From Methyloprofundus sedimenti (lineage in GTDB: Bacteria; Pseudomonadota; Gammaproteobacteria; Methylococcales; Methylomonadaceae): a stretch of 64,000 nt of DNA. Location of the stretch: positions 343,001 to 407,000 of the forward strand of contig NZ_LPUF01000001.1 in assembly GCF_002072955.1 (NCBI RefSeq), written 5' to 3'. Positions 1 through 64,000 of this stretch are shown here, piece by piece. Each line of letters begins with the position of its first letter. Position 1 is the first letter of the stretch. The notes under the pieces are model-generated. The model saw nothing but the letters and a program-made list of their open reading frames with translations, ran no database searches and had not been told where the DNA came from. The translations under genes and the position numbers were made by a program.

Positions 1-349
1 TAAAGAAGTCGTCTTCAGCCAGCATGTCAAAAACAGGAGGAACAAAATTGGGCAAATGATTTGTGCCGGCCAGTTTGCCTGAAAATGCGGCTAAATAGCC
101 AATTTCATGGGCCTTATTTTGTACTAATAAAACACCAAACATCTTGCCTATAGCGGTTTCTTTATTGCCTGAAATGCCAAAATTATGTTGCCATATGGTT
201 TGCGTTTCAAGATGCTCTTGTAATTCTTTTGCCGCCAATAAACACAAAGGGTGCGGCTGGTAATAGAAGGGGAAAGTAAAACGTTCAGGCAAGGCATGGG
301 AATCAATAGACGCTTTAAACGAAGTAAAGTAATTTCTTGGCAAGTACAT
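1..349 (-). CDS. RluA-family pseudouridine synthase, long form (N-terminal part, runs off window)
   Basis: This is the first 116 codons of a minus-strand gene whose ATG is at 349 and which continues past base 1. The translation contains LPERFTFPFYYQPHPL near residue 20, IGKMFGVLLVQ near 65 and YLAAFSGKLAG near 85. These match the extra N-terminal domain of the long RluA-type (COG0564) pseudouridine synthases of gammaproteobacteria. The catalytic domain lies outside the window. By family knowledge it would isomerise uridine to pseudouridine in rRNA or tRNA. No upstream partner gene is visible. Confidence 0.75.
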   Translation of the reverse strand, partial: MYLPRNYFTSFKASIDSHALPERFTFPFYYQPHPLCLLAAKELQEHLETQTIWQHNFGISGNKETAIGKMFGVLLVQNKAHEIGYLAAFSGKLAGTNHLPNFVPPVFDMLAEDDFF

Positions 350-661
350 ATTCGGGTGGTTATCGCTATGACGTTAATTGCTAATCATTTTTAACGTTAA
401 AGTTTAGAGTGAATTGATTTATTTTTTGCCTGAATTCGTATAATAAGCGCATAACCTCTGAAAGATATATAAAACTTGTCCATGGCTTTTAACGCAATTT
501 ATGAGTCGCATAATGCTTTGTCAAAGAAGCTTTTATGCATACTGCGAAAATAGCAAATAAATGGGTGCAACATCGAGACCTGTGCCTATAAAACCTAACG
601 CCCTATATGGTAAGCGAAACGATATAAATTGAAGACAATGCATACAAAAGCATGGCCTACC
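350..661. other. Gene-less stretch upstream of the pseudouridine synthase gene
   Basis: This is the 5' region of the minus-strand pseudouridine synthase gene and the 3' flank of the minus-strand thioesterase gene. A TATAAT box at 439-444 on the plus strand has only a poorly spaced TTGATT upstream. A 23-codon ORF follows it near 483 without a clear Shine-Dalgarno. I see no supported gene here. Confidence 0.4.
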
Positions 662-1144
662 CTATTTGGTTTGCTTATAACCAGCAGGACGGATTGCTAC
701 CCTGGTTTCGATATGCGTACATAAAGAACCGTCGGCTAAATAATAGCCATATTCAAATAGCGGCGTACTTCTGCCTTTCTGTGCTAAATCAGCGCGAATT
801 TGCTGTTCTATTTCTGGTGAAATATGGAAGCGTAATTCGAGATCACTTAAGCCTTGAACTCTGAAATCCAGGTTTAGCGATCGTGTCCAGACCGCATAGT
901 CAGGAAATAGTTTCGTACAGGCCATTGCTGCAATAGGATCGGCAAGGCAGGCCTGGAAACCACCAAATAAACTCCCACCGGCATTAGTGGCAATCCAGCT
1001 GTGCGGCAGACGTATTTTAATATGCCGCCAGTCGGGAGATAAATCCAGTACCTTAATTCGCATTAGCCAAAAAGCAGGAAACCACTCGATTCTTTTTTGA
1101 TCAGACAATAAAGGGGTATTCCAGATAAAGCGACGTAAGTTCAT
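662..1144 (-). CDS. Hotdog-fold thioesterase-like protein (DUF4442)
   Basis: A 160-residue protein with the look of the DUF4442/PaaI-like hotdog fold. The central stretch NAGGSLFGGFQACLADPIA (about residues 54-72) corresponds to the hot-dog helix that packs in the active-site cleft. Such proteins are predicted acyl-CoA thioesterases, but no substrate can be inferred here. It starts 9 bp after the pepN stop, so the two are probably co-transcribed. No signal peptide or membrane segment is visible. The family call is fairly safe and the activity is inference. Confidence 0.7.
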   Translation of the reverse strand: MNLRRFIWNTPLLSDQKRIEWFPAFWLMRIKVLDLSPDWRHIKIRLPHSWIATNAGGSLFGGFQACLADPIAAMACTKLFPDYAVWTRSLNLDFRVQGLSDLELRFHISPEIEQQIRADLAQKGRSTPLFEYGYYLADGSLCTHIETRVAIRPAGYKQTK

Positions 1145-1153
1145 AAGGCACTA

Positions 1154-3808
1154 TTAAGCTAAGCTTTTACTGGCAATTTCAAACACGTCTTTAGAGATGT
1201 TGTCAGTATTTATAATTCGTTCCAGTTGTTGTTTCATCAAATCTTGTCGCTGTTTATCAAACCTGCGCCATTGGGTTAAAGCGCTCACCATGCGTGAAGC
1301 AACTTGCGGGTTAAGGCTATTTAATGCAATAACCTGATCGGCTAGAAATTGATATCCCTGACCATTTTTAGCATGATAGTGAACAGGATTGGCCTGACTA
1401 AATGCCCCTACTAAAGAACGCACCCGGTTAGGATTTTTTAAATCAAATGCGGAGTGTCGTAATAAAGATTGCACTACTGTAAAAGTATCAGGCTGTGTGC
1501 TCGAGGCCTGTATGCTAAACCACTTGTCGATGACTAATGCTTCATCTTGCCATTGTTGATAAAACTGCTGTAAGCAGGCTTGTTTTTCTGGATTTTCAGA
1601 GTTTACTATCGAGCCCAGCGCGGCAATCTGGTCAGTCATTGTTTTTGCATTGGCAAACTGATTGTGTGCCAGCTGATGACTGTCATCTGTATTCAGTTGA
1701 CTTAAATAATCCAGGCACAGGTTTTTGATTCTACGTTTGCCTATGGCTGCTGAGTTAAGTTCCCCGGTTTCTTGCTGATGGTTTTGTAAATAAAGGGCTG
1801 AAATCTGTTCCGTTAAGTGTGCGGCCAGACTGCGTTTGACAAATTGTCTTGCATGATGAATAGCCTCTACATCGACGACAGGCATTTGTTCCGCGAGATA
1901 ATTTTCTGCGGGTAAAGAAAGTAAGCAGGCTAAATATGACAGGTCTGGCGAGGTCTGTTCGAGAATGGCTTTAAAGCTGTCAATCAGGATCTCAGGAATA
2001 GATAAACTCTTCCCTTGTTTGATCGTGTCGATGAGTTCAAAAATGATGCTGGCTGTTAATTTCTGTCCTGCCTCCCAGCGATTAAAGCTGTCATTATCAT
2101 GCCGCAATAGAAAAGCAAGTTCAGTTAAAGGCTGTGACATTTGCAATTTTACCGGTGCTGAAAAACCACGTAATATCGATAATATCGGTGTACCCGGCAC
2201 ATTTTCAAAGATAAAGTCTTGTGTCTGTTCACGTAACTCCAGTGTCAGCTCATTATTTATGGCAACGGTATCGACTACGCTAGCATCCATGATTGTTCCA
2301 TCTTCCGAAAACAACGCAACTTTAACCGGAATATGCAATACGGCAGCATTTTTCTGTCCAGGTATAGACTGGCTTAAAGTAAGCGTCAAAGATTGCTTGG
2401 CGGCATCATAGGTTTGTTCAACTTTAACTACAGGTGTGCCTGCTTGCGAATACCAGCGTCTAAATTGACTTAAGTCCTTATTGCTTGCGTCTTCCATTGC
2501 TTGCACAAAATGCTCACAAGTGACAGCCTGACCGTCGTGCCGCTGAAAATATAAATCTGCACCTTTATGAAAATTCTCGGTGCCTAATAAAGTGCGTATC
2601 ATGCGCACCACTTCAGCGCCTTTTTCATAAACCGTCAGTGTATAGAAATTATTGATTTCTATATAGGCTTCAGGGCGTATCGGGTGTGCCAAAGGACCAG
2701 CATCTTCTGCGAATTGACGGGTACGAAGTGCGTTGACGTCATCAATACGTTTAACAGCTTTGGAGGTTTGATCGGCAGTAAACTCCTGGTCACGGAATAC
2801 CGTAAAGCCTTCTTTTAAACTTAATTGAAACCAGTCTCGGCAAGTAATTCGATTACCTGTCCAGTTATGGAAGTATTCATGGCCTATGACCCCCTCTATG
2901 TGCTCATAATCCATATCAGTAGCGGTATCGGGACGGGCCAGCACAAATTTCGTATTAAATACATTGAGGCCTTTATTTTCCATTGCGCCCATATTGAAAT
3001 GGCCAACTGCAACAATCATGTATAGGTCTAAATCATATTCACGGCCGTAAGTAACTTCATCCCAGCGCATGGAATTTTTTAAAGACTGCATGGCATGGGC
3101 GCATTTATCAATATCATGCGCTTCCACAAAAATTTTCAGAGTAATATCACGGCCACTCATCGTCGTGAAGTGATCTTCTATGCATTCTAATTGCCCGGCT
3201 ACCAGGGCAAATAAATAACATGGTTTTTTAAACGGATCTTCCCAGGTGACCCAGTGACGATTATCAATTAATTCTCCCTGAGCTACTTTATTGCCATTAG
3301 ATAATAAAACAGGATAAAGCGTTTTATCAGCAATCAACGTAGTGGTAAAGCGCGCCATTACATCCGGTCTGTCCAGAAAATAGGTGATCTTACGAAAGCC
3401 TTGCGCTTCACATTGAGTGCATAACATATCATTAGAAACAAATAAGCCTTCTAATGCACTATTAGCTTTTGGATTAATGGTATTTTCTATTGCCAGGGTG
3501 AAAGTTGTGTTTTGAGGTACATCGGCAATAGTTAATGACTCATCGTTCAGCTTGTACTGACTAGTTGTCAGTGTCACTCCATTTAAAGCAATACTTATTA
3601 AAGTGAGCTCTTCTCCTAATAGCACTAATGCAGCATTTCTGGCTTTATTATCCGGGTTATGCGTAATCGTTAACCGGGACACCACTCGAGCATATTCGGC
3701 TTCAAGAATAAAATTTAAATCGACGGTTTCGATTAAATATTCAGGTTCATGGTAATTTTTAAGATAAATGGTTTGTGGCTTGGCTTCAGGCATGTATTTA
3801 TTGTTCAT
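1154..3808 (-). CDS. pepN: Aminopeptidase N (M1 family)
   Basis: A cytosolic zinc aminopeptidase that removes N-terminal residues from peptides. The exopeptidase motif GAMEN is near residue 280. The zinc site HEYFHNWTGN (HExxH) is near residue 315, with the downstream glutamate in LSLKEGFTVF. The length of 884 residues matches E. coli PepN, including the long helical C-terminal domain. I start at the ATG at 3808 (MNNKYMPEAK) rather than the in-frame TTG at 3823; the ATG follows an AAAGA stretch. A thioesterase-like gene follows 9 bp downstream. The gene is intact. Confidence 0.96.
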   Translation of the reverse strand: MNNKYMPEAKPQTIYLKNYHEPEYLIETVDLNFILEAEYARVVSRLTITHNPDNKARNAALVLLGEELTLISIALNGVTLTTSQYKLNDESLTIADVPQNTTFTLAIENTINPKANSALEGLFVSNDMLCTQCEAQGFRKITYFLDRPDVMARFTTTLIADKTLYPVLLSNGNKVAQGELIDNRHWVTWEDPFKKPCYLFALVAGQLECIEDHFTTMSGRDITLKIFVEAHDIDKCAHAMQSLKNSMRWDEVTYGREYDLDLYMIVAVGHFNMGAMENKGLNVFNTKFVLARPDTATDMDYEHIEGVIGHEYFHNWTGNRITCRDWFQLSLKEGFTVFRDQEFTADQTSKAVKRIDDVNALRTRQFAEDAGPLAHPIRPEAYIEINNFYTLTVYEKGAEVVRMIRTLLGTENFHKGADLYFQRHDGQAVTCEHFVQAMEDASNKDLSQFRRWYSQAGTPVVKVEQTYDAAKQSLTLTLSQSIPGQKNAAVLHIPVKVALFSEDGTIMDASVVDTVAINNELTLELREQTQDFIFENVPGTPILSILRGFSAPVKLQMSQPLTELAFLLRHDNDSFNRWEAGQKLTASIIFELIDTIKQGKSLSIPEILIDSFKAILEQTSPDLSYLACLLSLPAENYLAEQMPVVDVEAIHHARQFVKRSLAAHLTEQISALYLQNHQQETGELNSAAIGKRRIKNLCLDYLSQLNTDDSHQLAHNQFANAKTMTDQIAALGSIVNSENPEKQACLQQFYQQWQDEALVIDKWFSIQASSTQPDTFTVVQSLLRHSAFDLKNPNRVRSLVGAFSQANPVHYHAKNGQGYQFLADQVIALNSLNPQVASRMVSALTQWRRFDKQRQDLMKQQLERIINTDNISKDVFEIASKSLA

Positions 3809-3916
3809 GATATTCTTTATCAACTAGTTTTCGCATTGCCATTTTAGTACTCTGACGGTTGTGCGAAATAAATATTACGGGGCATTGTGCCCCATCTATC
3901 GGCGGTGTTTTAAGGC

Positions 3917-4300
3917 TTAGCTTGTATTGCATGCTTTAAATGAAAAAATAATAATTAACAGCCAGGCGCTTAAAAAACAGACTCCTCCAATAGGAGTGAT
4001 CATCCCCAGCCATTTTACACCGGATAAGCTGAGTAAATATAAGCTTCCTGAAAATAAAATAATACCGGTAAACATTAACCAGCCAGCATAAACTATTATG
4101 CGCTCGGCAGGGTGTTGTTGTCTGAGCAAAGCAATAAAACCCAAACCTAAAGCGTGCCACATTTGATAGGTCACCGCTGTTTTGTAGACTAATAGCATTT
4201 CCGGGGCTAAAACAGCTTTTAAGGCATGTGCCCCAAACGCGCCCATTGCGACGGCAAGAAATGCGCTTACAGTGCTTAAGAGAAGAAAGATGGGATGCAT
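3917..4300 (-). CDS. DUF423 small inner-membrane protein (YgdD-like)
   Basis: A 127-residue protein with about four hydrophobic segments. It has the family start: a signal-like first helix, then AVAMGAFGAHALK at about residues 16-28, and MWHALGLGFIAL near 47. This matches DUF423 (YgdD/YwdK), whose function is unknown. Its start codon overlaps the stop of the upstream moaB/mogA-like gene by one base (TAATG), indicating translational coupling. Nothing in the sequence says why these two are coupled. Confidence 0.85.
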   Translation of the reverse strand: MHPIFLLLSTVSAFLAVAMGAFGAHALKAVLAPEMLLVYKTAVTYQMWHALGLGFIALLRQQHPAERIIVYAGWLMFTGIILFSGSLYLLSLSGVKWLGMITPIGGVCFLSAWLLIIIFSFKACNTS

Positions 4301-4824
4301 TATTTTTCCAATAAACGTGGCATTAACTGTACAAGATTACACGGTTTGGTACTAAAGTCTAATTGTTCGCTGATTAAACTGTCCCAGGCTGTTCGACAGG
4401 CACCTGAAGAGCCAGGTAAACAAAAAATATAAGTTGCATTTGCTACGCCTGCAACTGCACGGGATTGTATCGTAGAGGTTTTTATCTGCTGATAAGAGAG
4501 CATTCTAAAAACTTCTCCGAAACCATCCAGGGTTTTATCCAGTAAAGGCTCAAATGCTTCAGGAGTGCCATCTCTGCCGGTAACACCTGTTCCACCGGTA
4601 CTGATAATAACATTCACTTTGTCATCGGCAATCCAACTGGAGGCAGCGGCACGGATATAGTAAATATTATCACTCACAATCGTTTTAGCAAATAAATGAT
4701 GCCCTGCTTTCTCTAATCGCTCTACTAGCGTTTTTCCGGATACATCATCTGCTTCGGTTCGTGTATCGGAAACGGTTAAAATTGCTATATTAAGTGGAAT
4801 AAATTGCTTGTCAATCTGAGACAT
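4300..4824 (-). CDS. moaB: Molybdopterin-binding protein MoaB/MogA family
   Basis: A 174-residue protein with the MoCF-binding fold. Motifs are AILTVSDTRTEADDVSG near residue 14 and the molybdopterin site IISTGGTGVTGRDGTPEAF near residue 73. By family knowledge these proteins adenylylate molybdopterin or bind it during molybdenum cofactor synthesis. The length and motif order fit MoaB better than the longer MogA, but the two are hard to separate by eye. No other moa gene is nearby. It is coupled by a one-base overlap to the DUF423 gene. Confidence 0.88.
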   Translation of the reverse strand: MSQIDKQFIPLNIAILTVSDTRTEADDVSGKTLVERLEKAGHHLFAKTIVSDNIYYIRAAASSWIADDKVNVIISTGGTGVTGRDGTPEAFEPLLDKTLDGFGEVFRMLSYQQIKTSTIQSRAVAGVANATYIFCLPGSSGACRTAWDSLISEQLDFSTKPCNLVQLMPRLLEK

Positions 4825-5076
4825 AATACCGGTCTGTTTGTGTGTAGAAATAATAATACTCTATTTTACATAAAAGAGTTGTCTATAACAGGACTTGATT
4901 ATGTGTGGTATTTGTCAGGCACTGAGCAGCGTAAGAAGAACTGTATAAAAATATTACTAGCAAGAGCATTCGATTATAATTAGCTGATATGAATAAATAT
5001 TCAATTGAACAGAATAGATTTGCAAACTATTGCTATGTTTTTAACATCTTGCCAAACATATTTTTGAAGAGTTTCT

Positions 5077-6387
5077 ATGCCTGTTAATCCTAAATCAGAA
5101 CAAGGTCAAGCTCTACGCAAATTATTTCCATTGGCAACCATGCCATCACAGCAGTTTAAAGAGTTATGCGCAACTTGTGATGTAACTGAAATGCCTAGTG
5201 GGAGTTGTTTATTTAATGCAGGTGATGCAACAGAGTCATTTATTTATCTCATACAGGGCACTGTTTCTTTAGAAGTTGATGAGTTTATATTCGAAACTAT
5301 AACCGGGGGTACTGATGCCGCGAAATTTGCACTGGCACACCAGTTTCCGCGCCAGGTTTGTGCTCGCGCACTTGATAATGTCAGTTTTTTTAGCCTGAAA
5401 CTCGATGTGTTTGATAAAACAGATATTGATTATAACGAGGCAGAAAATGTATACAGGGTTGAGAATGATGACGATTCCGAAGCAGATGCATCCATTGACT
5501 GGCTGGCAGCCATACTTCAATCACCCGTGTTTCAACGCTTGTCTGCGGTAAATTTGCAGCAAGTTTTAATGAGTTTAGAGGACGTTAAATTTAGCAAAGG
5601 TGAGACTATTTTTCATCAGGGTGATGAGCGGGACTATTGTTATTTGATTAAAAAAGGCCGTTGTGCTTTAAGTCGAAAAGCCTCAGAACGAGCAAAAGAA
5701 ATAAAATATCTGGAACTCTCTGAAGGCATGTCATTTGGAGAAGAGGCGATATTAACCGGTGAGCCCAAAAATATGACGGTAACCGCTGTCACTGATATGC
5801 TGATATCGCGTATAGATGCCGATCGCTTTATCAAGTTTATTAAAGAGCCTGCTCTAAAATACATTGATTGCTGTGACTTAGAGCAAGAACGTGAGCAAAA
5901 CCCGGAGTTGCTTGTTGTAGATATACGTTCGGTTGATGAATACAATAAAAATCATTTAGAAGGCAGTCGAAATATTCCTTTATACTCATTACGTATGTCT
6001 ATGAATGAGTTAAGGCAAGAGCCTGGCAAGATTGTTGTAGTTTGTGCGGACGGCAGATCGAGTGATGCGGCTGCTTATGAATTGATTAAGAACAGGATCA
6101 ATGCAGTTATTTTAAGCGGTGGCATGCAGAGTATAGCTAATGAAGCTGTCGAAGCAATAGATGAAAATGAGACTGAACTAGCGGCTAAGAAAATAACAGA
6201 GCAAGCAGTTGAGATGATAGAGTCTGCTGATAGAGAATCTTGCTTGCAACAGGAGAATCAATCATTAAAAATAGAAAATGAGCGATTGACGACAGAATTG
6301 AAGTTATATAAAAAGCAATACAGGTTGCTTTATAAGCAAACGGAGAAGTTAAAAGCAGCGCTAGATAAGCTTCGAGCAACTCAGTAA
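5077..6387 (+). CDS. Tandem cyclic-nucleotide-binding domains fused to rhodanese
   Basis: A 436-residue cytosolic protein. A first, diverged cNMP-binding domain covers about residues 20-115 (FNAGDATESFIYLIQG). A second, better one covers about 150-255 (IFHQGDERDYCYLIKKG, then MSFGEEAILTGEP). A rhodanese domain follows at about 270-355, with a catalytic-type loop CADGRSS that keeps the cysteine. The last ~50 residues are a charged coiled coil. No DNA-binding or kinase domain is present. Its role is unknown; a cNMP- or redox-sensing scaffold is inference. It stands alone, and its stop codon lies inside a long perfect hairpin. Confidence 0.85.
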   Translation: MPVNPKSEQGQALRKLFPLATMPSQQFKELCATCDVTEMPSGSCLFNAGDATESFIYLIQGTVSLEVDEFIFETITGGTDAAKFALAHQFPRQVCARALDNVSFFSLKLDVFDKTDIDYNEAENVYRVENDDDSEADASIDWLAAILQSPVFQRLSAVNLQQVLMSLEDVKFSKGETIFHQGDERDYCYLIKKGRCALSRKASERAKEIKYLELSEGMSFGEEAILTGEPKNMTVTAVTDMLISRIDADRFIKFIKEPALKYIDCCDLEQEREQNPELLVVDIRSVDEYNKNHLEGSRNIPLYSLRMSMNELRQEPGKIVVVCADGRSSDAAAYELIKNRINAVILSGGMQSIANEAVEAIDENETELAAKKITEQAVEMIESADRESCLQQENQSLKIENERLTTELKLYKKQYRLLYKQTEKLKAALDKLRATQ

Positions 6388-6422
6388 GCATTGACAAACC
6401 CTTAGGGATTGTCAATGCTTAC
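6384..6422. terminator. Perfect 14-bp inverted repeat between convergent genes
   Basis: The arms are at 6384-6397 and 6409-6422 (GTAAGCATTGACAA and its exact complement), with a further CCC/GGG pair inside the loop. The hairpin contains the stop codon of the cNMP/rhodanese gene and faces the 3' end of rpmG. Neither strand has a clear U-tract after it, so it may be a transcript-stabilising or bidirectional stop structure rather than a classic intrinsic terminator. Confidence 0.5.
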
Positions 6423-6494
6423 GTCGCCATATAAAACCTTATCCGCCTGTGGAAGATTACAGACTGAAGAATGCAACCAGGCAAATAAAAGTAA

Positions 6495-6649
6495 TTATTT
6501 GATTTTTGCTTCTTTGTACATGACGTGTTGACGCACAACAGGGTCAAATTTTTTATTTCCATTTTTTCTGGCATAGTACGTTTATTTTTATCAGTTGTAT
6601 AAAAATGTCCGGTACCTGCAGAAGAAACTAGTTTTATTTTATCGCGCAT
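6495..6649 (-). pseudogene. rpmG: Ribosomal protein L33 with an apparent one-base frameshift
   Basis: The first 30 residues, from [19 protein letters not shown] to PEKMEIK, are textbook L33. The frame then breaks at an A6 tract (T run at 6549-6554 on the plus strand). Adding one A restores [19 protein letters not shown] and a stop at 6495, giving the normal 51 residues. Because the downstream frame is perfectly conserved, this is more likely a homopolymer base-calling error or a slippage site than a dead gene. It lies 13 bp after rpmB in the usual rpmBG pair. Confidence 0.85.
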
Positions 6650-6662
6650 TTGTTATTTCCTC

Positions 6663-6899
6663 TTAAAATTTTTCGCCACGCTGACGCATTTCTACTAAAA
6701 CAGCATCAATACCTTTTTTATCGATGATGCGCATACCTTTTGCAGATAATCTTAAACGTACCCATCTGTTTTCACTTTCAACCCAGAACTTATGATGATG
6801 CAAGTTAGGATTAAAAAGTCTTTTCGTTCTATTTTTCGCGTGGGATACATTGTTTCCCGTAATAGGGCGTTTACCCGTTACTTGACAAATTTTGGACAT
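6663..6899 (-). CDS. rpmB: 50S ribosomal protein L28
   Basis: A 78-residue basic protein beginning [20 protein letters not shown], with the family features [18 protein letters not shown] and [20 protein letters not shown]. The length and start are standard for the large-subunit protein L28. It is the first gene of rpmB-rpmG on the minus strand. A candidate promoter lies 40-70 bp upstream of its ATG. Confidence 0.97.
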
Positions 6900-7212
6900 G
6901 ATTTACCTCTAATGTGCCTTTATTCAAAGTTAGCCTGACTTTATACCAAATTTTCTTATGTAGGTAAACAATAATATATTTTTTTACCTAAAATAATCAC
7001 TCACTTGTAGCGAAAAACACGCTATACTTCACCAGGTGATAACCGCTCTGATATAGCGAGAAGGTTTATGTCGAGAGGAATGGATATATAGTTAGTCAGG
7101 AATGTTAGAACTATGTTACATAGTCATAAATCAGCGAAAAGTTCAGTGGACGCGGTGAGTATACACAGATATTACATTATGCTTAAAAACATTTTTCAAA
7201 GAGATCAATATT
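6900..7212. other. Divergent intergenic region between rpmB and gshB
   Basis: Apart from the rpmBG promoter and inverted repeat, this 313-bp region contains only very short ORFs and a TATACT-like box near 7022 that might serve gshB, with no convincing -35. No RNA gene is recognised. Confidence 0.4.
6940..6990 (-). promoter_or_regulatory. Candidate rpmBG promoter overlapping an inverted repeat
   Basis: Reading the minus strand, TTTACC (6963-6968) and TATAAA (6940-6945) are separated by exactly 17 bp upstream of rpmB. The -35 is embedded in an 8-bp inverted repeat, TAGGTAAA at 6961-6968 with TTTACCTA at 6983-6990. The repeat could be an operator, but no regulator is implied by the sequence. 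Confidence 0.4.
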
Positions 7213-8166
7213 GTGACAATTAAATTTGGCATGGTCATGGATTCGATTGACCAAATCAATATTCATAAAGACACCAGTTTTGCAATGTTACTGGAAGCGC
7301 AGGCGCGCAACTGGGAATTACATTATATGCAAATGGGCGATTTATTTTTGCGCAATGGCAAAGCGTATGCCAATACCCTGAATATTCAGGTGCAGCGCAA
7401 TACAGTCGCCTGGTATACCGTCATGGATCAACAAACGATAGAGTTGCAGTCATTAGACTGCATAATTATGCGTAAAGATCCGCCGGTTGATCAGGAATAT
7501 ATATATGCTACTTATTTACTGGAACATGCTGAACAAGAGGGTGTGTATGTTATCAATAAGCCTCAGTCTTTACGTGATGCCAATGAAAAACTTTTTACCT
7601 CCTGGTTTCCACAGTGTTGTACTGATACGCTGGTAACGCGCAGGGCAGACTTGATTCGTGAATTCCTCGCAGAACACCGGGATATTATATTAAAGCCCCT
7701 GGATGGTATGGGAGGAGCCTCGATCTTTCATCTGCGTAGCAATGATCCAAATATCAGCGTTATTATTGAAACGATAACTGAGCATGGTCTGAAACATGTT
7801 ATGGGGCAAAAGTATTTGCCAGAAATAAAACAGGGTGATAAACGCATCTTAATTGTTAATGGTGAGGCTATTCCCTTTGCGCTAGCGCGTATTCCTGCTC
7901 AAGGCGAAACTAGAGGCAATCTTGCTGCCGGAGGTTTTGCACAGGGACAGCCTTTAAGCGAGAGGGATGTCTGGATTGCACAACAAGTTGGTCCGGTATT
8001 AAAAGAAAAAGGGCTGATTTTTGTGGGGATTGATGTGATTGGTGATTATTTAACGGAAATTAATGTTACCAGCCCAACATGCGTACAAGAACTGGATAAG
8101 CAGTTTGGTATTAATATCTGTGCACAATTGATGGATCATATTGAGACAGTTATCGTTAAAATATAG
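7213..8166 (+). CDS. gshB: Glutathione synthetase
   Basis: A 317-residue ATP-grasp ligase that joins glycine to gamma-glutamylcysteine. It begins with a GTG at 7213 (TIKFGMVMDSIDQINIHKDT), a typical GshB opening. The ATP-grasp core includes ILKPLDGMGGASIF near residue 160, and the C-terminal metal and substrate region includes GIDVIGDYLTEINVTSPT near 280. The length equals E. coli GshB. A TonB-like gene starts 4 bp after its stop. A phytochelatin-synthase-like gene, whose family uses glutathione, lies 5 kb away, though it is not in this operon. Confidence 0.96.
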   Translation: MTIKFGMVMDSIDQINIHKDTSFAMLLEAQARNWELHYMQMGDLFLRNGKAYANTLNIQVQRNTVAWYTVMDQQTIELQSLDCIIMRKDPPVDQEYIYATYLLEHAEQEGVYVINKPQSLRDANEKLFTSWFPQCCTDTLVTRRADLIREFLAEHRDIILKPLDGMGGASIFHLRSNDPNISVIIETITEHGLKHVMGQKYLPEIKQGDKRILIVNGEAIPFALARIPAQGETRGNLAAGGFAQGQPLSERDVWIAQQVGPVLKEKGLIFVGIDVIGDYLTEINVTSPTCVQELDKQFGINICAQLMDHIETVIVKI

Positions 8167-8170
8167 CCGT

Positions 8171-9037
8171 ATGACTGAACAAATCTTTCAACGACCTTCA
8201 CCTTTGTCTAATAATGATACCTTGCTGGTTACGCTTTTTATTGCGGCAGTTATACACACTTTGATTATATTAGGTGTTAATTTTAGTATGCCTAAAACCG
8301 ACAAAGCCAGTAAATCCATAGAGATTACACTAGTAACTCGGGAGGCAAAAAAAGCCCCGAAAAAGGCCGAGTTTTTAGCTCAAAATAATCAGATAGGTGC
8401 GGGTAAAAAGCAGGCAAAACCTGTCCCCGCTGCAAGCAAACAAAAAAGTGCAGGTACAAAGCTAAATAAACCGCCAGGTCAAAAAAAGATTACTCCAAAA
8501 AGCATTGTGCATAAACGGGTATTAAGCCAACAGCACGCAGAGCAAAAAATTCAAAAGACTGAACAAACTCTAAAGCCAAGCGAAACAAGTCGGCCGAAGT
8601 TATCTATGGATGCCCTGCAACAGCAATTGGCTCAGCTAGGTGAAAAAATACGCTACAAAAAACCCAGTAGTGATCAAAAGCGCATAAAATTTATTAATTC
8701 GGTCAGTACTCATAAATATCTTGCAGCACAGTATATTACTGACTGGCAGCGTAAAATAGAAAACATGGGCAATCTTAATTATCCGGCTATAGCCAAACGT
8801 CCGGGCTTTTCAAGTTCTCTGACTATGGATGTCGGTATTAAGCCCAATGGTAGTATCTACAGCATACGCATAAGTAAATCATCAGGTTATCCTGCTCTGG
8901 ATCAAGCTGCCAAGCGTATCGTCAGGTTAAGTGCACCTTTTCCGCCTTTGCCTAAAGCATTACTTCAGGAAGTTGATGTTTTAGTCATTACCCGGGTGTG
9001 GAAATTTTCTGATGAATCAGGATTGTATACTCAATAA
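8171..9037 (+). CDS. TonB-family energy transducer
   Basis: A 288-residue protein from the ATG at 8171; the frame is open further upstream to 8141 inside gshB, but that start would add no family sequence. A single transmembrane segment lies at about residues 17-34 (LVTLFIAAVIHTLIILGV). A Lys/Pro/Gln-rich periplasmic spacer follows, and the C-terminal TonB domain at about 200-285 includes the pattern GSIYSIRISKSSGYPALDQAA. It would couple proton-motive force to outer-membrane transport. No exbBD or receptor gene is nearby. The gshB-tonB pairing is seen in other gammaproteobacteria. Confidence 0.88.
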   Translation: MTEQIFQRPSPLSNNDTLLVTLFIAAVIHTLIILGVNFSMPKTDKASKSIEITLVTREAKKAPKKAEFLAQNNQIGAGKKQAKPVPAASKQKSAGTKLNKPPGQKKITPKSIVHKRVLSQQHAEQKIQKTEQTLKPSETSRPKLSMDALQQQLAQLGEKIRYKKPSSDQKRIKFINSVSTHKYLAAQYITDWQRKIENMGNLNYPAIAKRPGFSSSLTMDVGIKPNGSIYSIRISKSSGYPALDQAAKRIVRLSAPFPPLPKALLQEVDVLVITRVWKFSDESGLYTQ

Positions 9038-9413
9038 ACATTTTAAATTACACAATTGTATTGCAGCTAAGCAAGATCTTTGTGTCAGTCCTCCCGCGCT
9101 CTCCGCGAGAATTAGTAAGGGAACCCTTTGTGTTCTGTAATGCAGAGTATTTCATCATCACTTCCTCATTAAAGTAAACGAGAAACTTTTTATATATGTC
9201 ATTCCGGCATGTTGGTTGAAATCCAGTGCACAGAAATGAGAATGGTAAAGGCCACAGCATTTAAAGGAATTATGATAATCATCCTCCTCTTGTATTATTT
9301 TTCTGAGTAAAATCTAAAATTTTTTTGTGGCTATTGTCAGCTAAAAAAGAGCGTATAGTCCAGAATATAACTAAATTATAGTTTAACTTAGTTAATAATG
9401 AGAGGAAGAATAT
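9038..9413. other. Gene-less stretch upstream of the multicopper oxidase
   Basis: A 70-codon minus-strand ORF spans 9048-9260 but has no recognisable domain. Near the right end is the short inverted repeat listed separately. Nothing else is supported. Confidence 0.4.
9368..9394 (+). promoter_or_regulatory. Inverted repeat upstream of the multicopper oxidase gene, possible operator
   Basis: TAACTAA (9368-9374) and TTAGTTA (9388-9394) form a 7-bp dyad, with TATAGT-like sequence between the arms, ending 19 bp before the ATG. A strong Shine-Dalgarno, GAGAGGAAG, follows. A regulator site is possible; it does not look like an obvious CueR or CopR box to me. Confidence 0.3.
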
Positions 9414-9689
9414 ATGACGAATAAAATCAACTATAACAGACGTCAATTTTTACAACACTCTGCTTTAGGTGCAGCGGCATTAACAGTTTTCCCTGAAATG
9501 CTGTTTGCCAAAGCGGGACAATTTCAAAATAAAGCAACTCCTGGTTTTAATGCGGATATAGAAATTGAGTTTACATCGCGCGATGCCTATATCCCTATTT
9601 TAAAAAGTGGTCGTAAAACGAAAGTTCAAAAGTATTACGCTGAACTTTTAAAAGGTCCTAAAAATACTGTGGTTGAATTGGAGAATAAC

Positions 9690-9695
9690 TATTTA
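9690..9695 (+). repeat. Left 6-bp target-site duplication of the IS
   Basis: TATTTA directly precedes the left terminal inverted repeat. The identical hexamer follows the right end at 10687-10692. The pair marks a single transposition event into the multicopper oxidase gene. Confidence 0.9.
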
Positions 9696-9720
9696 ACCTG
9701 AGTTCGGGATAAGAAAAGGT

Positions 9721-9785
9721 GGGCAGTCTTTTGAAAATCTGAAAAAATAGAAACAACCAAGAATTTATTTTTTCTAAGACTGCCC
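9721..9785 (+). promoter_or_regulatory. Inverted repeat abutting the transposase start codon
   Basis: GGGCAGTCTT (9721-9730) and AAGACTGCCC (9776-9785) are perfect complements. The second arm ends one base before the transposase ATG. In RNA entering from the multicopper oxidase promoter this hairpin would bury the start region. Protective stems of this kind are known in other IS families. Confidence 0.5.
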
Positions 9786-9786
9786 A

Positions 9787-10665
9787 ATGCTAAGTTTAAC
9801 CCGATTATTTTGTGATGTAGATGATTTTTGTAAAACCTTTTTACCCCACTGGGAGAAAACCCAAATAGAAAACGGTGAAAAGAAAAGACGGAAAAAGCGT
9901 TGCATTAGCCCCAGTGAAATAATTACTTTGATTGTTTACTATCATCAGTCAGGGTATGACACATTTAAATGGTTTTATTTACGCTACTTGCCCAAAAACT
10001 TATCTAAAGCTTTCCCAAAGGTGCCGAGTTATAACCGTTTCATTGAATTATTGCCCGATATTATCGGTCCTTTAACGGCTTTTATGCAAACACGTTGTGG
10101 CCGAAGTGAAGGTATTGCATTTGTTGATTCAACACCCCTTTGCGTTTGTAAAAATATTCGTATTCCGCGCCATAAAACTTTCAAAGATGTGGCCCAACGA
10201 GGCAAGTCTTCTACGGGCTGGTTCTATGGGTTTAAATTACACATTATTGTGGATGATCGAGGGGAAATACTTTCTTTTTCAATCACGAAAGGGAATGTTG
10301 ATGACCGTAAACCCGTACCAAAATTGGCTAAAAATCTGATTGGAAAGCTTTTTGGCGATAGAGGATATATTTCTAAAAAACTCACTGAACTTTTAGCAAC
10401 CGATGATGTTGAGTTAATCACAACTCTCAAGAAAAATATGAAACCACGAGTCATAGCTGCTTTTGATGCACTTTTATTGAGAAAGCGTAGCATTATTGAA
10501 ACTATCAATGATCAACTTAAAAATATTTTTCAGCTTGAGCACTCTAGACATCGTTCGCTTACGAATTATATGATCAATATTGTTGCTTGTTTAGTTGCTT
10601 ATTCTTACCAGGAAAAAAAGCCTGCACTCAACTTACGTAGAGAAGATTTATTACCTTTGTTATGA
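9787..10665 (+). CDS. IS982-family DDE transposase
   Basis: A 292-residue transposase. The opening LFCDVDDFC, the HQSGYDTFKWFYLRYLP segment near residue 55, and the core FVDSTPLCVC, KGNVDDRKPVPKLAKNLIGK, FGDRGYISKKL and RSIIETINDQLKN contain the catalytic acids (D near 117, D near 194, E near 236). This matches the IS982 family closely. The start codon follows directly a 10-bp inverted-repeat arm (9776-9785) whose partner is at 9721-9730. No clear Shine-Dalgarno precedes it. It is probably active. Confidence 0.95.
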   Translation: MLSLTRLFCDVDDFCKTFLPHWEKTQIENGEKKRRKKRCISPSEIITLIVYYHQSGYDTFKWFYLRYLPKNLSKAFPKVPSYNRFIELLPDIIGPLTAFMQTRCGRSEGIAFVDSTPLCVCKNIRIPRHKTFKDVAQRGKSSTGWFYGFKLHIIVDDRGEILSFSITKGNVDDRKPVPKLAKNLIGKLFGDRGYISKKLTELLATDDVELITTLKKNMKPRVIAAFDALLLRKRSIIETINDQLKNIFQLEHSRHRSLTNYMINIVACLVAYSYQEKKPALNLRREDLLPLL

Positions 10666-10686
10666 CGTCTTATCCCGAACTCAGGT

Positions 10687-10692
10687 TATTTA
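10687..10692 (+). repeat. Right 6-bp target-site duplication of the IS
   Basis: TATTTA follows the right terminal inverted repeat and matches 9690-9695. The codon GGC at 10693 continues the interrupted host reading frame. Confidence 0.9.
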
Positions 10693-12140
10693 GGCCCAAT
10701 TCTTAATTACGTTAAAGGCCAGAAAGTTCGTATCTATTATAAGAATATGTTATCTGAGCCATCGACCATCCATTGGCATGGATTGCATGTGCCACAGCAC
10801 AGCGATGGTCATCCGATGTATTCTTTAGCGCCTGGACAAAGCTATGTTTATGAATTTGAAGTCATGAATAATGCCGGCACCAGCTTTTATCATTCGCATT
10901 CACATAATTTAACTGCAGAGCAGGTTTATAAAGGTCTAGCAGGGCTGATTACGGTCACTGACAGTGAAGAGCTAAAATTAGATATACCACGGGGCGAGTA
11001 TGATTTGCCGTTTGTTATTCAGGATAGAACTTTTAACGCGCAAAACCAGTTACAGTATTTACATGGTATGCACGGCAGAATGATGGGTTTTTTGGGCGAA
11101 AACATTTTAGTCAATGGTACACCAAACGCCGAATTTTCGGTAAAAACGTGCGCTTATCGTTTTCGCGCAGTGAATGGCTCGAACTCCAGAATTTATAAAT
11201 TAGGCTGGGATGATGGTACGCCGTTAACGGCGATTGGCACTGATGCGCATCTTTTAGAAAAACCAGAAACGCGGCCTTACTTAATGTTCGCACCTGGTGA
11301 ACGTATTGATTTATGGCTGGATTTTAGTGGTCGTGCCGTAGGCTCTAAGTTAGTTATGTACAGCTTGCCCTATGAAGGAGCGATGCCGCCGAAAATGGAA
11401 GAGCAACGCCTGGGCAAGAAATCTTCTGGCGGTATGGGTGGAGGAATGATGGGCGGTGGCATGATGGGAATGATGGGGTCTGGTTTAGGTCAGGGTGATA
11501 AATTTCCAATTGCCACATTTAAGATTACCGAAAAAGTCAGTGATTCACCTGAATTACCGAAAACATTAGGTCGATTTGAACGTTTAACCGAGGCGAGTGT
11601 AGATAATCCTAATAAACCGATACCGATAGGTATCGATATGAAGCCGATGCGTCCAATGTTAAATGGCAAATCTTTTTCCATGAATCGAGTGCTGGATTTT
11701 GAAAGAGTTGAACTTGGCTCGATTAAAAAATTAAAATATTTCATGACCACGGCCCTATGAAGATGGAAGAGGGCGAAAAAATGGATAAAGATATGGATAT
11801 GTCCGATGGCAAAATGAACATGGAAGGTGGTGGAGGTATGGGTATGATGGGTGGAGGAATGGGTGGTGGGATGATGTTATCCATGGCGCATCCGATACAT
11901 CTGCATGGTCAGCAATTTCAGGTGTTATCCAGAGAGATCGAAGGAATGCGTCAGGAAGAGTATAAAACGGTAAAAGACGGTTTTATCGATACAGGCTGGA
12001 AAGATACTGTTTTAGTGATGCCGGGTGAAGAGATTGTTATTGCCAAGCCGTTTCAGGATTACAAAGGTTTGTTTTTATATCATTGCCATAATCTTGAACA
12101 TGAAGACTTAGGCATGATGCGCCAGTTTTATATAGGCTAA

Positions 12141-12497
12141 TAAGGTCCCCCTACAAGGTGCTTCGTTGTTCCTATATATTTTTAGCTTGAATCCATGTGT
12201 TTAAACAATAGATTTTGGATGCAAGGCTGAGGAATGATGGGGTATTTTGTTAGTATTCTATGATCTGTGCTTGTAGTTTTACCTACATTCTGCAAGCATA
12301 GATTTGAACAGAAAAAATATTCTTAGACAGTTAAAATCACCAGTTACTCAAGATTTTTTATTTTTTTGGTCAATCGGTAAAGTTTTACTCGGTTCAGACT
12401 TAAACTCAGAAGTATGTATTCTTATTCACTAGCTATTTTTGGATTTAGGTTAGTAAAACATCCGGCCAAATGACATGACTTTTGATCCGGAAATCTA
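12141..12497. other. Gene-less stretch between the oxidase and the transposase remnant
   Basis: AT-rich sequence with no ORF of note and no clear hairpin plus U-tract. It may be the 3' flank of the decayed transposon. I could not identify an element end. Confidence 0.35.
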
Positions 12498-13405
12498 TTA
12501 AAGTGGATCGGCTGATATTTTGACTCTTGATTGAACATTCCCGGTGAGTAATTTTCCGGCAACCCGAATCAAGTAAATAAGTTGTAAATTAGGTTCCCAT
12601 TTGCACCATACTTTGTTGTCACTCAATTGAGCCAACCAGCGGACTGCATGGTATATTCGAGGAGTGCAATGAAATAATTCAGCAGTAGCCAGGAATTGAT
12701 CCGTCTTGATTTTTCCTAAACCCACGTGGACTTTTGCTTTTTCAATCCATGTTTCGCAAGTTGGTCGTTCGAGATACTTCTTATGTGCTTGCCACTGTGT
12801 TTGGGGTTTTGATGATACATAACACAAATAACTATCCTCTGACATATCCCAAAGTTCGGATTGAGGGTCAGTTACATTTTTCGGTAATTTAAAACTGACC
12901 GCTACGAATAGCAAGAGCGAGACCATTCGCCACAAGGATATTAAAACTCACACTGTTCCCATCGGGTTGGCCTTTTATGAGCGCTCAACTCCGTTCGGTG
13001 AGTCGTGCAGTTAATTCTTGAGCTGTACCTTGTACCTTTATCAAATAGATATGTCTTCGTATCCAGTAGTTCGCCCACAAAGTAACCACTGTCACCTCAA
13101 TAAATATTGCGCATCCGATTAGGCAATTATGCCAGTATTTGTTTGGTAAATTCAATAACACTATTGCTCGTATAGGCATCACTCGATCGGCACCAGACCT
13201 GTAGAATTTCTTTAGTTCCTTCTATAAAGGCAAGTTTTGGATGATATGAACGGGCTTCTTTGTTTTTGCAGTTTGAATCTTTGGTGCTTTCTTCTGGAGA
13301 TTTTAGCCCAAAAATATTATCATTACTCTCAGGCCTATTCCTCATTGTAATTTCTATTGTGGTAGATAAAATTCCAACAGAATACGTCAGCCTAGCGTCA
13401 CACAA
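12498..13405 (-). pseudogene. Decayed IS1380-like transposase
   Basis: Pieces of one DDE transposase appear in successive frames on the minus strand. The segment 13127-13405 ends YHPKLAFIEGTKEILQVWC then YTSNSVIEFTKQILA. Around 12960-13100 a second frame gives GDSGYFVGELLD and then WEQCEF before a stop. Finally 12498-12935 holds the C-terminus with CETWIEKAK and FLATAELF. The order matches the catalytic core and tail of IS1380-type transposases. At least two frame changes and one stop are present, and much of the N-terminal half is missing. Terminal repeats were not found. It is dead. Confidence 0.7.
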
Positions 13406-13434
13406 CAGATATAATTTTAACCCCTATTCTAGAG

Positions 13435-14277
13435 ATGATGAAACGCACATTACGCTTATTACATAGTATTATCATACTTTCAATAACAGCATGCTCCGTT
13501 TCAAAAAACACAGTAGAACCCGATGACCAGCCTATTGTCGGCTGGGGAAGTTCTGAAGGCATTAGTCGCCTGGAGGAATCGAGATATAAAACCGATTTCT
13601 TTAAATTAGCTAATCATTTTGAAAGCCAGCACAACAAGATTTTTTGCGGCCCCACTTCGGCCGCTATTGTTCTCAATTCATTGCGAGTACGAAATGGATC
13701 TATTCAAATCCCTGAAGACAAAACGCTGCTTAATCAATCTGATTTACAATTCCTTGCGAGCAAAAAATGGTCTCCTTTTTTCCAGCGTTATACTCAAAAC
13801 AACATATTTCTGAATAGCCCAAAATCCAGAGCATTTGTACTGGGTAAAGTATTGCTGGACCCAAAAGGTAATATCATCATTGATGAAAAAGGTAAGTCTA
13901 AAAAAGACAGAGGATTCCAGGTACGTCAATTAGCTGAGTTATTCCGGGAACATGGATTAAGTGTAAAAGTCAGTATCGTTAATCAAGCCCTGGATAATAC
14001 AAGTATTAAAAATGAAATTATTGAGAATTTAAGAACGCCTAATGATTATGTTATTGTCAATTATAAACGTACTGTTTTAAACCAGGCCGGCGGTGGGCAT
14101 ATATCACCTCTAGGCGCATATCATAAAGCGTCCGATTCATTTCTTGTCATGGATGTTACCCCGAATAAAGCAGATTGGGTCTGGGTAAAAGCGGATCTAT
14201 TAATACAGGCCATGCGTACATTTGATACTCATGAGAATCGTGGCTATTTGCTAGTTAAAGAAAAAAAGAGCCAGTAA
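13435..14277 (+). CDS. Phytochelatin-synthase-like lipoprotein
   Basis: A 280-residue protein with an N-terminal lipoprotein signal (hydrophobic stretch ending SITAC, cysteine near residue 20) and a phytochelatin synthase domain. The catalytic triad is visible: Cys in FCGPTSAAIVLNSL near residue 71, His in GGGHISPLGAYH near 222, and Asp in VMDVTPNKADWVWV near 239. It lacks the C-terminal metal-sensing half of plant enzymes, as bacterial forms do. Bacterial homologues mainly hydrolyse glutathione or glutathione conjugates and may make gamma-Glu-Cys oligomers. Envelope attachment implies periplasmic action. It lies beside a broken copper oxidase gene. Confidence 0.88.
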   Translation: MMKRTLRLLHSIIILSITACSVSKNTVEPDDQPIVGWGSSEGISRLEESRYKTDFFKLANHFESQHNKIFCGPTSAAIVLNSLRVRNGSIQIPEDKTLLNQSDLQFLASKKWSPFFQRYTQNNIFLNSPKSRAFVLGKVLLDPKGNIIIDEKGKSKKDRGFQVRQLAELFREHGLSVKVSIVNQALDNTSIKNEIIENLRTPNDYVIVNYKRTVLNQAGGGHISPLGAYHKASDSFLVMDVTPNKADWVWVKADLLIQAMRTFDTHENRGYLLVKEKKSQ

Positions 14278-14636
14278 ATTAGCTCTTATTACACTCTCAA
14301 TTTGAATACTATTATAAGTGTTGTGCTAAGCATTCCAATAGCATTTTAGCTGCAACCCACGATAAAAATCACTCTAAAAGCAAAGCGGGCCGTGCTGCCG
14401 CATCCCGTTAATGACCGTTTGAAAAGTGCAGCGGATCATTCCTTAGGTCACGAATTAAAAATTAAGCAGGGATAGCCCTAAAGAACTCGTAGCGCGATTT
14501 GTGACCTGATATCGTTTTTTGTTAAAACTTACTTGTAAATTGTCTCAATACAACCCTAATTTTTAATGCCTGAAAGCGCCTATTGTTGACATAAATACTC
14601 AGTTGAAAGTTTTTTAATAAGCGTATACCTTAACTA
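14278..14636. other. Gene-less stretch upstream of the riboswitch
   Basis: No ORF is supported. TTGACA occurs at 14586-14591 but without a well-spaced -10. An alternative pair is TTGAAA (14603-14608) with TATACC (14624-14629) at 15-bp spacing, which would place a start near the riboswitch 5' end. Promoter assignment is tentative. Confidence 0.35.
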
Positions 14637-14637
14637 G

Positions 14638-14720
14638 GAGACAACGAAAAGCTAAACCTGCTGTAACGCAGGGACAGAAAGTGACGGGGCCTAAATGGGG
14701 AAGCCGAGCTGCCGAAAGTG
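14638..14720 (+). ncRNA. Cyclic di-GMP-I (GEMM) riboswitch
   Basis: The segment shows the ordered GEMM-I features: AAACC (14654-14658) opening a stem CCTGC/GCAGG (14657-14661 with 14668-14672) capped by TGTAAC containing a GTAA tetraloop; then GGACAGAAAG (14672-14681), where the AAAG following the conserved GAC holds the adenine that stacks between the ligand bases; then GGCCTAAATGG, like a tetraloop receptor; and AGCCGAGCTGCCG closing the second arm. The ligand-contact G in the 5' strand appears kept, favouring c-di-GMP over cGAMP. The next long ORF is 700 bp away, beyond a terminator. Confidence 0.75.
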
Positions 14721-14782
14721 ATTCAGGAATGGATTTAATGATGTGTATATTTTAATAATATATCAATATTGCACACCTGCTT

Positions 14783-14816
14783 ACTACTCAAAAGTGTTAA
14801 ATATTTTTTGAGTAGT
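14783..14816 (+). promoter_or_regulatory. Hairpin downstream of the riboswitch, possible expression platform
   Basis: ACTACTCAAAA (14783-14793) and TTTTGAGTAGT (14806-14816) are perfect 11-bp complements, about 60 bases after the aptamer. No U-tract follows immediately, so it is not a standard terminator. It could act as an expression platform or a transcript structure. Confidence 0.4.
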
Positions 14817-14844
14817 CATTAAAATAATAATTAGGATTTTAAAA

Positions 14845-14874
14845 ATGACTGAAGAAAAAAGCAACAACACCTGA
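14845..14874 (+). other. 9-codon ORF with a good ribosome binding site
   Basis: ATG at 14845 follows TTAGGA at 8-base spacing and encodes MTEEKSNNT before TGA. It is the first translatable start after the riboswitch. It may be a leader peptide or the broken start of a lost gene. With one extra A in its A6 run, the frame would stay open to 15092, but that product is not recognisable. Confidence 0.3.
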
Positions 14875-14880
14875 ATTCAT

Positions 14881-15205
14881 TCAGAACTAGCATGGGAACA
14901 GGCGCGCCATGCTACCTCACGAAATTCCGGGACTCCTGTCGCCTTCATTCATTCACATACGCAGCGACTAGGGGATGCCCTGAACGCCCTGCGTCCGCAA
15001 CGACTACGCACAAAAGCCGCTTCGTCAAGGCTACCTCAAATGGCTTGACGGCTATTCGGAATGCAATTCTTGCTTCTCTCGCGTGCTGCTAGCACACGTC
15101 GAATCAGCGAATTGCCCTGTCGCCTATCAGGGACTAAAAATCATCACTTCGCTTAGGCTCCGTTTCCCTGATTTTCAGCGTTGGAACAGAAACTTACGGG
15201 TTCGA
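14881..15205. other. G+C-richer block of consecutive stem-loops, no coding assignment
   Basis: This block stands out from its AT-rich flanks. It contains perfect dyads in series: TAGCATG/CATGCTA (14888-14894, 14908-14914), CGTCAAG/CTTGACG (15023-15029, 15044-15050), GTGCT/AGCAC (15083-15087, 15091-15095) and TCAGGGA/TCCCTGA (15127-15133, 15165-15171). A plus-strand frame, 14892-15092, is open but has no family features. The last dyad followed by CAGCGTTGG is faintly reminiscent of an integron attC end. A structured RNA or a mobile-element fragment are both possible. Confidence 0.3.
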
Positions 15206-15250
15206 CATCAATTCAATTGTCATAACTGTAAATTTGAGTGTAATAAAATC

Positions 15251-15280
15251 AACCCGATAAATGCGGGTTATTTTTGTTTT
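15251..15280 (+). terminator. Intrinsic terminator
   Basis: AACCCG (15251-15256), a 7-base loop, CGGGTT (15264-15269), then ATTTTTGTTTT. This is a good Rho-independent terminator on the plus strand. It closes any transcript that begins at the c-di-GMP riboswitch about 610 bases upstream and separates it from the CBS-domain gene. Confidence 0.8.
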
Positions 15281-15400
15281 AGACATATCCACAAGCACTA
15301 CAGTCCATGTTGCAAATAATGTAACTAATGCGAGTTTGATGCATATTCTCTGCTTGCCTTTAATTTTTAATAATGTCCATTTTTAGGGAAATTACACATC

Positions 15401-15820
15401 ATGAAAAAAAACGAAGCGATCTCAAAAATAATGTCCTCTGAGGTTGTTACTGTTCATAAGAACCAAAAATTAAGTGATGTACGCCACATTATTTGCGAAT
15501 CAAATATCCAACATGTCCCGGTCGTTGATGGGAAAACATTAGTCGGACTAATAAGCTACACCGATCTGATGAAACTGAATATTGTTATTAACGGTGCTGA
15601 TGAACGTACGATTGATGCCATTGTTGATCAGCAATTCACCATTCAAGATATCATGGTCACCGAGTTGATTGCACTTAGTGAGACCGATACTATAAGGCAG
15701 GCATCCAAAATACTTGCCGAGGGTGCTTTTCATTCTCTTCCGGTTATCGATAAGCAAAAACAACTTGTTGGTATCGTCACAATGACCGATTTAATAAAAT
15801 ATCTTAACGATCAATATTAA
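15401..15820 (+). CDS. CBS-domain pair protein
   Basis: A 139-residue protein made almost wholly of two CBS motifs: residues about 10-60 (IMSSEVVTVHKNQKLSDVRHI then HVPVVDG.TLVGLISYTDL) and about 78-137 (IMVTELIALSETDT then HSLPVIDKQKQLVGIVTMTDL). Such stand-alone pairs bind adenosine nucleotides and act as energy or redox sensors, and no effector domain is attached. It is monocistronic, convergent with hldD and downstream of a terminator. Its partner is unknown. Confidence 0.9.
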   Translation: MKKNEAISKIMSSEVVTVHKNQKLSDVRHIICESNIQHVPVVDGKTLVGLISYTDLMKLNIVINGADERTIDAIVDQQFTIQDIMVTELIALSETDTIRQASKILAEGAFHSLPVIDKQKQLVGIVTMTDLIKYLNDQY

Positions 15821-15888
15821 TAAAAACTATTACTGGATATCCGCTTTTTTGTGATGCAGGAAGTTTGATTTTTTCAATAAATAGACGA

Positions 15889-15915
15889 GGTCTACTTTGG
15901 TTACTAGAGTAGACC
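15889..15915. terminator. Hairpin between convergent genes
   Basis: GGTCTACT (15889-15896) pairs perfectly with AGTAGACC (15908-15915). It lies between the convergent CBS-domain gene and hldD. There is no clear U-tract on either strand, so a transcript-end structure is the likely but unproven role. Confidence 0.35.
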
Positions 15916-16072
15916 CCCTAATTATTCCTCAAATCACCAGATATCAATTTTTAGCGGTGATGCACTAAACCATATTGTCATTTAAATTCATTAGAATTAA
16001 ATCAAAAAGACTTGATTCATCGGGATCACTCGGAGAGGTTTGGGCAAATTTGAATAAAGTTGCCTATTCTTT

Positions 16073-17020
16073 TTACTTCTTGCTCAAATAAGCTAAATAT
16101 AAGGCAACTCCTTCCTGAACAGTTTTGAACGCTGCATTATAGCCAGCTTGGCGTAAATTATTCATATCGGCTTGAGTATAGCTTTGATAACTTCCTTTTA
16201 AATGTTCAGGAAAAGGGATATATTCAATCTGCCCTTTTTGGTGGAACTCAATCACTGCCTCAGCGACGTCTCTGAAGGATTGGGCCTTACCCGTTCCTAC
16301 ATTGAAAATACCACAGACTTCAGGGTGTTCAAATAGCCATAAATTCACTGCGACTATATCATCAATGTAAATAAAATCTCGTAATTGTCCGCCATTTTCA
16401 TAACCATCACAGCCTTCAAATAACTTGGGGTTTTCCCCCTTTAATAATTGATTATGCAAGTGAAAGGCAACACTGGCCATACTGCCTTTGTGCTGTTCCC
16501 TGGGGCCATAGACATTAAAATAGCGTAAGCCGACAACCTGAGTCTGTTTGTCCAGGTTCAGTCTGCGTACATATTGATCAAATTGCCATTTAGAATAGCC
16601 ATAAACATTCAGTGGGCCTTCATATTCACGGCTTTCAGTAAACTGTTTAGTGTCGCCATAAGTTGCAGCCGAAGACGCATAAATAAAGGCGATAGAATGC
16701 TCCAGACAATAATGTAACAGGGTTTTGGAATACTCATAATTATTTTGCATCATGAATTTACCATCCCATTCTGTTGTAGATGAGCAAGCGCCTTCATGAA
16801 AAATGACATCTATTTTAAGAGGCAAGCCGGTATTGGTTTGTATCCGGTTAAGAAAGTCGTTTAAATCCCAATAATCAGCAATATCGCAGTCCACAATATT
16901 ACGGAACTTTGCACCATCGGTTAAATCATCAACGATAATAATATCAGTACGCCCTTGTTGATTGAGGGTTTTAACAATATTGCTACCGATAAATCCAGCA
17001 CCGCCTGTGACAATAATCAT
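16073..17020 (-). CDS. hldD: ADP-L-glycero-D-manno-heptose 6-epimerase
   Basis: A 315-residue extended SDR enzyme that epimerises ADP-D-glycero-manno-heptose to the L-glycero form for the LPS inner core. The NADP-binding loop [11 protein letters not shown] is at residues 6-16. The catalytic YxxxK is in [10 protein letters not shown] near 140. The family segment [18 protein letters not shown] is near 168. The length matches E. coli HldD (310). It is the last gene of the minus-strand hld cluster, 170 bp after hldE. Confidence 0.96.
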
Positions 17021-17192
17021 AACTTTTAGCCTTGTTTTTTTTGTTCTTAAAAAAATTGAGAATAGCGCAGCTTGGGTGAGTTTGTTTGTGCAATGAAAAA
17101 AACGTGACCCAGAAATTCATCTTGCTATCTTTAAATGTTGCTTATGTTATCCGCACAATAGCAGATAAGCGAAGCTCCATTTTTTACATGGT

Positions 17193-18614
17193 TTACTGAT
17201 TTTTAATACGTTCGATTGTCGTCGTGGTAGATTTGCCATCAACAAAATCAAGGATTTGTACTTTACCACCTGCGTTAATAACGGCTTCTGCGCCGACAAC
17301 TTCTTCGGGTTTATAGTCGCCGCCTTTTACCAGTATGTCGGGTAAAAATGTATTATAAATACGTTCAGGAGTTTCCTCAAAGAAAGGGATAACCCAATCC
17401 ACACAACCTAATGCGGCAATAATGGTCATACGGTCTGCTAATTTATTAATCGGGCGGGAAGGCCCTTTTAATTGCTGTACAGACTCATCAGAATTGATAG
17501 CTACCACCAGACGATCACCTAATAGCCTGGCCTGTTCAAGATAGGCGACATGACCGGCATGTAAAATATCAAAACAGCCATTGGTCATCACGACTTTTTC
17601 GCCACTTTTTTGTGCAAACTCGATTTCATTTTTTAGTTCATCTTCTGACACGACACCACTAATATTTTCCTTATCACCATGTAATGCACGATTAAGCTCA
17701 TGGCTGGAAACGGTTGATGTGCCAAATTTTCCTACAACTATGCCAGCGGCCATATTAGCCAGGTGCATGGCATGTTGTAATCCCAGTCCTGAGGCAACAC
17801 CCAATGCCATACTTGCAATAACAGTATCACCAGCACCAGTGACATCGAAGACTTCACGCGCATGAGTAGGTAAGAAATGAGCTTCCGATTTTTTAATTAA
17901 AGCCATTCCATGTTCGCTTAAAGTAACCAGCAAAGCTTCAATATTATGTTGCGCAAGTAATGACTGCCCTTTACTTATTATTTGTTCATTATTCAGGCAT
18001 GGCCCGACAACTGCCTGAAATTCAGATCGATTGGGGGTGATTAAGGTTGCACCCTGATAACGAGAAAAATCTGTACCTTTAGGGTCAACAAAGCTTTGCA
18101 CCCCTTGTGCATTTGCTAACTCAAGTAATTGTGGAATATGCTCTAAAACGCCCTTGGCATAATCCGAGAAGATAACGACATCTGCTGTAGCCAATGCTGC
18201 CTTATAATGTCTCAACAACTCTGTGTAGTCAAAATCTATTAAAGACTCTTCAAAGTCCAGGCGTATGAGCTGCTGGTGTTGTGCAACTATGCGTAACTTA
18301 CACGTAGTTGGCACATTATTGCTTTTAATGAAATCACAAGTAACGCCTTTAGCTTCTAATAGATTCTGTAGTTCATTGGCTTCATTATCATCACCGACTA
18401 TACCTAATAGCGTAACGTTGGCAGCTAATGAGGCAATATTTAAGGCAACATTTCCTGCGCCACCCGCGCGTGCCTCTTTTTTTGCAACCTTGACGATAGG
18501 TACTGGTGCCTCAGGCGATACGCGTGTCGTTTGCCCGGACCAGTAATAGTCGAGCATCAGATCACCGACCACCAGTATATTTAATCCTTTAAACCCCGGG
18601 ATTTCACTAATCAT
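17193..18614 (-). CDS. hldE: Bifunctional heptose-7-phosphate kinase / heptose-1-phosphate adenylyltransferase
   Basis: A 473-residue fusion. The N-terminal PfkB-type kinase (about 1-320) has VGDLMLDYYWSG and the anion-hole motif DVTGAGDTV near 260. The C-terminal nucleotidyltransferase (about 340-473) has NGCFDILHAGHVAYLEQAR. It makes ADP-heptose from sedoheptulose-derived heptose 7-phosphate. I chose the ATG at 18614 (MISEIPGFKG), preceded by GAGG at good spacing, over the ATG at 18626. It overlaps the gmhA stop by 8 bases, so the two are translationally coupled. Confidence 0.96.
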   Translation of the reverse strand: MISEIPGFKGLNILVVGDLMLDYYWSGQTTRVSPEAPVPIVKVAKKEARAGGAGNVALNIASLAANVTLLGIVGDDNEANELQNLLEAKGVTCDFIKSNNVPTTCKLRIVAQHQQLIRLDFEESLIDFDYTELLRHYKAALATADVVIFSDYAKGVLEHIPQLLELANAQGVQSFVDPKGTDFSRYQGATLITPNRSEFQAVVGPCLNNEQIISKGQSLLAQHNIEALLVTLSEHGMALIKKSEAHFLPTHAREVFDVTGAGDTVIASMALGVASGLGLQHAMHLANMAAGIVVGKFGTSTVSSHELNRALHGDKENISGVVSEDELKNEIEFAQKSGEKVVMTNGCFDILHAGHVAYLEQARLLGDRLVVAINSDESVQQLKGPSRPINKLADRMTIIAALGCVDWVIPFFEETPERIYNTFLPDILVKGGDYKPEEVVGAEAVINAGGKVQILDFVDGKSTTTTIERIKNQ

Positions 18615-19182
18615 GATCAACCTCATCTACCATTTCGCACCACCAGTGATAAATTATCATGTGCGCTTCCTGGATTCGGGCTGTGGTCTTGGATGGAATG
18701 ATAATAGGCATATCAACCAGGGATTTTAAATGACCTCCATCTCCTCCCATTAAACCAATAACCGTCATGTTTCTTTGTTTAGCTGTGATACTCGCCTGCA
18801 TTATATTTTCACTATTGCCCGAAGTTGAAATTGCAATTAAACAATCACCCTCAGCACCCAGTGCTTCAACCTGGCGAGAAAAAAGACTATCAAAACTAAA
18901 GTCATTGGGGTGCGCTGTCAGAATTGAACTATCTGTAGTCAGGGCAATGGCAGGATAAGCGCGGCGATTTTTATGGTAGCGAATAACCAGCTCGGCAGCA
19001 AAATGCTGACAATCTGCAGCGCTCCCGCCATTGCCGCAGAGCAGAATTTTGTGGCCAGATACCAGAGTGCTAATGATCAGCTTGGATGCCGCAGTGATCA
19101 GAGGCTTAGAGCCAGTTAACTGATTAATAATCTGCAGGTGTTCTTGTATCACATCAGAAAAATCGTTTGCTACTGTCGACAT
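18607..19182 (-). CDS. gmhA: Sedoheptulose 7-phosphate isomerase
   Basis: A 191-residue SIS-domain protein that converts sedoheptulose 7-phosphate to D-glycero-manno-heptose 7-phosphate, the first step of ADP-heptose synthesis. The motifs LLCGNGGSAADCQHFAAELV near residue 47 and AISTSGNSENIMQA near 116 bind the sugar phosphate. The C-terminus ends EAHMIIYHWWCEMVDE, as in GmhA. It is directly upstream of hldE with overlapping ends, so the two pathway steps are made together. Confidence 0.95.
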   Translation of the reverse strand: MSTVANDFSDVIQEHLQIINQLTGSKPLITAASKLIISTLVSGHKILLCGNGGSAADCQHFAAELVIRYHKNRRAYPAIALTTDSSILTAHPNDFSFDSLFSRQVEALGAEGDCLIAISTSGNSENIMQASITAKQRNMTVIGLMGGDGGHLKSLVDMPIIIPSKTTARIQEAHMIIYHWWCEMVDEVDHD

Positions 19183-19232
19183 TAGAATCTCAATTGTTTA
19201 TATATTGTGCGAGTGAATAGTGTATTGAACAT

Positions 19233-20159
19233 TTAACTACAGAGAGAAATTAGTTTGTTTTCTACGCGTTGATAAAATTCTTCCCCATAATTTTGAGGTA
19301 CTTCAAAATTTGCCTGTTTTTCTGGATCACTGATTGTTGCCCAGCGTTTAGAACTGGCGAACAAGTGGTCACCAAAAAATGATAATGTTTTAATATTTAA
19401 AGCCCCTGCCAGGTGCATGGGGCCAGTTGAGGTGCTCACAAACAGATTAAAAGAGGCAATTAATTTGCAGAAATCAACTAATGACATTTTTGAATCCACT
19501 AGCTCTGCGGGGAAATCAATATGGCTTTGTATATAGGTTTTACTTTCGCTGTCGTCAGGTCCAAAAGTAAAAACCACCTTGATATCTTGTATGGCAGAAA
19601 TAGATTTTGCAAGCTTTAGGTAATCGACCAGTTTTAAATTACCATCACTACTGCCGCCAAAACCGGGATGGAATGCAATGGTTTTTATATTTGAGCAGGG
19701 TGTTAGATTATTAAACTGTAAAAAAGGTCTATCTAGCTGGCAATTTATATCTGGTGAAAATGCTTTAAGTAAGTCGATATTATATTGCCATTCCGTTTTT
19801 TTAACCTGGCCTCTTCTTTGTTTAACGGTCTGATTAAAAAATAGCTGTGCTATTTTTGTTGCTGGAGATATTCGCGTTTTTATGCCTGACAAAAATAAAA
19901 TTGTCCCCAGCCGTGTATCAATAAAACATGAAATACTGGTATCTATTTTTTGTTGGCGAATGTTTTTTATGAGTTGTAGAGGGTTTTCAGAATATAAAAT
20001 AACCTCATCTATATAGTCGATTGATCTGGCCAAGTCATAATTTATTTTAGAAACCAGCACAATCACCCGATGATTAGTCTGCGTTTTTAAAATCTTTAAC
20101 ATGGGTAATATGGTTATAAAATCACCAATTTTATCGTGTCTAGTGATTAATATATTCAT
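19233..20159 (-). CDS. Glycosyltransferase family 9 (heptosyltransferase-like)
   Basis: A 308-residue GT9 protein. The N-terminus ITRHDKIGDFITILPMLKIL is the usual WaaC/WaaF-type opening. The donor-site region includes AFHPGFGGSSDGN near residue 165 and the characteristic LFVSTSTGPMHLAGAL near 235. It probably adds a heptose or related sugar to the LPS core from ADP-heptose, but WaaC, WaaF and WaaQ types cannot be separated by eye. It overlaps the preceding GT2 gene by 4 bp and lies 50 bp before gmhA, within one LPS-core transcription unit. Confidence 0.85.
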   Translation of the reverse strand: MNILITRHDKIGDFITILPMLKILKTQTNHRVIVLVSKINYDLARSIDYIDEVILYSENPLQLIKNIRQQKIDTSISCFIDTRLGTILFLSGIKTRISPATKIAQLFFNQTVKQRRGQVKKTEWQYNIDLLKAFSPDINCQLDRPFLQFNNLTPCSNIKTIAFHPGFGGSSDGNLKLVDYLKLAKSISAIQDIKVVFTFGPDDSESKTYIQSHIDFPAELVDSKMSLVDFCKLIASFNLFVSTSTGPMHLAGALNIKTLSFFGDHLFASSKRWATISDPEKQANFEVPQNYGEEFYQRVENKLISLCS

Positions 20160-20920
20160 TGCTTCAGACTTTTATTCATTGCATAGAGTTTCATATGTTT
20201 ATAAAAAGTCGTGGCCATATGCGAAAAAGCGATAATGAGACCTGGATAGCCATCCAAAAAGCCTAATTTTAAAACATAGGTTTTAAAAAATGCAAAGTGC
20301 GCATTGATAATAGCTTTTAAAGGCGAGGTTGATTTTTTGCCGGCATTGTCCTCTGCATACAATGTTGAGTATCGATCCAGCTTGATAATAAAGTCAGAAA
20401 TGGTGCCATAAGGGTAATGTTTTATTGCACCCTTAATATGCTTAATATGAAAACCATCTTCAATAATAGCTTCGTGTACATTTTTATCAGTAAAAGCAGT
20501 TTTATTCCTGTTATATAGTCTGGGAATAATATCCTTTCCCCAGCAATATTTTATTTTTGCCGATTGATAATAGTTTTCTCGTAAAATCGTATAAATACAC
20601 AGCTCATTTAGCTTGGTCTGCTGCAAATTTTGTATAAAATCATCAGACAATATTTCATCTGCATCTAATGATATTATCCAGTCATTTTTTGAAAAACCTG
20701 CCGCTTTGTTTTTGCTGGGACCAAAGCCGATAAACTCACCCTGAATCAGCTTAACATTGGGATAGCTTATGGCGATGTCTTGGGTGCTATCTGTAGAGTT
20801 ATTATTGTATAAAACAACCTCATCAAAGCAAGCTAAAGAATCTAGAGTATTTGTCAGGGTGCTTGCAGCATTTTTAGCAATGATTACACAGGAAATATGC
20901 TGTATTTTTGTATTATGCAT
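20156..20920 (-). CDS. Glycosyltransferase family 2, WaaE/KdtX-like
   Basis: A 254-residue GT-A enzyme. ISCVIIAKNAASTLTNTLDSL at the N-terminus is the nucleotide-sugar site. The DxD-type motif is in WIISLDADEIL near residue 88. RLYNRNKTAFTDKNVHEAI near 130 matches WaaE-like LPS core glucosyltransferases. It heads the minus-strand cluster GT2-GT9-gmhA-hldE-hldD and overlaps the GT9 gene by 4 bp. The sugar transferred is not known; core oligosaccharide extension is the likely role. Confidence 0.85.
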   Translation of the reverse strand: MHNTKIQHISCVIIAKNAASTLTNTLDSLACFDEVVLYNNNSTDSTQDIAISYPNVKLIQGEFIGFGPSKNKAAGFSKNDWIISLDADEILSDDFIQNLQQTKLNELCIYTILRENYYQSAKIKYCWGKDIIPRLYNRNKTAFTDKNVHEAIIEDGFHIKHIKGAIKHYPYGTISDFIIKLDRYSTLYAEDNAGKKSTSPLKAIINAHFAFFKTYVLKLGFLDGYPGLIIAFSHMATTFYKHMKLYAMNKSLKQ

Positions 20921-21062
20921 AATTCTATTGACTCAAAGCTTCGAAAAACTGATGAAAGTTGGCGACTTGATTAAAAATAGCATAATTCAGGTTCAGGGTA
21001 ATAAGCTTTCAGACTAAGGAATATGGGATAATATGCGAAAAATGATTATAGCACTTTAACCC

Positions 21063-22586
21063 ATGACCCAAAAATACATAGAAAAAATATTAAGAGCCAA
21101 AGTTTATGATGTTGCGGAGGAAACCCCGCTTGATTATGCGCCTTTCCTGGCAAAACGTTTTAACAATCAAATTTATTTAAAGCGTGAAGATCTGCAGCCT
21201 GTTTTTTCTTTTAAATTGCGAGGTGCATATAACAAAATTGTATTTCTCAGTGAACAGGAAAAGCAGCTTGGTGTCATTGCAGCTTCTGCTGGCAACCATG
21301 CACAAGGCGTCGCATTGTCGGCCACCAAGCTAGGTATAAAATCTTTAATAGTCATGCCTAAAACGACTCCCGAAATCAAAGTTAATTCGGTGCGCGCCTG
21401 GGGTGCAAAAGTGATTCTGCATGGTGATTCATTTGATGATGCTTATGCGCATGCCAAAGACATAGCGAAACAAAAAAATATGACCTTCGTGCACCCCTAT
21501 GATGATCCTGATGTGATCGCAGGTCAGGGTACAGTCGCAATGGAAATACTGCGTCAGAAAACCGATATGATAGACGTGATTTTTGTACCTGTAGGCGGTG
21601 GTGGCTTAATTTCCGGAATAGCCGTTTATGCAAAATTTGTTCGTCCTGATATTAAAATTATCGGTGTCGAACCGAATGATTCTGATTGTTTAAATCAGGC
21701 ATTAAAAGCTAACAGGCGGGTGACATTAAAGCAAGTTGGCTTGTTTGCCGATGGTGTGGCTGTAAAACAAATAGGTAAAGAACCTTTTCGACTGGCAAGG
21801 AATTTGGTAGACGAAGTTATTACTGTAAATACGGATGAAATCTGTGCCGCAATAAAGGATATTTTCGATGATACCCGGTCTGTTGCAGAGCCAGCTGGAG
21901 CGCTCGCTGTTGCAGGACTAAAAAAATATGTGGAAAGAGAGCAAATTACTGGTCAGACCTTAATAGCAATAGAGAGTGGCGCAAATATTAACTTTGACCG
22001 TTTACGCTATGTTGCCGAACGAACTCAGGTGGGTGAACACAGGGAAATACTCCTGGCGGTTAACATTCCTGAACAGCCGGGAAGTTTTCTGGCTTTTTGT
22101 AAATTATTAGGTAAGCGCAGTATCACCGAATTTAATTACCGCTATTTTGATTCGGGGCGCGCGCAAATATTTGCCGGTATTTCAAGTAGCGGGAATGAAA
22201 TGGATAAAACTGAAATAATCAGCGAATTACAGGATAAAGGTTTTTCCGTTACCGATATGACTCAGAATGAACTGGCAAAAGAGCATATTCGATATATGGT
22301 TGGAGGGCATGCGCCTAATGAATTAAATGAAGTGATTTATAGTTTGCAGTTTCCCGAACGGCCGGGTGCTTTACTACGCTTTTTAACCTCATTGGGCAGT
22401 CAATGGAATATTAGTCTATTTCATTATCGTAATCATGGTGCTGCATTTGGTAAAGTATTGATTGGTGTCCAAATTACACAGTCCGAACAGCCTGCTTTGC
22501 AATTATGCTTTGATGCTCTGGGTTTTCTTTATACAGAGGAAACTAAAAATCCAGCTTATCAATTATTTACTGGCGGGCGAGGCTAG
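21063..22586 (+). CDS. ilvA: Threonine ammonia-lyase (threonine deaminase), biosynthetic
   Basis: A 507-residue PLP enzyme that converts threonine to 2-oxobutanoate, the first committed step of isoleucine synthesis. The PLP lysine is in FSFKLRGAYNKI near residue 50. The phosphate-binding loop is PVGGGGLISG near 177. Two ACT-like regulatory domains follow from about 325 onward (for example VNIPEQPGSFLAFCKLLG and LQFPERPGALLRFLTSLG), the arrangement that gives isoleucine/valine control. The length equals E. coli IlvA. It is monocistronic, and ilvE lies 26 kb away. Confidence 0.96.
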   Translation: MTQKYIEKILRAKVYDVAEETPLDYAPFLAKRFNNQIYLKREDLQPVFSFKLRGAYNKIVFLSEQEKQLGVIAASAGNHAQGVALSATKLGIKSLIVMPKTTPEIKVNSVRAWGAKVILHGDSFDDAYAHAKDIAKQKNMTFVHPYDDPDVIAGQGTVAMEILRQKTDMIDVIFVPVGGGGLISGIAVYAKFVRPDIKIIGVEPNDSDCLNQALKANRRVTLKQVGLFADGVAVKQIGKEPFRLARNLVDEVITVNTDEICAAIKDIFDDTRSVAEPAGALAVAGLKKYVEREQITGQTLIAIESGANINFDRLRYVAERTQVGEHREILLAVNIPEQPGSFLAFCKLLGKRSITEFNYRYFDSGRAQIFAGISSSGNEMDKTEIISELQDKGFSVTDMTQNELAKEHIRYMVGGHAPNELNEVIYSLQFPERPGALLRFLTSLGSQWNISLFHYRNHGAAFGKVLIGVQITQSEQPALQLCFDALGFLYTEETKNPAYQLFTGGRG

Positions 22587-22599
22587 GAGATCAGTTTTT

Positions 22600-23196
22600 T
22601 TAATCTTCAAGCAAGTGTTTTAGTGCGGAGCCCGCATGTTTAAAAACAGGCCAGCCATCACCCGTTAAAACCGTATCAATAGCTGATAGACTGGCAAGTC
22701 GTGTTACGGATTGTTGCGCTAGAGCCCGGTCTGTTAATTTTGCATTAGGTAGTAGGCATAATTCACCGGCCACATGAGAACGGATTAAGTCTCCAGTGAT
22801 AAGTGTGCTGTTTTCTAGTATTAAAGCGAGCTCTCCCGGAGTTTTTGAACCTTCAAGCTGATAAGCAATAAGTCCTGGAACTATTTCTTCATTATCAGTA
22901 ATCCAGCGGTCACAACTGACAGGAAAATTTTCTTGTTCCCCCGCTGGGCCGAAAATTTTCGCCCCGGTACGTGTCGCTATATTTTTTGCATCACGGCAAT
23001 GATCACTATTGGTAATGACGATAATATTGGCACCGCCTAATGCCTGTAGATGTTTAAAATCATGGTCTGACAGGGCTAAGGGATCAATTAACACATTCCC
23101 TTGTTCACGAACCCAGAGTACACTGTGAAAATCCAGATTTCGTTCTTGATTAAATTCTGACCAGCCAAATAAGTCTTTTCTATGTAGTTGTTTCAT
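22600..23196 (-). CDS. MBL-fold protein with altered metal motif
   Basis: A 198-residue protein with metallo-beta-lactamase fold features: the short strand run ending NVLIDPLALSDHD, then IIVITNSDHCRDA near residue 80, STLITGDLIRSH near 130 and TVLTGDGWPVF near 180. The standard HxHxDH zinc motif is replaced by TNSDHCRD, and the usual PGHG by TGDG, so normal dizinc binding is doubtful. It is convergent with ilvA, 13 bp apart. It may be a pseudoenzyme or a hydrolase with different metal chemistry. Confidence 0.7.
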   Translation of the reverse strand: MKQLHRKDLFGWSEFNQERNLDFHSVLWVREQGNVLIDPLALSDHDFKHLQALGGANIIVITNSDHCRDAKNIATRTGAKIFGPAGEQENFPVSCDRWITDNEEIVPGLIAYQLEGSKTPGELALILENSTLITGDLIRSHVAGELCLLPNAKLTDRALAQQSVTRLASLSAIDTVLTGDGWPVFKHAGSALKHLLED

Positions 23197-23578
23197 ATAA
23201 ATTTAATAAGTTTCTTAGTCTTCAAAAAGCGAATACGATAAGCGGGGGGTATCAGGATTATATACTTTGTACGATAACAGGTGTGGATTTTATGGCATGT
23301 ACATAAAAATTGTGCATGCCTAGTCAGGTTTATGACACAGCAACGTAGTTATCACTAAAAATATACGGTTGGAGAGCTACAGCTGTTATCGTGCGAAATA
23401 TAAGCAGGCTTTGATTTCCAGTAGAGTTTCTTAAGTATAGCTAATATTACTTACCTCAATTCAACTGCGATTATTAGACACGCATGACTTCGGAAGACAT
23501 CGTGTTTACAAAATTCTTGAATTAGGGCTAGACTTTATGTAATGTAATGTAATCTCAATGGTAAAGGAATGCCCCTCC
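23197..23578. other. Gene-less divergent region
   Basis: This is the intergenic region between the MBL-fold gene (minus) and the P450-like gene (plus). It contains repeated AATGTAATGTAAT near 23540 and no supported ORF, tRNA or terminator. It presumably holds both promoters; none is clear enough to name. Confidence 0.35.
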
Positions 23579-24814
23579 ATGACTTTTCTAATTCGCGCTT
23601 CAAGTTATATGCAACTCTGGTGTTTTCAGCACCCAAATGTGCTAACTGACATGCTGTTGAGCATACTTTATTTTATTGATTTAATGCTCTATATCAGGCA
23701 GGGAGCACGAAAATTTCTTACCAGACGGTCGGAGATTTTAGGCCCTAATTACGCTGCTTTAGGTCGATTAATCGTAGGTGAGTACTATGCAGTTACCTCA
23801 TTAATTAAAAGCCCGCAACATCAAGGGGTTTTTCTTAGGCCCGCGCGACTACTACGAAATCGGTTGCCTGCCGACCTTCTATTATTCCTGGCAGATAAAG
23901 AAGCGGGTGTGTCGGGTCAGCACAAGGCATTTCATGATTATATCTGGAATAGTTTGCTCATTCAGGCCCAGAATCGATCACCTGAGCCAAGGCTTCAGAA
24001 ATTAATAGACGAATTAGTTCATTCAGCGCAACAATATGGTAGTACTCCTGATGCTAAGTCTATTTCTCCGAATGTTCAGCGCATGGTTATTCGCTATTTG
24101 ATGTTGGTCATACTGGAAGTAACAGTCAATGAAACTCAAGTTGAAGCCATTAGAAAACTGTTCTGTACAGGAGGCTCGACTGCTGATTATATGTTTAAAA
24201 CGATAACACCTTATGCACTCCCGGGTTTTATGCTCCACAGTTTACAGAATAATATTGATGAAATTGTCTTGCTTATTCAGCGCTCTCCAGTTTTGAAAGA
24301 CTATTTTCCATCAGTAGCTAATCATTATTTAAACAAACAGCAATGGAGTTATTTGTTATTGTCGATTGTGGGTATTGCTGCCTTAAGAAATGGAGTTGAC
24401 CTTGCGACTTATGTATTAAGCGAAATCCCCTCAGATTTTCCAATTGATACCTCAGACAACATACTTGTTCAACGTGCTGTACTTGAGATTGCTCGATGTC
24501 ATGCCCCTGTCAACATGGTCAACGTTATTACTCCGCAGCTCATGTCATTTGAGGTAGCGGGTAAAGCATGCTATTTCCCAAAGGGCACCGTGCTTGCTGC
24601 ATGTATAGGTCTTGCAAACCAGGATATCAGGCAGTTTCCCGATCCAGCTGCTTTCAACCCCGATCGCGATAATTTGATGTCTGCAATGATCAGTTTTAAT
24701 TCGGTTGATTTCCATGCCACAGATTATGCTGGATGGTACACATGCCCGGGTCCTAAGATTGTACTTTCTATGTGTGCTGATTTGCTTGTTACCTGGCGAA
24801 ATGCAGTTAGTTAA
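23579..24814 (+). CDS. Cytochrome P450-like protein
   Basis: A 411-residue protein from the ATG at 23579, which follows AAAGGA at about 10 bases; an earlier in-frame ATG at 23558 lacks a binding site. P450 hallmarks appear in order in the C-terminal third: the K-helix ExxR (VLEIARCHAP), FEVAGKACYFPKGT, the PERF-like region FPDPAAFNPDRDN, and the heme-ligand loop GWYTCPGPKIVLSMC. The I-helix oxygen-activation motif (A/G)Gx(D/E)T is not visible; the corresponding stretch reads SIVGIAALRNGV. This suggests a peroxygenase- or isomerase-like P450 rather than a monooxygenase. The N-terminus is hydrophobic. No redox partner or pathway gene is adjacent. Confidence 0.72.
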   Translation: MTFLIRASSYMQLWCFQHPNVLTDMLLSILYFIDLMLYIRQGARKFLTRRSEILGPNYAALGRLIVGEYYAVTSLIKSPQHQGVFLRPARLLRNRLPADLLLFLADKEAGVSGQHKAFHDYIWNSLLIQAQNRSPEPRLQKLIDELVHSAQQYGSTPDAKSISPNVQRMVIRYLMLVILEVTVNETQVEAIRKLFCTGGSTADYMFKTITPYALPGFMLHSLQNNIDEIVLLIQRSPVLKDYFPSVANHYLNKQQWSYLLLSIVGIAALRNGVDLATYVLSEIPSDFPIDTSDNILVQRAVLEIARCHAPVNMVNVITPQLMSFEVAGKACYFPKGTVLAACIGLANQDIRQFPDPAAFNPDRDNLMSAMISFNSVDFHATDYAGWYTCPGPKIVLSMCADLLVTWRNAVS

Positions 24815-25152
24815 TGCGTGTATTTATTCAAAATTACATGTTCATTAATTTGGAGTTCAGCTAGCGTTTCTAAATTCTAAGAATGATTGTTTAGGCAGAA
24901 AGCACTTAAAATAATTGGGGATAGCTAATATACGTCTGATAATTGGAGCATTCAGCCGCTTTCAGTGAAATTTAGCAGGGATGGATGATGTACAAATGAG
25001 ACATTATATTGCAAATAGCTTATTTTACAGCCAAGAAAACATCTTTTATTAGGGCATTATTCAGTTTTTTGTTGGTTTTGATCTCTAAGGAGTACCGAGA
25101 CATGAAATGCAACCCTCATCAATGAATATTATGAGGAAGGAAGAATTGAAAA
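24815..25152. other. Gene-less stretch between convergent genes
   Basis: AT-rich sequence between the P450-like gene and the TPR protein. I see no ORF with support and no obvious terminator hairpin. Confidence 0.35.
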
Positions 25153-26022
25153 TCATTTTGCGCTACGCAATAGTTCTTTAAAGGGTGCGAAATCCTTTAA
25201 CGGCAGTAATACAGGGTCCTTGGCAATTTCATCGCGATAGGATTCAGTCCTGACAAACGCCTCGGATAAAAAGCGAACAGCATCTTCGAGATGCCCCATT
25301 ACCGTGTAAGCGCAGGCAAGCTGATAGAAAGCATGGCCATTATCAGGGTCAATCTTCAATGCCTGATGACATAAATTAGCCGCCCACTGAGGTTCGCCTA
25401 GCTCAAGTACGGCATCGGCTTTGTAAGTTAATGCCTCACAATCATCCACATTTAGCTTTAGTATATGATCATAAATAGCGACTTTGTTGGCTGGGTTGGT
25501 ATCCTGACCGGCACGTAGCCAAAGCGATTGCATTTCCCGGGTCAACTCTATCTCTTCGCGGTTTTTTTCAATATGTTGGGTCTTTTGGTTGAGTTGCTGC
25601 TCAATAATGGCTAAACGCTGTTCATATTCATTGACAAGTTCCGAGATTTTTTCATCAGCCAATGATTGAACGCGTTCTTTCATATCCTTGATAGACGTCC
25701 AGCCTATCAATAATAAAATAGAAGTAGTGCCAGCAATCAAATAGAAAAAATAAGTGATCGCATTAGTCGCATAAGTCACGCCTCTATCTACCGAGGTTAA
25801 CTCCCGATCTATAACTTGCTGGAGCAGCTCATTTTTTTGCGCGGCCATATCGGTCCGTAATTGTTTTAACTCATCCAGCATGTAACGTTCGATAAAAGGG
25901 CTATACAAGGGATTTTTCAGTGCCTCCACCTGCTTTTGCCTGGCATCTTTTATTTCAGCGGGCTGACTCATGGCGAGTAATGGCACCAATGCCGTTAAAA
26001 ATAATATTATGAGGCGAGACAT
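25153..26022 (-). CDS. Membrane-anchored coiled-coil/TPR protein
   Basis: A 289-residue protein with a cleavable-looking signal (MSRLIILFLTALVPLLAMS), a helical stretch, a transmembrane segment near residues 87-107 (ITYFFYLIAGTTSILLLIGW), a coiled coil at about 115-165 and TPR repeats at about 185-260 (ALTYKADAVLELG, AFYQLACAYTVMGHLEDAV). The function is unknown. Its start overlaps the aspartokinase stop by 16 bp, so it is translated with the ectoine locus. A link to osmotic stress is inferred only from this position. Confidence 0.72.
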   Translation of the reverse strand: MSRLIILFLTALVPLLAMSQPAEIKDARQKQVEALKNPLYSPFIERYMLDELKQLRTDMAAQKNELLQQVIDRELTSVDRGVTYATNAITYFFYLIAGTTSILLLIGWTSIKDMKERVQSLADEKISELVNEYEQRLAIIEQQLNQKTQHIEKNREEIELTREMQSLWLRAGQDTNPANKVAIYDHILKLNVDDCEALTYKADAVLELGEPQWAANLCHQALKIDPDNGHAFYQLACAYTVMGHLEDAVRFLSEAFVRTESYRDEIAKDPVLLPLKDFAPFKELLRSAK

Positions 26023-27488
26023 ATTGCGCGACCATGATTGTGTACTTCAATCAAGCAACTATGCAGGCTTTTAATTGCTCTTTCATAATCATCAACCTTG
26101 ATAATAAACTGCATATTGACTTGCCGCATGGATTGGTGCATAGCCAATACACTGATATTCTGGCTGGCTAAGCCGCCCACCGTTTTTGCCAGAATACCGG
26201 GTATCTGCATGTCGCTGCCGATTGCTGAAACGATGGCTATTTTCTGCTGGTCTATTTCCGATTCGGGAAATGTCTCTTCGAGCACCCGCCGAATTCTTTT
26301 TATCGTTTTCAGGTTCGTAGACAGATAATGGGTAATGCTGTTGGCATTAATGTCCTTGGCAATGATATTGGCTTTGAAGCGGTGTATCGCTGTCAGGATT
26401 TCGTGATCATACCGATCGATATTGCCCGCTAAGTCCTGGTCGAAAATCTCCAGCGCATAGGCGCCTTTGCAACCTGCGATAATTTCCACGCACGGAACAT
26501 CGCTGATATAGTCACCGGTAATCAATGTGCCGCTGTGATCAGGTTCAAAGGTATTTTTTACGCGTAAGGGAATATTGTTCCGGCGCAAACCCTTGGCAGC
26601 TTTAGGATGTATCGCCTCCATTCCGAGTTTAGCTAACTGGTCTGCGACGTCATAATTAGTACGGCCAATGGGGACGGCGTTAGCTTCACTAACGATCCGA
26701 GGGTCGGCACTACTCAGATGAAACTCTTTATGGATGACCGCTTCCTGAGCTTGGGTTAATACTGCAATCCGGCTGAATATCATTTCACTGTAGCCCCTGT
26801 CGAAACTGGACATCAAGCCATCCGCACTGTGGGCATAGCCGGTGACGATTGGCAATTGTGTATTCAGATCAAGCCCGTTAAATGCCAACTGAATACGATC
26901 ATCTAAGGGCAAGTGCCGAGTGGATTTCCAACCGGTTAAATCAATAAAGCAAGTGTTAATTCCTTCGCATTTTAGTAACTGTGTCATATTCCAGGCGCTA
27001 TGAGCTTCGCCGATACTGGCTAGCATTTCCCTAACCGTCTCCAAATGCGAGTCTAAGGCAAAATGGCCATGCTGACAGAGGCTGTGCAGGTCCGTTAAGC
27101 TGCTCTCGGCGTCATCCAGTCGCTCACTGATAAAGGCATTGGCTTGCTCCAGTAATTCCCCGTCTTCAAAGAGTGAGGTATTAATGGCTTGCATACTTAT
27201 CTTTAAAGTCTGCAGCGCTTGCCGCCAGCCTTGGTCGTCGTCATTGTTGGCAAATAAGGAAAAAACGCCAGGCTGCCCTGTTTTTTTATGCTCTAGCAAA
27301 TCATTAGTGATACCGGCATAAGCAGAAACAACAAAGATTCGTTGATAAGGCTTATTGCTTTGTGTGGGCTTTAAAATAATGTTGTCGCGCACTGCAGCAT
27401 AATTACTCATTGACGTGCCGCCAATTTTTTCTACACTATGAAAATTCATTTCAGTATTCTTTGGCTTCTCTTCGTTCAGGTTGCTCAT
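26007..27488 (-). CDS. ask: Aspartate kinase, ectoine-pathway type
   Basis: A 493-residue aspartokinase. The nucleotide-binding opening VEKIGGTSMSNYAAVRDN is near residue 20. STRHLPLDDRI and SFDRGYSEMIFSRIA come later in the kinase domain. A C-terminal regulatory region has ACT-like segments (VSAIGSDMQIPGILA near 405). It phosphorylates aspartate toward aspartate semialdehyde, the EctB substrate. Placement in the ect locus and the KIGGTSM signature fit the specialised Ask_Ect group. The annotated start has GGAAA upstream; an internal ATG at 27449 (MNFHSVEKIGG) is an alternative. Confidence 0.9.
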   Translation of the reverse strand: MSNLNEEKPKNTEMNFHSVEKIGGTSMSNYAAVRDNIILKPTQSNKPYQRIFVVSAYAGITNDLLEHKKTGQPGVFSLFANNDDDQGWRQALQTLKISMQAINTSLFEDGELLEQANAFISERLDDAESSLTDLHSLCQHGHFALDSHLETVREMLASIGEAHSAWNMTQLLKCEGINTCFIDLTGWKSTRHLPLDDRIQLAFNGLDLNTQLPIVTGYAHSADGLMSSFDRGYSEMIFSRIAVLTQAQEAVIHKEFHLSSADPRIVSEANAVPIGRTNYDVADQLAKLGMEAIHPKAAKGLRRNNIPLRVKNTFEPDHSGTLITGDYISDVPCVEIIAGCKGAYALEIFDQDLAGNIDRYDHEILTAIHRFKANIIAKDINANSITHYLSTNLKTIKRIRRVLEETFPESEIDQQKIAIVSAIGSDMQIPGILAKTVGGLASQNISVLAMHQSMRQVNMQFIIKVDDYERAIKSLHSCLIEVHNHGRAICLAS

Positions 27489-27541
27489 AATTGTGTTTCC
27501 GGAAGGCTAATAGGGCAGGTCTTTTATTTAATAGCAGATAT

Positions 27542-28987
27542 TCACTTTGTACTTACAAGATTCATAACCTGTATTTTTAATTGCATTAAAATGCCCTCTT
27601 TCTTAAAAATTACGGGTATATAAAATACCGATAAGCCTGCAATAATACCGATCATTCCCTCATATATAACAGCATGCCAGCCTAAATATCGCCATAAAAG
27701 CGCAACACCTAAGCCTGTAAACATTGCGCATAGACTTCTGTTTTGACTTGGTTTTTTGCCCAGACACAAAACAATCAACAACGGCGCAAAAGCACTGGCT
27801 AAACCAGACCAGGCCATAATAACTAAACTGAAAACACTCTGACTATTAAGTAATGCCCACACTAAAGCAGCCATGGTAATCGCAACCGTAGCCCCTTTAA
27901 GTAAGCGAGTATTTTCAATTTTATGCGGCAATAAATCATGGGTGAGTGCAGCTGAGCAGCTTAATATTAGCGAGTCAGCTGTGGACATGGTGGCAGCAAA
28001 AATTCCTGCGAGAATTAAGCCGACAAAAGCGGGTGATAATAATTGCAGAGCCATTGTAGGGAGTGCCAATTCAGCATCGAATTTCCCCGTATCTACCAAA
28101 TAGATACGCGATAATAAGCCTATCCCCGTCGCCATACTATAAAAAATAAAATACCAGCTGTAATACCATAATCTCGCTTGGCGCATTTTGCTAGCATCGT
28201 TTAATGCCATAAAACGCACCATAACATGAGGTTGACCTATGACCGATAAACCTGCAAACATCCAGCTAATAGAAAATAAAATACCACCGGCCAATCCTGG
28301 CAGTGCTAAATCTTTTGGGAACCAATCCATAAAGCCTTCAATAGCACTCATCTGGTCGAGCGCATTAGAAAGACCACCTAGTGAGCTAATTGCTGTTACC
28401 AATAATAAGCTCATGGAAAATATCATAACCACAGATTGCGCTGCATCCGTCCAGATCGACGCGCGAATGCCTCCGGCAAAACAATACAGCACCACCATAA
28501 TGCTACCTAATACGGCACCTGCCCAAAGAGGCCAGTCAAATAGGACATGCAGTGCTTTACTGCCTGCAACTAATTGCGCACTGGCATAAGCCAATAAAAA
28601 AAACAGTGAAATAAGGGCAATCGCTCGCTGTAATACTTTATATTTCTCGCCGTGCCAATGACTTAATATGCCTGCATAACTCACTTCACCGGTCGCTTCT
28701 GTTGCAACACGCAAGCGTGAATGCACAAAAGTAGAAGCCAGAAAATCGCCTGCAATCCAACCCAGCATTAACCATATTGAAGCAAGTCCCGTAGCATAAG
28801 TGTAACCAATAATGCCTATAAACATATAGCCGCTATTATTGGTTGCCACTGCTGATAGACCCACTAAGCCGGGCGAAATAGAACCGCTGGCCAGATAATA
28901 ATCTTTCTTGGTGTCTTGGCTTTTAAAAAAAGAGCTAACGCCGATAGCAACAAATAGCGCCATAAAACATAAAAAACTGATAATCAC
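27542..28987 (-). CDS. Sodium:solute symporter (SSS family)
   Basis: A 481-residue integral membrane protein with about 13 hydrophobic segments and the SSS pattern. It has GLSAVATNNSGYMFIGIIGYTYATG near residue 42, a PutP-like core and FAATMSTADSLILSCSAALTHDL near 335, which holds the sodium-site serines. It resembles PutP-type proline/compatible-solute transporters. It sits between ectC (138 bp) and the aspartokinase (53 bp) on the same strand. Uptake or recapture of ectoine or another osmolyte is therefore a reasonable inference, not shown by sequence. Confidence 0.88.
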   Translation of the reverse strand: MIISFLCFMALFVAIGVSSFFKSQDTKKDYYLASGSISPGLVGLSAVATNNSGYMFIGIIGYTYATGLASIWLMLGWIAGDFLASTFVHSRLRVATEATGEVSYAGILSHWHGEKYKVLQRAIALISLFFLLAYASAQLVAGSKALHVLFDWPLWAGAVLGSIMVVLYCFAGGIRASIWTDAAQSVVMIFSMSLLLVTAISSLGGLSNALDQMSAIEGFMDWFPKDLALPGLAGGILFSISWMFAGLSVIGQPHVMVRFMALNDASKMRQARLWYYSWYFIFYSMATGIGLLSRIYLVDTGKFDAELALPTMALQLLSPAFVGLILAGIFAATMSTADSLILSCSAALTHDLLPHKIENTRLLKGATVAITMAALVWALLNSQSVFSLVIMAWSGLASAFAPLLIVLCLGKKPSQNRSLCAMFTGLGVALLWRYLGWHAVIYEGMIGIIAGLSVFYIPVIFKKEGILMQLKIQVMNLVSTK

Positions 28988-29125
28988 TAAGTGCTCCTTA
29001 AAGAAAATTCTATACCTACTTATCTCGGATGAGCATCAAATAGCCACGGTTTAATTGGGACTTGTCGAGTAGGCAGTTAAACCTTTTCGCTAGTTCACTT
29101 CGTTAGTTCAAGTGCTAATTTCTTT

Positions 29126-29512
29126 TCAGCTTAACTCGTAAGCACCCTCTGCATTATGTACTTCCTTGCCGTTAAGCGGAGGGTTGAAGACGCAGGCCAT
29201 TTTCATCTCTGTAAAGGCGCGTAGCGTATGTTGATCATGTTGATCTAAAATATAAAGTGTACCGGGTGTAATCGGATGCTTTTTATGATCCACTCGCGTT
29301 TCAACTTCGCCTTCCCCTGAAATGCAATACACCGATTCCAAATGATTTTGATAGTGCATCTGAAAGTCTGCCCCAGCATAAATGGTTGTAATATGGAAAG
29401 AGAATCCCATATTGTCATCTTTTAATAACATGCGAGTACTTTCCCAATTACCATCAGGTGATACAACGCGACGCGTTGTTTTTTCCGCTTCTTGGAGTTG
29501 TCTAACAATCAT
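29126..29512 (-). CDS. ectC: L-ectoine synthase
   Basis: A 128-residue cupin that cyclises N-gamma-acetyl-2,4-diaminobutyrate to ectoine. It begins [25 protein letters not shown], the usual EctC opening, and carries the metal-binding cupin motif [21 protein letters not shown]-like segment near residue 50 plus [13 protein letters not shown] near 87. The length is standard. It is 56 bp downstream of ectB and is the last pathway step. Confidence 0.97.
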
Positions 29513-29568
29513 AATGTTTTGTTGGATAAATAGGCTGAGTGTTTAATATACGTTTCTTGTTTATCGCT

Positions 29569-30867
29569 TTAAGCAGTGGTAGCAAAATAATCTTTTTCTT
29601 CTGGAATCGAATCTTCCTTAGCGCACACCTCTTTTATCGCCTGCTCAACGATATCGATGCCTTTTTTTAAGTTTGCGTCACTAATAATAAGCGGGCATAG
29701 AAACTTAACCACTTGATCATCGGCGCCGCTGGTTTCAATAATCATGTTTTTCTGAAAGGCTTTGTGGGTTATTTTTCCTGCCAAATCACTGTTAATGCAA
29801 TTGATTCCCTGAAACATACCGCGCCCACGAGTACTAAAATTACCTTCCCCATATTGATCAATAATGGCTTCCAGACGTTTTGAAACATATTCACCTTTGC
29901 GCTTTATCTCTTTTGAAAATGTATCATCTGACCAGTATGTATCGATGGCCGCTTTTGCCGTAACAAAGGCAAAGCTATTGCCTCTGAAGGTGCCATTATG
30001 CTCACCGGGTTTCCATTGATCTATTTCTGGACGAATAAGTACCATCGCAAAAGGTAAGCCATAGCCGCCTAATGATTTTGAAAGGGTCACGATATCAGGG
30101 TAAAGACCGGCTTCTTCAAAGCTAAAATAGGTGCCGGTGCGACCACATCCTGCTTGAATATCATCAACAATTAATAAGACATCATGCTTTTTACACGTCG
30201 CTTGCAAATCCTTTAGCCATCCAAGGCTCGCCGCATTAATACCACCTTCACCTTGAACAGTTTCAACAATAACCGCGGCAGGCAGGTCAATACCGCTACT
30301 TGAATCAGTAAGTACTTTATCCAAATAAGCGATGGTATCGATATCTTCACCCAAATAACCATCAAAAGGCATACGGCTCACACCATTAAGGCTCACGCCT
30401 GCGGCTCCGCGATGGTGAGAATTTCCTGTAGCGGCTAATGCCCCCAGGCTCACACCGTGGAAACCATTGGTAAAAGCAATAATATTTTCACGCCCGGTGA
30501 CATTTCGCGCTAATTTTAGCGCGGCTTCGACTGCATTGGTTCCAGTAGGTCCGGTAAATTGCAGCACATAATCCAGATTACGCGGTTTTAGAATTTTTTC
30601 GTTAAAGGTGTTAAGGAACTCTTCTTTAGCTTTGGTATGCAGATCTAATCCATGAGTAATTCCGTCATCATGAATATACTGGAGTAATTTTTCCTTAAAT
30701 ACAGGGTTATTATGACCATAATTTAAGGTACCCGCACCCGCAAGAAAATCAAGATATTCAACGCCATCTTCATCATAAAGAAATTCACCGACTGCTTTGT
30801 TAAAAATACGTGGAAATGAGCGCGCATAAGACTGTACTTCTGATTCGATTTCTTCAAATATTTTCAT
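29569..30867 (-). CDS. ectB: Diaminobutyrate-2-oxoglutarate transaminase
   Basis: A 432-residue class III aminotransferase that converts aspartate semialdehyde to 2,4-diaminobutyrate. FLAGAGTLNYGHNNP near residue 41, the cofactor region FTNGFHGVSLGALAATGN near 132, LLIVDDIQAGCGRTGTYFSFE near 230 and the PLP lysine in IVTLSKSLGGYGLPFA near 265 are typical of EctB. It overlaps the end of ectA by 14 bp. The C-terminus is about ten residues longer than usual. Confidence 0.97.
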   Translation of the reverse strand: MKIFEEIESEVQSYARSFPRIFNKAVGEFLYDEDGVEYLDFLAGAGTLNYGHNNPVFKEKLLQYIHDDGITHGLDLHTKAKEEFLNTFNEKILKPRNLDYVLQFTGPTGTNAVEAALKLARNVTGRENIIAFTNGFHGVSLGALAATGNSHHRGAAGVSLNGVSRMPFDGYLGEDIDTIAYLDKVLTDSSSGIDLPAAVIVETVQGEGGINAASLGWLKDLQATCKKHDVLLIVDDIQAGCGRTGTYFSFEEAGLYPDIVTLSKSLGGYGLPFAMVLIRPEIDQWKPGEHNGTFRGNSFAFVTAKAAIDTYWSDDTFSKEIKRKGEYVSKRLEAIIDQYGEGNFSTRGRGMFQGINCINSDLAGKITHKAFQKNMIIETSGADDQVVKFLCPLIISDANLKKGIDIVEQAIKEVCAKEDSIPEEKDYFATTA

Positions 30868-31450
30868 TATTAATTTCCTTTCTTATATTAAACGGACCAA
30901 TCTTCACTAACATTTCAGTGTCATGAGCATTATCAAGATGTTGCTTGCGATCAAACATAACTGAGCTGTGAAGTTCGGTATTTAACTTGCTGGACAGGCC
31001 GTTGAATAAAGCCCAAGAGGCCTGATTTGATTCGGTAATAGTTGTTTCAAGATACCTGATGTCATTGCAAAGTGGGCGATCAAGTATGTGTTGTAACATA
31101 CGTGTTGCAAGCCCCTGGCCGCGTGCCTGCGTGCCGACGGCCACTTGCCAGACAAACAATGTATTCGGTCTATCAGGAACAACATAGGCTGAGATAAATC
31201 CTACCACTTCATCTTGAGCAACAGCGGCTACTGAAGTACAGGAAAAATGACTGCATTGCAATAAATTGCAATATAAGGAATTTGTATCTAACGGGGGGCA
31301 TTGAGAAATTAGTTTAAATGCCTGTGAACCATCTTCTGGTAAAGGCTGACGTAGATCTATAACTAAACTTTTAATATTAAAAGCACCAAATTTGTATACA
31401 CATCTAATTATATATTTTATGGAAAAATATGCTAAAAGCTGATATTTCAA
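30854..31450 (-). CDS. ectA: L-2,4-diaminobutyrate N-acetyltransferase, start uncertain
   Basis: A GNAT acetyltransferase making N-gamma-acetyl-diaminobutyrate. EctA features are LRQPLPEDGSQAF, CPPLDTNSLYCNLLQCSHF, then FVWQVAVGTQARGQGLATRML (the acetyl-CoA loop) and ETTITESNQASWALFNGL. The frame opens only with a TTG at 31450, adding a Lys/Ile-rich leader of ~30 residues not typical of EctA and with no Shine-Dalgarno. No ATG or GTG is in frame closer to the domain. The real start may be a rare codon, or a base may be missing upstream. It heads the ect operon. Confidence 0.88.
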   Translation of the reverse strand: MKYQLLAYFSIKYIIRCVYKFGAFNIKSLVIDLRQPLPEDGSQAFKLISQCPPLDTNSLYCNLLQCSHFSCTSVAAVAQDEVVGFISAYVVPDRPNTLFVWQVAVGTQARGQGLATRMLQHILDRPLCNDIRYLETTITESNQASWALFNGLSSKLNTELHSSVMFDRKQHLDNAHDTEMLVKIGPFNIRKEINNENI

Positions 31451-31512
31451 TAAATTAAATTGAATGAGTAAGATTGAAATTACCTTTATATGATATATTA
31501 TTTAGACATCAA

Positions 31513-31530
31513 AGTATAGTGCACTAAACA
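31513..31530 (-). promoter_or_regulatory. Putative EctR operator overlapping the ectA promoter
   Basis: On the minus strand the sequence TGTTTAGT-GC-ACTATACT is a pseudo-palindrome of two 8-bp half-sites with a 2-bp spacer. I recall a very similar box, TATTTAGT-GT-ACTATATA, as the EctR site of a halotolerant methanotroph. The right half contains TATACT, a plausible -10 for ectA. It lies between ectA and the divergent ectR-like gene, as expected for MarR-type repression relieved by salt. Confidence 0.7.
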
Positions 31531-31699
31531 ATATTACATCGCAAAGGGATTCGCAATAGACTTAAACTAAGCAGCAACAAACATTAATGGGAGAACGCTT
31601 TAAAAATATCTTTTCCATATATTATTAAAGATTACAGGCTGTATTCACTGAAGATCAGTTTATAATCAAATTATTTTGCAAATAACCAAAGGTGTGCTT

Positions 31700-32221
31700 T
31701 TGAAGCGAATTGAAGAAGTACTCATTGCTCTGCGTCGTGTGATAAGAGCAACTGATCTGCACTCAAAATATCTTGAAAAAACAACCGGGCTAACGGCCCC
31801 GCAAATTTTGTTACTGCAAGCGATTAGCACGATGGGTCAAGCAACGATAGGTGAACTGGCTAATAAAATAAGCCTTAGTCAAGCAACAGTGACAACGATT
31901 TTGGATAGACTCGAAAAGCGTAACCTAATTACTCGCCAACGTTCGGAACAAGATAAACGAAAAGTACATGCTTACCTAACAGAGGAGGCGTCTAAGGTAC
32001 TGATAAATGCGCCACTACCACTACAAGACCAATTTACTCAACAGTTCACTGATCTTCACGAATGGGAAAAGACCATGATTATTTCGTCGCTACAGCGTGT
32101 TGCTCAGATGATGGATGCACAAGATATTGATGCATCTCCAGTTCTGGATATTGGACTTATAGACAGACAATGCACAGAACTTAACAATAGTAAGACGCTA
32201 ATTAAAGAAGATAAGATCTAA
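31700..32221 (+). CDS. ectR: EctR-like MarR-family regulator
   Basis: A 173-residue winged-helix protein from the TTG at 31700, chosen because AAAGG lies 7 bases upstream; the frame is open from 31676. The N-terminal VLIALRRVIRATDLHSKYLEKTTGLTAPQ and the DNA-binding region IGELANKISLSQATVTTILDRLEKRNLI are MarR hallmarks and match EctR of methylotrophs. It is divergent from ectABC, with the putative operator between them. It probably represses the ectoine operon at low salinity. Confidence 0.88.
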   Translation: MKRIEEVLIALRRVIRATDLHSKYLEKTTGLTAPQILLLQAISTMGQATIGELANKISLSQATVTTILDRLEKRNLITRQRSEQDKRKVHAYLTEEASKVLINAPLPLQDQFTQQFTDLHEWEKTMIISSLQRVAQMMDAQDIDASPVLDIGLIDRQCTELNNSKTLIKEDKI

Positions 32222-32564
32222 TAAAGCAAAGCTCTCTGCTCTTTATGGTTCGCCTAAGACCACATGGATAGCTTGTACATTAATGCATAGTTGTTTGCAG
32301 GCTGCGAAGTGTTAGTTTATTGATATACAGAAAAATGGAAAGCTATCAACTTGGCATAGTTTTACATATGGGGAAGCTTGAGAGTTGCTTGTGTGGTTTT
32401 TGGTAGCGTGTCTTGCATAAACAAACGGATAGGACAGATGTATGACGCGCTTAGTCTCCATGATATTGGGAGCAGACCGGCAGCCTAAGTTTTAACAATG
32501 CGTGCTAAAAATTCACGCTCCCCGTTGTGTCTAGCTAACCTGGCACGATCTTATATAATATTTT
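32222..32564. other. Gene-less stretch between convergent ectR and the ABC exporter gene
   Basis: No supported ORF. Near the right end CGATCTTA/TAAGATCG forms an 8-bp dyad with an AT-rich loop that contains the exporter stop codon on the minus strand; it may serve as a transcript-end structure. GCGTG/CACGC near 32495 is a weaker hairpin. Confidence 0.4.
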
Positions 32565-34382
32565 TTAAGATCGAACTTGAATGTCTGCTGCTTCAGGAAG
32601 AAAACCGCCTGCCTGCATAGACCATAGTTTTGCGTAGTGACCATTTAGGCGAAGTAATTCGGCGTGGCTGCCATTTTCAATAATTTGTCCCTGGTGAAAA
32701 ACCAGAATGCGGTCAAGATGAGACAGGGTTGACAGTCGATGTGCAATAACCATTACTGTTTTATGCCGCATCAGGTAAACGAGACTTTCCTGAATGAGCC
32801 TTTCTGTGATGGAATCCAGAGCACTGGTCGCTTCATCAAGTAATAAAATTGAGCTGTTTTTTAGAATAGCTCGCGCCAGAGCAATGCGCTGCCGCTGCCC
32901 TCCTGATAATTTAACACCACGCTCTCCCACCAGAGACTCATAACCCTCTTCGGTATCCATTATAAATTCATGGGCATGTGCTTTTTTAGAGGCTTCTATG
33001 ACTTCATTATCGGACGCATCTAGTCGGCCATAGCGAATATTTTCCATGAGTGTACGATGAAACAACATCGGATCCTGAGGAATCATGGCAATGTTATTGC
33101 GCAAACTTTCCTGAGAAACCGAATGGATATTCTGCTGATCTATTAAAATACTTCCGGATTGGGGTTCAAATAGACGCAAAATGAGATTCAGTAAACTACT
33201 TTTACCACTCCCTGAAAATCCAACCAGTCCGACTTTTTCTCCAGATTTAATCGATATATTCAGGTTCTGAAAAACCGGTTTTCCTGCCACGTAACTAAAG
33301 TCAACTTTATGAAATTTAATAGTGCCTGATTTTACTATTAAATTTTTTGCATTAACCGGATCCAGAATTTCATGAGGTTGTATGATTTGACTTACCCCGT
33401 CATTGATATTTCCGGTATATTCAAAAAACTCAAGAAAGCGTCGACTCAAACCTCGAGCTTGTTCAATCAGCATTAATGACAGGCTCGCCGCCATGGCAAA
33501 CTCACCCACGGTCATAGCATTCGCACTCCATATTTTGAGTGCGTAACCAATAATCCCGAGCATCAATATCATAGCGGCAATAAACTGAAACCAGCGTATG
33601 CGTTCCATAAACCAAAAAGTCTGCCGGGCAATTTTGACTTCTGTATTCAGGTAACCACCCAGGTAAGTTTGCTCATATTCACGCCGGGCAAACAATTTTG
33701 CGTTCATGATATTAGTCACAGAATCAACGATCTTGCCACTCACCATGCTTCTTGCTGCAGCGTATTTTTGAGCATACTGTCGACAACGTAGTGCCAGTAA
33801 AAAAGAAATCAGCACATACACCGCAATCCACAAACCCAGAGTTAAAGCCAGTTCAAGATTAACGCCTATCAGTAAAATCAGGGAGACACTGAAAGAAATG
33901 ATCAGTGGCCAAAAATCAAATAACACGGTCCAGATTACATTGGCAACGCCCAGTGATACTTCACTGATTCGATTAGCCAAAGAACCTGCGAAATGGCTTA
34001 GAAAGTAGCGCTGGGAATGGTGCTGTAAATAGGCGAATAATTCACGGCGCACACGCAGGCGCAATGTCGGTCCAAGCATTATCAAAATGGATCCGCTTGC
34101 TCGTGAAAATAGCACGATACCTAGATTTAACAAGCCAAATAACCAAAGGGGTGATTCTACCTTGGTCCATACGTCTATTTTGAGTGTATGAGCAAGGGTA
34201 ACAGCATCCATAATTTGTTTTATTGCATAGGGAAGCAATATAGAACAAGCGGCCTGCCCCGCCTCAAGTGCAGCCATCAGCAATATACCCCACAGGTAAG
34301 CGGTAACATAGCGAAAACAAAATCCGAAGGATGTTGCTGGCAAAGGAGGGGCTTCAGTATTTTCTATCTGTGCAGGGGCCAC
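32565..34382 (-). CDS. ABC exporter, fused permease and ATPase
   Basis: A 605-residue half-transporter. Six transmembrane segments span about residues 25-320. The nucleotide-binding domain follows, with Walker A GFSGSGKSS near 390, signature LSGGQRQR near 493 and Walker B ILLLDEATSALD near 515. It is distinct from the MsbA at 50.7 kb. Family members export lipids, peptides or drugs, and no substrate is indicated. It stands between ectR and an HDAC-like gene with no clear operon. Confidence 0.88.
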   Translation of the reverse strand: MAPAQIENTEAPPLPATSFGFCFRYVTAYLWGILLMAALEAGQAACSILLPYAIKQIMDAVTLAHTLKIDVWTKVESPLWLFGLLNLGIVLFSRASGSILIMLGPTLRLRVRRELFAYLQHHSQRYFLSHFAGSLANRISEVSLGVANVIWTVLFDFWPLIISFSVSLILLIGVNLELALTLGLWIAVYVLISFLLALRCRQYAQKYAAARSMVSGKIVDSVTNIMNAKLFARREYEQTYLGGYLNTEVKIARQTFWFMERIRWFQFIAAMILMLGIIGYALKIWSANAMTVGEFAMAASLSLMLIEQARGLSRRFLEFFEYTGNINDGVSQIIQPHEILDPVNAKNLIVKSGTIKFHKVDFSYVAGKPVFQNLNISIKSGEKVGLVGFSGSGKSSLLNLILRLFEPQSGSILIDQQNIHSVSQESLRNNIAMIPQDPMLFHRTLMENIRYGRLDASDNEVIEASKKAHAHEFIMDTEEGYESLVGERGVKLSGGQRQRIALARAILKNSSILLLDEATSALDSITERLIQESLVYLMRHKTVMVIAHRLSTLSHLDRILVFHQGQIIENGSHAELLRLNGHYAKLWSMQAGGFLPEAADIQVRS

Positions 34383-34532
34383 GTTGAATAAAATATAGAT
34401 TTAAAAGCGTGATTATAAATCAAGCATGTAAGTCAGCTTGTCGCTAACTGAGTATAAAGATTCCAGTACAATAGACAGGGCAAAAAACTGAAGCTTATTT
34501 TGTGGCGGCAATAGTCAAAGTTATTGCCTTGT

Positions 34533-35486
34533 TTAATATTTGTGAGCCATACGGGATACCACAGCTGTCCAGGTTTTAGCGATATTCCTATGATTATATC
34601 CACCGCCGCCCATTGCAATAAATTTGTTGTGACACAGTTGACTGGCTAATATACAAAGTCTTTCAGCTGCATAGGCATGTGCTTTTTCGCTGTATTCCAT
34701 ATGCGTAATAGGATCGCCTTTTATGCTGTCGGCCCCGCATTGCAAGAGAATAAAATCGGCACCGTGTTTTAACAGGAATTCTTCTACAGATTCCCATGCC
34801 TGCATAAAAGCCTCGTCATTTGAGTGCGGGGGCATGGGAATATTGAGTTTTGTGCCGACTGCCCTGTCTTTACCTGTTTCGGATTCTGCTCCTGTGCCAG
34901 GGTATAAAAAATGGCCATCTTCATGCAGATCAACAAAGATAAGTTCAGGGTCATTTTCAAAACTGTAAAATACGCCATCGCCATGATGGGCATCAATATC
35001 AATATAGGCAATACGTTGAATATTATATTTGTTACGCAGGTACTCGATAGCCACACCACAATCGTTATATACACAGAAGCCTGCTGCTATGTGGCGTCGT
35101 GCATGATGTAAGCCTGCTATCGGAATAAATGCGTGTTGATATTCATTGCTGATAATGCGATCTACTGCATCACAGACTGTGCCCACCACAAACGAGGCTG
35201 CTTCGTACATGCCAATAAATGCAGGAGTGTCTCCCTGATCTAAATAGCCGATACCCTGTCTGGATTGTTGTTTTACCTGTTCGACATAATCGTGTGTGTG
35301 AAATAATTCCAGGATACTTTGTGGCGCCTTTTGTGGCGGCAGTATGTCGACTTTTTCTTGCAGGAATTGTTGGTAGAATTCTTGTGCAAATACTTGATAC
35401 CGCATCGGGCCAAAAGGATGGTCATTAGCAAAGCTATAACGGGCTAAATCGTCGCCAAGATAGACACAGCAGTGGTGTCGGCTCAT
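34533..35486 (-). CDS. Histone-deacetylase-family amidohydrolase
   Basis: A 317-residue class II HDAC/acetoin-utilisation-type protein. The active-site elements are GLHHARRHIAAGFCVYNDCGVA near residue 122, the zinc ligands in DIDAHHGDGVFY near 165, and LQCGADSIKGDPITHMEYS near 245. Bacterial members deacetylate acetyl-lysine, polyamines or small molecules. It follows the CapD/WbpM-type gene on the same strand by 30 bp and may share its transcript. The substrate is unknown; a link to polysaccharide or polyamine deacetylation is speculation. Confidence 0.9.
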   Translation of the reverse strand: MSRHHCCVYLGDDLARYSFANDHPFGPMRYQVFAQEFYQQFLQEKVDILPPQKAPQSILELFHTHDYVEQVKQQSRQGIGYLDQGDTPAFIGMYEAASFVVGTVCDAVDRIISNEYQHAFIPIAGLHHARRHIAAGFCVYNDCGVAIEYLRNKYNIQRIAYIDIDAHHGDGVFYSFENDPELIFVDLHEDGHFLYPGTGAESETGKDRAVGTKLNIPMPPHSNDEAFMQAWESVEEFLLKHGADFILLQCGADSIKGDPITHMEYSEKAHAYAAERLCILASQLCHNKFIAMGGGGYNHRNIAKTWTAVVSRMAHKY

Positions 35487-35516
35487 CTGGGTAATGTTTC
35501 CTTATAAGCGAGATTG

Positions 35517-37358
35517 CTATTCGTCCACATTATTAAACTCAGGCACTAATTGTTTTAGTTGCTCTAGTATATTTGCAGAATTGCGGCTTTTGCATGCCGC
35601 GAGTAAATTTTCCATTTGTTGCTCCCATACATCCTGCTCATAGCGTCGAGCTTTTGCTAAAAAGAGCTTTTCAAATCCGGTGCCTAATAATTGCTCTTGC
35701 TCATGAAATAGTTCTTCATGTAATTTCTCCCCTGCGCGCAGGCCGATATATTCAATTTTAATATCTGAACCGACGCTTAAGCCGCTTAGTTGAATCATTT
35801 GTTCGGCGAGGTAGCTAATCTTGATTGCCTTGCCCATATCCAGTACATAGATTTCACCGCCGGCACCGACTGCTTCAGCGTTCATAATAAGCCGACAGGC
35901 TTCAGGTATGGTCATAAAAAAACGCGTCACATCAGCATGTGTAACGGTAACGGGACCTCCGGTTTTAATTTGTTCTCTAAATAAAGGTACTACACTGCCT
36001 GCCGAATCGAGCACGTTACCAAAGCGGACTGTTATAAATGAAGTGTGTTCCGCCCGGGTATTTAGATTTTGACATAAAATTTCTGCCGCACGTTTGGTTG
36101 CTCCCATAATATTGCTTGGATTTACTGCTTTATCGGTAGATATTAAAACAAAGCGTTCAACATTTTCAGCGAGTGCTACTTCAGCGACATTTTTTGTGCC
36201 TATTAAATTATTAGTCACAGCGGCTAAGACCTGTCCTTCTAATAAAGGCACATGTTTATAAGCTGCTGCATGAAAAATTATGTCAGGTTTTTCATTGCGA
36301 ATAAGCTCTTCTACTGCAGTTCGATCAGATACATCACCTAAAATTGCACTAAGCTTTAAATCAGGAAAGCTCTTTTTTAATGTTGACTGGATTTGATACA
36401 GGTTAAATTCAGAATGTTCATAAATAATTAATGATTCTGGCGAAACCCTAGCGAGTTGGCGACAAAGTTCGGAACCTATAGAGCCTCCTCCTCCGGTAAT
36501 TAAAATTCTTTTGCCCGATAGGCTGGATTTAATTTGGGTCCAGTTCAGATTGACTGGTTCACGCCCTAAAATATCATCAATGGCAACATCCCTTAAATTT
36601 CCTTTAGAAACAGTATTAGAAAGTAATTCTTTAACAGAAGGTAAGGTTTTGAAGGGGACCTGGGCCTGTTCACAAGCCTCAACAATGCCACGCATTTCTA
36701 TTTCAGATGCAGACGGGATGGCAATCAGAATAATATCGACATTCAGTTTTGCTGTATATTCAGCGATTAAATTAGTATCGAAAAGAACCTGTAAACCTCG
36801 TATTGACCGCCCTTTTTTTCTTTTATCATCATCCACAAAGGCGATCGGCAATAAAGAGACCTCGTCTTGTAATAAGTCTCTTGCCAGCATTTCTCCTGCG
36901 GCACCTGCGCCAATAATTAGTGCACGCTGGGCCGCTGATTCGTGTTTTACCCCATCTTTATAGTAGCGATAAAACAAGCGGGGAATGCTTAACAATAGTA
37001 ATAAAAAACTGGTATAGAGTGGTAGTACTGAGCGCGGCATAAAGGCTAGTCGGTTATAAACGAATAGGCTCCCGGCAATAAAGAAAACGCCGAAAAAGAC
37101 GGCCTTAAAAATTCTGATTAAATCGGGTAATGAAGAAAAACGCCAGACACCTTTATATAAACCAAAATACCAGAAAATAATTGATTGACTAATAATGACA
37201 TAGGGTAAATGAACTAAGGCATTTTTGAGATAATCACTGGGTATAAGTTCTAAATCAAAACGGAACCAGAAAGCTAGTAGCCAGGCGCATGCCACCATAA
37301 AGGCATCGTGGGTTGCGATGGTTAAGCGTGATCTAAATGCAAAGTAACTATTGAACAC
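35517..37358 (-). CDS. Membrane-bound nucleotide-sugar 4,6-dehydratase (CapD/WbpM/PglF type)
   Basis: A 613-residue protein with four N-terminal transmembrane segments (about 10-130), a Rossmann-like region with ALIIGAGAAGEMLARDLL near 147, and a C-terminal extended SDR domain beginning ILITGGGGSIGSELCRQLA near 290. The motif ISTDKAVNPSNIMGATKRAAE holds the dehydratase-specific methionine-plus-lysine in place of the usual YxxxK. It is predicted to make 4-keto-6-deoxy UDP-sugars for O-antigen or capsule. It is probably co-transcribed with the HDAC-like gene. No other O-antigen gene is adjacent. Confidence 0.92.
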   Translation of the reverse strand: MFNSYFAFRSRLTIATHDAFMVACAWLLAFWFRFDLELIPSDYLKNALVHLPYVIISQSIIFWYFGLYKGVWRFSSLPDLIRIFKAVFFGVFFIAGSLFVYNRLAFMPRSVLPLYTSFLLLLLSIPRLFYRYYKDGVKHESAAQRALIIGAGAAGEMLARDLLQDEVSLLPIAFVDDDKRKKGRSIRGLQVLFDTNLIAEYTAKLNVDIILIAIPSASEIEMRGIVEACEQAQVPFKTLPSVKELLSNTVSKGNLRDVAIDDILGREPVNLNWTQIKSSLSGKRILITGGGGSIGSELCRQLARVSPESLIIYEHSEFNLYQIQSTLKKSFPDLKLSAILGDVSDRTAVEELIRNEKPDIIFHAAAYKHVPLLEGQVLAAVTNNLIGTKNVAEVALAENVERFVLISTDKAVNPSNIMGATKRAAEILCQNLNTRAEHTSFITVRFGNVLDSAGSVVPLFREQIKTGGPVTVTHADVTRFFMTIPEACRLIMNAEAVGAGGEIYVLDMGKAIKISYLAEQMIQLSGLSVGSDIKIEYIGLRAGEKLHEELFHEQEQLLGTGFEKLFLAKARRYEQDVWEQQMENLLAACKSRNSANILEQLKQLVPEFNNVDE

Positions 37359-37851
37359 TGGTGGTCTCGGTAGTTTTAACGGGTTTATTAGTTTTTTGAG
37401 TTGTCAACAACCTACTGGCAGCTACTTCTAAGAAATATGTTGTATAAAAATAAGATACAATTCTTTGTCTATATTGGCATTGAAAGGATAGATAATCAAT
37501 ATAATTCAAGTTACAAGTGCGATTCCAGTAGTCATGGGGGTTTGCATTTAGTTTGTTAAGAAGCATTGCATTAGGTGTTTGGTAATTTAGTCTCTTGGTA
37601 TGGAGGGTTATTAAGGCGTTGGATGGCGAACTCAAATGCTCATTGGCTTAAAAAGTGCTATTAAGTTTGCAAAAATAACTTGCTCAGCAACTGAATCTAT
37701 AATAAGCCGAGCATAAATATATTATATGGGGTATTATAGAGGATAAAATTTTTAATATCAGGTAGCTTTTTATATTCTGCCCAGCACTCTCATCGTATAC
37801 CACAATAGAACCGCAAAAACTCTATTGACGCAAACACACTAGGAACGCTTA

Positions 37852-39633
37852 ATGACCTCCGAAGTATTATCACTTCCAAAATTTTCCGATTTAAAACTTA
37901 TTGATCCGCTATTTAAAGCTCTGAATGAAGTTGGCTATGAAAATCCGTCACCGATTCAGGCACTGACCATTCCACTAATTCTGGAAGGCAGAGATGTGCT
38001 TGGACAGGCACAGACTGGAACCGGTAAAACTGCCGCATTTGCTTTACCTTTATTGTCAAAATTAGACATCAAACAAAAGGATCCTCAAGTTCTGGTTTTA
38101 GCGCCTACGCGTGAATTAGCGATACAGGTTGCTGAAGCCTTTCAAAAATACGCAAAATATATTAAAGATTTTCATGTGGCACCGATTTACGGAGGACAAG
38201 ATTATTCCGGACAATTGCGTATGTTAAGGCGTGGTGCTCATGTTGTCGTTGGCACGCCTGGGCGTGTTATGGACCATATGCGCAAAGGTACTTTAAAGCT
38301 AGAGAACTTAACATGCCTGGTATTAGATGAAGCAGATGAAATGCTACGTATGGGTTTTATCGACGATGTCGAATGGGTATTAGAGCAGTTGCCCAAGCAA
38401 CGTCAAATTGCCTTGTTTTCAGCAACAATGCCAACAGCTATTCGTCGTATTGCTGATAACTATTTGCATAATCCTGAACACGTTACTATTAAAGTTAAAA
38501 CCACGACAGCCGAAACTATTCGTCAGCGATACTGGACAGTGAGCGGGATGCATAAGCTGGATGCATTAACACGTATTTTAGAGGCAGAAACTTTTGATGG
38601 CATGATCATTTTTGTGCGCACTAAAAACTCAACTATCGAATTAGCAGAAAAATTAGAAGCACGCGGTTTTTCAGCAGCAGCGATTAATGGTGATTTAGCG
38701 CAAAATCAACGTGAAAAAACCATTGAAAAATTAAAAAATGGCAAACTGGATATTCTTGTAGCTACGGATGTTGCTGCCCGTGGTCTGGATGTGCAGCGTA
38801 TCAGCCATGTTATTAACTATGATATACCTTATGATACAGAAGCCTATGTGCATCGTATTGGCCGCACAGGGCGTGCAGGCAGAACTGGTGATGCGATTTT
38901 ATTTGTTGCACCACGTGAAAAACGCATGTTAGGCGCAATTGAACGTGCAACCAGGCAGCGTATCGAACTGATGGAAATGCCTTCCACGGAAATGATTAAC
39001 GATAAGCGAGTTAATCGCTTTAAACAACAGATTACTGATACTTTAGCAACAGAAGAGTTAGAGTTTTACAATAAAATCATTGAACAATATGAAACAGAAC
39101 ACGACGTTCCAGCCAATGAGATTGCTGCTGCCTTAGCGAAACTGGTACAAGGTGATGAACCGCTATTATTGAAAAAGCCTGCTAAAACGAAAGAGCATTC
39201 TGATGGTGGTCGTGATCGAGGCCGTGATCGTAGTCGTAGCAGCGATGGTGAAGGTGAAAGAACTTCAAGCAAGCGTCGTAAAGGAAGCGCTGCACTACAA
39301 GGCAGTATGCAACGTTATCGTATAGAAGTTGGTAAAGACCATGGTGCAAAGCCAGGTAATATCGTCGGTGCGATTGCTAATGAGGCGGGGCTGAATGGTA
39401 AAGAAATCGGACAGATTGATATGCATGCTGAATTTAGTATTGTCGATTTGCCGAAAGGTATGCCAGATGAAGTTTTTAATGGTTTGAAGGCAACTCGTGT
39501 TGCCGGACAAAAACTGAATATTGCACCTGTTAAGGATGGTGAAGTTCCTAGACAGAATAAAGACTCGCATAGAAGTGGAGAAAAAACGGATAAAAAGCCC
39601 CGCAGAAATCCACGCAAAAGTAAATCTTCTTAA
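37852..39633 (+). CDS. deaD: DEAD-box RNA helicase DeaD/CsdA
   Basis: A 593-residue ATP-dependent RNA helicase acting in ribosome assembly and RNA decay at low temperature. The motifs run in order: Q motif near residue 35, AQTGTGKT, VLDEADEML, FSATMP and HRIGRTGRAGR. After the RecA cores there is a Lys/Arg-rich linker with RDRGRDRSRSS and a C-terminal DbpA-type RNA-binding domain (IEVGKDHGAKPGNIVGAIA). The basic tail ends KKPRRNPRKSKSS. It is monocistronic, followed by a large hairpin. Confidence 0.96.
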   Translation: MTSEVLSLPKFSDLKLIDPLFKALNEVGYENPSPIQALTIPLILEGRDVLGQAQTGTGKTAAFALPLLSKLDIKQKDPQVLVLAPTRELAIQVAEAFQKYAKYIKDFHVAPIYGGQDYSGQLRMLRRGAHVVVGTPGRVMDHMRKGTLKLENLTCLVLDEADEMLRMGFIDDVEWVLEQLPKQRQIALFSATMPTAIRRIADNYLHNPEHVTIKVKTTTAETIRQRYWTVSGMHKLDALTRILEAETFDGMIIFVRTKNSTIELAEKLEARGFSAAAINGDLAQNQREKTIEKLKNGKLDILVATDVAARGLDVQRISHVINYDIPYDTEAYVHRIGRTGRAGRTGDAILFVAPREKRMLGAIERATRQRIELMEMPSTEMINDKRVNRFKQQITDTLATEELEFYNKIIEQYETEHDVPANEIAAALAKLVQGDEPLLLKKPAKTKEHSDGGRDRGRDRSRSSDGEGERTSSKRRKGSAALQGSMQRYRIEVGKDHGAKPGNIVGAIANEAGLNGKEIGQIDMHAEFSIVDLPKGMPDEVFNGLKATRVAGQKLNIAPVKDGEVPRQNKDSHRSGEKTDKKPRRNPRKSKSS

Positions 39634-39659
39634 CTTTAGTTAAGAACCGGGCTCGAAAT

Positions 39660-39714
39660 ATCCATGAACTTACTGCCTGGAGCGGACTTTATTCCGCTCC
39701 AGGCAGACATGGAT
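39660..39714. terminator. Large perfect hairpin downstream of deaD
   Basis: The inner arms CTGCCTGGAGCGGA (39673-39686) and its complement (39693-39706) pair over 14 bp around a 6-base loop. Outer arms ATCCATG (39660-39666) and CATGGAT (39708-39714) extend it. No U-tract follows. It is more likely an mRNA-stabilising or REP-like element, or a factor-assisted stop, between deaD and glnE. Confidence 0.5.
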
Positions 39715-39771
39715 TTACTGCTCTGGCCATGCACATCACCAGAATGCAAAGTATTAACATAGAGAAATTCC

Positions 39772-42624
39772 ATGTTTTCCCTGGATAATATTCCTCCTCA
39801 GTTACACGATACTGCGAATATGCATATCGAGCACTTCAATGACTCACTAGCACGATTAGAGCTAGACTTTCCTGAAAACCTGCAAGTCATCAGTACGCTT
39901 CCAAAAGTGTTTTGTTGCAGTGAATTTGTTGCCCAGACTTGTAAACGTCAGCCTCAATTCATGCTGGATTTAATTAACAGCGGTGATTTGTTTTCTGCAG
40001 ATGTACGAGGCAGCTATAAAAGTCAACTCAGCATATACACTTTTCAAAATGAAGCTGAACTGATGAAAATTCTGCGTCAGTTCCGTAATCAACAAATGCT
40101 ACGGATTGCCTGGCGTGATTTAGCTGGCTGGTCTGAACTCGATGAAACTCTGAGTGATTTAACGACACTGGCTGAAAGCTGCATTCAATTTACTCTAGAC
40201 TATTTATATCAGCAAGCTTGTAATAGACGTGGTATTCCGGTTTTATTTGATGGTACAGAACAAGGTTTAGTCATTTTAGGGATGGGTAAATTAGGTGCCT
40301 GGGAACTTAATTATTCTTCGGATATTGATTTAATTTTTGCCTATCAACAAGATGGTGTTTTAACAGACAGAAAAGAGACCAGTTACGGCGAGTTTTTTAG
40401 TCGTATTTGTCGGCAGTTGGTTAAAATTCTGGATGAAATCACGGCGGATGGTTTTGTTTTTAGAACCGATATACGTCTGCGTCCCTTTGGTGATAGTGGC
40501 CCTGTCATTATGACCTTTGATGGTCTGGAAAACTATTATCAGACTCAGGCTCGCGAATGGGAGCGCTACGCCATGGTTAAGGTTCGTGCGGTTGCAGGTG
40601 ACACGCGGGGTGGTGAGAAGTTTATGGAGCTGATTAAGCCTTTTGTCTATCGCCGTTATCTGGATTACGGCGCGTTTGAAGAATTACGTTCTTTAAAACA
40701 ACAAATTACGCAGGAACTACAACGCAAAGATCGTATGGATAACGTAAAACTCGGCCCCGGGGGTATACGAGAAATTGAGTTTATCGGGCAGGCGTTTCAA
40801 TTAATACGCGGTGGGCAGGATGTCGCATTGCAAGAAAGGCGTATTCAGCATATTCTGGTCTTGTTAGGCGAAAAAGAATTAATTTCTGCTGAAGACAGCC
40901 AGCAATTACTCAGTTCCTATCGTTTTCTGCGCCGAGTGGAAAATCATATTCAGGAATTTCAGGACCGGCAGGCCCACGATTTGCCAAAATCAGAGCGCGA
41001 TCAGACCATATTGGCTTTTTCTCTAGGTTATGAGGGTTGGGATAGCTTTAAGGCTGCCCTGGACCAAGTGCGCATGCAAGTACACAATGTGTTTAAGGAA
41101 GTCTTTTCCATGCCAGATTCTGCTGCACAGAGTCCCTCTACCAGCACAGAAATATGGATGGGTTTAGACCATGAAGATAGTTCGCTGAATCGATTAGCGA
41201 AGCTAGGCTATCGTAAGCCGGAACAAATCTACAGTTTACTCAATCAATTTAAAAACACCTCTGCGATTAAGCGCTTAACCAGTAAAGGTGCTAGCAATCT
41301 GGATAAATTAGTACCGAAAATGATTGATATGCTCGCCAAAGAAAAAAATGCCTATGTTACTTTGCAGCGATTATCAGCATTATTTGAAAACCTGGCGGGA
41401 CGCAATGTTTATTTGGCTTTATTAGTTGAGAATGAAAAAGCCTTGCAGCAGTTGATCACTCTGGCCTCAGCTAGTCCCTGGATTAGTAAGTATTTATCTA
41501 CCTATCCGGCATTGTTTGATGAGTTACTGGATACACGTTCACTCTATGAGCCTTTGGATAAAGTAGCCTTGCAGCAGCAATTAGCGCAACTAATTGAAAA
41601 TATAGAACTTGCTGATACCGAGCAGATGATGATAGCTTTACGCAAATTCAAGCATATCAATGTGCTACGTGTCGCGGCGGCTGATATTATGGGGGCCGTA
41701 CCACTCATGGTCGTCAGTGATTATTTAAGCTATATCGCTGAAGTTATTTTAGAGCAGGCAGTAAAAATTGCCTGGCATATTCTGGCTGAAAAACATGGCA
41801 TACCACCAGATACCAGTGATGAGAAAATGCGCTTCGGGATCTTGGGTTTTGGAAAATTAGGTGGCATAGAATTAAGTTATAGTTCTGATCTGGATTTAAT
41901 TTTTATTTATGATTACCCTGATAGCTATGCTTTAACCGATGGAGGCAAAAAGATCACTAGTGCGCAGTTCTATGCAACACTAGGGCAACGTATTCGTAGT
42001 CTGCTTAATACGCAAATGTTATCGGGAATGGCGTATGAGATAGATATGCGGTTACGCCCAAACGGTGATTCTGGTTTATTAGTCTCTGATTTAAATAGCT
42101 ATGAAAACTATTTGAAAGATCAGGCATGGACCTGGGAGCATCAAGCGCTCGTCCGCGGAAGGTTTATTACTGGTGACAAAGAAACGCAGACTAAATACGA
42201 AGCAATTCGCCATAGAATTTTATGTTTAACAAGAAATGAGGCAGAATTAAAGCAGAAAGTTTGCGAAATGCGCGAAAAAATGCGTGAAACACTGGATAAA
42301 AGTGATAAACAAAGCTTTAGTTTAAAACAAGGTATAGGCGGTATTACCGATATAGAATTTATCGTACAGTTTTGCGTGTTGGCCTGGGCGGAAAAAAGTC
42401 CCAGCCTAACAACATATACCGATAATATGCGTTTATTAGATACACTCGCTGAACAGAAATTGTTGAGCCAGGAATATGTCAGTGCTTTAAAGCAAGCCTA
42501 TTGCATTTTTCGTGATCGCGGACATAAAGAAGCCCTGCAAGAAAATAAAGCCTTCGCCGCACAAGACGAGTTGGTTGAAATACGTCAGCAGGTTGCCGAT
42601 ATTTGGCAAGTACTGATGACCTAG
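39772..42624 (+). CDS. glnE: Bifunctional glutamine synthetase adenylyltransferase/deadenylylase
   Basis: A 950-residue protein controlling glutamine synthetase by adding or removing AMP in response to PII. It contains two nucleotidyltransferase domains with near-identical motifs: GMGKLGAWELNYSSDIDLIF near residue 167 (removal) and GFGKLGGIELSYSSDLDLIF near 690 (addition). Helical PII-sensing segments lie between and after them. GPGGIREIEFIGQ near 325 and GIGGITDIEFIVQ near 855 are also family signatures. The length equals E. coli GlnE (946). No glnA is nearby. Confidence 0.97.
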   Translation: MFSLDNIPPQLHDTANMHIEHFNDSLARLELDFPENLQVISTLPKVFCCSEFVAQTCKRQPQFMLDLINSGDLFSADVRGSYKSQLSIYTFQNEAELMKILRQFRNQQMLRIAWRDLAGWSELDETLSDLTTLAESCIQFTLDYLYQQACNRRGIPVLFDGTEQGLVILGMGKLGAWELNYSSDIDLIFAYQQDGVLTDRKETSYGEFFSRICRQLVKILDEITADGFVFRTDIRLRPFGDSGPVIMTFDGLENYYQTQAREWERYAMVKVRAVAGDTRGGEKFMELIKPFVYRRYLDYGAFEELRSLKQQITQELQRKDRMDNVKLGPGGIREIEFIGQAFQLIRGGQDVALQERRIQHILVLLGEKELISAEDSQQLLSSYRFLRRVENHIQEFQDRQAHDLPKSERDQTILAFSLGYEGWDSFKAALDQVRMQVHNVFKEVFSMPDSAAQSPSTSTEIWMGLDHEDSSLNRLAKLGYRKPEQIYSLLNQFKNTSAIKRLTSKGASNLDKLVPKMIDMLAKEKNAYVTLQRLSALFENLAGRNVYLALLVENEKALQQLITLASASPWISKYLSTYPALFDELLDTRSLYEPLDKVALQQQLAQLIENIELADTEQMMIALRKFKHINVLRVAAADIMGAVPLMVVSDYLSYIAEVILEQAVKIAWHILAEKHGIPPDTSDEKMRFGILGFGKLGGIELSYSSDLDLIFIYDYPDSYALTDGGKKITSAQFYATLGQRIRSLLNTQMLSGMAYEIDMRLRPNGDSGLLVSDLNSYENYLKDQAWTWEHQALVRGRFITGDKETQTKYEAIRHRILCLTRNEAELKQKVCEMREKMRETLDKSDKQSFSLKQGIGGITDIEFIVQFCVLAWAEKSPSLTTYTDNMRLLDTLAEQKLLSQEYVSALKQAYCIFRDRGHKEALQENKAFAAQDELVEIRQQVADIWQVLMT

Positions 42625-42765
42625 ATATTTTCATCTAAGATTATCCCTGATAAAACATTAGTAGAACCAGCCGAGAAAATGGATAGTAAGCTATAAACCT
42701 ATAGCACTTGCTACATTTACAGAATAAAGTCTCTACTCCCCAGCATTTTTAAAGACTGCTATTGA

Positions 42766-43758
42766 ATGATTGAAACAATCTATATAGAAGAAAATATCCT
42801 GCAACATCCACGCGTGTTAGATATCTGTGCGCGCTTTCCTAAAGCCAGAAAAATTACCTGTGGACGATATGGTGAAGTGTTTAACCCTAAAGCACAGAAT
42901 TTTCGTATACAAAAGCAACAACCTGCCTTAATTCTTGCTGAAAAGTACCGTGGATTTATGCTCAAAGCACCTCCGAATTATGGAATCGGAGCTAAGCATA
43001 ATTACTATTTTTCCCATATGTTGAATTGCCTGTATGACTGTAGATACTGTTTTCTGCAAGGTATGTACCAGTCAGCGAATTATGTCTTATTTGTAAATTA
43101 CGAAGATTATTTTACCGATATACAACGACTTAGTGCAGTAACACCTGATCAGGCAGTCCACTTTTTTTCGGGTTATGATTGTGACAGCCTGGCTTTAGAA
43201 CCGGTCACTGATTTTGTCCAGGAATTTTTGCCTGTTATACGCGCTATTCCAAATGCCTGGATGGAACTGCGCACAAAGAGTACGCAAGTGCGTCATCTTC
43301 TGGATACTCCTGCATTTGAACGCTGCATTGTTGCTTTTAGTTTTACTCCGGATGAAATTGCCAGTGCATTAGAACATAAAGCTCCTGCTATTTCCAAACG
43401 CCTGGACGCGCTGAATAAATTACAAAATCATGGCTGGCCAATTGGCCTCCGGTTTGACCCGATTATTTATGAAGACGAATACCAGCTGCATTACCAAAAC
43501 TTATTTAAAACAGTCTTTGCTAAAATTAATCCCGATACATTACATTCCGTTAGCTTAGGCGTTTTTCGGCTGCCCGATAAATATTTTAAAAAAATACATA
43601 AACTGTATCCAGAGGAAAAACTCTTTGTCAGCCCACTGGAGTCAAAGCAAGGAATGATGTCTTATAAAACAGCACTGGAAGATGAAATGATGACTTTTTG
43701 TACGCATGAACTGTTGGCTTATATACCCGAAGAGAAATTTTTTCCGTGCAGCATGTAA
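42766..43758 (+). CDS. Spore photoproduct lyase-like radical SAM protein
   Basis: A 330-residue radical SAM protein of the SPL family. The cluster motif is CLYDCRYC (Cys 88, 92, 95; CX3CX2C), the same spacing as SplB. A further cysteine, Cys139 in FSGYDCDSLALE, sits where SplB keeps its hydrogen-donor cysteine. The rest aligns in order with SPL (ELRTKSTQVRHLL, RFDPIIYEDEY). SplB repairs UV spore photoproduct, but in non-sporulating proteobacteria the substrate is unknown. The downstream SDR gene starts 13 bp before its stop, so both are translated together. Confidence 0.87.
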   Translation: MIETIYIEENILQHPRVLDICARFPKARKITCGRYGEVFNPKAQNFRIQKQQPALILAEKYRGFMLKAPPNYGIGAKHNYYFSHMLNCLYDCRYCFLQGMYQSANYVLFVNYEDYFTDIQRLSAVTPDQAVHFFSGYDCDSLALEPVTDFVQEFLPVIRAIPNAWMELRTKSTQVRHLLDTPAFERCIVAFSFTPDEIASALEHKAPAISKRLDALNKLQNHGWPIGLRFDPIIYEDEYQLHYQNLFKTVFAKINPDTLHSVSLGVFRLPDKYFKKIHKLYPEEKLFVSPLESKQGMMSYKTALEDEMMTFCTHELLAYIPEEKFFPCSM

Positions 43759-44465
43759 AGCGTACTGTTTTAGTCACAGGTGCTAGCTCAGGAATAGGGC
43801 GAGCCTGTGCAGTTAGCCTCTTAAATCAAGGGCATGAGGTGATTGGCATATCCCGAAACTGTCAGCAATTTACGCATGCTCATGCGCTATTTAATAGTGT
43901 AGAAATTGATTTAAGTGATTTAACGTCTTTACCCAATAACCTGAAGCAACTGCTTAAACAGTATCCTGCTATCGATGGCATTGTTTTCAGTGCCGGTAAA
44001 GGACAGTTTAGCAGTCTGGAAGAATTTTCCTTTATCCAGATACAGGAAATCATGAATTTAAACTTTATTAGTCAAAGCTTTCTTGCCAAAGGTTTTTTGC
44101 CGGCTTTAAAAAGAAAACCCTTGGCCGATTTGATTTTTATCGGCTCGGAAGCCGCATTGGCAGGGAGTCGCAAAGGCTCTATTTACTGTGCTAGCAAATT
44201 TGCCTTGCGTGGATTTAGTCAGGCACTCAGGGATGAATGTGCAAAAAGTTGTGTGCGCGTATCTTTGATCAACCCGGGCATGGTTAAAACAGACTTTTTT
44301 AAGTCTTTGAATTTTGAACCAGGAATGCATCAAAGTCAGCACCTTTATGCAGAAGATGTTGCTATCGCAGTTAATTATATTATCAATGCTCGGGCAGGAA
44401 TTATTATTGATGAAATAAACCTTAGTCCGGCAAAAAATGTAATTCAATTCAAAAATAATGCTTGA
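43746..44465 (+). CDS. Short-chain dehydrogenase/reductase
   Basis: A 239-residue classical SDR from a GTG at 43746 inside the SPL-like gene. The cofactor loop TGASSGIGRACA is near residue 11, NNAG is replaced by FSAGKGQ near 82, and catalytic Ser plus YCASK are near 135-150. PGMVKTDFFKSL follows. It is an NAD(P)H-dependent oxidoreductase of unknown substrate. The overlap with the radical SAM gene suggests a joint role, for example in processing the same product, but this is inference. Confidence 0.88.
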   Translation: MQHVKRTVLVTGASSGIGRACAVSLLNQGHEVIGISRNCQQFTHAHALFNSVEIDLSDLTSLPNNLKQLLKQYPAIDGIVFSAGKGQFSSLEEFSFIQIQEIMNLNFISQSFLAKGFLPALKRKPLADLIFIGSEAALAGSRKGSIYCASKFALRGFSQALRDECAKSCVRVSLINPGMVKTDFFKSLNFEPGMHQSQHLYAEDVAIAVNYIINARAGIIIDEINLSPAKNVIQFKNNA

Positions 44466-44529
44466 TTTTTTTAAAAATACACCCTGCGACAATTTGTCAC
44501 ATTTTCATTTGCAATTAACTTAGATATGA

Positions 44530-44621
44530 TATATGCAACTCTTAAATGCACTCCCAAACGAGATTAGAGTTTACCCTCCTCTTCAAATGCGACTTAACTC
44601 AGTTAAGACGCATTTTTTTTT
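44530..44621 (+). ncRNA. Candidate small RNA with intrinsic terminator
   Basis: A TATGAT box lies at 44525-44530 with a weak TTTTCA 16 bp upstream. It is followed by about 85 bases with a plausible first stem (AACTCTTAA with TTAGAGTT), a single-stranded pyrimidine-rich TACCCTCCTCTT able to pair with Shine-Dalgarno sequences, and a strong terminator. There is no ORF. This is the standard layout of a trans-acting sRNA. It could instead be just the 3' UTR of the SDR gene. Confidence 0.35.
44586..44621 (+). terminator. Rho-independent terminator
   Basis: AATGCG-A-CTTAAC (44586-44598) pairs with GTTAAG-A-CGCATT (44602-44614) around a 3-base loop, with a single A-A mismatch, followed by an uninterrupted T run to 44621. 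It ends the SPL-SDR transcript and/or the candidate sRNA. Confidence 0.88.
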
Positions 44622-44681
44622 GCCGGAAATTCTATTCTTAAGGTATGTAATTTTAGAGATAGCTATAATTCCCTCGGCTTA

Positions 44682-45317
44682 TCAAACATAACTCTTGTCT
44701 TTAAACTCACATAAATCCTCAATCACACAGCTTGCACACCGGGGCTTTCGAGCAATACAGGTATAACGCCCATGTAGAATTAACAAATGATGGGCATCCA
44801 GTTTGTATTGTTTCGGGACGTATTTATCCAGTTTAGCTTCAACCTCTAAAACATTTTTCCCCTTTGCAATACCTGTACGATTAGATACCCGAAAAATATG
44901 CGTATCCACGGCCATAACCGGCTGACCAAAAGCCGTATTTAAAATAACATTGGCAGTCTTGCGCCCCACGCCCGCGAGTGATTCCAGTTCCTCGCGTGTT
45001 TTTGGCACTTCTCCCTGATAATCATCAAGCAGTTTACGGCATAGTTTAATGATATTAGCGCCCTTACTATTATATAAACCGATGGTTTTTATATACTCCT
45101 TTAAGCCCTCTTCACCCAGATCAAAAATAGCTTGAGGTGTGTTGGCAATGGGAAATAATTTTGCAGTCGCTTTGTTTACGCCTTTATCAGTCGCTTGTGC
45201 AGATAAAACTACGGCAATTAGTAATTCAAAAGTGCTGTTATAGTTCAGTTCGGTAACAGGCTCTGGAATGGCATCGGCAAGTCGAGAAAAGATCTCCAGA
45301 CGTTTTTCTTTGTTCAT
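44682..45317 (-). CDS. nth: Endonuclease III (DNA glycosylase/AP lyase)
   Basis: A 211-residue base-excision repair enzyme that removes oxidised pyrimidines. The helix-hairpin-helix ELESLAGVGRKTANVIL near residue 108 contains the catalytic lysine. The catalytic Asp is in AVDTHIFRVSNR near 138. The 4Fe-4S cluster cysteines end the protein in the CX6CX2CX5C pattern (CIARKPRCASCVIEDLC). The length matches E. coli Nth. It faces the SPL-like operon convergently, so two DNA-repair-type genes are neighbours. Confidence 0.97.
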   Translation of the reverse strand: MNKEKRLEIFSRLADAIPEPVTELNYNSTFELLIAVVLSAQATDKGVNKATAKLFPIANTPQAIFDLGEEGLKEYIKTIGLYNSKGANIIKLCRKLLDDYQGEVPKTREELESLAGVGRKTANVILNTAFGQPVMAVDTHIFRVSNRTGIAKGKNVLEVEAKLDKYVPKQYKLDAHHLLILHGRYTCIARKPRCASCVIEDLCEFKDKSYV

Positions 45318-45690
45318 CGGTGGTTGTGTTTACAGTTCGGTTTTGAGAGTGAAACAAAAATAGTGCAGGATAAATTTATTGCAATTCTAAAATTTCTTTA
45401 AAAATATATTTGCTATCAAGGTAGTTTAGGTTAGTTAAAACTTTAGCAAATATAATCAGATTAAAAATCTTCAAACAAACAAAATGCTTCCTGTCCTTTT
45501 ACCAGTGAATACTCACATGCTGGTGAATTTTTTCATAAAGCAGATTAACAAGCTTTTCCTTTTAGGTTTGTTCGTGTTATTTGTGCCCTATATGCAGAGA
45601 GCTTGTTTACTGTACAAGCAACACGAACCTACAATGATTACCTTAAAATACTGGCTTTCCTAAAAGTACCAATCTCCAGTACACAGATAC
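45318..45690. other. Gene-less stretch with a nested inverted repeat
   Basis: Between nth and the phosphorylase-like gene. The only marked structure is at 45570-45628: GTTCGTGTT/AACACGAAC as outer arms, and GCTTGT/ACAAGC as an inner hairpin. A plus-strand frame from 45603 is a shadow of the phosphorylase gene beyond 45691. No gene is supported. Confidence 0.4.
45570..45628. repeat. Nested inverted repeat
   Basis: Outer arms GTTCGTGTT (45570-45578) and AACACGAAC (45620-45628) are perfect complements. Inside, GCTTGT (45601-45606) and ACAAGC (45614-45619) form a second hairpin next to the right arm. It could be a small non-autonomous element or a transcript structure. No target duplication was seen. 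Confidence 0.4.
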
Positions 45691-46509
45691 TTAAAAACCG
45701 CCAAATACTTGCTCGCCAATTTCCTTGCGTAAGTAATCCAGTACCACTTGTCCTGAGGTCGATGATAACTCTGTTAAATCCAGTGGTTTGCCGGGAATTA
45801 AAATGTTCCTTTTGTTTAATAAGCTTTTTAGCTGTAATTTTTCATTGCTACTAAAGTGTCGTTGGTCGACAATTTCAGCAAAGTGATTTGCTTCGTCAAA
45901 TTTATCCAATACTGCTAATTGACTTAATTGCTGAACATATTCTTCGATAATCGGTAATGCCCCCTTTACCCAGAGACTAACTTGCCCCGCGTTGATTAAC
46001 TCACTGGAATTGTTTTTATTGTCGGAAATGATTTTTATACACTGGATTAATTCACTAGAACTAAAGCGAATAGCCGTTTCATAAAATGCAGAGGATTCCA
46101 TTTCATACAGCGATGCGGAGGGGTAATCTAGCTGTGCTTTAGCAACAGTTGTAATAGTGTATGTTGAACATGGGGGGGAGGCAACTAATTGCGGATAATA
46201 ACAGCGCCCGCTGTCCTGATCGACAATTTTATCTGCACAAAAAATGCGCGCTAATGCATAGTGACTATGCCCGGCTATGCCAATATTAAATAGTACAGGC
46301 AACGTAGGGCTAGGAAATAAAGCCAGGCTATACGCTACACCCGCGGCCATCGCTGATTTCCCTATGCCAGTCACCGTTAGCGTGATATGGGCATTTCGAT
46401 AAATCGTAAAGGCATTGATGGATACCTCTTTTTTTAATTTAAAATGTTCGATTAACGGCTTTGCTTCACAGGGCAAGGCAACAAATAAATAGCAAAAAGA
46501 TTCAGACAT
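45691..46509 (-). CDS. Nucleoside phosphorylase-superfamily protein with C-terminal extension
   Basis: A 272-residue protein. The N-terminal ~190 residues follow the PNP/MTA-SAH nucleosidase fold: LFVALPCEAKPLIEHF at the start, VTGIGKSAMAAGVAY near 48, LFNIGIAGHSH near 72, and the substrate-binding YEMESSAFYETA near 130. About 80 helical residues of unknown function are added at the C-terminus. It may cleave a nucleoside such as methylthioadenosine, but the substrate is not certain. It starts 15 bp after the sirB2-like gene and is probably co-transcribed with it. Confidence 0.78.
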   Translation of the reverse strand: MSESFCYLFVALPCEAKPLIEHFKLKKEVSINAFTIYRNAHITLTVTGIGKSAMAAGVAYSLALFPSPTLPVLFNIGIAGHSHYALARIFCADKIVDQDSGRCYYPQLVASPPCSTYTITTVAKAQLDYPSASLYEMESSAFYETAIRFSSSELIQCIKIISDNKNNSSELINAGQVSLWVKGALPIIEEYVQQLSQLAVLDKFDEANHFAEIVDQRHFSSNEKLQLKSLLNKRNILIPGKPLDLTELSSTSGQVVLDYLRKEIGEQVFGGF

Positions 46510-46524
46510 AATGTGGCAGTTCGA

Positions 46525-46881
46525 TTAGATAAAACCATGCTTGGTAATGGCGACAGATAAAATATACCCAAAACAGGCCAGGGCAGCTACAAAAGCACCC
46601 CAGCGTATAATGCCGGTACCCCGCATCGCTATTACACCAAAACCAATATACACCAGCAACATAATAAATTTGGTGACAATCCAGCCGAATTCACCGGCCA
46701 GCCAGTTACCTTGAAAGATTAAAGCGACACCACTAAGCAATAAAACGGTATCAATTACATGTGGAGCAATTTTTGCTATTTTGGGTTGCAGCCAGTCGGG
46801 TTTAAACTGTGCCAGCATGATACGTGCGATAAAGCCGCTAACAGACAGCAAGATAAATAGCATGTGTATAGATTTAAGCAT
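46525..46881 (-). CDS. SirB2-family membrane protein
   Basis: A 118-residue protein with four hydrophobic helices and the SirB opening LKSIHMLFILLSVSGFIAR, then APHVIDTVLLLSGVAL near 40 and TKFIMLLVYIGFGVIAMR near 70. The family (formerly invasion regulator SirB) has no firm biochemical role. It is followed at 15 bp by the phosphorylase-like gene. Confidence 0.85.
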   Translation of the reverse strand: MLKSIHMLFILLSVSGFIARIMLAQFKPDWLQPKIAKIAPHVIDTVLLLSGVALIFQGNWLAGEFGWIVTKFIMLLVYIGFGVIAMRGTGIIRWGAFVAALACFGYILSVAITKHGFI

Positions 46882-47040
46882 GGTTTTTCCTTAGAAAAAA
46901 GTGAGGCCAGATACAATTAGCTGAATAATTGTATCTGGTAAAAAGCAACGGGTGATTGGCTAACAAATAAAAGCAACACTCAAGAATGAACTAAAATATT
47001 TGTAGCTGTTTATTTACGTCAGTTTAAGCTGCAAGCTGGT

Positions 47041-47934
47041 TTATTTGAATTTCCTAGATAACCAGTCAAAAGCATTTTTTGTCATGGCAACGAGTTTAGG
47101 AAAAAATTCTACTCTTATAATTCTTCCTATAAAAGCCAGACTATTAAGACAAAACTCAGCGATGACTTTTATTGACCGCTGACAAGGCGAGCCAGGCTCA
47201 CAAAACCAGGGGTTGTTGATAAACCACATTTCCTTCAGTGAGACTACCCACATAAAAGCAAATGAAGCCCCCATGCCGGCACCGGCAACGATAATTAATG
47301 AAGCAAACATCGGGGATAGCTTGGTTAGCCACCAGGATAAAATATCAATAATCAGAAACGCATAAGGCATGCCAATAGCGATGCTTTTATACTTGCTCGA
47401 AGCCGTTGTTGAGAAACTAAAAATCAGCCCGACAAACATAAAAATAAAGCTGATACCAAATAAATGAATATGTGAAACCCGGGTTAATGAAGAGAATGTT
47501 GCACCTTCATCCTGTTTTGCGAGTTCTTTGATATTTTCAAATTTAGTAAAATCTGGAATGCCTGATGCGCCTTCGTTATGGCACATTTGACATTTAGCTT
47601 CGATAATTTTTTGAGGTTTTAGATTAGTAAATTCTTTTTCTTCTGCACCATCTCGAATCCATTGCATAAGAGTAAAATTTTCCTGCTCTGTGGCCTTATC
47701 TTTCATGGAGCCATTAAGCTTTTTTTCTAAAACAGTTCCTGAGCGGTTACCATAATAGCTGTAGACAATATCATCAATTGATAAACCAAATTTCCCATCG
47801 GCCATGCCATGAGTAAAGAGGATTTGAATTAAGGCAAAAAGATAGCCAATTGCAACGGTGGTCAAGTAGCCCGTAAATAAAATTTTTACCGGCGTGTCCA
47901 GTTCACTTAATGTGATTTTTAAGTCTTTATTCAT
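47041..47934 (-). CDS. Polytopic membrane protein with one c-type heme motif
   Basis: A 297-residue protein with one N-terminal transmembrane helix (about 17-42), an extracytoplasmic domain with one heme-c motif CQMCH near residue 115, and four further helices (about 150-250). The second helix starts with SHIHLFG, whose histidines could be heme or metal ligands. Two cysteines in NPWFCEPGSPC lie after the last helix. It resembles an uncharacterised electron-transfer membrane protein and has no clear match to NorC or bc-type subunits. It is monocistronic. The function is unknown. Confidence 0.75.
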   Translation of the reverse strand: MNKDLKITLSELDTPVKILFTGYLTTVAIGYLFALIQILFTHGMADGKFGLSIDDIVYSYYGNRSGTVLEKKLNGSMKDKATEQENFTLMQWIRDGAEEKEFTNLKPQKIIEAKCQMCHNEGASGIPDFTKFENIKELAKQDEGATFSSLTRVSHIHLFGISFIFMFVGLIFSFSTTASSKYKSIAIGMPYAFLIIDILSWWLTKLSPMFASLIIVAGAGMGASFAFMWVVSLKEMWFINNPWFCEPGSPCQRSIKVIAEFCLNSLAFIGRIIRVEFFPKLVAMTKNAFDWLSRKFK

Positions 47935-48129
47935 AGTATGGGGGAGGTAAAATATTAGGAAAAAGATATTTTATATGATATATGGGTTTTCGGGAAACCT
48001 CATTGCCGTAGGATGGTTTATTTTTTTACAATGTCGAACAATACGATAAGCGATATCGCGATAATGACAGTATAATGTCGCGCAATAACAAGTAATATTT
48101 TTATACGTATATTTAAGGTGATAACAAAA

Positions 48130-49056
48130 ATGACAACAATGGACGATAGAGACGGCAAAATCTGGCTAGATGGCAAATGGGTAGAATGGCGCGATGCAAA
48201 AGTACATGTGCTGACTCATACACTGCATTATGGAGCAGGCGTATTTGAAGGCTTAAGAGCCTATCATACTGATCAAGGTCCTGCTATTTTCAAATTGGCC
48301 GAACATACCGATCGTTTATACCGTTCAGCTCATATCCTGAATATGAAAATTCCTTTTTCTAAGGAGGAGATCAATCAGGCGCACATTGGCGCGATTAGTA
48401 AAAACAATCTGGATAGCGCTTATATTCGTTCCATGTGTTTTTATGGCTCTGAAGGTATGGGCTTACGTGCTGATAATCTTAAAGTACATGTTATGGTTGC
48501 GGCATGGGAATGGGGCGCTTATCTAGGCGCTGAAAGTATGGAGAAAGGTATTCGTATCCGAACTTCTTCCTATACACGTAATCATGTTAATAGCACCATG
48601 TGCAAAGCCAAGGCGAATGGGAATTACATTAACTCCATTCTAGCCCTGCAAGAAGCTTTAAGTAGCGGGTATGATGAGGCATTATTGCTGGATCATGAAG
48701 GTTTTGTTGCCGAAGGCAGTGGAGAGAACTTATTTATAGTGCGTAACGGTATTCTCTATACACCAGAAACCACCTCTGCATTAGAAGGAATCACGCGCGA
48801 GACAATCTTAACCATTGCCAAAGAGCAGGGTCTGGAAGTTAAAGAAAAGCGTATTACCCGTGATGAAGTCTATGTGGCGGATGAAGCCTTTTTTACTGGA
48901 TCAGCCGCAGAAGTGACGCCAATCCGGGAATACGATAACAGACAAATCGGCTCAGGCGCTCGAGGACCCATTACTGAAAAAATTCAGAGTTTATATTTTG
49001 ACTATGTACATGGTCGTAGAGGTGACCATTCTGAATGGTTGGCAAGAGTAAAGTAA
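48130..49056 (+). CDS. ilvE: Branched-chain amino acid aminotransferase
   Basis: A 308-residue class IV PLP aminotransferase for the last step of valine, leucine and isoleucine synthesis. HTLHYGAGVFEGLRAY is near residue 35. The PLP lysine is in CKAKANGNYINSILALQEAL near 158. EGSGENLFIV, then LEGITRETI and FFTGSAAEVTPI follow. I start at the ATG at 48130 (MTTMDDRDGK) because TTAAGGTG precedes it; an earlier GTG at 48118 is part of that site. The gene is monocistronic. Confidence 0.95.
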   Translation: MTTMDDRDGKIWLDGKWVEWRDAKVHVLTHTLHYGAGVFEGLRAYHTDQGPAIFKLAEHTDRLYRSAHILNMKIPFSKEEINQAHIGAISKNNLDSAYIRSMCFYGSEGMGLRADNLKVHVMVAAWEWGAYLGAESMEKGIRIRTSSYTRNHVNSTMCKAKANGNYINSILALQEALSSGYDEALLLDHEGFVAEGSGENLFIVRNGILYTPETTSALEGITRETILTIAKEQGLEVKEKRITRDEVYVADEAFFTGSAAEVTPIREYDNRQIGSGARGPITEKIQSLYFDYVHGRRGDHSEWLARVK

Positions 49057-49314
49057 ACAGAAGGAATAAAAAAATTTTGTGCCTACAATTAGCGATAGGC
49101 ACTTGATAGCGGTAATGGCCTGAATTTTGTGGAAAATATGCTGAATCTATTGAATGATAAGCGGTTCTGGCAGTCCATGAATAAAGTATTTAGCTGTAAA
49201 TAGGCGATAGGACATAAATTCTGGATAGTTAAAACTGTGCAACATTCAGAAATATTGGAAAGATCGATCCCCCCCAATTTGTAGAAAATTAAACAATTAC
49301 TCAGTTCTTATTTT

Positions 49315-50592
49315 TTATTCATTTATCTTACTTTCTATACTACTAATCATCCCTGCAATAATAGCGACCATGATTGCGAAAAATAAAATCATTACATGAT
49401 GACCAAAAGAATAATTCGTTAGCCCAAAAATAAAATAAGCGCCTACTGTCAATAGGCCCAAGAAGCTTAAGTATGTCGTATTGTCGGTATGTTTTGTCAT
49501 AAGCGAGCTATAAAAAAAATAACTACTGCCCCCATATAATGCCAAATAAGCTAACAAGCCAAATATTCCAGTGGTAACGAGGATCTGCAGGGATTCATTG
49601 TGTACATGACCATATAATTCTATGTTCTTAACTTCTCCAGCATCTATCTTGTCTTTTAAGGCTTGTTCGAATTGCCCTGAGCCTACACCCAATAAAGGAT
49701 GTTCTATAATCATTATGCGTGCGGCTTTCCAAAGTTCCAGGCGTGTGCCTGTAGATGATTTAGTTGTATTAGATGTGTCGTTGGAAAAATAGGCTTCAGT
49801 ATTGTTATAAGCTAGATCGATACGTGTATTAACATAACTATTTGAATAATAAATAAGCAGCATACCCAATATTATACATAGAGCGCTGAATATTTTAAGA
49901 TTTTGTTTGCCTGGAAAATACAATATAAATAAACTCAGAAAAAAAGGTATGGCTATCCATCCTCCCCTTGCCCCTGAGATAATGGACCCTGTTATTCCAA
50001 GTATAAAAGCAAGTACTGAAACAGCAATAAAGGTATATTTATAAGGTACTTGCTTAACTAAAATTAAGCCCGCCAGGCTCATCATTCCTAATAATAGACT
50101 AATATTACCAAAATTTATTTTGATCATATGTCCAAGGCTAATATAGTCTGCTAGAGCATGATTAATCACATAATAATATTGATATAACGCAAAAATGCCT
50201 GCACCTAGACTGCCCATTAAAATACCTACTGTTAAGGGCATTATGCTGGTTTGAGTTTTTCTTAATGCTAAATAAATGGGTATCACCAAAACAAACCTTA
50301 AATAATAGTCTAGATACCTTAAATTAAGATCTCTTAAAAAAACATCTAACGCGATTACTATGGGTAAGACGAGCAAAGAAAAAATCAATATTTTTTCTTT
50401 TGTATTTAATTCAATTTTAATTTGAAAACGATATATTAGAACAGCTATGGATAATATTAAAATAACTATTGCAGATATATTTACTCCATGGCGGACCGTT
50501 AATACCAAAGCGGGCATTGTGAATAATGAGAGCGATAGAGATTGTGTAAAAAATTTATCCATAAGTCCTGTAATCAGTATTTTTGCTGTCAT
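49315..50592 (-). CDS. O-antigen ligase-family membrane protein
   Basis: A 425-residue protein with about 11-12 transmembrane segments and the Wzy_C/WaaL pattern: a conserved large periplasmic loop containing TGTRLELWKAARIMIIEHPLL, GVGSGQF, and the downstream histidine in HVHNESLQILVTTGIFGLLAYL near residue 330. WaaL joins O-antigen to lipid A-core at the periplasmic face; a polymerase (Wzy) is the alternative. It is divergent from msbA, 101 bp apart, consistent with LPS export and assembly. Confidence 0.88.
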   Translation of the reverse strand: MTAKILITGLMDKFFTQSLSLSLFTMPALVLTVRHGVNISAIVILILSIAVLIYRFQIKIELNTKEKILIFSLLVLPIVIALDVFLRDLNLRYLDYYLRFVLVIPIYLALRKTQTSIMPLTVGILMGSLGAGIFALYQYYYVINHALADYISLGHMIKINFGNISLLLGMMSLAGLILVKQVPYKYTFIAVSVLAFILGITGSIISGARGGWIAIPFFLSLFILYFPGKQNLKIFSALCIILGMLLIYYSNSYVNTRIDLAYNNTEAYFSNDTSNTTKSSTGTRLELWKAARIMIIEHPLLGVGSGQFEQALKDKIDAGEVKNIELYGHVHNESLQILVTTGIFGLLAYLALYGGSSYFFYSSLMTKHTDNTTYLSFLGLLTVGAYFIFGLTNYSFGHHVMILFFAIMVAIIAGMISSIESKINE

Positions 50593-50693
50593 TTTTAGTT
50601 CATGCTAAGCTAGATATTTATCTTGGAACTTTTTTATACCTGAATGCATGATTTCAATTTGAGTTCAGCTTATATTATCGCTTAATTTTCTGT

Positions 50694-52442
50694 ATGACCA
50701 AAACAACATCTAGTTTTAACATTTATAAACGCTTATTGAAGTATGTAATTCCTTATATTAGATTTTTTATCATCAGTGTTTTCGGGTTTATCATTGTCGC
50801 TGTTGCCCAGCCTTTGTTTGCCGAGTTGGTCAAATTTATTATTGAAACCATTGAACATGGTAGTGAGGCAGATAACAAATATCTGCCGGTTTCAATTATT
50901 GCGTTGGTTGTGTTTAGAAGCATAGGCACCTTTTTTGGCAATTATTTTCTAGCTAAAGTTTCGGTCAATGTTGTGCATAAACTACGGCAAGAAATTTTTA
51001 ATCACTATACCAATCTTTCTACTGAATATTTTGACGCGCAAAATAGCGGTCATTTAATTTCTTTGATTACTTATAATGTCGCCCAAGTCACTAATGCAAC
51101 AACTGATTCAGTAAAAACATTTGTCAGAGAAGGGCTAACGGCTGTAGGCTTAATTGCTTATCTGTTATGGCTTAACTGGCAATTAACGCTGATATTTTTT
51201 GTTATCGCTCCCTTTATTGCCATTATTGTCACTGTTGTTAGTAAAAAGCTCAGATCTCTTAGTAAAAATGTACAAGATTCTATGGGAGATATGACCCATA
51301 TCACCTCTGAGCTAGTAGTAGGCAACCGTGTGGTGAAATGTTTTGGCGGCTCTGCTTATGAAATCAAGCGTTTTAAAGAAAGTAGCTTATTTAACAAACA
51401 GCAGTCGCAAAAAGTAGCTTTGGTTTCTGCCATTCAAAATCCGGTGATGCAGATATTGATTTCATTTGCTCTATCCGGCTTACTTTATTTAGCGCTCACT
51501 ATGATGAGTGCAGCAAGTACAGGTGATTTTGTTGCTTATTTATTAGCCGCATTTATGCTGCCTAAACCTATTCAATTATTAGTTCAATCAAATAATGAGA
51601 TTCAAAAAGGTATTGCAGCTGCCACTGATATTTTTAAAGCTTTGGATGTAGCTCCGGAACTTGATCAGGGTACTGTAAATAAAGCAGACGGGAAAGGCAT
51701 TTTACAATTTGAAAATGTTTCATTCAGCTATGCCAATTCGGACAAGCTTGCACTTAAGAATATTAATTTAAATATTAAATCGGGACAAACCATCGCAATT
51801 GTGGGTGCCTCTGGAAGTGGAAAAACCACTTTAACTAATTTAATTCCGCGTTTTTATGACTACTCTACCGGACGCATTTTATTAGATGGTGTTGAAATCA
51901 ATCAATATACTTTAAGCTGCCTGAGAGAGCAGATTGCCTTGGTTACACAAAATATCACCTTATTTAATGATACCGTATTCAACAATATTGCTTATGGTAT
52001 TTTAAGTGACATTGATGAAGCCGACGTTTTAAAAGCAGCGAATGACGCCTATGCAACTGAGTTTATAGAATCACTCGCGAATGGCATGCAAACTGAAATT
52101 GGTGAGCAGGGTATCCAGTTATCTGGCGGTCAAAGACAACGTTTAGCCATTGCCCGCGCTTTGCTAAAGAATGCGCCTTTATTAATTCTGGATGAAGCGA
52201 CTTCTGCCTTAGATACCCAATCAGAACGCTATATTCAAAAAGCACTGGAACATGTCATGGCGCACCGGACAACTATCGTCATCGCACACCGTTTATCTAC
52301 TGTTGAAAAAGCCGATGTTATTTTGGTGATGGACGCTGGTGAGATCGTAGAGCGCGGTACCCATATCGATTTATTGGCGCAAAATGGCGTTTATACCAGG
52401 TTATATGCACTGCAATTTAGTGACAATCACTCCAATGAGTAA
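50694..52442 (+). CDS. msbA: Lipid A-core flippase MsbA
   Basis: A 582-residue ABC half-transporter that flips lipid A-core across the inner membrane. Six helices span about residues 20-310, with ISVFGFIIVAVAQPLFAELVK first. The ATPase domain has Walker A GASGSGKTT near 375, the signature LSGGQRQR near 480 and Walker B LLILDEATSALD near 500. The length equals E. coli MsbA (582). Unlike the usual order, no lpxK follows; a convergent UPF0182 gene does. Confidence 0.93.
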   Translation: MTKTTSSFNIYKRLLKYVIPYIRFFIISVFGFIIVAVAQPLFAELVKFIIETIEHGSEADNKYLPVSIIALVVFRSIGTFFGNYFLAKVSVNVVHKLRQEIFNHYTNLSTEYFDAQNSGHLISLITYNVAQVTNATTDSVKTFVREGLTAVGLIAYLLWLNWQLTLIFFVIAPFIAIIVTVVSKKLRSLSKNVQDSMGDMTHITSELVVGNRVVKCFGGSAYEIKRFKESSLFNKQQSQKVALVSAIQNPVMQILISFALSGLLYLALTMMSAASTGDFVAYLLAAFMLPKPIQLLVQSNNEIQKGIAAATDIFKALDVAPELDQGTVNKADGKGILQFENVSFSYANSDKLALKNINLNIKSGQTIAIVGASGSGKTTLTNLIPRFYDYSTGRILLDGVEINQYTLSCLREQIALVTQNITLFNDTVFNNIAYGILSDIDEADVLKAANDAYATEFIESLANGMQTEIGEQGIQLSGGQRQRLAIARALLKNAPLLILDEATSALDTQSERYIQKALEHVMAHRTTIVIAHRLSTVEKADVILVMDAGEIVERGTHIDLLAQNGVYTRLYALQFSDNHSNE

Positions 52443-52567
52443 TAAGCCAAGTAATAATCGATAGTGAAAAAAGCAACTGCGCCATGAGCGCAGTATAAAC
52501 CGCTCCAGAAACTGGCTTAATGACACAGAAATTTATTCTTGTTCCCTTAGCAGCAAAATATAATAAA

Positions 52568-52598
52568 AGGCCTAGCAGCTAATAAAAGCTTTAGGCCT
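52568..52598. terminator. Bidirectional terminator between msbA and the UPF0182 gene
   Basis: AGGCCTA (52568-52574) pairs with TAGGCCT (52592-52598) around an AT-rich loop. On the minus strand the stem is followed by TTTTATTATATTTT, a fair U-tract for the UPF0182 transcript. On the plus strand CAAAATTTTT follows. It probably ends both convergent transcripts. Confidence 0.7.
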
Positions 52599-52622
52599 CA
52601 AAATTTTTAATATATTGCCTGT

Positions 52623-55256
52623 CTACTCTGCTGACGTTCCTGTTCCTTGCGCATCTTCAGCACTTTTTATAAACTTCGTTTTAAGCTTCTTAAAGGCAGA
52701 CCATAGGGTAGTATCCATGACTACTTGATTACCTATGGAAACAATGACCCGGGTAAGTTCAGGAATCTTGGTTTTTGTTGATATCATATAAATGGGTTGT
52801 ACATACAAGATAGAGTGATCCCCCATCGGTATTATTACCATTCGTCCTTTAGCCACAGTCGAGCCATGCTGATCCCATAAAGTAAATTGCTCAGATATGT
52901 CCGGGTCCTGATCAATTAATGCTTCAACCTGCGCAGGGCCATTGACCTGTATATCTTTACCAAATTTATAGATTTGTAAATAGGGCTTATAGCTATTTTT
53001 ACCGCAGCCTTCTATATCTAAGGTGCCTGCAAGCCCTACCATGCTGAGGTTGCTGCGATTAATGGGCGTCATAGGATTAATCATTACCAGCTCTTCTCTA
53101 TCATTACAATGAGCAAAGTCCAAGGTTTGATAATAGGGCATGACATAATTTTTATTTACTTGGGCAAATTGCCAGGTTTCAGCTTGTTCATAAAACAATC
53201 CAGGTTGCCTTTGATGGTATTTGGCATATATCATCATTTGCATATAATAGAGCTCACGAGGGTAACGTAAATGCTCCTGTAACTCTACTGGCAAACTTTC
53301 CAGGCTGTTAAAAACCCCGGGGTAAGCTATGCGATAAGCATTAATAATCGGGTCTTGAGCATCCGATATATAATACTTAACAGCACCATCATAGGCATCA
53401 ACCACGATCTTTACCGAGTTACGAATATAGTTAAAGTTCTCTGTACCGGATAAAAAATCATCTCTGGCAAATTTAGACACAGGATATTTATCCGACAAGG
53501 TATACGCATCCTGAATCCAGTAAAACCGCTCTTTAGTAACTACTAAATAAGGGTCTTTATCCAGATGTAAAAAGGGTGTGATGGCATTAATTCTATCGAC
53601 TATATTGCGTCTTAATAAAATTTTGCTCTGTTTAGAAATATTGGTTGAGAAAAAAATCTTCTCATCTTTCTGATAGAATGCAAATAAAAGTTTTCTAAAC
53701 ATTGAAGGGATCGGGACACCTCCTCTACCCTTATACGCGCCGGTTATATCTTTATCGCTGCCCGTTATTCCGAGCACATCCAAATCATTTGGCACAATGG
53801 CATAGGTGTAATCCTCCTGGCCATAATATATATCCGGCACTTTAACAGAAAAGCCAACATTTGATTGCATGTTCAAATCGCGCAAGTACCATATGATGGG
53901 ATTTCCCGCATCCTGTGCAGCGGGAGTTATGACTGCCCCATAGCCATGCGTATAGCGCAAGTGTTCATTCTCCCAGTTCTTCGCAGCAGCAGGTATTTTA
54001 TCAATATTCAATTCACGTGCTGACAAATTCACTTGCTGCAGGTGTTCATTTAAGTAATAACGGTCTTCATCGACACTGTGAAAATGATAATAGGGTCGTA
54101 TACCTTGTAACTGTTGATAGCCGTCGATTAAAAATTCTCTATCCCATACCGGAATATTTTCAAAATGCTTTAAAGTTCCCCATTTTTCTATATCCTCACT
54201 AGCATCTAGATTAACTTTATAATCAACAATTTTGATATTATTTAAATCATATGCAGCCAAAGTAGCCTTAATATTATTTTCCATAAACTGGCCTTCCGTT
54301 AATACCGGATTAGGGCGAACAATAAAGGTATCAATCAGGCTGGGAATAAAGGAAATATTTTGTAAGCCTAGTGCTAATAAAAATCCACCTAGAGCAATAA
54401 AAATGGGGATCATAGTGCGATGTTGGCGGGAAAAAACATAAATAACAGCTGATATAAACATCGCTAGCACTGAAACAATGCTCAGCCAGATCAGCGGTAA
54501 TTCATAGCGTATCTCGACAAAACCGGGCCCGAAAAATACGGGTTCATGTGAATTAATATACAGTAATGAAAAGCGATCCAGAAACAGTCCCCAAATCAAA
54601 AATGACACGGTAAAAGCAAATAATATTGCCAAGTGGATCTTGGCGCCTAGTGGATACTCTTTATTTTGATTGGGTACAAAAACATGTTCTAACCAATAAA
54701 GCGCAGTTACCAGAAAAAACAAGATAATCGATGAGTATAAGAGCTCTTGCTGAATAAGCATATACAGCGGGTAGGAAAACAGATAAAAACTCACATCCTG
54801 TCCATAAACGGGATCTACTATGCCCGATGAACTGCCAAAGAAATATAATAAAGCGGTTTCCCATTGACTGTAAAAAGGACTAGCTATCGCAATCGCGAGT
54901 ATTAAAGATAATGGTGTATAGATCTTAATTGATCCATGCATAAAGATATCAGCAAAACTTTGAAAGCGTTGACGTTTATCGGCGCTGACCAGGATCTCAT
55001 CAGGAGGACTTAAACCTAAATATCGTGAGGCAATCCAGAAATGAAAAAAGAATATGCCGAAAAATATTATGGTTACACCCCCCGAAAAAATAAATCGGTA
55101 TAGCAGTCTTAACCAGAAATAGCCTTCAAAATTAAGCGAGCGGAACCACCATAAGTCGACAAAGAAATCGACAAAGACAAAATAAAACAGAATATAGACA
55201 ATGACAGCAAGCAACGTCAGCGCTAATAAAGCGGGTACCAATTTCCAGTTCCGCAT
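52623..55256 (-). CDS. UPF0182-family large membrane protein
   Basis: An 877-residue protein with about seven N-terminal transmembrane helices (up to ~residue 300) and a large extracytoplasmic domain with conserved blocks such as IRPYYHFHSVDEDRYYL, YTHGYGAVITPA and DPYLVVTKERFYWIQDAYT. This matches UPF0182 (COG1615), widespread in actinobacteria, cyanobacteria and some proteobacteria, with no known function. The length is typical. It is monocistronic. Confidence 0.92.
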   Translation of the reverse strand: MRNWKLVPALLALTLLAVIVYILFYFVFVDFFVDLWWFRSLNFEGYFWLRLLYRFIFSGGVTIIFFGIFFFHFWIASRYLGLSPPDEILVSADKRQRFQSFADIFMHGSIKIYTPLSLILAIAIASPFYSQWETALLYFFGSSSGIVDPVYGQDVSFYLFSYPLYMLIQQELLYSSIILFFLVTALYWLEHVFVPNQNKEYPLGAKIHLAILFAFTVSFLIWGLFLDRFSLLYINSHEPVFFGPGFVEIRYELPLIWLSIVSVLAMFISAVIYVFSRQHRTMIPIFIALGGFLLALGLQNISFIPSLIDTFIVRPNPVLTEGQFMENNIKATLAAYDLNNIKIVDYKVNLDASEDIEKWGTLKHFENIPVWDREFLIDGYQQLQGIRPYYHFHSVDEDRYYLNEHLQQVNLSARELNIDKIPAAAKNWENEHLRYTHGYGAVITPAAQDAGNPIIWYLRDLNMQSNVGFSVKVPDIYYGQEDYTYAIVPNDLDVLGITGSDKDITGAYKGRGGVPIPSMFRKLLFAFYQKDEKIFFSTNISKQSKILLRRNIVDRINAITPFLHLDKDPYLVVTKERFYWIQDAYTLSDKYPVSKFARDDFLSGTENFNYIRNSVKIVVDAYDGAVKYYISDAQDPIINAYRIAYPGVFNSLESLPVELQEHLRYPRELYYMQMMIYAKYHQRQPGLFYEQAETWQFAQVNKNYVMPYYQTLDFAHCNDREELVMINPMTPINRSNLSMVGLAGTLDIEGCGKNSYKPYLQIYKFGKDIQVNGPAQVEALIDQDPDISEQFTLWDQHGSTVAKGRMVIIPMGDHSILYVQPIYMISTKTKIPELTRVIVSIGNQVVMDTTLWSAFKKLKTKFIKSAEDAQGTGTSAE

Positions 55257-55393
55257 GGAAGCCTCTTTTTATGTGAATTAAGCAATAATTTATATTATTA
55301 TAGCAAAGCCTAGTCCAGGACACTCCGAGAATAGACATCGTTGTCAGGGAAAAGTGTACGTTATCTAAGGTGAGTTTCAGGGGGCTTTAACTT

Positions 55394-56668
55394 TCATTGT
55401 GAATAAATGATTTTACCGGCCTGAATGGTTGTCGTTACTTTTCCGCGCATAGTTTTCTGCCAAAAAGGGGTGTTTTGTCCTTGGCTTTGCCATGTTTCAC
55501 CATTAATTTGCCAATCCGTATTGACATCAAAAACACAGATATCCGCGACACTGCCAACGGCTAAATGTCCTGTATTAATGGTTAAAATTTTTGCTGGCGA
55601 TGCAGATAAAATTTCAATACCTTTTGCCAGATCCAGATGACCTTGCTCAACTAGTCGCAACATCAGGGGTAAAACAGTTTCCAAAGTAGACATGCCCGGT
55701 TCCGTTTCCGGAAATGCGCCTAATTTTGCATCGATATCATGTGGCTGATGGTCACTACAAACGGCATCAATCGTGCCATTTTTCACACCACTAAGCAATG
55801 CTTCTTTATCTTGCTGGCTACGTAAAGGCGGCGATACATGATAATGACTGTTATATGGCAGCATATCTGCATCTGTTAAATGCAAGTGGTGCATGGCAAC
55901 ATCGGCGCTAACAGGCAGCCCTAATTGTTTTGCCTTGGCCATTATTACAACGGAACGTTTACTGCTTAAGCCGCGAAAATGCACCCTGCAACCCGTAAGA
56001 TCAATAAGCTCTATACACTGCATTAAAGCAATCGTTTCTGCTGCCACCGGAATTCCTGGTAAACCATAGCGGCTCGCCATGGCTCCTTCATGAGCACAGC
56101 CTTGATAACTTAAGGCCCGCTCTTGTGGGCAATACATTAATAATAAATCATGTGTTGCCGCATATTCCATGGCTCGCCGAAGTATTAATAAATTTTGAAC
56201 TGGAGTCTGTGCATGGCCCACCGCGATGCAGCCCGCCTGCTTTAAGGCATACATAGAGCTTAACTCTTTGCCGGCTAATTTGTGGGTTAAAGCCGCAATA
56301 GGGTAGATATGTGTATAGGCACATTGTTCTGCCTTATCTTTAATAAGCTCAAGTACGGCAGGGGTATCAATAACCGGTTTAGTATCAGGGGGAATACATA
56401 AACTGGTAAAACCGGCACTGGCTGCCGCACGCGTTTCTGACTGTATGCTTGCTTTATGAACCTGGCCTGGTTCGCGCAAGCGCGCGCTTAAATCGATAAA
56501 GCCGGGACAAACTATTTGTCCTTGTGCATCAATTCTGGTCTGAGGGGCGAATCCTTCTGGTGCTTTGCCAATAGCAACAACTTTTCCATCTTCTATATAA
56601 ATTCCAGCCTGTTTATTAACGTCATTTCTGGGGTCAATAATGTGCCCATTAACGATTTCAATACGCAT
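55394..56668 (-). CDS. pyrC': Non-catalytic dihydroorotase-like subunit (PyrC')
   Basis: A 424-residue protein with the dihydroorotase fold, but its metal ligands are lost. The usual DxHxHxREPG reads DLSARLREPG near residue 60, and the later zinc histidine region reads LMYCPQERALSYQGC near 178. In Pseudomonas-type pyrimidine synthesis such an inactive paralogue assembles with aspartate transcarbamoylase as a structural partner. It overlaps pyrB by one base (TAATG), so a stoichiometric complex is likely. A catalytic pyrC must lie elsewhere. Confidence 0.88.
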   Translation of the reverse strand: MRIEIVNGHIIDPRNDVNKQAGIYIEDGKVVAIGKAPEGFAPQTRIDAQGQIVCPGFIDLSARLREPGQVHKASIQSETRAAASAGFTSLCIPPDTKPVIDTPAVLELIKDKAEQCAYTHIYPIAALTHKLAGKELSSMYALKQAGCIAVGHAQTPVQNLLILRRAMEYAATHDLLLMYCPQERALSYQGCAHEGAMASRYGLPGIPVAAETIALMQCIELIDLTGCRVHFRGLSSKRSVVIMAKAKQLGLPVSADVAMHHLHLTDADMLPYNSHYHVSPPLRSQQDKEALLSGVKNGTIDAVCSDHQPHDIDAKLGAFPETEPGMSTLETVLPLMLRLVEQGHLDLAKGIEILSASPAKILTINTGHLAVGSVADICVFDVNTDWQINGETWQSQGQNTPFWQKTMRGKVTTTIQAGKIIYSQ

Positions 56669-57639
56669 TATTCAGTCCTCATATTACACTGCATAGCCAT
56701 CGACATAACGGCCATTCGCACGGCTATACCATTAGTGACCTGCTGTAAAATAACTGATTGTGGACCATCGGCAACACTGGATGAAATCTCTACGCCACGA
56801 TTAATGGGGCCGGGGTGCATTACCATCGCATCTTTATTGGCGATCTTTAATTTATCATCCGATAGCCCAAAACATTTAAAATATTCGCTTTCACTGGGTA
56901 ATAGCGCGCTATTCATACGTTCTTTCTGTAAGCGTAGCATAATGATGACATCGACATTCTTTAAACCAACCGTTAAATCATGATAAACGCTAACACCGAG
57001 GCTTTCGACTTGTGCAGGTAATAAGGTTTTAGGTGCAATGACTCTGACTTCTTCGGCACCAAGAATATTTAAGGCATGAATCTGCGATCTTGCCACTCGC
57101 GAGTGCAAAATATCTCCGACGATGGCTATGCGTAGTCCTGAAAAACTTTGCTTCACACGCCGAATAGTAAACATATCCAGCATCGCCTGAGTCGGATGCT
57201 CATGTTGGCCGTCACCGGCATTAATAACGCTAATACGTGGAGCTGCATTTTCAGCGATAAAGTGGGCTGCTCCGCTCAGTGAATGGCGTACGACAAACAT
57301 ATCGACCTGCATCGCTTCCAGGTTGCGAATAGTGTCTAACAAGCTTTCCCCTTTGGATGTAGCAGAAGTCGCAATATTCATACTCAAAATATCCGCAGAC
57401 AGTCGTGTTGCTGCAAGTTCAAAAGTCGCACGAGTACGAGTGCTGTTTTCGAAAAATAAATTAACTATAGTCTTGCCGCGTAATAAAGGAAATTTTTTAA
57501 CCTGTTGCTCAGACATATCAGCAAACGATTCAGCAGTATCCAGAATTTCTGTTAATAAGCTTTTCTGCAAGCCCTCAATACTTAAGAAATGTTGTAATTT
57601 CCCGAGGGAATTTAACTGTAAGTTCTTATTAGCAAGCAT
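56668..57639 (-). CDS. pyrB: Aspartate carbamoyltransferase catalytic subunit
   Basis: A 323-residue enzyme that joins carbamoyl phosphate and aspartate in pyrimidine synthesis. The carbamoyl-phosphate loop [16 protein letters not shown] is near residue 57, [10 protein letters not shown] is near 145, and the aspartate-side MLRLQKERM is near 235. The N-terminal extension of about 10 residues is usual for class A ATCases that bind PyrC'. It is coupled to pyrC' by a one-base overlap and follows pyrR by 8 bp. Confidence 0.97.
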
Positions 57640-57647
57640 TACCTCTC

Positions 57648-58157
57648 CTATGCAACTGACTGAAAGTCAATATCCAGTGGTTCTGGTCCAGTTAACTTAA
57701 CACGTTGCCCAGCAGCCAAATTCATCTTGGCACCAATACAATCAGGACGTATAGGGACCTGTCGGCCATCACGCTCAATTAAGACGCCTAAAATAACCTG
57801 TCTGGGGCGTCCGTAGTCAAAAATTTCATTCAGTGCCGCCCGAATGGTGCGCCCGGTATAAAAAACATCATCAATTAAAATAATATCGCGTCCCTCAACA
57901 GTTAAGGGTAATTTACTTTGCTTTACTTTAGGGTGTACACCAATTTGTGAAAAATCATCCCGGTAAAAAGAAATATCCAGTAAACCCAAAGGTTCTTTGA
58001 CCTTAAGCCATTTGTGTATTTTTTCAGCGATCCAGACTCCGCCAGTGTGAATACCAATTACAATAGGATCTATGACTTGTCTTTGTTCCATCGCCTGAGT
58101 GATCGATTCCTCTAATTGATTCAGTAAAAGCGGAATTTTTATATGCTCAATTGTCAT
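57648..58157 (-). CDS. pyrR: PyrR bifunctional pyrimidine regulator / uracil phosphoribosyltransferase
   Basis: A 169-residue PRTase-fold protein from the ATG at 58157 (MTIEHIKIP); the frame is open for 22 more codons, but those overlap yqgF and have no family similarity. The PRPP loop is in [22 protein letters not shown] near residue 92. PyrR binds UMP and can regulate pyr genes and make UMP from uracil. No attenuator leader is visible here. It lies 8 bp before pyrB and 2 bp after yqgF. Confidence 0.93.
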
Positions 58158-58159
58158 TA

Positions 58160-58609
58160 TTATTGTTGATTTAGCCAGGATTGAAGGATTAATTGTGCTG
58201 CGAGCTGGTCCTGTACTTCCCACAGTTTACTTGCATTGACTTGAACATCATCATACAGCATTTGTTTTGCCTCGAATGTTGATAAGGCTTCATCGATCTG
58301 AAACACCGGCAGATTAAAGCGCCCACTTAATTGTCGGCAGAATTTTAGCATTCTGGGCGTAATGGGGTTATCGCTGCCATCAGCTTGTCGTGATACGCCT
58401 ACAACCAATCCTTCAGGTTGCCATTCCTTAATTAGCAGACTAATTTTTCCCCAGTCTGGTACCTGGTTTAGCGAACGAATAGTCTGCAGTGGGCTAGCTG
58501 TTTTAGTCGTTAATTGTCCCACGGCCATGCCTATTTTTTTATTACCAAAATCAAAACCTAAATAACTTCCTGAACTTAAAGCTGCTAACACGGGATCCTG
58601 TTTATGCAT
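58160..58609 (-). CDS. yqgF: YqgF/RuvX RNase H-like nuclease
   Basis: A 149-residue protein with the RNase H-like fold. FDFGNKKIGMAVGQ near residue 19 contains the first catalytic aspartate. LVVGVSRQADGSDNP is near 68, and QIDEALSTFEAKQML near 105 carries the second acid. It is a putative pre-16S rRNA processing nuclease or Holliday-junction resolvase. It overlaps the yqgE stop by 8 bp in the conserved yqgE-yqgF-pyrR order. Confidence 0.93.
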   Translation of the reverse strand: MHKQDPVLAALSSGSYLGFDFGNKKIGMAVGQLTTKTASPLQTIRSLNQVPDWGKISLLIKEWQPEGLVVGVSRQADGSDNPITPRMLKFCRQLSGRFNLPVFQIDEALSTFEAKQMLYDDVQVNASKLWEVQDQLAAQLILQSWLNQQ

Positions 58610-59168
58610 GGCCTGCCTGGCTGGTTAACAAGTTAATATCCAGGCCCATTTTATTTGCTGCAGCACTCCAGCGCATGCTGATCGGAGTATCAAATACAAC
58701 GCTTTCATCATATTGGGTGCTCAGCCAGGCATTACTTTTCATTTCTGATTCAAGCTGATCTTCGCCCCACCCCGCGTAACCGAGGGTAATCAGAAATTTT
58801 CTGGGGCCTTTACCTGCGGCAATAGCTTTCAATATATCTCGGGATGTGGTTAAAGACAGAGTATCAGAAACTGCAATACTGGATTCCCATGCGTCATCAG
58901 AAGTGTGATGCAACACAAAGCCTCGTTCTTGTTGTACAGGTCCACCAGAAAAAATGGGAATAGCAGCTATCTTATCGTCGGCAGCAACTAGATCCATTTG
59001 TTCTAAAATATCGCCCAGAGTCATTTGCATGGGGTGATTAATCACCAGCCCTAATGCACCGTCACTATTATGCTGACAGACAAAAGTAACGCCATGAAAA
59101 AAATTGGGGTCTATCAGGTTTGGCATTGCAATTAGCAAATGATTTTTAAAGGAGTTGATTTCTTGCAT
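58602..59168 (-). CDS. yqgE: YqgE/AlgH family protein
   Basis: A 188-residue DUF179 protein. Motifs are HLLIAMPNLIDPNFFHGVTFVCQH at the start, LGLVINHPMQMTLGDIL near residue 35, IFSGGPVQQERGFVLH near 72, and GYAGWGEDQLESEM near 130. The biochemical role is unknown; AlgH was linked to alginate regulation in Pseudomonas. It is the first gene of the yqgE-yqgF-pyrR-pyrB-pyrC' unit. Confidence 0.93.
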   Translation of the reverse strand: MQEINSFKNHLLIAMPNLIDPNFFHGVTFVCQHNSDGALGLVINHPMQMTLGDILEQMDLVAADDKIAAIPIFSGGPVQQERGFVLHHTSDDAWESSIAVSDTLSLTTSRDILKAIAAGKGPRKFLITLGYAGWGEDQLESEMKSNAWLSTQYDESVVFDTPISMRWSAAANKMGLDINLLTSQAGHA

Positions 59169-59530
59169 AAAAAACTCTGGGTAATTTTTGGCTAAAGGGT
59201 TTTAGTGTTACCAGTACCTGCTTCTGCCACATGACAATAGTTTTGCAATCAGAGAGTAGGGCATCAACATACATGCTTACTCCATGGATTTAATAAATCA
59301 GCTGTATCTTGAATTATCTACATTTTACTGCAACATCCAGAGCAATAGGAATTATTCTGCTGCAAAGTGTTTTTTAATGTTCTTCTACCTGTTGCATATA
59401 TATCGTTAATTAATTCAGCAAATATGAGCACAGTAAGATATTAAGCTATCATTATTTTGACTTTGCATCCATAAAATAAGATTTTTTTATCCAACGATTA
59501 TAGTTTGTAGCAGACTAAAGTCGGCCCTAT
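59169..59530. other. Gene-less stretch between yqgE and the ubiI-like gene
   Basis: 362 bp of AT-rich DNA upstream of yqgE and downstream of the ubi operon. It must hold the yqgE promoter, but I could not settle on one. No ORF, tRNA or strong hairpin is visible. Confidence 0.35.
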
Positions 59531-60739
59531 TTAATCACGTGCAAATGCAGGTAAATCATCTCTTAGTCCCATGGCGTAACGGTTAAAATAATTTTTTAAC
59601 CAACCACTCTGATTAACCCAGCTCATTCCTGTTCCGCGCAGTTGTCGAAAACCTTCATACTGAACACTATACATTTTATTAATTACATCCATGCTACTCA
59701 TCATTGCCAGATTATCACCTTTGCGCCAGCGTTCATATTGGCGCAATAACTTATGACTGCCAATAGGCCTACCGGCTAGTTTTGCATTGATAATTAATTC
59801 GGCAATTGCTGCTGCATCTAACAAGCCTGCGTTTGCGCCCTGGCCTGCTAAAGGATGCATGGCATGAGCGGCATCGCCTATCAATACAAAATGCTCAGCT
59901 GTATATTGATTCGCGTATTGAAAACGCAACGGGAAAGCACCACGCGGACCAACCGATTGCATTTCCCCCAGAACACCATCTGAGGCATGTTCTAAATTCT
60001 GCAGAAAATCCTCATCAGTTAATGCCATATATTTTTGAGCCGTTTGATGACTGAGTGTCCAGACGATAGAACATTGGCCATTTTTTAAGGGTAAAAACGC
60101 CAGGGGGCCTTCGGGTAAAAAGCGCTGCCATGCAGTAAATTGATGATGTTTTTCTGTACTTACTGTTGCCACCAATCCATCTTGTTTATATTCCCAGCCC
60201 GTGGTTTGAATTCCCGCGAGTTGACGTAAGACGGAATCACGACCATCTGCTGCAATAAGGATGTCAGCTTCTAGCGTGTTTCCATCATCCAATACGATAT
60301 GCGCAGATGTGCTGTCAAGTTGAATATCAGCTACTTTTGCAGGGTATATAATGCTGGCATCTGGAAGTGTTTCCAGCCTGTCCCATAAAGAGGCTACGGT
60401 CACGCGATTTTCAACTAAATGACCTAATTCAGAAAATTCAGTGTCGGCAGCATCAAAATCCAGTATACCGGCACTGTCTGCATCCCAGACATGCATATGA
60501 TCATACGGGCCAACTCCACGCTCAACCATTGCGGGCCATGCTTCCACGGCTTGTAAAATATTTTGTGAAGCATGTGTCAGCGCTGAGACTCGAATATCTA
60601 CAGGATCTGCAGGCCAGTCCCTTGGGGGCTTATATGCATCAATCAGTGCGATGTCAATTCCTGCTTGCGCCAAGGCACAAGCTGCAGTCGCGCCAACAAT
60701 GCCGCCACCGACAATGATCACAGCGTATTTTTTACTCAT
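59531..60739 (-). CDS. ubiI: UbiI/VisC-like FAD-dependent monooxygenase
   Basis: A 402-residue flavoprotein hydroxylase of ubiquinone synthesis. I start at the ATG at 60739 (MSKKYAVIIVGGG); upstream codons lie inside ubiH. The FAD loop VGGGIVGATAACALAQAG is at about residues 9-26. ADGRDSVLRQLAG is near 160, and GDAAHAMHPLAGQGANAGLLD near 285. It overlaps ubiH by 4 bp. In gammaproteobacteria this position (ygfB-pepP-ubiH-visC) holds UbiI, which hydroxylates C5 of the ring; a UbiF-like role is possible. Confidence 0.85.
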   Translation of the reverse strand: MSKKYAVIIVGGGIVGATAACALAQAGIDIALIDAYKPPRDWPADPVDIRVSALTHASQNILQAVEAWPAMVERGVGPYDHMHVWDADSAGILDFDAADTEFSELGHLVENRVTVASLWDRLETLPDASIIYPAKVADIQLDSTSAHIVLDDGNTLEADILIAADGRDSVLRQLAGIQTTGWEYKQDGLVATVSTEKHHQFTAWQRFLPEGPLAFLPLKNGQCSIVWTLSHQTAQKYMALTDEDFLQNLEHASDGVLGEMQSVGPRGAFPLRFQYANQYTAEHFVLIGDAAHAMHPLAGQGANAGLLDAAAIAELIINAKLAGRPIGSHKLLRQYERWRKGDNLAMMSSMDVINKMYSVQYEGFRQLRGTGMSWVNQSGWLKNYFNRYAMGLRDDLPAFARD

Positions 60740-61950
60740 ACTCGCCTCCGTATGCCAATATGCGGCATACGTGCATTTAAACCCATGGCATATCGCGCCA
60801 GTTGTTTTTTTGCACCTGGTATTATATCTAACAAAGCCAGGCCTGAGTTTCTGGCTACTGCAAGCGATAACCATTGATTTGAAAACAGTTTGACGACACT
60901 ATCTGTAAAATTAGCTACCGTATCATGGTCTTTTTGTCGTTGTTGGGCGTACTGTTCTAACAAGCTCGGCGCGCCAATATCACCACCTTTTTGTGCTTCA
61001 TTTAAAAGCATTTCAGCTAACTGAACGACATCCCTTAAACCCAGATTAAATCCCTGTCCAGCGACCGGGTGTAATTGATGCACTGCATTGCCAATAATAA
61101 CCACGCGTCCCGAATGCAAGCTTTTTGCCCGAATCAGACTTAATGGAAAAGATCGTCTCGGAGCCGTTAAGCTAAATTGCCCCAACTTATACCCGAAACA
61201 TGCTTGCAAACTTGCTAAAAATTCGTCATCACTGTCCATAATAAGCTGTTCTGCCTCTTCCGTAGTTCGTGTCCAGACCACAGCATAGTCTTGTTTAAAC
61301 GGCAGCAAAGCGAGTGGCCCTGAGCTAGTAAAGCGCTCATAAGCAATATTATTATGTGCTAACTCGGTTTTAATTGTGGTAACAATGGCTGTCTGCTGAT
61401 ATTCGGTAACCGCCTGATCAATCTCTAGCAAGTTTCTAACAGTCGATTGACCGCCATCTGCGCCCACTACTAGCCTGGCGGATATACTCAGTGAAGCGTC
61501 AAGCTGTTTTAAACTAACGTGCGCATGCTGCTCATCAGAAGCAATGCCTATCACGCGCGCCGGGCATATTTGCTCTATCCCTGCTTGCTCGACTAATTGT
61601 GCAACCACAGTTTCTAAATCACGAGCAGTTATCACATAGCCTAATGCTGCGACCCCTTCTTTTTCTGCTGAAAGTCGCGTTTTACCAAAATGTCCTTGAT
61701 CTGAAACATGTATGGTCTTAATAGGTGTCGCCAATGCTTTAGCATGAGACCAGATACCTAAGGACTCTAACATTTTTACCGATCCACTCGCCAGTGCTAA
61801 AGCGCGATCTCCCGCTGGTGAGTTATGCAATTGCTCTGGTGTATTGGCTTCAGCAATGGCAATTTTCAAAGGACTGTTTTGTAGTGCTAATGCCAGGCAG
61901 TTTCCTGCCAAACCACCTCCCACAATAAATACATCATAATCCTGCTTCAT
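60736..61950 (-). CDS. ubiH: 2-octaprenyl-6-methoxyphenol hydroxylase
   Basis: A 404-residue FAD monooxygenase that hydroxylates the C1 position during ubiquinone synthesis. VFIVGGGLAGNCLALAL is near the N-terminus, VVGADGGQSTVRNLL is near 160, and IIGNAVHQLHPVAGQGFNLGLRD near 280 is the second FAD motif. Note NAVH where most paralogues have DAAH; UbiH proteins commonly have this change. It lies 52 bp after pepP and overlaps the ubiI-like gene by 4 bp. Confidence 0.9.
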   Translation of the reverse strand: MKQDYDVFIVGGGLAGNCLALALQNSPLKIAIAEANTPEQLHNSPAGDRALALASGSVKMLESLGIWSHAKALATPIKTIHVSDQGHFGKTRLSAEKEGVAALGYVITARDLETVVAQLVEQAGIEQICPARVIGIASDEQHAHVSLKQLDASLSISARLVVGADGGQSTVRNLLEIDQAVTEYQQTAIVTTIKTELAHNNIAYERFTSSGPLALLPFKQDYAVVWTRTTEEAEQLIMDSDDEFLASLQACFGYKLGQFSLTAPRRSFPLSLIRAKSLHSGRVVIIGNAVHQLHPVAGQGFNLGLRDVVQLAEMLLNEAQKGGDIGAPSLLEQYAQQRQKDHDTVANFTDSVVKLFSNQWLSLAVARNSGLALLDIIPGAKKQLARYAMGLNARMPHIGIRRRV

Positions 61951-62002
61951 GTTTTAATTCCCTGCTGTAGCTAGTTTGATTAAAGATAATGATCCAATTT
62001 CC

Positions 62003-63307
62003 TTAGCGCATAATGGCTTCAATTTCGGCGATTGTCTTGGGTATTGTGTGGCTTAAAACCTGATAGCCCTGCTGGGTAACCAGGACATCATCTTCTATAC
62101 GAATACCTATACCTCGCCATTTTTCATCCACAGAGGTGCAATCTTCAGGTATATAAATTCCAGGTTCTATTGTTAACACCATGCCAGGTTCAAGCAGGCG
62201 CCACTCGTCATTTATTTTATAATCTCCAACATCATGCACATCCATACCGAGCCAATGGCCTATACGATGCATATAAAATAGTTTATAGCCTTCCTCGGCA
62301 ATTAAAGTATCTACATCACCCGTTAATAAGCCTAGTTCGACCAAGCCTTTTGTTAATACTTCAACCGATGCTTCATGTGCTTTATTCCAGGGCGCATCAA
62401 CTTTAATTTCTTGCATCGCGGCTGACTGAGCATCAAGTACCAATTGATAGAGTAATTTTTGCTCATTCGAAAATACCCCATTCACCGGAAAAGTACGTGT
62501 AATATCTGCGGCATAATGATCACACTCTGCTCCGGCATCAATCAAGAGTAAGTCACCGTCTTTTAACACCGCCTTATTTTCAGTGTAATGCAATACACAG
62601 GCATTTTCACCCCCTGCAACAATAGAAGGATAGGCAACAGCCCGTAAGCCATTATCAATAAATTCATGAATCATCTCACCTTCAATCTGATATTCATAAC
62701 GCCCGGCCTTGCATTGTTGCATTGCTCGAATATGCCCTTTAGCCGAGACATCAATTGCTTTTTGTATGAGATTAATCTCGGCGGGACTTTTAATCAGGCG
62801 CATTTCATGCAAGGTATATTCTAAAGAAACAAGCTCACCTGGCGCACTAATACCACTGCGAGTCTGACTGCGTATATGCGTGATCCATTCCATCAAATGA
62901 TGATCTAAATCAGAATCGCGTCCCATGGGATAAAAAACTTTATGTTTGTTTTCTAATAAGCCGGGCAAAATATCGTTTAAATCATCAATCGGAAAAGAAT
63001 CATCCGCACCATAATCTTGCGTAGCTCCTTCCAGACCCGCATGGGCACCTTCCCATAAGGCCTTTTTTTCATCAAATTCCTGACAAAATAAAATATACTC
63101 CCCTTGTTCGCGCCCTGGAATAAAAACCGCTAAAGCATCCGCTTCATTAAAGCCAGTTAAATAGTAAAAGTCACTGTCCTGGCGAAAAGGATAATCGACG
63201 TCCCGGTTTCGAATTCGCGTGACTGCACTGGCAATAATTGCAATATTACCTTTGCCAACTTGATTCATTAATAGTTCACGGCGTTTTTTAAATTCACTTG
63301 CTATCAT
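62003..63307 (-). CDS. pepP: Xaa-Pro aminopeptidase
   Basis: A 434-residue M24B metallopeptidase that removes N-terminal residues before proline. Metal ligands appear in the family order: LLIDAGAECDHYAADITRTFP (two Asp) near residue 255, HRIGHWLGMDVHDVG (His) near 350, LEPGMVLTIEPGIYIP (Glu) near 380, and GIGIRIEDDVLVT (Glu) near 405. The length matches E. coli PepP (441). It lies 9 bp after the ygfB-like gene in the conserved ygfB-pepP-ubiH-ubiI operon. Confidence 0.96.
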   Translation of the reverse strand: MIASEFKKRRELLMNQVGKGNIAIIASAVTRIRNRDVDYPFRQDSDFYYLTGFNEADALAVFIPGREQGEYILFCQEFDEKKALWEGAHAGLEGATQDYGADDSFPIDDLNDILPGLLENKHKVFYPMGRDSDLDHHLMEWITHIRSQTRSGISAPGELVSLEYTLHEMRLIKSPAEINLIQKAIDVSAKGHIRAMQQCKAGRYEYQIEGEMIHEFIDNGLRAVAYPSIVAGGENACVLHYTENKAVLKDGDLLLIDAGAECDHYAADITRTFPVNGVFSNEQKLLYQLVLDAQSAAMQEIKVDAPWNKAHEASVEVLTKGLVELGLLTGDVDTLIAEEGYKLFYMHRIGHWLGMDVHDVGDYKINDEWRLLEPGMVLTIEPGIYIPEDCTSVDEKWRGIGIRIEDDVLVTQQGYQVLSHTIPKTIAEIEAIMR

Positions 63308-63316
63308 TGTTAATTC

Positions 63317-63850
63317 CTAATGCAGAACGCTTTTTTCAATAACGGGATTTAATTCACTGCGAATTAACATAACCGCTGCCCGCAAATATTCCTGAATCTC
63401 TACGAAAGCATTTTCAGTTTCTTCAATATCATCTTCATCTATATCGGTATCAAGTTTAGTAAATTCAATAATATCCTTTAGTACTTCATCCACTTCACCG
63501 GGCCACTCACTATTCGACTGTACTCGCCCCATGCCAAATAAAAAGCCCTGACACCATTGCATTAGTGCAGTACAGCGCAAAGCCACTGTCTCGTCTTCTG
63601 CGGGTAAAAATAAATCGAACACAAACTCATCGCTTTCCATTAACTCTTTGGTTTGCTCAAATAGGTCATTCAGGTCAACTTTATCATCTTGCAGTATGCT
63701 TGGGCCCTCTGAAAAAGCTTCATTTATCCAGTCACTTGCTTCCGTATTTTTATTCAGGCATAACATGGCAACGGCAATTCCGTGCACTTCTGCAGCGCTG
63801 TCAGCTGCATCTTTTTGTAGAATTATTGAATTAAGGTCAGAATAGCTCAT
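63317..63850 (-). CDS. ygfB: UPF0149/YgfB-family protein
   Basis: A 177-residue acidic helical protein. EVHGIAVAMLCLN near residue 22, then LMQWCQGFLFGMGRVQ near 95, and the acidic stretch DTDIDEDDIEETENAFVEIQEYLRAAVML near 135 are typical of YgfB. The family includes a Pseudomonas regulator of ampDh3 and is otherwise uncharacterised. It is the first gene of the ubi operon. Confidence 0.9.
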   Translation of the reverse strand: MSYSDLNSIILQKDAADSAAEVHGIAVAMLCLNKNTEASDWINEAFSEGPSILQDDKVDLNDLFEQTKELMESDEFVFDLFLPAEDETVALRCTALMQWCQGFLFGMGRVQSNSEWPGEVDEVLKDIIEFTKLDTDIDEDDIEETENAFVEIQEYLRAAVMLIRSELNPVIEKSVLH

Positions 63851-63984
63851 TGAGTTTTAATATAGTTAAATAATTATCATGGCGTGTATATTACACAGAT
63901 CTAGCAGTAAAAATTCGGGTACTTATGCTAACATAGATCATTGAGAGAATTTTACACTAAAGTGTATAATCTCAAGGTAAAAGG

Positions 63985-64000
63985 ATGCAACATAAAAACA
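63985..64000 (+). CDS. Possible start of a divergent gene (runs off window)
   Basis: An ATG at 63985 follows AAGG at 8-base spacing and opens a frame (MQHKN) that leaves the window. In related genomes a small coiled-coil gene and zapA lie divergent to ygfB, so a gene here is expected, but too little is visible to name it. Confidence 0.3.

Follow-up and report, generated by a model that had tools for sequence, protein, structure and literature searches.

The analysed stretch of 64,000 nucleotides of Methyloprofundus sedimenti DNA (hereafter the window) contains a transcription unit headed by a c-di-GMP-I (GEMM-I) riboswitch aptamer, the features of which are listed in Table 1. The product of the gene just upstream of the unit (13435-14277) has a phytochelatin-synthase domain (PF05023, E 1.7e-39). 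At 10747-12140, multicopper oxidase domains are divided between two ORFs that overlap in different frames, with Cu-oxidase_3 in the first and Cu-oxidase_2 in the second, a possible frameshift. The original prediction had described the unit as an aptamer, an 11-bp hairpin, a 9-codon ORF with a ribosome site, a structured G+C-richer block and an intrinsic terminator, with no riboswitch target before the terminator. All of these parts were recovered by the searches described below.

Table 1. Features of the riboswitch unit, in window coordinates
Feature	Position	Strand	Basis or detail
Upstream region common to relatives, presumed promoter	14574-14640	+	TTGACA at 14586-14591; conserved ACTC(A/G)GTTG
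c-di-GMP-I (GEMM-I) aptamer	14641-14716	+	RF01051 covariance-model match
Former expression platform, including 11-bp hairpin and AGGA	14717-14836	+	
9-codon ORF (MTEEKSNNT, then stop), start of lost small membrane-protein gene	14845-14874	+	match to G004 and G012
Short junction, gene remnant to repeat	14875-14898	+	
Dispersed repeat copy	14899-15180	- (5' end at 15180)	conserved secondary structure on minus strand
Native 3' UTR of the unit	15181-15250	+	within G012 match
Intrinsic terminator	15251-15279	+	stem 15251-15269, then T-rich run

The RF01051 covariance model matches the aptamer with 47.3 bits (E 4e-06; gathering score 35), the sole Rfam gathering match within the 64 kb. A focused scan placed RF03167 (c-di-GMP-I-GGC) as the top clan family with 48.3 bits; because this score is below the gathering score of 59, the aptamer is not filed under RF03167. 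Alignment of seven window-type aptamers showed that 94.1% of the cells in the helices pair (31-52% in slid controls) and that 5 of 17 pairs change on both sides, with none of 500 shuffles as high for either measure. Further pair types were not raised among the seven sequences (8 vs. 8.4). The aptamer resembles RF01051 riboswitches in its score above gathering, in helices kept with covariation and in the presence of the predicted contact bases, and differs from the model consensus in two P2-base pairs, which are C-G and U-A instead of G-C and C-G. The bases at the equivalents of the Vc2 contacts G20, A47 and C92 are G, A and C, in a register mapped by inference from PMC4744006 and PMC3764141. 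The same two papers place Vc2 G20 in an unpaired joining strand. Since the window aptamer has G at this position, c-di-GMP is expected as its ligand, a prediction made on sequence grounds. Altered ligand specificity had been considered and was dropped on account of the same G.

The region upstream of the aptamer is 78% identical to that of G012, a same-genus relative (Methyloprofundus clade), from 14574 on and is alignable in five genomes. A consensus promoter scan made no call at 14574-14640, and the promoter role is for this reason a presumed one. A separate locus, L059 (G003:C16), matches the upstream region and the first part of the aptamer (window 14607-14687) over 81 bp with 79% identity; it is absent from the RF01051 matches and may be a further relic or a diverged unit. 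Downstream of the aptamer, the hairpin is formed by a perfect 11-bp inverted repeat (14783-14793 / 14806-14816). Hairpins of this type with loops of 3-15 are no rarity in the window, where there are 14, compared with 1, 0 and 0 in three mononucleotide shuffles. A terminator scan found no plus-strand intrinsic terminator in the platform, so that translational control is the likelier mode of the ancestral riboswitch. One particular arrangement, a translation switch between the hairpin and the start codon, was rejected; the complementarity in the window was not observed by eye in G012, G006 or G004 (G004 not folded). The platform ends in AGGA at 14833-14836, 8 bases before the ATG of the 9-codon ORF.

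The block at 14899-15180 has a G+C content of 54.3% vs. 34.1% in the rest of the unit and is shown below to be a dispersed repeat. No intact protein gene was found between the aptamer and the terminator: the ORFs of at least 30 codons beginning in this interval (66, 31 and 78 codons on the plus strand and 34 codons on the minus strand) all lie in or overlap the repeat or its 3' flank. A scan of 1.1 kb that included the 15251 terminator gave four terminator-like sites vs. 1.2 in shuffles, so that conservation is the better support for this terminator, of which the stem and the T run are alignable in G012. The fold of the whole unit on the plus strand has a z-score of -3.5 (20 shuffles). This fold, the intact aptamer with its conserved contacts and the kept terminator speak for one of three options in the original prediction, a functional noncoding RNA of about 640 nt under the control of c-di-GMP; the evidence from related genomes and from the repeat bears on it below.

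At locus L062 of G012, the leader is 78% identical to that of the window over 206 bp and is followed by an intact 117-codon gene and then by the 3' region, the terminator and a CBS-domain gene. The match of the 3' region, terminator and CBS-domain gene begins at 15178 of the window and extends over 703 columns with 85% identity; 15184-15400 alone is 81% identical. The CBS-domain gene was found (E 1e-20) in two of 18 genus genomes, the window's own and G012. The product of the 117-codon gene is a small, apparently single-span membrane protein, and its start matches the 9-codon ORF. With the ribosome site included, the first codons match G004 over 37 bp (89%, E 1.9e-9) and G012 over 38 bp (84%, E 2.8e-7). 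When the 54 bases from the ATG were compared without the ribosome site, shuffles scored as high in 262 of 500 cases for G012, 30 of 500 for G006 and 4 of 500 for G004. Judged by sequence from the ATG on alone, the remnant is clearly similar to G004, and its similarity to G012 is not significant. The junction at 14875-14898 showed no significant similarity to the gene and its following bases, with shuffles as high in 466 of 500 cases (G012), 129 of 500 (G006) and 476 of 500 (G004). G012 has a span of 628 bp from the ATG to the 3'-flank GAACAG, and the window has one of 339 bp, of which 56 bp are left after subtraction of the repeat (counted as 283). No close copy of the lost gene was found in the window's genome, which has only a 45% paralogue.

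The unit had been presented as an orphan RNA unit, and an intact gene behind the aptamer at a homologous locus had been named as the observation that would speak against this. G012 has such a gene between the same leader and terminator, and the window unit is its decayed copy. The remains of a lost gene are the best supported of the three options, since G012 bears the intact gene after the same aptamer. The second option, in which the 9-codon ORF would act as the leader peptide of a riboswitch-peptide switch, would suit the ribosome-site-like AGGA 8 bases before the ATG. However, the nine codons are the start of the membrane-protein gene, and there is no gene before the terminator to be controlled, which makes a leader peptide highly improbable.

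Relatives of the lost protein, at E 0.05 or better, occur in 16 of 18 genus genomes. They share the motif LK-RETEHL, which would read LKARETEHL in the ancestral small (64-117 aa) protein, and, by eye, a single hydrophobic stretch. G012, G006 and G004 have close forms (79-100% in the part that matches), and the others are more distant. The loci L083-L103 carry the LK-RETEHL family, mostly as 60-80-aa proteins. For the one member scanned, that of G006, Pfam gave no match up to E 1, and the NCBIfam matches were all below the cut-off. In G006 (L083), the same gene is preceded by an aptamer that falls short of the RF03167 gathering score of 59 (40.9 bits, E 2.6e-6). In G004 (L106/L084), the upstream region and the membrane-protein gene are kept but have no aptamer between them, a decay of the opposite kind.

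The genes behind other aptamers were surveyed at 22 loci, comprising 21 of 23 RF01051 matches and L083 (the two omitted are that of the window and one below threshold). All 20 loci with at least 700 downstream bases have an ORF of 64 aa or more on the same strand, called mechanically, that starts no more than 273 nt downstream. Ten of the ORFs were scanned and include S8 peptidase, MauG-type di-haem, choice-of-anchor O and thioester-domain proteins, four with PEP-/VPLPA-CTERM matches (some below the curated cut-off) and two without a match. The window's genome has one more c-di-GMP-I match, located ahead of a VPLPA-CTERM protein gene (L081 6707-7451; G000:C1:861706 onward), beyond which lie genes resembling polysaccharide export by eye. 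In G003, a MauG-type di-haem protein gene is directly behind a window-type aptamer (L070 2191-3498, plus strand), and an ORF similar-looking by eye lies beyond the CBS-domain gene in G012 (L062 1-1104, minus strand). Unlike other RF01051 riboswitches, the window unit has no downstream gene to control, whereas genes are present in G012 and G006.

The G+C-richer block is repeated in the genus. Searched with window 14600-15290, 15 of the 18 genus genomes have matches. The match in G003 is at the aptamer end only, and the repeat is present in the other 14, nearly full length in 11 and partial in G005, G010 and G013. More than 20 matches, fragments counted, were found in G007 (50), G008 (33), G001 (32), G016 (28) and G006 (27), and the top identity among the copies is 94%. 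Alignment of 18 copies and the window copy with their flanks showed sharp common ends and nothing evident shared outside. By end patterns, the repeat spans 281 bp in the window; 14 of the 18 other copies measure 278-288 bp, and the remaining four came to 308-345 bp as a result of a misplaced left-end pattern. The window's genome has one full copy, that in the unit, and the others are partial or diverged, the longest match having 76% identity over about 200 bases. Within the taxonomic family, DNA matches to the repeat, often to the last 60 bp only, occur in 58 of the 151 genomes, and 17 of the 29 genera have them. Matches were also found on four plasmid records, all of methanotrophs, and none in phage records. 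On the Methyloprofundus plasmid pINp10 (AP023241.1; L123 2293-3279), an annotated IS200/IS605 transposase is followed 1.3 kb later by a copy that overlaps a 251-aa ORF at its 3' end. Enrichment of the repeat near aptamers was considered and dropped; a repeat match longer than 200 bp is present in 3 of 20 aptamer regions.

The CGCTG end of the repeat is preceded, across three variable bases, by a C (CNNN/CGCTG; window 15181-15184) in 42 of 44 copies by eye. This C is present in 18 of 18 genus flanks (the window included; L051, without a flank, omitted), in 11 of 11 copies from other genera of the family (L141 omitted) and in 13 of 15 distant or diverged copies. The three bases vary even among close copies and in this resemble target sequence, suggesting that the C reflects target choice at insertion. 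A target-site duplication, GGAAC, was dropped as a candidate. The flank test with 17 copies, three of which had misplaced left ends, gave only a weak, uncorrected excess (2 to 19 of 200 shuffles as high, best of 24 offsets per length). A protein coded in the repeat was rejected as well: six of eight copies have stops in all six frames, the remaining two have one and two stop-free forward frames, respectively, and single-base indels between copies shift the frames. The ORF listings at 17 and 23 loci showed by eye no recurrent gene that could be an autonomous partner. Y1_Tnp genes, present in 17 of 18 genus genomes, are only a candidate partner.

Folding of 13 aligned copies with RNAalifold gave -69.3 kcal/mol and 71 pairs on the minus strand vs. 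-36.6 kcal/mol and 60 pairs on the plus strand. There are more G-U than A-C cells on the minus strand (120 vs. 6) and nearly equal numbers on the plus strand (18 vs. 17), and the z-scores against 40 column shuffles are -7.75 and -3.18, respectively. The minus-strand cells pair in 96.9% of cases vs. a shuffled mean of 90.6 (0 of 500 as high), and sliding the partners cuts the pairing to 35-46%. Changes on both sides affect 16 of the 71 minus-strand pairs, a number reached by 12 of 500 shuffles in a test that is favourable to the structure because the 71 pairs were derived from the same 13 sequences. Further pair types on the minus strand were not raised (43 vs. 46.1 in shuffles). A script-made alignment of 24 rows from multiple genera gave 47 predicted pairs, 23 of them changed on both sides, with a z-score of -7.7 (30 shuffles). 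The strand asymmetry fits an RNA; a fold of single-stranded DNA, as used by single-strand transposases, would show asymmetry too.

A covariance model of the 5' half of the repeat (R1; 24 sequences, rough calibration) matches the window at 15031-15180 on the minus strand with 164.9 bits, the sole match, the next best having E 0.25. At E 1e-4, R1 matches 64 of 121 genomes of the order. At the same threshold, matches were found in 27 of 274 gammaproteobacterial genomes (25 of 222 genera), 24 of the 27 being outside the order, with at most 11 candidates scored per genome. The window's genome has nine R1 matches, the window copy included. In an alignment of 27 matches, which was fitted to the model and includes model-building sequences, pairing reaches 94.9% of the cells (72.7 in shuffles), and both-sided change is seen at 25 of the 34 pairs. 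Rfam 15 showed no match to the repeat up to E 1 for the window copy and 15 other loci, and at five genus repeat loci searched up to E 5 only an aptamer matched. No published description of the repeat was found in the literature searched; few of the searches were specific, and no claim is made that the repeat is unpublished.

The structured part of the window unit is the inserted repeat, with its conserved fold on the strand opposite to the riboswitch, and a protein gene stands at the same place in G012 and in all 20 readable units. There is no positive evidence for a noncoding RNA beyond the parts themselves, and a working RNA product of the unit is very unlikely.

Comparisons with known elements gave partial likenesses. 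Like the REP/RAYT palindromes, the repeat is dispersed, structured and multi-copy, and Y1 transposase genes occur in the genus as counted above. However, REPs measure 20-40 bp according to PMC3733652, whereas the window-type repeat is a multi-arm fold of ~280-330 nt. The repeat shares with MITEs its short length, lack of genes, many copies and clean ends; it differs in that no terminal inverted repeats were noticed by eye in the repeat alignment and there is no clear target-site duplication. HEARO and the IscB- or TnpB-type omega RNAs are structured RNAs on mobile elements with dispersed ORF-less copies, and the repeat resembles them in its structured, RNA-like sequence and in its dispersed copies without ORFs. 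It differs from them in having no Rfam match (aptamers were the only matches) and no nuclease gene by eye in the ORF listings of the 17 and 23 repeat loci.

A second interrupted unit was found in G001 at locus L080 (1-490, G001:C147), where a leader and aptamer as in the window are followed by a reversed copy of the repeat. The copy lies just upstream of the expected ribosome site and start codon, and the contig ends within it. A close form of the lost gene was not found in G001. The different position and orientation of the repeat indicate that the insertions in the window unit and in L080 are likely independent. With no gene visible in two units with a window-type leader (that of the window and L080, where the contig ends early), it could be supposed that the gene-less unit is ancestral and that G012 and G006 acquired the gene by a later insertion. 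However, the repeat is present in both units, with a different position and orientation in each, and the window retains the start of the gene, which leaves a gene-less ancestor extremely improbable. The repeat could also have been co-opted, with read-through RNA from the riboswitch being complementary to other copies and serving as a c-di-GMP-controlled antisense of the repeat family. The antisense placement of the repeat in the unit and the nine R1 matches in the genome are consistent with such a role. On the other hand, the orientation is opposite in G001, the sole other disrupted unit seen, and the longest other match in the window's genome is only 76% identical over about 200 bases; co-option is very unlikely.

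The window unit is very probably a non-functional relic of a decayed riboswitch-controlled gene, carrying an inserted repeat. Its leader, gene start, terminator and next gene are homologous to those of the relatives, the gene is absent and the repeat is present. In the ancestral state, binding of c-di-GMP to the GEMM-I aptamer would have set the expression of the small membrane protein, and transcription would have stopped at the terminator at 15251. In the window lineage, the gene body would have been lost after about codon 9, and the dispersed structured element of about 282 bp would have been inserted upstream of the native terminator. Gene loss and insertion may have come in either order, or perhaps together. 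The switch would now head nine codons, the junction and the antisense-placed repeat, up to the old terminator. Transcription presumably still starts at the unit and the aptamer may still bind c-di-GMP, probably with nothing useful being made. The aptamer shows no visible decay (47.3 bits vs. 43.6 bits in G012), suggesting that the gene loss is probably recent. However, a retained aptamer score would also be expected of a functional unit, which argues against a relic.

For the inserted block, we favour, with some reserve, the reading that it belongs to an undescribed family of gene-less, structured elements of 280-330 nt that are dispersed throughout the gammaproteobacteria. These would most likely be RNAs made from the strand opposite to the riboswitch, would insert three bases beyond a C (CNNN/CGCTG) and would have struck the same riboswitch unit twice in the genus. 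The riboswitch part is well explained by ordinary decay; what is new is this candidate structured-repeat family without a match in Rfam 15. An apparent orphan aptamer is here best read as a relic, a difference that is revealed by the comparison of genomes and not by one genome. The small membrane-protein family is a further likely target of c-di-GMP in methanotrophs that are also found as symbionts of mussels. If the repeat is a real RNA family, Rfam 15 would be without a structured RNA that is dispersed, with several copies, across many gammaproteobacterial families, and the movement and role of the repeat family would become testable questions.
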